21,981 nucleotides of DNA from a virus, in IMG/VR virus record IMGVR_UViG_3300002483_000045, positions 9,613 through 31,593 of that record. One strand, 5' to 3'. The position numbers and the translations under genes were made by a program. The notes beneath the pieces are model-generated. The model searched no databases, had not been told where the DNA came from, and was given only the letters and a program-made list of their open reading frames with translations. Positions 1 through 21,981 of this stretch are shown here, piece by piece (position 1 is the stretch's first letter; every line of letters starts with the position of its first letter).

Positions 1-2297
1 TCCTCTGGTATAACTGTTGTAAAACCAGATGGTTTAATTTCCATATACAAGCCAGGTAATTGATTTGTGTCCTCACCCATACCTTGGGGACTATTTAAAA
101 AATCTCTCGCTTGAGCTTCTACATTTAATACTTTTGCTTTTACTACTTGACTTATAGGGCCATCGACATCTGTTTTTACAATCAATGTGTCTCCTGTCTT
201 AACTTTATTTTGATTATCTCCTTCTAACTTAAAATATGTAACTTGTGAGGTTTGTACTGTATAATAAAAATTAGAAAATATAGTTTCATAATTACCCTTA
301 CTTGGTTTTACTACAAACTTATATCTCTGCGCCCATGATGGAGCATAACTTTCTACCGTAGCTTTTATACTGTTTAAAGTGATACTGTTTGCGGCAGGCA
401 CACTAATAGTATTAAAGTTTGAAGTTAAAACTGTGGAGGCTCTCCCGTACTCATCTAAATAAACTATTCCTGTAGCATAGTCTCTATTACTATGTAATGA
501 ACCAGTGTTTGATGTGGTAGATAATACCACACTACCAGTTGAAATTCTAAAATACTCATACAAGTCTGTTTGAGGCACAACTGGTGGACCTGCGCTTCCA
601 GCGCTAATAAATTTCATTGCAATAACTTGTAGCCCAATCGTATTACTGCCTGGAGAGGCTGTAATAGGCCATCCTTGTTGAGCAGTTGAGCTTGTTACCC
701 CACTTATTTCTTTACTAAATGTACATACTTGAGATGGTTTTACCAAGTCATTATTAAACCTGTCGGTTAGCGAACCACCTTGAGAAGCATCAGCCATGGG
801 CTGAAAGTTCACATTTATTTGTGTTCCTATTGCATCCCTAAAGTCAGGGCCAATAGCTAAATCATATACACTTGAATAATTTTGAGTAAGAGGTACTGTA
901 AATTCAAATGTTAAAACACCATTAGTAAATAACGCATTATCTGTAAAACAATCTGTGGCAGTTGTACCTCCTATTGAGGCGTGCTCTATAGTTATACTAA
1001 AATTAAGAGTAGAACCTTGTTTAAGTAAATCAGATACAGAAGATAAATTAAAATTAATTTTAGCATTTGTGGCTGTAACCGTATTGCTTGGGTCTATTGT
1101 ATAATTTACACCATTAGCAATAGTAGGGTCATCAATTTCTATAAAATCTACATTATCTGTAATTAATTCGGTTTCATAATTTACAGCTATCTCTTGGTCA
1201 CTTTCATTTGTAATATTATAACCATCAACATAGTTTCCATATATTAAACGATTACCCATTATGGTTAGAGCTTGTGCTTTTTTAGGAACGTTATCATATA
1301 ATCTACCTAACTCATCTGTTCCTAATACAGAGTATATTTTGCTATTATTAAATTGAAAAGTTTGAACAGCATCGTTTGCCCAGCCATTTTCTAATTTGTT
1401 AAATCTTTCAATTACATATATGTTGTTGCTATTTGTGTCTTTAAAAAGTAAATCAACTTCTTTAACTCTTTCGCTACCAGTACTAAAAGAAACATTAACA
1501 GCATTAAATCTGTTACTCATTCCTTCGTTGTTGTAATTTTTTACACTGAACTTAAAAGGTCCTGTAGAAAAAGCAGGTAATGAAAATAAAGATATAGCAC
1601 TGTATTCATTGTTAGAATATCGGTATCTATAAGCGAAACACAAGAACCTGTCTTCTATGTAATTTTCTGAACTATTAGTTAAGGATAAACCTGCAGTAGT
1701 AGGTGCAGGTAAAGGAATATCTGCTGTTGGTGTAGTACCTGGTATAAATTCGTACCCTGGTGGTTTTACAATAACACTAATATCTTCTTCTACTATTTGG
1801 TCTACACCCCCTACAGGAAAGTCGTAAGAGTGAGTAATGTTTATTTTTCTTGGTGGATTAAAGTTGTCTGTAAAAAATAATAAGTCTTCTATTTTTTCTA
1901 CACCCGTTACTAAATACTTAGGGTCAAAATTTAAAACCCCAAATGTAATTACATGGTATCTTAATGTATCATCATTAGTGTTGTATGATAAAATTAAATC
2001 AAGCTTTGTGTTATTACCTGTATAGTTATTATCGTGAACAAACCAATATAAAGTTTCATTAGCGCTATCTTCATACGCCCCAAGACATACAGCTGTATTA
2101 GAAAGAGCAACATTGTTAAACTCTAAAGTTGTTAACTGGTCATTACCTCTACTATTTTCAACCGCACCAATTTCAGTAGTTTCCGTAGAACCAAGGCGTA
2201 CGTTCATTGCATCGACGTATTCTCCAGGAGGGAGAAGTCTCTCATCCACGGACTTATTCATTCGTCCTTTAATAAAATTCGTGGTTACTATTGGCAT
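1..2297 (-). CDS. Tail nozzle / tail stabilisation-like protein, partial (runs off left edge)
   Basis: This reading frame is open for 765 codons from the ATG at 2297 to the window edge, with no stop; I checked every triplet. It starts one base after the TAG stop of the preceding connector gene (TAGTATG), so it is probably translationally coupled. The N-terminus carries the pattern FIKGRMNKSVDERLLPPGEY (residues 8-27) followed by DAMNVRLGS, and around residues 135-155 LLFFTDNFNPPRKINI. I remember these as signatures of a tail protein in crAss-like and marine phages, comparable in size and position to the T7 gp12-type nozzle with its beta-propeller. The rest is beta-rich and Asn/Thr/Ser-rich, with no visible enzymatic motif. 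Inference: it forms the lower tail tube or nozzle below the ring proteins. The C-terminus is missing, so full length and any receptor-binding end cannot be judged. Confidence 0.85.
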   Translation of the reverse strand, partial: MPIVTTNFIKGRMNKSVDERLLPPGEYVDAMNVRLGSTETTEIGAVENSRGNDQLTTLEFNNVALSNTAVCLGAYEDSANETLYWFVHDNNYTGNNTKLDLILSYNTNDDTLRYHVITFGVLNFDPKYLVTGVEKIEDLLFFTDNFNPPRKINITHSYDFPVGGVDQIVEEDISVIVKPPGYEFIPGTTPTADIPLPAPTTAGLSLTNSSENYIEDRFLCFAYRYRYSNNEYSAISLFSLPAFSTGPFKFSVKNYNNEGMSNRFNAVNVSFSTGSERVKEVDLLFKDTNSNNIYVIERFNKLENGWANDAVQTFQFNNSKIYSVLGTDELGRLYDNVPKKAQALTIMGNRLIYGNYVDGYNITNESDQEIAVNYETELITDNVDFIEIDDPTIANGVNYTIDPSNTVTATNAKINFNLSSVSDLLKQGSTLNFSITIEHASIGGTTATDCFTDNALFTNGVLTFEFTVPLTQNYSSVYDLAIGPDFRDAIGTQINVNFQPMADASQGGSLTDRFNNDLVKPSQVCTFSKEISGVTSSTAQQGWPITASPGSNTIGLQVIAMKFISAGSAGPPVVPQTDLYEYFRISTGSVVLSTTSNTGSLHSNRDYATGIVYLDEYGRASTVLTSNFNTISVPAANSITLNSIKATVESYAPSWAQRYKFVVKPSKGNYETIFSNFYYTVQTSQVTYFKLEGDNQNKVKTGDTLIVKTDVDGPISQVVKAKVLNVEAQARDFLNSPQGMGEDTNQLPGLYMEIKPSGFTTVIPE

Positions 2298-2298
2298 A

Positions 2299-3213
2299 CT
2301 ACTTTATCCATTTATCCTGACCTCTTAAGTTCATTAAGAGACGACCAGGATGTATATTACTTAATCTTATTTTAGCATTTCTTAATAAAGAAGACTTGTC
2401 TTTTCTTGCTCTATTAACAATGTACTCTTGCACTCCTAATCTGCTATTCAAAATAGAATATTTAATATATGCGTAGATATATTCTTCAAACAATTTGTTT
2501 ACACTCACTCGCGCATCGTTTCCGTTTTCCATTCCATCTGAAACATATTCTAATACAATTGATGCGTCACCTCCCATAGAACTAAAGTTAATAACGCCAG
2601 CTCTTTTATCTACTGTAAATGTAGGATTTATGTTAGCAGTTTCAGTGTTCAAACCAAATCTTGCGCCAACAGAATAATCAAAATACCATACCCCATCAAC
2701 ACAAGTTCCTTCACAACCATGAAACATACTGTTGTCATTCAAATAAATACCTACTCTTCCCCTACTTAAATCTACTTCTGAATCTTGAGGGCTTAAAGCA
2801 TTGCCGTCTTGGTCAAATAATATTCTGCTTTGATTGTCTTGTAAGTAAGCATTACTCCAATTGGTTTGTATGTTCTCACTTAAAGGATAAAGAATACCAT
2901 TTCTAAATTGAGAAATGCGCACCCAATTCACATAGTCTGAAGGCAGAATAAACCTTGAGTTGTTTCCGACATCTAATTGCAATATTTTTATTTCTTTCAT
3001 AGCATCGTAATTCAACTCTTGAATACCACGCTTTGCATAAAATAAAACTTGAAACCTGTTAATGTTATTAATCAATTCATGATTACCCTGATACATCAAC
3101 ATAAAATTATTTACTATGTCCTGTAAAGATATATACTGGTAAGAACCCCAGTTTGCATCTTCAGGGTTTCCTCCATTATTTGTGTAATATTGATATTGAT
3201 TTATATACGTCAT
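2299..3213 (-). CDS. Head-tail connector / ring (adaptor) protein, 304 aa
   Basis: The N-terminal third is helical, with YISLQDIVNNFMLMYQG (residues 27-43) and RFQVLFYAKRGIQELNYD (53-70), followed by FILPSDYVNWVRIS (88-101). The centre is beta-rich with two close cysteines (C167, C171), and the C-terminus is a helix with basic residues (240-300). I recall this layout from a connector/ring family of crAss-like phages, and the fold order resembles T7 gp11-type gatekeepers. It starts two bases after the stop of the 323-residue gene and is followed after one base by the nozzle-like gene, which fits the order portal side to tail tip. It shares the logic helix bundle, then LPxDY, then beta strand with its upstream neighbour, so the two may form stacked rings. 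The gene is certain; the ring role is inferred from family memory and position. It ends in TAG. Confidence 0.85.
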   Translation of the reverse strand: MTYINQYQYYTNNGGNPEDANWGSYQYISLQDIVNNFMLMYQGNHELINNINRFQVLFYAKRGIQELNYDAMKEIKILQLDVGNNSRFILPSDYVNWVRISQFRNGILYPLSENIQTNWSNAYLQDNQSRILFDQDGNALSPQDSEVDLSRGRVGIYLNDNSMFHGCEGTCVDGVWYFDYSVGARFGLNTETANINPTFTVDKRAGVINFSSMGGDASIVLEYVSDGMENGNDARVSVNKLFEEYIYAYIKYSILNSRLGVQEYIVNRARKDKSSLLRNAKIRLSNIHPGRLLMNLRGQDKWIK

Positions 3214-3214
3214 C

Positions 3215-4186
3215 TTAGCTTGTTTCTTGTGTATCTGTTAATTCTTCTGTTTGCCCAAATTTATATACCGCATCTTCTCTAATTTCTATACCTATGTATT
3301 GACAAATTTTTGCAACCAAGTTTGGCTCATCAGAAGCAGGCAGTTCAAAGTTTTGAAAATCTGCAGCTCCAGGATTATATATTGGGTCTTGACCTGATGT
3401 CGTTAAGTATGTCCAGTTAGGCGCTAAAGGATATCTAATATATTGCACCTGTATAGCTCCACCCTGAATAATAGTTGTTGGATAAACAGATATGGTATTT
3501 CCTAATACACCTGTGGCAGTATTAGAACTTGCGCCACCCAATACATAAGCAGGGTATTGAGTTGTAGGAGCGGTTAAGTTAGAGCTTGTTAAATAAAAGA
3601 TTTTATTTTGATTTACTCTTTCTACTTCTGTAATATTATATTGGTCATAAATACTGTAAGTATCACCATTTGCTATAATAGCCTCACTTATAGTAACTTG
3701 AGTATTACTATTAATTTGTGTAATGTACGCGGACTGGTTGTCTGCAGTATCTGTTACTAAATCACCTACAACCACTGAACTTTCAAATGCAGCATTAGCA
3801 TCTTCAATAATTCGGGGGTTTACTGGCCCTGTAAATGTATTTGTGCCAGAGGCTTTTAAGGTAGGATAGTAAAATACTTTATTTATTAAATAATAATCAG
3901 CAGGTAAATTATACTGATTGTTTAAACCAGGTGTTGTTTGTGCTAAATAAGCAGTTGCTGAAAAAGTATCAATTACTTCCTCTAAGTTTTTTATTATATC
4001 TGCATAACCAGTGCCTGATGTACGCGCGTTTTCTCTATTAATCCAGTTATTATATTGATAAAAGTAATCCTCAAATATATCCATTTGAGCTTGCAAACAA
4101 TATAAGTTAAAATCCTGTGGAGATATATAGCCATAATTATTTTTATTAGCTATAGCCATAACTGTATTACGTACGGAGTTAATCAT
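3215..4186 (-). CDS. Head-tail connector / ring protein with inserted beta domain, 323 aa
   Basis: The N-terminus contains two helices with YGYISPQDFNLYCLQAQMDI (18-37) and an aromatic-rich helix (38-50), then YNLPADYYLINKVFYYP (92-108). This parallels the LPSDY region of the next gene and suggests that the two are related connector proteins. Residues about 131-181 look like a separate small beta domain (VVVGDLVTDTAD, then TQVTISEAI, then GDTYSIYD), a module I recognise as recurring in phage virion proteins. The C-terminal segment EPNLVAKICQYIGIEIREDA (287-306) is a helix typical of connector proteins. The gene opens a transcription segment: a strong terminator and then a Bacteroidota-type -7 box lie directly upstream. 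The assignment to the portal-nozzle interface is inference from order and family memory. Confidence 0.83.
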   Translation of the reverse strand: MINSVRNTVMAIANKNNYGYISPQDFNLYCLQAQMDIFEDYFYQYNNWINRENARTSGTGYADIIKNLEEVIDTFSATAYLAQTTPGLNNQYNLPADYYLINKVFYYPTLKASGTNTFTGPVNPRIIEDANAAFESSVVVGDLVTDTADNQSAYITQINSNTQVTISEAIIANGDTYSIYDQYNITEVERVNQNKIFYLTSSNLTAPTTQYPAYVLGGASSNTATGVLGNTISVYPTTIIQGGAIQVQYIRYPLAPNWTYLTTSGQDPIYNPGAADFQNFELPASDEPNLVAKICQYIGIEIREDAVYKFGQTEELTDTQETS

Positions 4187-4201
4187 AGGATAATCTTTTT
4201 A

Positions 4202-4209
4202 CAAATATA
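4202..4209 (-). promoter_or_regulatory. Candidate Bacteroidota -7 box ahead of the connector genes
   Basis: The minus strand reads TATATTTG, a match to TAnnTTTG. It ends 15 bases before the ATG at 4186 and sits just after the terminator of the preceding gene, where a new transcript would be expected. No clear -33 TTG was found at 17-23 bases upstream, where the terminator U-tract and stem lie. The predicted transcript would have a very short leader. The support is position plus the box alone, and such boxes are common by chance in A/T-rich DNA. Confidence 0.45.
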
Positions 4210-4212
4210 AGC

Positions 4213-4246
4213 AAAAAAAAAGAGGGTAATTTTTTTTACCCCCTTT
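4213..4246 (-). terminator. Intrinsic terminator after the 93-residue protein gene
   Basis: On the minus strand, AAAGGGGGTAA (4246-4236), a loop of six A (4235-4230) and TTACCCTC (4229-4222) form a hairpin with one G-U pair, followed directly by a run of nine T (4221-4213). It lies 24 bases after the stop of the 93-residue gene. This is a textbook Rho-independent terminator and, with the box just below it, divides the capsid region from the connector/nozzle region. Confidence 0.85.
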
Positions 4247-4270
4247 CACTAAATAATAATGAGCTGTTAA

Positions 4271-4552
4271 TTAAGCTACTCCAATACCGCTTACCGCTTC
4301 AGGTAACGCATCACATAGATACTTTACTTGATGCCATGGTTGTTGTTGTGCAAAAACAATAGAATCTTGAATATAATCTCTCATAGTTTCAAGGTTTGCA
4401 CCCAACGCAGCGTGAGTAATAGTTACAACTTTACCTCCTTGGTAAGCAATTGTAACAGTAGTAGTAGACGCTTGCTCACAAAGAACAACATCATCTGCAC
4501 TAACTAATTGACTTTTCTCATCAGTTACAGGGATTGATAAAAATTTTGCCAT
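4271..4552 (-). CDS. Small beta-rich virion protein, 93 aa (candidate capsid decoration protein)
   Basis: I chose the ATG at 4552 (MAKFLSIPVTDEK), not the in-frame ATG at 4579 that would add nine residues, because a classic -7 box and an A/T leader lie 31 bases upstream and the longer form would start inside that leader. The sequence is KFLSIPVT, then ASTTTVTIAYQGGKVVTIT (strands), then a helix with LETMRDYIQDSIVFAQQQPW. I remember similar small proteins near the capsid gene of uncultured marine phages, but no function. The gene is one or two genes downstream of the capsid gene and is bracketed by its own promoter-like box and a strong terminator, so it may be made in large amounts as a single-gene transcript. 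That fits a decoration or other high-copy virion protein, but this is inference. It has no signal peptide, membrane segment or enzymatic motif. Confidence 0.8.
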   Translation of the reverse strand: MAKFLSIPVTDEKSQLVSADDVVLCEQASTTTVTIAYQGGKVVTITHAALGANLETMRDYIQDSIVFAQQQPWHQVKYLCDALPEAVSGIGVA

Positions 4553-4584
4553 GTTAATAAAAATTTTATGGTTAAACAATACTG

Positions 4585-4592
4585 CAAAGATA
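4585..4592 (-). promoter_or_regulatory. Candidate Bacteroidota promoter -7 box for the 93-residue protein gene
   Basis: The minus strand reads TATCTTTG followed by CAG, which is close to the classic TAnCTTTGC form of Bacteroidota primary-sigma promoters. It ends 31 bases before the ATG at 4552. The leader then reads TGTTTAACCATAAAATTTTTATTAAC, with the same TGTTTAAC step as the leader at 15156. No clear -33 TTG was found at 17-23 bases upstream. The box lies in the 47-base gap after the 252-residue gene. Confidence 0.6.
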
Positions 4593-4599
4593 CAAAACC

Positions 4600-5358
4600 T
4601 TATTTATTAGTTTTAAGCTTTTTAGATAACAACTTATATGTCTCTACACCATCATCACTTTGGAAAAACGACGCTACAATATAGTAGTGGTCTTCACCAA
4701 ATGGTACAGACAATAATTTGTTTTTATTTTTAGGTAAGTTAAAATAAACATCCTTACCATTATTTTTCATAATCAACCAGGTATTATTAAAAAACTGAAC
4801 AACATCTCCATATAAATTAAGCATAGGGTCGTTTACTGTTTCCATAAAATCTTCAGGTGCCTCTTTAGCATACAAAAGAATATCTCTTTTTAATTCTGAA
4901 GTTGTTAACCTATCTGCAGCACCACCCATTAAAACTCTACACACTGTAATAAGCTCATCTCCTTTGAGATTTTTAGCCAGTATCTGAGCTTCTAAACCTC
5001 GCTCTACAAAAGCTAATTGTTCAGCTGCATCTTTTTCATTGTTTATTTCTTCAAACACTTTTCCATTACCTGGGTGATAATATAAAAATTTTTGTAGTGA
5101 TTGATTAGTTCTTGGGACAGACAACATACCATCCTCAAACATTACTGGTTCTAAAACAGCGTTGCCATCTTGCTCATCCTCAAAAGGTGACTTTTGATTT
5201 CGTGCATAACGAAGAGGTCGGTTAATTCCTTTTTCTTCATCAAACCATAATAATGGGGACCTATTGGTGTGTCTGGATGCTAACATGTATGTTAGCGGTA
5301 TTTGCTTACTAAGTAGTCTGTAAGCTTTATCTGCGTATTTATCTTTTACTTTTTTCAT
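4600..5358 (-). CDS. Capsid-adjacent protein of unknown function, 252 aa
   Basis: I do not recognise a characterised function. The protein starts with a basic helix, then LTYMLASRHTNRSPLLWFDE (23-42) and RPLRYARNQKSPFEDEQDGN (47-66), a highly polar conserved-looking stretch that I recall from hypothetical proteins near the capsid gene in related uncultured phages. The middle is helical (EKDAAEQLAFVERGLEAQIL), and the C-terminus alternates strands and helix, ending in a basic tail (KLLSKKLKTNK). There is no signal peptide, transmembrane segment or clear catalytic motif. It follows the capsid gene but is separated from it by a strong terminator, so it depends on read-through or an undetected promoter. 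Its A/T leader closely resembles that of the gene at 15156. A head-completion or virion accessory role is possible from position only. Confidence 0.85.
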   Translation of the reverse strand: MKKVKDKYADKAYRLLSKQIPLTYMLASRHTNRSPLLWFDEEKGINRPLRYARNQKSPFEDEQDGNAVLEPVMFEDGMLSVPRTNQSLQKFLYYHPGNGKVFEEINNEKDAAEQLAFVERGLEAQILAKNLKGDELITVCRVLMGGAADRLTTSELKRDILLYAKEAPEDFMETVNDPMLNLYGDVVQFFNNTWLIMKNNGKDVYFNLPKNKNKLLSVPFGEDHYYIVASFFQSDDGVETYKLLSKKLKTNK

Positions 5359-5383
5359 TACATTTAAATTTAATTTGATTAAT

Positions 5384-5420
5384 AAAAAATATCAGGGGAG
5401 GAGTATACCTCCCCTAATAT
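5384..5420 (-). terminator. Strong intrinsic terminator after the major capsid gene
   Basis: On the minus strand, ATATTAGGGGAGG (5420-5408), loop TATACT (5407-5402) and CCTCCCCTGATAT (5401-5389) pair over 13 base pairs with a single T-G wobble. T residues follow (5389-5384). It begins 17 bases after the capsid stop codon. It would end or strongly reduce transcription after the capsid gene, raising capsid mRNA relative to the downstream genes. Confidence 0.9.
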
Positions 5421-5436
5421 TATGTTTTACTTCTTA

Positions 5437-6909
5437 TTAGTTTTTAAATAAGAAGAAGTTGTTTGCACCTAAAACACAAACTGCTCTTTCAGATAAGAAG
5501 TTTACTTCCATTGCATCTAAAGAAGATGTTCTTGCACCACCAGCAGAACCAGTAATCCAAGTTTTGTAACGTCTGTCTTCAGCTTCAGAAGCTCTATATC
5601 TTACATGTAAGAATGGTCTCTTAGCGTTTTTACCAAGGATTTGGTCATAAACTGAAGTAGAACCAGCTGGAACTAAAAGTCCATTGATACCACCTGCTAC
5701 TAATCCACCACGCATAGTTGGGTCGTTTAGGTATTTCCAGTCAGACTTATAGAAGTCATAACCTCTACGGAAACCTGAGAATCCAAGGTTTAGTGCCATC
5801 TCTTCATCATTGTCAAATAGACCGTAAGACGTACCACCAGCTCCATAAGAGTTTTGTGCCGCTAACATGTCATCAATATCAAATGAGAAGTTTCTGTTTA
5901 CGAAAAGAACGTTCTCTTCGATTGCACCTTGCTTGTCTAATCTTTGAATAATAGAGTCGAAATCTGCTAATGTAGTTGGGTTACCTCCTGCAAAAACATT
6001 TCCTCTGTTATTTACTTCGTAGAATACACCTTTAGAACCACTTAATCCAGCAACAGAAAGACCTGCACCTGCACCCTGAAGATAATCTCCAGCACCAGAA
6101 GCTGCCTCAGCTGGAACCGCTTCTACTAAAGCTGTTTCCATGTAGTCTTCGAATCTTAATCTTGTATCGTGCTCAGACTTTAAATACCATAGGTATCCGC
6201 TTACTCCGTCTTCACCACTTACTTCAACCCAGCCAATCTGCGCCATATCAGAACCTGATACAGAATACTTATCCTTAAGGATAATTGGCTTGTTGTCAAA
6301 GAAGAAGTCATCAGACTCTAAAGAACCGTCCATTCCGTCAGTTCCTTTTGCAAATTCAGAACCATAAATGAATACATCACAAGCAGTAGCTGCTGCCATT
6401 GACTGACCAGCTGCTTCATAATATGCTACTGTAAATTGGTTAGGGTTTGCGTTAGTTGGCCCAGCTGTTACAATCGCTTTGTTTGTAAGAGTTGAACCAG
6501 GAGTGTTGTCTGAAATCATTACAGTTTGACCTACTCTAATAACGTTCTTAGCGTCTTTTGCTGTGTTAGGGTTAGCTAACGCAGGATTGAAGTTAGTTGC
6601 GTTATTTGGAATTGTCCAAACTGCTCCAGAGTCAGTACCAGCTGCAGCTGCAGAAGTACATCCTTTGTATTTAATATGTAGCCTTCCTTGCTCTGCCCAT
6701 TTGATAAGGTCAGAATTAGATGGCATCTCTGCTCCTACCATTCGTAGGAACGAACTAATGCTTCTATTACCATATCTTTCAAATTCTTTCTCGTATGTAT
6801 CAGGTAAATACTGATTCAAGAAATCAAAATCTTTGATATAATTCGTTTCAACAGGAACCTGTTGAGCCGAAGGTTGTAAATCGAAGCCAGGTGTTAATTG
6901 TACACTCAT
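5437..6909 (-). CDS. Major capsid protein (HK97-fold candidate), 490 aa
   Basis: The N-terminal region includes DFDFLNQYLPDTYEKEFERY (27-46), GNRSISSFLRMVGAEMPSNS (47-66) and WAEQGRLHIKY (71-81), a pattern I associate with capsid proteins of crAss-like and related marine phages. Residues about 120-165 form a beta-rich Ala/Thr/Asn insertion (IRVGQTVMISDN). Later segments, VLFVNRNFSFDIDDMLAAQN and FSGFRRGYDFYKSDWKYLND, look like the P-domain and long helix of an HK97 fold, and the C-terminus is hydrophobic (NNFFLFKN). The length fits the family. Placement directly after a scaffold-like gene and before a very strong terminator also fits. Base composition looks less A/T-rich than in neighbouring genes, as often seen for abundant proteins. 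The leader shares an exact 15-mer with the gene at 15156. The function is inferred, not proven by a search. Confidence 0.87.
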   Translation of the reverse strand: MSVQLTPGFDLQPSAQQVPVETNYIKDFDFLNQYLPDTYEKEFERYGNRSISSFLRMVGAEMPSNSDLIKWAEQGRLHIKYKGCTSAAAAGTDSGAVWTIPNNATNFNPALANPNTAKDAKNVIRVGQTVMISDNTPGSTLTNKAIVTAGPTNANPNQFTVAYYEAAGQSMAAATACDVFIYGSEFAKGTDGMDGSLESDDFFFDNKPIILKDKYSVSGSDMAQIGWVEVSGEDGVSGYLWYLKSEHDTRLRFEDYMETALVEAVPAEAASGAGDYLQGAGAGLSVAGLSGSKGVFYEVNNRGNVFAGGNPTTLADFDSIIQRLDKQGAIEENVLFVNRNFSFDIDDMLAAQNSYGAGGTSYGLFDNDEEMALNLGFSGFRRGYDFYKSDWKYLNDPTMRGGLVAGGINGLLVPAGSTSVYDQILGKNAKRPFLHVRYRASEAEDRRYKTWITGSAGGARTSSLDAMEVNFLSERAVCVLGANNFFLFKN

Positions 6910-6928
6910 AACTTAAAATTTTAATTTG

Positions 6929-8074
6929 TTAAACTTTTTTAATACTTCTAATTTTGAGTCCTCTACCACTTGAAGTATCGCCTACCGCTTTAATTTTTAA
7001 ACTATTTTTCGTGCTAAGTTGCGGGGCTCTACGAACATCCATGTTGATATTCTTTGACTTTTTTGCTACATCATCTACTGTTGCAGCAACACCCTGCTCA
7101 TAAAAGAATCTTGCAAATTTTTCTGGATTCATTGCTATAGCCATAGCTCTGTGATATCCTTGGGCATCTTTCATAAGTCCATTCTCATCATTGTATTGTG
7201 AGATGAAATTATTAAAGTCCATTTGCTTGTTCTTTAATTCCTCAGCAGTCCCAGGTTTAAAGAGAATTGATTTATCATCACTCACGCTAAATTCAAAACC
7301 TTTGAACTCATCGCTAAACACTTTATTAGTGCGTTCTTCAAAATTCTTTCTCATAAGCTGGTGAGCTTCCTTCTGAGAGTTAGATTCCTCTAACATTGTC
7401 TTGTAAGCATTAAGATTGTTTTCTTGTTCATCAGATAATCCACCCCCACTTGACTCAAGAGGAATTTTATATTTATCTTTCTGTTCTTTAAAAAACTTTC
7501 TCGCTTTAGCAAGTTCTCTTTTTTTAGCTAATTTTTTCTTCTTGATATCACGCTCGTCATCTTCTTCACTGTCGTATCCAAATTTGTCGTCCATAATATC
7601 TTGAATATCTATCGCATCAAGACCTTCTTCTTGAACACTTAGATAATCAGCCAAAACAGAATCTTCGTCCATGTCATCGTAGTTCTTTTGCAATTTGTAA
7701 AAGTCTTCGATTCCACGGCCTGTTTCTTTCTTATATTCAAAATACTTTAAAACATCTTCAGGTAATTCAGGATTTGATTCTTTAGTTTCAAATAATTCAT
7801 CAACTGACTTAATGTCTTTATTGTATCTATCTTTAATAAATTCAAGAACATTTTCGTCATTTAACTCTGACGAGGGAGTTTTATCTTCAACAACAGGAAC
7901 CTCTTTTTTGGGCTCTACTGTTTCTTTTGTTTCTGCTTTAGTTTCAACCTTTTCAGGTTTTTCCTCAGCTTGAGTTTCACTATGTTGAGCTTCGTGTTTT
8001 TTTAACAATTGCTCTTCTACTTCGGCTTTTGATTTTTGAGTGTTGCCATCCACTGGTTTTACTTGTATTTTCAT
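6929..8074 (-). CDS. Capsid scaffolding-like protein, 381 aa
   Basis: The protein is very charged and low in complexity. Residues 10-70 are a Glu/Lys/Thr-rich disordered stretch; 75-170 are acidic helices (EFIKDRYNKDIKSVDELFE, then DDMDEDSVLADYLSVQEEG); about 165-175 is a strongly acidic patch, followed at once by a Lys/Arg-rich helix (177-202). The C-terminal third has a predicted helix (YHRAMAIAMNPEKFARFFYE) and a basic end (GLKIRSIKKV). Scaffolding proteins are typically helical, charged and end in a basic capsid-binding segment, and they are encoded immediately upstream of the major capsid gene, as here. No protease catalytic motif was seen. The stop overlaps the capsid leader, whose GTTTAAC includes the TAA. 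The role is inferred from composition and position. Confidence 0.82.
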   Translation of the reverse strand: MKIQVKPVDGNTQKSKAEVEEQLLKKHEAQHSETQAEEKPEKVETKAETKETVEPKKEVPVVEDKTPSSELNDENVLEFIKDRYNKDIKSVDELFETKESNPELPEDVLKYFEYKKETGRGIEDFYKLQKNYDDMDEDSVLADYLSVQEEGLDAIDIQDIMDDKFGYDSEEDDERDIKKKKLAKKRELAKARKFFKEQKDKYKIPLESSGGGLSDEQENNLNAYKTMLEESNSQKEAHQLMRKNFEERTNKVFSDEFKGFEFSVSDDKSILFKPGTAEELKNKQMDFNNFISQYNDENGLMKDAQGYHRAMAIAMNPEKFARFFYEQGVAATVDDVAKKSKNINMDVRRAPQLSTKNSLKIKAVGDTSSGRGLKIRSIKKV

Positions 8075-8090
8075 TAGATTAAATTTTTAA

Positions 8091-8116
8091 CAAAATTAAA
8101 CAATATATTTTAACAA
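8091..8116 (-). promoter_or_regulatory. Weak candidate promoter ahead of scaffold and capsid genes
   Basis: In the 45-base gap between the phosphatase and scaffold genes, the minus strand carries TTG (8116-8114), a 15-base spacer and TAATTTTG (8098-8091), matching TAnnTTTG. The spacer is shorter than the usual 17-23 bases and the region is almost pure A/T, so a chance match is quite possible. A promoter here would give a scaffold-capsid transcript ending at the terminator at 5384-5420. Confidence 0.3.
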
Positions 8117-8119
8117 TAT

Positions 8120-8656
8120 TTAGGCGCTTTTTAAATGATTATAAAGGTCTTTTCCTAATTTCTCTCCCACATCTTTATCTGATTTATAATGCACTCTTGC
8201 AATAATTCTACTTTTAGATATGTTATCTGCAACCCTTTCAAATTCGTTTGACATTTCGGGAAACATATCCGACAAAACAAGTGATATTAATTTGCTTTGA
8301 GCAGAATGACCTGAAGGAAACGCAGGGGTTTGAGCACTTTTCATTTTATGATAAGATAAATCTATGTCAAACTTTTTTGCTAATTCATTCGGGCGTGGTC
8401 TATCATGATAATTTTTTATACGTAAAATTACTGGTTGAGATTGTTCAATCAACTCATTCACTAAAGCAGCTGGATATGTTCTTGTTTTATTTTTAAAAAG
8501 CTGTTTAAACGCTTTGTCAATATCGTCATATCTATTAGCAAATGAAGTATCTAACTTCTGAGTTTGCAAAGACTTTATTTCGTTTAATGTTTTTAAACTA
8601 AAATCAGAAGGGTAGTTTATATGTTTATATTTATTGATATTAAAATCACTAAACAT
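8120..8656 (-). CDS. PAP2-superfamily acid phosphatase, 178 aa
   Basis: All three PAP2 (class A acid phosphatase / lipid phosphate phosphatase) signature motifs are present in order and with exact spacing: K-x6-RP as KNYHDRPRP (81-89), PSGH as PAFPSGHSAQS (111-121, catalytic His117), and SR-x5-H-x3-D as SRIIARVHYKSD (149-160, nucleophile His156). The family removes phosphate from phosphomonoesters or lipid phosphates through a phosphohistidine intermediate. I see no signal peptide and no convincing transmembrane helices, so it would be a soluble cytoplasmic or virion-associated enzyme, unlike most secreted or membrane relatives. It starts six bases after the portal stop and precedes the scaffold gene, so it is made with head proteins. 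The substrate is unknown. Many phages keep a head protease gene in this slot, but there is no protease motif here. Confidence 0.92.
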   Translation of the reverse strand: MFSDFNINKYKHINYPSDFSLKTLNEIKSLQTQKLDTSFANRYDDIDKAFKQLFKNKTRTYPAALVNELIEQSQPVILRIKNYHDRPRPNELAKKFDIDLSYHKMKSAQTPAFPSGHSAQSKLISLVLSDMFPEMSNEFERVADNISKSRIIARVHYKSDKDVGEKLGKDLYNHLKSA

Positions 8657-8662
8657 ATTATT

Positions 8663-11098
8663 TTATTTAGGACCAAACTCTGCTAAATCAAAACCATCTA
8701 ATGAATCTTCGTTAGACTCAAATTTTATAGCTGGTAGATTTCTTTTTCTTTGTTCAATTAATTTAGACTGTTGGGTGTTAGCTTGACTAATTCTATCAGA
8801 CTTTCCTTTTTCTCTTGCTTTTTCTCTAAGGTCTATCTGCGATTGTTCAATACCTTTGAGCTGCATGTTATAAGCAAATTCTTTTTCCATCAACTGAGAT
8901 TTCAACATTGCTTCATTATTCATTTTTTCAATTTCGAAACTTATCTCTGCCTGTTTTATTTGCATTTTAGATTGAGTCTCTAATTGTATTCTTTGTTGCT
9001 CTTGCTGCGCAGCCATCATTGCTTGTTGTTGTGCCATCTCTGCTTGAGCAGCTTGTTGCATTGTAGCTTGCTGTTGTTCCAGTTGTGCTTTTCTTTTACG
9101 TTTTGTTTTTAATAGTTGATTGGCCATTTTAAGATTATGTATCTCTCTAATGTCTAAAGCATCTTCTAAATTAATATCGTTTTTAGATAAAGCCATTTGT
9201 ATATTAGCTTCTAACATAGCTCTTTCTTCTTCATCAGGAGCTAACTCTAAGAATATACCAAAACTATATAAGTAAAGATTTTTAATATCTTCTAATAAAT
9301 TCAAATTGTATTTACCTATTTGCATAGCAAACTGGTCTTTAAAATCTGAATACTCTAATACATCTGCAGTTCTTAATACTATGCCCTCTGCTAATCTACG
9401 CGTTATATATAGACTTGCATTGAGAATATGTCTGGTTGCTGTATTTGAATTTAAAGCTGCTAATTTTTGAACGCCAACTAATGCGTCAGGATTAGGAGTA
9501 GAACCATCACGAGCTTCGTTTAATCCCGTTACAGTTCTAATCATATCTAAATAGTGATTATAGTTTGCAATAAGCATTTGCATTTTTCCACCACCACTAT
9601 TACTTGTTAATTGAGTGATAGGAACTTTTGCGTTATTAAATTCTCCATCTTGAGTAAAGCTTCTACCCACGACACTACCTGTCTGAAAATATAAACGTAA
9701 AGCATCTTCAGGATTATAAGCATTACCAGTACCCAAGTCAACCTCATTGAGCCCATCAGCGTCTATGAAAACACCGTCAGGAACCATTCTGGCAATAACT
9801 TGTTGTAACTTTAAATGAGTTACTTGAATTAAATCAGCAAAAGGAATCATTCTCCTTACCAATGATTCATACATACCTTTGTAAAGTCTCGGAGCACAAG
9901 CTACATAATTAGGTAGAGCTTGTTGACTTGCAGCTTTTGGTCGCACCATATTTTCTGCCAACTCCCACTTAAGTAATATGTTGGTACCCATTACCATGAT
10001 ACCATCATACCAAACTTCTATTTTTTTAGTAACCTTTTCAAAGTTACCCTCTGCCATCATTTCTTCTGGCGGGTTAAAGCTGTCGTCTTTTTGCACAACC
10101 TTGAATGACCCATCAGCCATTCTTTTTTTCTTATAAACAAATGTATGTGTTGTTTTATAATTAAAATATAACAATGTACAAGTATCTCTGTAGAACAAAG
10201 AATTTTCATAATACTGAGCGTTGTTATAATAATTATACCAAGATTGACTATACTTAGCAATCTCCTCCATATCTTCGTTTGTAATATCAGGATTAATTTT
10301 TACAAGCTCCGCCATTGGTATGGTTTTGAGCTCTCCCCAATAAAAACAATCTTTGAAATAAGGGTCTTCAGTATAACTATAAACTACATTTGCTGGGTCT
10401 ACATAGTCTAATTGAATTCCTTGACCAGGTAAAAACTGATGTTTAGTCATACCAACACCAATTGTCATTATATCATAGTCAACTCTTTTTCTTATATCTT
10501 GATAATGATTTTGATTTAGTACAGTGTCGATAGCTTCTTCTGCAGCGATTTCTACTGCAGGCTTATACTTCATTTGCATAAACAATTCAAGCTCCTCATT
10601 GTTTTCAGGTAGCTCTTCTTCACTGGTTTGAAATACATTTACTTCAAAATCATCTTCTATCTGTTGAAATAAAGGACGAGCTATCATTTCACCCTCTATC
10701 TTTTTTTGGAATGAATCTCTTTTTTCTGCAGACATTGCGTCTTCTGCAAAAGCATTTACTTTAAACAATCTATCGTTAAGACCGTTTACAACTATATCAA
10801 CAAATTTAGGAATTATAGGAACTGGCGTCCAGTCTAAATTTAGATAAGATAAATCACCATCAATAGCAATTTCATTTTTATATTTTTGAACAGACTGTTC
10901 TCCACGCGCATACAATCGCAATCTATTGAACTCACCCCACTGGTTTAAATATCTACACGAACCATTATCTTTTCTAAACCATTCATATTGTATAGCTTGA
11001 CCAACTTGTAAGCCATACTCCATTGTATCCTTCGTGGAGTCGGACGCAAATTCATCTGGAAACGCAGCTGCTTTTAAGTTAATTTCTACTTGTTTCAT
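8663..11098 (-). CDS. Portal protein, 811 aa
   Basis: This long protein directly follows the large terminase, with a four-base ATGA overlap, as portal genes usually do. Residues 60-114 hold RLRLYARGEQSVQKYKNEI and LNLDWTPVPIIPKFVDIVVN (87-106), a core that I recall from portals of crAss-like phages. The central part is mixed alpha/beta and includes a segment rich in Tyr and Asn (YSQSWYNYYNNAQYYENSLF). Residues about 664-785 form a long, Gln/Met/Glu/Lys-rich, heptad-like helix (LEQQQATMQQAAQAEMAQQQ), as expected for a portal barrel or coiled-coil extension into the capsid; residues 786-811 are an acidic tail. It would form the dodecameric gate through which the terminase packages DNA. Function confidence is high from size, order and sequence character. 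Confidence 0.9.
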   Translation of the reverse strand: MKQVEINLKAAAFPDEFASDSTKDTMEYGLQVGQAIQYEWFRKDNGSCRYLNQWGEFNRLRLYARGEQSVQKYKNEIAIDGDLSYLNLDWTPVPIIPKFVDIVVNGLNDRLFKVNAFAEDAMSAEKRDSFQKKIEGEMIARPLFQQIEDDFEVNVFQTSEEELPENNEELELFMQMKYKPAVEIAAEEAIDTVLNQNHYQDIRKRVDYDIMTIGVGMTKHQFLPGQGIQLDYVDPANVVYSYTEDPYFKDCFYWGELKTIPMAELVKINPDITNEDMEEIAKYSQSWYNYYNNAQYYENSLFYRDTCTLLYFNYKTTHTFVYKKKRMADGSFKVVQKDDSFNPPEEMMAEGNFEKVTKKIEVWYDGIMVMGTNILLKWELAENMVRPKAASQQALPNYVACAPRLYKGMYESLVRRMIPFADLIQVTHLKLQQVIARMVPDGVFIDADGLNEVDLGTGNAYNPEDALRLYFQTGSVVGRSFTQDGEFNNAKVPITQLTSNSGGGKMQMLIANYNHYLDMIRTVTGLNEARDGSTPNPDALVGVQKLAALNSNTATRHILNASLYITRRLAEGIVLRTADVLEYSDFKDQFAMQIGKYNLNLLEDIKNLYLYSFGIFLELAPDEEERAMLEANIQMALSKNDINLEDALDIREIHNLKMANQLLKTKRKRKAQLEQQQATMQQAAQAEMAQQQAMMAAQQEQQRIQLETQSKMQIKQAEISFEIEKMNNEAMLKSQLMEKEFAYNMQLKGIEQSQIDLREKAREKGKSDRISQANTQQSKLIEQRKRNLPAIKFESNEDSLDGFDLAEFGPK

Positions 11099-13344
11099 TT
11101 ATTAATAATTCGACTAACTTTTTCGCTGTTGTTATATCTTGCAAAGTTAATGCTTATTTTCGATTTTTCTTTAGTGGGTGTATATAAGTGTTTTTGGTTA
11201 GCCATGATAGCTAAACCCGAACTAATTGACGCATCAAACTTAGTTCTATTGCTTATATCAAACTTAGCCCAATCCTCTAAAGTTCTTTGAAAATACATAT
11301 CACCCATATCACCTGAGGTCCTATATACACCATCGGTATCAAGACCTATATATTTTTCTATGTAGGACTCTATAGCAGAAGCGTGTGATTGTTTTACATC
11401 TTCCGATGTATTCGGTATACCACCCAACTCTCTTTCGCTTTTAGAAAGCTTGTTATAAGTTTTATCAGGTCTGTTTAAACAGAACCCTCTATACCCTCTA
11501 TTTTTAAAATGATAAAGCAAACGAGGTTTGTTATTTTCACACAAAATAGGCATGCCATAAAAAACACACGCCATTAAAACTTCTTCAAAAAATATTTCTG
11601 CAGTTTGTGGTCGGGCTATATATTCTAAAAAGAAATGATTACTTGGCATTTCTTCCATGGAAAATTTAGTTAATCCATGTAAAGAACCATTTGAACCTTT
11701 ACCAACTACAACTCCAGATATATCATAAGAGTCACAACCAAATGAGCCTAAATGTTCGTTGCCAGGAAAGAACCTACCATTCTTTCTAATGACATTATTT
11801 TGAAGAGAGTGTTTAGGTAAGTAAGTTACAAAAAATCTACCTCTTTTATTTGGGGTCCATATAACTCTACTATCCTTTATTCCATTCTCCCAACTAAAAG
11901 AACCTTGAGTAATAAAATGTTCTTTTATAATACCGTCATTATAATCTATCTGCTGATATATTTTGGTTAAATTAAATATAGATTGCTTGCTTTCATCTCT
12001 AAACGCATGAGACTCAGAACGCGGAAACTGTCTATAATATTCATTTAACGCATCAGGGTCATGCTTTAAAGAAACAACTTCGTTTTCCCAGTAGTTAACT
12101 GCACCTTGATATATGTATTCATCATCAATACCTTTTACTTCTTGTTTAGGATTATCTAATACAGGCATACCATACCTATCTATAAAACCCTCCATGTTCC
12201 ACTCCATAGGTATAAACAAAGAATATAATCCGCTTTTAGTTTGACCATTAGCATTTCTTACCTCACAATTAGAATCGTTATACAAGTTTTTAAAGTTTCT
12301 ACCCCCTTTATCTAAAGCATTAGAAGTAGAGCCCATCATACATTTACCAATAACTTTACTTCCTAATCGTAAACAGGTTTTTGTAACACGCCAATTATTT
12401 AAAATATTCTCAGGCTTTTCCCATTTACCACTTTCATCATGTATTAAAAGCTGTAATTTTTCTCCATCATAACTATTGTCCGAAGTATTCTTCCAATCTA
12501 TTGTGGTATCTAATCCTTCTAAAACTTCTTCTTCCACCTCAAACATATTTTTCTTTGTAATCTTGGAAGCAGGAACTCTATAAGCTAATTCAGTTTTAGG
12601 TTTATCCATACCATCCTGTATTGGTTTAAAAAAGAATGGATAATTGTTAGATATAGGAACAATTTTATCGGTAAACATTTTTTTAGCATCACTACCTGTT
12701 TTCGATAATATACCTATTCTTGCGTTTTTAGTAATAGTTCCTGTGTTCACTCCTTCACATGAACTCATAAAAGAAAACCCTGAACGTCTTATTTTTAAAT
12801 AACACATTCCAAAGCTTCTTTTATCTGCCTTACATGCTTCCCAAAACAAATAAAATATTCTATTAGCTTCTCGAAAATCTGGATGACCTACATCTATTTT
12901 AGTCCACTGCAGATACATATAATGAGTACCTGTAATATAAGTAGGTTTTCCATTACTCATAAACCAAAAGCCCTGCTCTCTTCTATTGAACTCTTCTTCT
13001 ATATAATCTATCCATTGGTTTTTAAAAGTAGAAGGAGCTTCGTGCCATTGAAATATTGTAGAAATTCTTTTTAAAACTTGGGGTATTTCTTTAACTTCCC
13101 AGTACTGTTCTTCTTTTTTTGGAGAACGTTTAAACACTTCTTTGGGAACTGCTGGTAAAGCTACTCTTAAACCAGATATGTAAAGTATTTCGCCAATAGT
13201 ACCATCTTTTGAAATAATAACAATATCATATTTTTCATCATAACCATATCTCCATGTCCTTGCTTTATTTTTGCGAGACAATATGTTTGAAGGTACAATG
13301 CCCTTACATACATTATAAATACTATTTTGACTTTCTTTCTGCAA
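11095..13344 (-). CDS. terL: Terminase large subunit (packaging ATPase and nuclease), 749 aa
   Basis: The ATPase motifs are visible: a deviant Walker A, KIRRSGFS (184-191), aligning position by position with the lambda gpA type KSARVGYS with Lys at the front; Walker B LLIHDESGKW (299-308) with D303/E304; and a coupling motif GSTS (338-341). The C-terminal RNase H-like nuclease is suggested by GCDSYD (536-541), an acidic position in ILCEN (600-604), and Asp704 in KFDASISSGLAIMA. About 180 extra residues precede the ATPase core. The enzyme would cut concatemeric DNA and pump it into the prohead through the portal, whose gene overlaps it by four bases. Its start overlaps the putative small-subunit gene by 23 bases. 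It ends in TGA, read as an ordinary stop. Confidence 0.95.
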   Translation of the reverse strand: MQKESQNSIYNVCKGIVPSNILSRKNKARTWRYGYDEKYDIVIISKDGTIGEILYISGLRVALPAVPKEVFKRSPKKEEQYWEVKEIPQVLKRISTIFQWHEAPSTFKNQWIDYIEEEFNRREQGFWFMSNGKPTYITGTHYMYLQWTKIDVGHPDFREANRIFYLFWEACKADKRSFGMCYLKIRRSGFSFMSSCEGVNTGTITKNARIGILSKTGSDAKKMFTDKIVPISNNYPFFFKPIQDGMDKPKTELAYRVPASKITKKNMFEVEEEVLEGLDTTIDWKNTSDNSYDGEKLQLLIHDESGKWEKPENILNNWRVTKTCLRLGSKVIGKCMMGSTSNALDKGGRNFKNLYNDSNCEVRNANGQTKSGLYSLFIPMEWNMEGFIDRYGMPVLDNPKQEVKGIDDEYIYQGAVNYWENEVVSLKHDPDALNEYYRQFPRSESHAFRDESKQSIFNLTKIYQQIDYNDGIIKEHFITQGSFSWENGIKDSRVIWTPNKRGRFFVTYLPKHSLQNNVIRKNGRFFPGNEHLGSFGCDSYDISGVVVGKGSNGSLHGLTKFSMEEMPSNHFFLEYIARPQTAEIFFEEVLMACVFYGMPILCENNKPRLLYHFKNRGYRGFCLNRPDKTYNKLSKSERELGGIPNTSEDVKQSHASAIESYIEKYIGLDTDGVYRTSGDMGDMYFQRTLEDWAKFDISNRTKFDASISSGLAIMANQKHLYTPTKEKSKISINFARYNNSEKVSRIINK

Positions 13345-13597
13345 ATCCTTTAGGTAAGTTATTTGTTTTTATTTCTCTTCCCTCAAGTTTATCTCGTTCT
13401 TCATCTATTCTTTTTAATATTTCAAAAGCATCAAAAATGGCAAGCTTTTTGGTAGCAGCTGCATTTTTTAATCTATCAGCAGCAAGCTCGTCATCTGGGT
13501 CAGGCTTTATAATTTTTTCTTTTGCAACATCAATTAATTCTTTGACAGCTTTTTCACCTGCATTTATTATTTCTAATTTAATTGCTTTTGTGTCCAT
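13322..13597 (-). CDS. Putative terminase small subunit, 91 aa
   Basis: This is a short, almost entirely helical and charged protein: AIKLEIINAGEKAVKELIDV (5-24), a segment DPDDELAADRLKNAAATKKL (33-52), a further helix AIFDAFEILKRIDEERDKLE (53-72), and a basic Lys-rich tail. Its place immediately upstream of the large terminase, overlapping it by 23 bases, and its size fit a small subunit that recognises DNA and assembles in a ring. I remember similar sequences ahead of terminase in uncultured marine phages, without assigned function. No clear helix-turn-helix can be confirmed by eye, so the call rests on position, size and composition. Its start overlaps the end of the GroES-like gene by 20 bases, so the three genes are translationally linked. 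Confidence 0.8.
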   Translation of the reverse strand: MDTKAIKLEIINAGEKAVKELIDVAKEKIIKPDPDDELAADRLKNAAATKKLAIFDAFEILKRIDEERDKLEGREIKTNNLPKGFAERKSK

Positions 13598-14156
13598 TAT
13601 TTAAAGTAATATTTTTAGTATACATCCTATAAAGCTTTTCATCATCTATTGTAAATTCATATTCACTATTCGGTTGAAAAGAAACTTTATCCCCTGGATG
13701 TACATTTAATTTTTCTAATTGTTCATTTCCATATTTGACAACACCCCATAAAGGTTCTTCTGTTTCAGCTACATCTATATACCTTTTTTTCATAGGTATA
13801 GGTTTTATAAAACAAAATTTATCATGGCTATACCACTTGCCATTTTGCTTATACATATAAAACTGAAAATTGTCAACTAAGAATAAATCATCTATAAGCC
13901 AACTTCTTCCACTTTTTTGCCTACCATAAATATCGTTATAATATTTAAAAACATTATGGTGTACAACAAGCGTGTCGCCTATTTTTATTTTACCCTGATA
14001 GTTAATAGGAGTGTTAACCACCGTAGCAAATCGTGTAGAAACTGTGTGGTCTTCTTCTGATGTACTTATGAAGAACTTTTTATCACCATAATATTTTATA
14101 TTATCATAACGCCTATCGTTGTAGGGTTTTACTATAAAACAAAAAGGTGATTGCAT
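13578..14156 (-). CDS. Double GroES-like (Cpn10-type) protein, 192 aa
   Basis: The protein appears to be two tandem Cpn10-type barrels. Copy one has FIVKPYNDRRYDN (7-19), which resembles the GroES start with its KPLxDR pattern, then a polar loop (25-41), FATVVNTPINYQGKIKIGDT (43-62) and LVVHHNVF. Copy two has FIKPIPMKKRYIDV (116-129), EPLWGVVKYGN (134-144), VHPGDKVSFQPNSEYEFTID (152-171) and KLYRMYTKNITL. The order KP, then G-x-V, then GD-x-V, then a final strand with Y and I matches GroES barrels twice. Known phage relatives in function are T4 gp31 and RB49 CocO, which replace GroES for folding the capsid protein. A similar role here is inference; alternatively it is a barrel-shaped structural protein. 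It starts at TAATG, sharing one base with the preceding stop. Confidence 0.75.
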   Translation of the reverse strand: MQSPFCFIVKPYNDRRYDNIKYYGDKKFFISTSEEDHTVSTRFATVVNTPINYQGKIKIGDTLVVHHNVFKYYNDIYGRQKSGRSWLIDDLFLVDNFQFYMYKQNGKWYSHDKFCFIKPIPMKKRYIDVAETEEPLWGVVKYGNEQLEKLNVHPGDKVSFQPNSEYEFTIDDEKLYRMYTKNITLNNGHKSN

Positions 14157-14380
14157 TAAAAATTAATATTATATTCTAAGGATATAGGCAATGTGTTTTT
14201 AAATTCTTTCCACAATAAAATTTCTTTACTTTTAATAATCCAAATTTTATATGAATCAAATTCGTGGTCGTGTTGGATTAGATGAATTTGGTAGTTCCCC
14301 CCCAAAACATCTTGACCTACAATGTAGTGCATAGCTCCCGACTTATAGTCTGAGCCTATAGAAATTTTTCTTATATCCAT
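14156..14380 (-). CDS. Small conserved-looking protein of unknown function, 74 aa
   Basis: I do not recognise a function. The sequence begins MDIRKISIGSDYKSGAMHYI and continues with a Val/Gly/Ile strand-rich middle (GQDVLGGNYQIHLI), an acidic-aromatic stretch (HDHEFDSYKIWIIKSKE) and a strand-rich end. It looks like a compact alpha/beta protein, without signal peptide, membrane span or metal motif apart from scattered His. Similar short proteins occur, from memory, in uncultured marine phage contigs near terminase. It starts four bases after the stop of the small virion protein and its stop shares one base with the start of the GroES-like gene, so it is probably co-translated with both. That tight coupling is the best evidence that it is real. 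Confidence 0.75.
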   Translation of the reverse strand: MDIRKISIGSDYKSGAMHYIVGQDVLGGNYQIHLIQHDHEFDSYKIWIIKSKEILLWKEFKNTLPISLEYNINF

Positions 14381-14384
14381 TTAA

Positions 14385-14912
14385 TTAAAATGTTGAGCCT
14401 ACAGTTAAGACTCTGTAAAATATATTAAAATACATTGTCCCCGTACCCTGTGTAGGATTTGCAGCAGTTTCTAAAGTAACAGCAGTATTTTGCGCTATTA
14501 CTGTGCTAACAGTTGGAGTAGTAATTTTAGTAACTAAATCAGCAGCAAAATTAGCAGATTGTACGGCCAATGTGCCAAAAGTACCTGAGCCAATTTTAAC
14601 CGTTAAATCATTACCAAAATTAAATGCTGTATTTCCCGCGTCTAAAAACTGAGATATACTAATAATATCTATTACTTTACCAGCTCCAGGTGCTGCAATT
14701 AATGTAGCAGACTGTGTTCCTAAAGTTAATAAAGCGGCTGTATTTACAGTAACTTTAGCAACCAACGTATCAATACCAAATAAAGTTTGCATCTGTTCGA
14801 TGGTAACCGTTTTTGTTTTTAATTCATTTTCTGCATCTGTGATTATCAGATAATCAGCTGAATCTAAGTTTGATATTGATGGGTATGCGGATGTGTTACT
14901 TATTTTCGCCAT
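14385..14912 (-). CDS. Small tail/virion structural protein, 175 aa
   Basis: The N-terminus, KISNTSAYPSISNLDSADYL (3-22) followed by IITDAENELKTKTVTIEQMQ, is an opening that I recall from virion proteins of flavobacterial and marine phages: a short anchor, then a Thr/Lys strand and a helix. Residues 50-175 are rich in Ala, Thr, Val and Gly in alternating strands (VAKVTVNTAALLTLGTQSAT, VKIGSGTFGTLAVQSANF), typical of a beta-sandwich or fibre-tip domain. It overlaps the end of the coiled-coil gene by 17 bases and is followed after four bases by the 74-residue gene. No enzyme motif is present. A minor tail or fibre role is inferred from sequence style and from lying in the fibre block. Confidence 0.82.
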   Translation of the reverse strand: MAKISNTSAYPSISNLDSADYLIITDAENELKTKTVTIEQMQTLFGIDTLVAKVTVNTAALLTLGTQSATLIAAPGAGKVIDIISISQFLDAGNTAFNFGNDLTVKIGSGTFGTLAVQSANFAADLVTKITTPTVSTVIAQNTAVTLETAANPTQGTGTMYFNIFYRVLTVGSTF

Positions 14913-15156
14913 TTTCTTTTGGTTCTTCTGGGTCTTTTACTTCTCCAGTCCTTAAATCAATAATTGCGTTTTCGCCGTATTCTTTAATTAATTCTTTTTC
15001 TAAATCATTAAACTCTCCTTGAATTACTTCTACTACAGGAACAGTATTAAATAAACCAATTACGGTGTCAGCAATTTTAATTTTAGCTTGTAAAAACTTT
15101 TGATTTAATTCCTGAACTTTTTTTAGTTCTTCTTCTTTTAACTTTTTGTTTGCCAT
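14896..15156 (-). CDS. Small coiled-coil phage protein, 86 aa
   Basis: Residues 4-30 are a charged helix, KKLKEEELKKVQELNQKFLQ, followed by a hydrophobic middle (IADTVIGLFNTVPVVEVI), a second helix EFNDLEKELIKEYGENAIID, and a short LRTGEVKD end with an acidic tail. The pattern of a long helix, then a helix ending in KEYG, then a short strand motif (IDLxTGEV) is one I recall from small proteins in crAss-like and marine phage tail regions; no function is known to me. It opens a transcription segment: a TATATTTG box lies 30 bases upstream, and its leader shares an exact 15-mer with the capsid leader. There is no Shine-Dalgarno sequence. Its end overlaps the next gene by 17 bases. Confidence 0.8.
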   Translation of the reverse strand: MANKKLKEEELKKVQELNQKFLQAKIKIADTVIGLFNTVPVVEVIQGEFNDLEKELIKEYGENAIIDLRTGEVKDPEEPKENGENK

Positions 15157-15186
15157 TACATTAAATTTAATTTGTTAAACATTATA

Positions 15187-15194
15187 CAAATATA
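15187..15194 (-). promoter_or_regulatory. Candidate Bacteroidota -7 box at the head of the terminase block
   Basis: The minus strand reads TATATTTG, ending 30 bases before the ATG at 15156, in a 54-base gap between genes. The spacing matches that of the TATCTTTG box ahead of the 93-residue gene (31 bases). No convincing -33 TTG is visible upstream. If real, it would drive the segment from the coiled-coil protein through terminase and portal. Confidence 0.5.
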
Positions 15195-15210
15195 GGTATT
15201 TTATTTTTGA

Positions 15211-15939
15211 TTATGGGGGAGTTATAGGTGTGCCAATTATATTATTTATTTTATTCGATGCTCTGGCATTTACTTCATCTATTTTTGTGTTTACAACACC
15301 AATAACATCATTATCATATCCCTCAGTATAATCTATTACTAAACGTATAGGATATGTAGTGCTTTTCATTCTTGCACCTGACTGAAATGTGGTATTAAGA
15401 GTAGGTGTTGAGGCGTCATAATCATAGCTCTTATTTACAAGGGCTACATTTAAGTAACCATTAGTGTTCATATCAGTCACTCCTGCCGAGTTAATTGTAA
15501 ACTGATTTGGTGTTGAGGTGCTTGTGCTCCAAGAAGAAATAGAGCTTTGAGAATATGGTTGACTAAAATCTAAATCATTATACATAGCAGTAGTCAGTGT
15601 TGTTGTGCCTCCACTTCCTCCCCATGCTGTAGACTCAACTATATAAGCATCACTTGTGCTTTGAGAATAACCATATATTTGCAAGGTTGCTGAGTTTATT
15701 GTACCTGGAACAGATGATACATCAAAAAACAAAAATGTTCTGTAAATACTTCCACTTACACCGCTTCTACCAAAAGCGTGAGACGCCCTTATTGCTTGTG
15801 ATTGGCTTGATGTGCTGGTAAAAGTAGTGGCTTGAGTACCAGTACTTGCATTTCGTACATCAGTAAGCCAGTTACTTATATTAAACTGAAAGTTTCCTAT
15901 TCTTCCTTGTAAACCCGCTGTGACGTTTTGTGTTGGCAT
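15211..15939 (-). CDS. DNRLRE-domain-like virion protein, 242 aa
   Basis: Residues about 64-92 (SIYRTFLFFDVSSVPGTINS, then ATLQIYGYS) match the hallmark of DNRLRE-type beta-jelly-roll domains, in which an R-x-F-L-x-F-D strand is followed by a turn and an A-x-L-x-L/I-Y strand. The remainder is Ser/Thr-rich with aromatic strands (FTINSAGVTDMNTNGYLNVA, YPIRLVIDYTEG), as in carbohydrate-binding or adhesive surface domains. The last 35 residues switch to a helical, loosely repeated segment (VIGVVNTKIDEVNARASNKI), a style seen at the ends of phage tail proteins. There is no signal peptide, as expected for a virion component. It starts two bases after the methyltransferase stop. Inference: an adhesin or fibre accessory that may bind surface glycans; binding itself is not shown. 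Confidence 0.8.
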   Translation of the reverse strand: MPTQNVTAGLQGRIGNFQFNISNWLTDVRNASTGTQATTFTSTSSQSQAIRASHAFGRSGVSGSIYRTFLFFDVSSVPGTINSATLQIYGYSQSTSDAYIVESTAWGGSGGTTTLTTAMYNDLDFSQPYSQSSISSWSTSTSTPNQFTINSAGVTDMNTNGYLNVALVNKSYDYDASTPTLNTTFQSGARMKSTTYPIRLVIDYTEGYDNDVIGVVNTKIDEVNARASNKINNIIGTPITPP

Positions 15940-15941
15940 AA

Positions 15942-16505
15942 TTAATATTGTTTCTGAGGAAGATAATAAATGTTTTTAGTATAATAATTATTTTCAGGCG
16001 GGGTTATATCTATGTGTTCATAAGCAACTTCTTCAATTCCAAAACTATTTGAAGCCTCGGTTTTACCATTCCACCATGTTGCAACGCCCCCTTCTTTTAC
16101 CAAGCTTGGTAGATGTCCCCCAAAAGAATTAACATCTTCATCACCATAAGTATCATAAAATACACCATCATATTCTGACAAGACCGAAAGGTTGTCTATC
16201 CAAGAGCCTTCAATAATAGTTACATTACTTTTTCCTTGAGCCCACTCTTTTGCTTTGACAATTATTTGGGGATGATTTTCTACTATCGTATGTGAAGCGG
16301 GATTGTTTTGTTGAATATAGTTTGCACTTATACCCATACCAAAACCTATCTCTAATATATCTCCTCCATTGATGCACACATAATCTGCATGTTTCTTCAT
16401 AAGACCATCTTCCCAATTCATCATAACTTGATGCTCCTCATTAGCCTCGTCTATGAAGTAAATTTTATTTTCTTCAAATATTAATGTTCTTTCCGTATAA
16501 TTCAT
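15942..16505 (-). CDS. SAM-dependent methyltransferase of the GAMT / RMT2 (guanidino/arginine N-methyltransferase) type, 187 aa
   Basis: The sequence follows guanidinoacetate N-methyltransferase and its relative arginine methyltransferase RMT2 block by block: VMMNWEDGLMKKHA (27-40; family pattern WExxxM), SAM motif I ILEIGFGMGIS (50-60), acidic motif HTIVENHPQ (72-80; family IIExHP), NVTIIEGSWIDNLS (94-107; family GxW), FYDTYGD (116-122; family YDTY), and KEGGVATWWNG (137-147; family GG, then N). Glu32 and Asp118 fall where mammalian GAMT uses Glu and Asp to bind the guanidino substrate. It is shorter than mammalian GAMT (about 236 aa), the shortfall being at the N-terminus and between the GG motif and the C-terminus. 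It lies two bases from the fibre gene before it and two from the DNRLRE-like gene after it. The substrate is unknown: a free guanidino compound or an arginine side chain of a virion or host protein are both possible. Confidence 0.88.
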   Translation of the reverse strand: MNYTERTLIFEENKIYFIDEANEEHQVMMNWEDGLMKKHADYVCINGGDILEIGFGMGISANYIQQNNPASHTIVENHPQIIVKAKEWAQGKSNVTIIEGSWIDNLSVLSEYDGVFYDTYGDEDVNSFGGHLPSLVKEGGVATWWNGKTEASNSFGIEEVAYEHIDITPPENNYYTKNIYYLPQKQY

Positions 16506-16507
16506 AC

Positions 16508-19486
16508 TTAATTGTTTTTAACCCAAGTATTATCAGGGCAAAAGTAAATATCATCACTACTTATTGCATATCCTAAAACTCTTGCGTAAGAGTTTGTAGC
16601 TGTAGGTACAGTAGTAGTAAACGTACCAGAAGTAGAAGATAAATATAAAGGAGACCCTAATTGGTATCCATGTGAAGCTTTTCTAAACACTCCGTGTGTC
16701 AACATACCATTGTTAGAACTTGAGCCTGTAGCAACAGCTAAGAGCCTTATAGCATTTGCTGAAGTATTAGCTACGCTTATCCAAGAACCAAAAGAGGACA
16801 TTGCATATACAGTGCCTGCTGTCACACTTGTTGTGCCCGCAGATATAGATAAACCGCTTCCGCCTGACCCGCTTGCCGCTGCTTGAGACATTAGAATCTG
16901 AGACGCAGAACCTAACGACATGTCTGTATTTGCAGCTAAAGAAATTTCATTTGCGGTTACAGAAACTAAATCATCGTCAATTGAAAATTGATTTTTGCCG
17001 ACAGTTATAAACTTAATTAATGCAGTATCATCATTTTCCTCTGTATCACCTATTAATAAAGTTTGTGAGCTTCCTGAATTTGATAAAACTCTTTGACCTC
17101 CCGCTCCTGAAAATTGTGCTCCAAACCAAAAGTCTCCTCCTTCTACAGCAAAATCCCCTGTAGCTTGGGCGTTAGTTCCATTATCAAAAATTGAAGAGTT
17201 AGCTAAATTAATAGAACCAGTAAATCTTGGAACCCTGTTTACGGTTGCTCCTGAAGTAATAGTATTACCTGCATTAGTTGTATAACCAGCTCCATTAGTT
17301 AACTGGTTGTTGTTGGTTATTCCATTAGTTATAGTAACAGTATTTCCTGAACGAGCAGTAGTTATATTGGTGCCACCAGCAATATCTACCGTTTCTCCAT
17401 CATCTATTGTTGCGGTACCACCACTATCAGCTGTTAACTTCCAACTGCTCATTGTCCCACTTCCAGTAGCATTGAAAGTAATGGTTTCATTACTACCTTG
17501 ATTTAATGTAAATGAACCACCTCCAGTTAACCCTGTTCCTGCAGTTAATGTTATCGTGTTGTTGTTTACTGTAGGACTGGTAGGCATTGTTACCGTCTTA
17601 ACATTTATAGCAGTAACATGTCCTGTAGCATTTGAAGTTACACTATCTACCGCTGTGAATGTTCCTCCAGAACCTGGAGAATCTGTACTGGTTGTATCGG
17701 TTCTTGATGTGTTATCATGATTTATAGTTCCAGAAGTAGTAATAGGGCCTCCCGATAAATATGTACCTGTAGCTACTGAAGTTACAGTACCACCACTATC
17801 ACTGTCTGGAGAAGTAATAGTCATTACATAAGGGTCAGCCGATGTTCCAGTACCAGATAAATTAGTTCCTAATGTACCAGTAGCTGCTACAAATTTTAAA
17901 TATTTATTAGTACTTCCGCTTAAAGTTTTGTCATCATCATCATCATCTCTTACAACCCACTCGGTAAATGTTTCTGGTACATTTGGAGAATCATTAGTTA
18001 TCGTAATTGTACCACTTGATGTAATAGGTGAACCTGAAACAGATATGCCTGTTCCTCCACTTATAGCTACTGAAGTAACTGTTCCATCATTATTAGTAAA
18101 AGGCAATTCTGATACATTATAATAATCTACATTGTTTGAGCCGTCACTAAGAGGAAGATGCCAAGTTCCTGCAGGTGTTCCTGAGCCAGCACCAGCAGCT
18201 AAAATAAAGTTATCTGTACCTGCATAATCTACAGCAAGCGTAGCGATACCCGATGTTGCACCGCCTTGTAAACCAGCGCCCGAGGCAACGGCTGTAATAT
18301 CGCCAGTATTATTGGTAAACGGTAAATCGGAAACATTTGCATAAGATACTGTGCCGTCGACAGAGTACCATATTGCTGCTCCCGTATCGACAGTGTTACC
18401 TGTCGCATTTGTTGCAGACAAGATTGCATTGTCATTCCCCGAATAGTCTATATTTACTGTAGGTGACGTAGCTGTTCCTGTTAGTGAAATTCCAGTACCC
18501 TCGTTTACACCTGTTACAGAACCACTTCCCGTACCTGCTCCTATTAAATTTCTTACCTCCGCAGCTGTAATACCTGTGTTTAGCGAGGGTGTAGAGCCAT
18601 CAGATAAAATAGCTGGTGTTCCTGTGTCATTTATTACACCTAAATTACTTCTTGCGTCAGCAGCGTTTGATGCACCAGTACCACCATTAGCCACAGATAA
18701 ATCAGTACCACTCCAGTCATCATTGCTTATGGACAATGTGCCTCCTAATGTAAGTATTGGTGTTGAGGTAGAACCATTATCTGATAATGTTATTCCATTA
18801 ACACTACCAGTACCAGTAACAGACTGTACAGTTCCTTGTGGAACACCTGCGACTTGAGTATCTACATAATTTTTAGACGCAGCATCTGTTGCAGCTGTTA
18901 CGGTGTCAATACCTTGTATTCTTCCAGTACCCCCTAAAACAATGTCACCACCATTAACATTTAAATCACCTGTAATTACAAAACTATCTACTTCATTATA
19001 AGATTCTGAATTACCACCAAACGAAGCTTCGTTTGTAACTCCCGATGTAACAACTTGAAATGGAGTTCCTGCACTTAATTTTGCGCGACCAGTAAAATAA
19101 CCCCCTGATGTTTCTGGATAAGCATTACCTGTATACTTAATAGCTATATAACTATTACTGTTGTAAGTACAAGAAATTAATCGGTAATCTTCTGAATCTT
19201 GTATAACTTGAAGTGTGGCTAAACAACCACCGAACATTTGACTTGAACCTGATGTGACTATAACATCTAAGGATACCGCTTGATAATTACCAGAAGTTCG
19301 GTCTATACGAATCGTTCCATTAATATCATTGCTTGCGGCATTTCTACATAATAAAATATATTGAGTAGAAGCATTATCAACCATATCAAAACGATAGTTG
19401 ACATAGTGGTCCTCCTGCATGTTTATTCTACCATCCAGGTTTATATTTTCGTCAGTGGTTGTGTCCGCTAAAAATCGAATCGGCAT
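16508..19486 (-). CDS. Tail fibre protein 2, repeat-rich, 992 aa
   Basis: The N-terminus MPIRFL matches MAIRFL of the neighbouring fibre and is probably a common virion-attachment end. Residues about 190-215 contain ATDAASKNYVD (199-209), and 264-284 contain SVANGGTGASNAADARSNLG, both classic tail-fibre repeat motifs. Residues 300-700 are Gly/Ser/Thr-rich beta repeats, including a copy of the block TSRTDTTSTDSPGSGGTF shared with fibre 1 and one SSWKLTADSGG unit. A run of six Asp lies at about residue 513. The C-terminal 115 residues form a distinct domain (TVYAMSSFGSWISVANTSAN, then YFCPDNTWVKNN), likely the trimer tip or receptor-facing end. It starts 12 bases after the fibre 1 stop and is followed after two bases by the methyltransferase. 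Role inferred: receptor binding. Confidence 0.87.
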   Translation of the reverse strand: MPIRFLADTTTDENINLDGRINMQEDHYVNYRFDMVDNASTQYILLCRNAASNDINGTIRIDRTSGNYQAVSLDVIVTSGSSQMFGGCLATLQVIQDSEDYRLISCTYNSNSYIAIKYTGNAYPETSGGYFTGRAKLSAGTPFQVVTSGVTNEASFGGNSESYNEVDSFVITGDLNVNGGDIVLGGTGRIQGIDTVTAATDAASKNYVDTQVAGVPQGTVQSVTGTGSVNGITLSDNGSTSTPILTLGGTLSISNDDWSGTDLSVANGGTGASNAADARSNLGVINDTGTPAILSDGSTPSLNTGITAAEVRNLIGAGTGSGSVTGVNEGTGISLTGTATSPTVNIDYSGNDNAILSATNATGNTVDTGAAIWYSVDGTVSYANVSDLPFTNNTGDITAVASGAGLQGGATSGIATLAVDYAGTDNFILAAGAGSGTPAGTWHLPLSDGSNNVDYYNVSELPFTNNDGTVTSVAISGGTGISVSGSPITSSGTITITNDSPNVPETFTEWVVRDDDDDDKTLSGSTNKYLKFVAATGTLGTNLSGTGTSADPYVMTITSPDSDSGGTVTSVATGTYLSGGPITTSGTINHDNTSRTDTTSTDSPGSGGTFTAVDSVTSNATGHVTAINVKTVTMPTSPTVNNNTITLTAGTGLTGGGSFTLNQGSNETITFNATGSGTMSSWKLTADSGGTATIDDGETVDIAGGTNITTARSGNTVTITNGITNNNQLTNGAGYTTNAGNTITSGATVNRVPRFTGSINLANSSIFDNGTNAQATGDFAVEGGDFWFGAQFSGAGGQRVLSNSGSSQTLLIGDTEENDDTALIKFITVGKNQFSIDDDLVSVTANEISLAANTDMSLGSASQILMSQAAASGSGGSGLSISAGTTSVTAGTVYAMSSFGSWISVANTSANAIRLLAVATGSSSNNGMLTHGVFRKASHGYQLGSPLYLSSTSGTFTTTVPTATNSYARVLGYAISSDDIYFCPDNTWVKNN
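17931..17948 (+). repeat. Trinucleotide microsatellite encoding an Asp run in fibre 2
   Basis: The plus strand reads TCATCATCATCATCATCT; on the coding minus strand this is a GAT repeat giving six Asp in a row followed by Lys. Length changes would alter the Asp count without shifting the frame. Confidence 0.85.
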
Positions 19487-19498
19487 ATTAAATTAAAT

Positions 19499-21940
19499 TT
19501 AAGACACCTTCGTAATCAATATTTTAATATCGTTTGCTGATGGTGCTGTTGTAAAATCTACTGTTACTTGGTTTACAGTATTTCTCGTCACATCTGCATA
19601 AACAGTATCATAAGAACTGGCATCATACAGCTGAACCATTACATCCCTGGTTCCCAAGTTGTGAGTTACCGCTATTGAAGTTGCTCCTCCAATAAGGGCC
19701 GAATATTGTTCGTTAGACGCAATACATGTGCTAACTGCAGTACAGAAATCAGAAACCTGAGATGCTGTAATATCAATGTCTTGTGAACTAAGCGAAGTTA
19801 ATAAACCTTTTGCAGTTACAGTAGCAGAAAGTGATTTACCTGCACCACCATAAGAACCTGCACTTACGCCAGTGTTATCTAATGTTACAAATCCGTTAGC
19901 AGTTACTCCAAAGTTTGCACTGTCAAAACCAGCTACACCTTTTTGTGTTGCACCATCTGTAGCACCTGCTCCTGCAACATTTTGGTCTTGAATAACTACT
20001 GTGTAAACTGTTTGCGCTGGATTAGAACTTGCACTAATATCTTGATTTGCAAATATTAAATCACCAACCTCCAGTGTTTCCGAATAAAATGCCGTACCAG
20101 CGGTAGTTACTACAAAGAAGTCACCTAAGTCTAATGCTATGTTACTTGCTCCATCTAATGAACCATTACCCGCACCTAAATCTGTCGTTAAACCAGTGTT
20201 TGCATTATATCCTCCTTTAAACTGTCCAACGCCAGCAATAAGTGATTGAACTTGTCCTAAGTTAACACCATCTGTAGCAGCAGTACCTGCAGCTACATCC
20301 AATAGCTTGTTTGCGCCAAAGTCTACATCTGCTTCTGCATCACCCCATTGGTCTAAGTGTACATTGCTATATAATATTTTTTCGTTAGCTGTTCCATCTA
20401 CACCTACTAAGAAGTCTGCAGCAGGGTCAATAGTTGTAACTGTGTTTAATTCAGCTAAATCAAGATTAACTGTAACAGTACGCCCTGACTCTGCTGTGTC
20501 AATACCAGTAGAACCAGATACCGTCACTGTATTACCATTACCAACTGAAGACGAACCTGAGTCAGCAGCTATAGTCCAGTTATCCATAGTACCTGTACCA
20601 CCAGTATATGCTATGGTTACTTGACCACTACCATTATTTGTAGTAGATATATTTGCTCCCGCAGCAATAGTTATAGTGTCTTGGTCTGTAATTGTAGAAT
20701 CACTACCAGTTGTTGCAGCTAAAGTAATACTGTTGAATGGTAATGTGTTAGTTACAGTTAATGTATCAGTTGCTGAAGCAGCGGTTGAAATACCTGTACC
20801 ACCAGCAATATCTACTGTATTACCATCACTAATTGTTTGGTTAGTTCCACTGTCTCCTGAAAGAGTCCATGAGGTCATTGTTCCAGCGCCACCATCTGAT
20901 GCTGCCGTAATACGTCCTTGTTGGTCTACTGTTATGTTTGCAGATGTGTACGAACCAGGAGTTACAGCTGTGTCATCTAAGTCTATAGTAAGAGTTCCTG
21001 TTGTACCCGAACCAGCCAATGAAGTAGTAATACCTGTATCCCCTTGGAAAGAAACTGTGTTTCCACTATTTATTGTTTTAGGAGTAGCACTACCACCATC
21101 TGCCGCTGCAATCCAAGTATAACTTTCTGCACTTGGCATTGTAATAGTCTCTACATCTACAGCTGTCACGTGACCAGTAGAGTTTGTTGTAACACTACCA
21201 ATAACATCAAATGTACCACCATATCCAGGCGAAGCTGAACTTGTAGTATCACTTCTTGATGTTGTATCGTGATTAACCGTTAATGTATCTGTAGCAGAAG
21301 CTGCTGTTGAAATGTAAGTACCACCCGCTATATCAACTGTGTTACCGTCTGAAATAGTTTGTGAAGAACCACTGTCTCCACTTAATGTCCAAGATGACAT
21401 TGTTCCTGGAGCTGTTCCTGAACTTGCTGCAGTTAATCGACCTTGTTGGTCAACTGTAATACTTGCATAGGTATAAGAACCTGGAGTTACCGCAGTATCG
21501 TCTAAGTTAATAGTCAACGTATCTGTTGCACTTGCTACAGTAGAAATGGCTGTTCCTCCAGCAAATGTCGCAGTATTAGTTGAATTAATAGTTTGATTAG
21601 AACCACTGTCCCCAGCAAGAACCCAGTTAGCATATCCACTTAAAGTGGCAGCGATTGTTACTCCTCCTGAACCGTTACCAGTAGCTGTAATACCAGAGCC
21701 CGCAATAATTGTTGCAGTTCCTCCGTTAGATATTGTAGAAGAACTACCTGATGAACCAGCAAAAGTCCAAGAACTCATAGTTCCCGCACCTATATCTGAA
21801 AGTATTTGTGCTTTTGTTCGTCTTTCTATTAGACCTGAAGTAGATACCAATATACCGTCATAGGCGTTATTAGCATCCTGGTTTATTGTTGCGGTTACTG
21901 TACCGTCAATATTAAGTGCGTTTAAAAATCTTATTGCCAT
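19499..21940 (-). CDS. Tail fibre protein 1, seven-fold beta repeat, 813 aa
   Basis: After the N-terminal MAIRFLNALNIDG come seven recognisable units of about 45-50 residues of the type SSWTLSGDSGSSQTISDGNT then VDIAGGT-x-ISTAASATDTL; cores begin near residues 54, 104, 180, 273, 354, 401 and 451. Two copies of an inserted module, LDDTAVTPGSYTYASITVDQ (146-165; again at 320-340), and one block shared with fibre 2 (NHDTTSRSDTTSSASPGYGG, 223-242) separate them. Residues 495-813 are non-repetitive: DFGANKLLDVA, TDGVNLGQV, and a C-terminus THNLGTRDVMVQLYD with TVNQVTVDF that is typical of phage fibre tips. Its leader is A/T-rich with AAAGTAAAAAG and no Shine-Dalgarno sequence. It is the first complete gene of the window in transcription order. 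A fibre role is inferred from the repeats, composition and C-terminal motif. Confidence 0.87.
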   Translation of the reverse strand: MAIRFLNALNIDGTVTATINQDANNAYDGILVSTSGLIERRTKAQILSDIGAGTMSSWTFAGSSGSSSTISNGGTATIIAGSGITATGNGSGGVTIAATLSGYANWVLAGDSGSNQTINSTNTATFAGGTAISTVASATDTLTINLDDTAVTPGSYTYASITVDQQGRLTAASSGTAPGTMSSWTLSGDSGSSQTISDGNTVDIAGGTYISTAASATDTLTVNHDTTSRSDTTSSASPGYGGTFDVIGSVTTNSTGHVTAVDVETITMPSAESYTWIAAADGGSATPKTINSGNTVSFQGDTGITTSLAGSGTTGTLTIDLDDTAVTPGSYTSANITVDQQGRITAASDGGAGTMTSWTLSGDSGTNQTISDGNTVDIAGGTGISTAASATDTLTVTNTLPFNSITLAATTGSDSTITDQDTITIAAGANISTTNNGSGQVTIAYTGGTGTMDNWTIAADSGSSSVGNGNTVTVSGSTGIDTAESGRTVTVNLDLAELNTVTTIDPAADFLVGVDGTANEKILYSNVHLDQWGDAEADVDFGANKLLDVAAGTAATDGVNLGQVQSLIAGVGQFKGGYNANTGLTTDLGAGNGSLDGASNIALDLGDFFVVTTAGTAFYSETLEVGDLIFANQDISASSNPAQTVYTVVIQDQNVAGAGATDGATQKGVAGFDSANFGVTANGFVTLDNTGVSAGSYGGAGKSLSATVTAKGLLTSLSSQDIDITASQVSDFCTAVSTCIASNEQYSALIGGATSIAVTHNLGTRDVMVQLYDASSYDTVYADVTRNTVNQVTVDFTTAPSANDIKILITKVS

Positions 21941-21954
21941 TTCTTTTTACTTTA

Positions 21955-21981
21955 TTAATTAAATATTGCAACACCATCAAA
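21955..21981 (-). CDS. Possible C-terminal end of an upstream gene (partial)
   Basis: From the right edge the minus strand can be read FDGVAIFN then TAA (21957-21955), leaving a 14-base gap to the start of fibre 1. The tight packing of this cluster makes such an ending plausible, but eight codons are too few to identify a product, and one other frame also stays open across the same bases. Confidence 0.3.
   Translation of the reverse strand, partial: FDGVAIFN

Follow-up and report, generated by a model that had tools for sequence, protein, structure and literature searches.

A GAMT/RMT2-superfamily methyltransferase in a phage fibre operon, with a candidate arginine target in the adjacent CBM-like adhesin

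In a viral contig from IMG/VR, 31,593 bases long, a gene for a SAM-dependent methyltransferase (MT) of the GAMT/RMT2 superfamily was found between a fibre gene and the gene for a CBM-like protein. Its catalytic residues were invariant in phage homologues, the order of the three genes was fixed across loci, and presence of MT was linked to an arginine, Arg58, in the CBM-like protein. The interpretation preferred here, which is given a probability slightly above even, is that MT, encoded by the phage itself, is an arginine N-methyltransferase acting on Arg58 of the CBM-like adhesin, hereafter the partner. Coordinates of the relevant features in the window, the whole stretch of 21,981 nucleotides that was analysed, are given in Table 1.

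Table 1. Positions in the window of the genes and codons discussed in the text.
Feature	Position	Strand	Basis
Upstream gene of the operon, second fibre-like/structural protein (813 aa)	19499..21940	-	PHROG 2647 match, 7e-13
Fibre-like protein, 992 aa; carries the C-terminal domain conserved upstream of MT	16508..19486	-	Homology among upstream proteins
Fibre Arg969 codon, invariant with or without MT	16580..16582	-	Fibre-domain alignment
MT, GAMT/RMT2-superfamily SAM-dependent methyltransferase, 187 aa	15942..16505	-	Sequence and fold matches, AlphaFold2 pLDDT 96.8
MT Glu32 codon, aligned with GAMT Glu45	16410..16412	-	Alignment; invariant in 81 non-redundant phage homologues
MT Asp118 codon, aligned with GAMT Asp134	16152..16154	-	Alignment; invariant in 81 non-redundant phage homologues
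CBM-like partner, 242 aa, proposed substrate; beta-sandwich of DNRLRE/CBM96 type, NIxxVxxV repeats at the C-terminus	15211..15939	-	Pfam sub-threshold CBM96, AlphaFold2, Foldseek
Partner Arg58 codon, proposed methylation site; hairpin tip, flanked by strands 44-57 and 60-73	15766..15768	-	MT-linked conservation
Partner Arg67 codon, control residue conserved with or without MT	15739..15741	-	Column comparison

An earlier, sequence-only reading of this DNA had described an open reading frame with a series of methyltransferase blocks, and all of these were located in the MT frame: W31-E32, EIGFGMG (52-58), VENHP (75-79), GSW (100-102) and YDTY (117-120). The frame starts with an ATG at 16505 and encodes a class I methyltransferase, while the plus strand across 15942-16505 is stop-rich. 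On the minus strand, the gene order is structural protein, fibre, MT and CBM-like protein. Both gaps that separate MT from its neighbours measure 2 bases, in agreement with the same reading.

Among solved structures, GAMT was the sole strong match to MT, by sequence as well as by fold. A single-sequence phmmer search against all PDB sequences returned GAMT at 4.1e-13 and the next family at 0.027, and a profile of phage and bacterial relatives matched GAMT over the catalytic domain at 5e-37 (next family, 6e-5). When the AlphaFold2 model of MT (mean pLDDT 96.8) was submitted to Foldseek, human and rat GAMT took the top five places (9e-14 to 2e-12), and spermidine synthase came next at 1e-6. In neither type of comparison did a DNA, RNA or O-methyltransferase family score better than GAMT. 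Searches with MT yielded only sub-threshold generic methyltransferase matches in Pfam, nothing specific in NCBIfam and zero matches in PHROGs. Canonical PRMTs (types I-III) were absent from the Pfam and NCBIfam results and from the PDB matches listed, and RMT2 was absent among the PDB matches to the MT profile.

Glu32 and Asp118, which had been noted at the outset as retained guanidino-binding residues, aligned with Glu45 and Asp134 of rat GAMT. These form the guanidino-binding acidic pair of that enzyme, in which Asp134 accepts a proton from the guanidino substrate (PMC12471008). By this alignment and the fold match, E32 and D118 would be expected to face the methyl group of SAM. Both belong to a set of residues that is invariant in 81 non-redundant phage homologues (W31, E32, E52, G54, G56, E76, W102, D118, N146, N172, and Y174) and, in view of this invariance, MT looks active as an enzyme.

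The likeness of MT to GAMT (PDB 3orh, 1xcj, 1khh) covers the fold, motif I (GFGM), the WE and YD catalytic segments, the acidic ribose-binding Glu and a C-terminal segment that resembles PP..YY. The phage protein differs from GAMT in lacking part of the region after the L-L-K-P-G-G strand, where the profile alignment showed a long stretch of GAMT without a counterpart, and in being fixed in a virion gene module. In a quick tree, which contained some long branches, the phage MTs formed a single clade with full support, which lay outside the branch of human, rat and Okeania GAMT. Because the phage clade falls outside the GAMT clade, comparisons of sequence and modelled fold place MT in the GAMT/RMT2 superfamily and not in GAMT itself. 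The initial designation as GAMT/RMT2-like was therefore retained at the superfamily level, while a creatine-forming GAMT orthologue was ruled out by the clade position and the partly missing C-terminal, substrate-closing region of GAMT.

RMT2 belongs to the same superfamily and has an additional N-terminal domain, whereas the phage MT is a bare domain of 187 residues. As a model of function, yeast Rmt2 is nevertheless close to what is proposed here, since this type IV enzyme has a single arginine in a single protein, Arg67 of Rpl12, as its target (PMC3365026). Fungi and plants are the groups in which RMT2 is known (PMC3365026).

MT proved common in aquatic virus contigs, with up to 384 confirmed stretches in IMG/VR scans (306, 361 and 384 with different queries, in overlapping sets). 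The first 80 loci had a long fibre gene before MT and a gene of approximately 235 aa after it. All downstream proteins (82/82) were mutually homologous, and a C-terminal domain was common to 75 of the 77 upstream proteins. In a later set, a CBM-like partner lay directly downstream of every non-redundant MT gene with room for it (108/108), and the fibre C-terminal domain was found upstream of MT in 91 of 99 cases. A search that started from the fibre domain identified phages in which fibre and partner are adjacent with no MT between them; the module can thus occur with or without MT. Relocation of the MT gene in such contigs was rejected, as no homologue was located elsewhere in the 32 contigs checked, nearly all of which had the fibre domain and lacked MT.

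Three further loci are of note with respect to this distribution. In a tblastn search of 50,697 phage records, MT was detected in one only, that of the 635-kb uncultured phage LR745206 (L012 7974-8558); its MT is 43% identical and lies directly behind fibre-like genes, and no CBM-like partner was detectable in this phage. The MT of an 11.9-kb Flavobacteriales MAG contig (L085 4279-4839) is almost identical to phage copies, and this contig is probably phage sequence that entered the MAG during binning. At a third locus (L224 3348-4484), a far more divergent methyltransferase is flanked by the fibre domain on one side and, on the other, by a different adhesin that has just the C-terminal repeats in common with the partner; other enzyme-adhesin pairs may therefore use this slot. 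The loci of LR745206 and L224 both weigh against modification of Arg58 by MT.

The downstream neighbour had been described from its sequence as DNRLRE-like. Foldseek searches with its AlphaFold2 model (pLDDT 91.9) gave matches to a chondroitin-sulfate CBM (8wab, 1.5e-5) and to the alginate-binding CBM96 7vbo (2.9e-4), with modest TM-scores of 0.39-0.58, in keeping with a CBM96-like fold. At the sequence level, the Pfam CBM96 match scored 19.9 bits, below the curated cut-off of 26, and comparison of the partner profile with PDB gave chance matches only. No match was obtained in a tblastn search of phage records with the partner. The partner family was too divergent for a whole-alignment search and was therefore searched by subgroups. 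In addition to its sub-threshold Pfam score, the partner differs from CBM96 modules in being a phage protein that ends in NIxxVxxV repeats. Repeats of this type terminate partner proteins even where the N-terminal domain differs, and possibly represent the part that attaches to the virion.

When 41 divergent partners were aligned, column identity averaged 34%, and M1, R58, and R67 were the sole invariant positions. When partners were divided by presence or absence of MT, R67 was conserved in both sets and R58 was not. A scan of all 242 partner columns ranked Arg58 first for MT dependence (0.99 versus 0.19) and, second, its neighbour, the G of an RG pair. After removal of three rows with a non-homologous N-terminal domain, this position was Arg in 81 of 81 MT-linked partners and in 7 of 35 MT-less ones. 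Most MT-less partners had a KG instead of an RG turn, with Lys at the tip in 26 of the 35. In the predicted structure, Arg58 is located in a turn between two strands, and its sequence context is usually RG or RGG. Partners fetched after the hypothesis had been formulated all had Arg at the tip (39/39; 38 in the same column and one shifted by one residue in an otherwise similar GRGG); these are relatives of the first set and represent a consistency check rather than independent evolutionary events.

The statistical weight of this link depends on ancestry. A Fisher value of 1e-20 ignores ancestry and is not to be relied on. On the partner tree, MT presence changed approximately eight times and R58 three times; every R58 change paralleled MT and none ran in the opposite direction. 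A test of independent pairs on this tree was not significant, with five pairs on supported branches and too few changes, so that shared ancestry could account for much of the association. One nested case was informative, in which two MT-less loci with Lys (L175 and L214) contrast with a relative that has MT and Arg (L061). Seven MT-less partners retain Arg58, and no MT homologue was located elsewhere in their contigs, some of which are fragments. Retention of Arg in recent MT-less rows fits a residue that is required by the enzyme yet harmless without it, and equally fits shared ancestry.

A role for MT in modifying a virion protein, already raised as one option in the sequence-only reading, is favoured by the fixed order of fibre, MT and CBM-like genes together with the MT-linked Arg58. 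In the scheme envisaged here, MT would be co-expressed with the fibre and the CBM-like virion protein and would bind SAM by way of motif I and E76. A protein arginine would have its guanidino group clasped between E32 and D118, and a methyl group would then be transferred to a guanidino nitrogen of Arg58 at the hairpin tip of the product of the next gene, probably during virion assembly. In CBM96, Lys and Arg residues line the groove that binds alginate, and K27 and R36 among them are relatively conserved (PMC9971899). Lys27 and Arg36 of 7vbo are spaced by nine, as are Arg58 and Arg67 of the partner; the 7vbo sequence can be matched in this way with a one-residue gap, and the two pairs may be equivalent. 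In view of this spacing, methylation could alter a glycan contact. Arg58 would lie on that side of the adhesin which binds polysaccharide, and its methylation may tune the choice of glycan or receptor by the virion, or may shield the residue.

A broader form of this proposal is held more tentatively, at a little under even probability: that a widespread and so far undescribed class of aquatic phages carries its own protein-arginine methyltransferase for one residue of a glycan-binding adhesin. The tip would have to be Arg where the enzyme is present and would mostly be Lys where it is absent, and the phages would thereby alternate between methylated Arg and an unmodified basic residue as the receptor contact.

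Other targets of MT have to be weighed against Arg58. MT might methylate another arginine of the virion, with the invariant Arg969 of the directly upstream fibre as one candidate, while Arg58 is kept in MT-bearing lineages for glycan binding. The basic, alginate-binding groove of CBM96 (PMC9971899) offers a separate reason for conservation of Arg58, and independent changes of MT on the partner tree are few. However, Arg969 was equally invariant in MT-less fibres (37/37) and its counterpart is also kept in the fibre of the MT-less immuto phage, which made this residue uninformative as a telltale substrate. Moreover, no column of the fibre C-terminal domain depended on MT (maximum difference, 0.30), and use of Lys by MT-less partners indicates that basicity alone does not explain a strict Arg at the tip. 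This explanation is considered unlikely. Slightly less probable still is that MT produces a small guanidino compound bearing a methyl group, either creatine-like or methyl-arginine, for use by phage or host. This would accord with GAMT as the closest solved relative and with fusion of some cellular relatives to NRPS-like proteins, but the phage clade lies outside GAMT, the C-terminal GAMT region is partly absent, and no companion metabolic genes were seen around a gene that is fixed among virion genes.

It is also improbable, to about the same degree as methylation of another virion arginine, that MT acts on a host protein or other target that is not a virion arginine, or is a non-catalytic fold that serves as an assembly chaperone, and is placed in the fibre operon just for late expression. 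Host protein methylation was raised in phage-infected Cellulophaga cells (PMC13288928), although, according to that study, no methyltransferase genes are known in the three Cellulophaga phages concerned. Retention of the same neighbours across divergent phages argues against a target elsewhere, and invariance of the catalytic residues against a non-catalytic role.

The same 2026 study is counted in favour of modification of Arg58 by MT. It reported methylated Lys and Arg in proteins and virions of the three phages, stated that phage protein methylation was previously unreported, and credited host enzymes because these phages were not known to encode methyltransferases (PMC13288928). Among the Cellulophaga phages in the records searched by tblastn, no MT homologue was detected; in the phage studied here, in contrast, the methyltransferase is phage-encoded. 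The two systems share a flavobacterial setting, as the terminase matched those of Flavobacterium 'elemo' phages and Cellulophaga phages (closest, MW202828.1, 72.5% identity), from which it is concluded that this phage probably infects Flavobacteriia. In the open-access literature searched, nothing relevant was found on GAMT-like or protein-arginine methyltransferases of phages, and phage protein methyltransferases that target the phage's own virion were undescribed. The module offers an enzyme together with a substrate that is likely and one residue that is predicted as the target; if the proposal is correct, arginine methylation would join the ways in which phages adjust receptor binding.

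GAMT-like domains were also encountered in cellular genomes. In several bacterial phyla, such domains are located C-terminally in large NRPS-like open frames (L103, L110, L124, L127, L135, L144), where guanidino methylation in peptide natural products is a possible function. In marine Rhodospirillaceae, a GAMT-like domain follows TPR-like repeats (L087, L088, L089, L091), and a conserved GAMT-like protein of approximately 263 aa occurs in Flavobacteriaceae genomes (L111, L114-L119, L122, L123, L126, L129-L133, L136-L138, L141-L143, L146). Elsewhere in the window, the minus strand carries, directly after the portal gene, a gene for a phosphatase-like protein of the PAP2 superfamily (8120-8656; Pfam PAP2, 7e-7, above cut-off) and, separately, one for a co-chaperonin GroES-like protein (13578-14156; PHROG 13932, 1.9e-18) that, with 192 aa, exceeds normal GroES in size.
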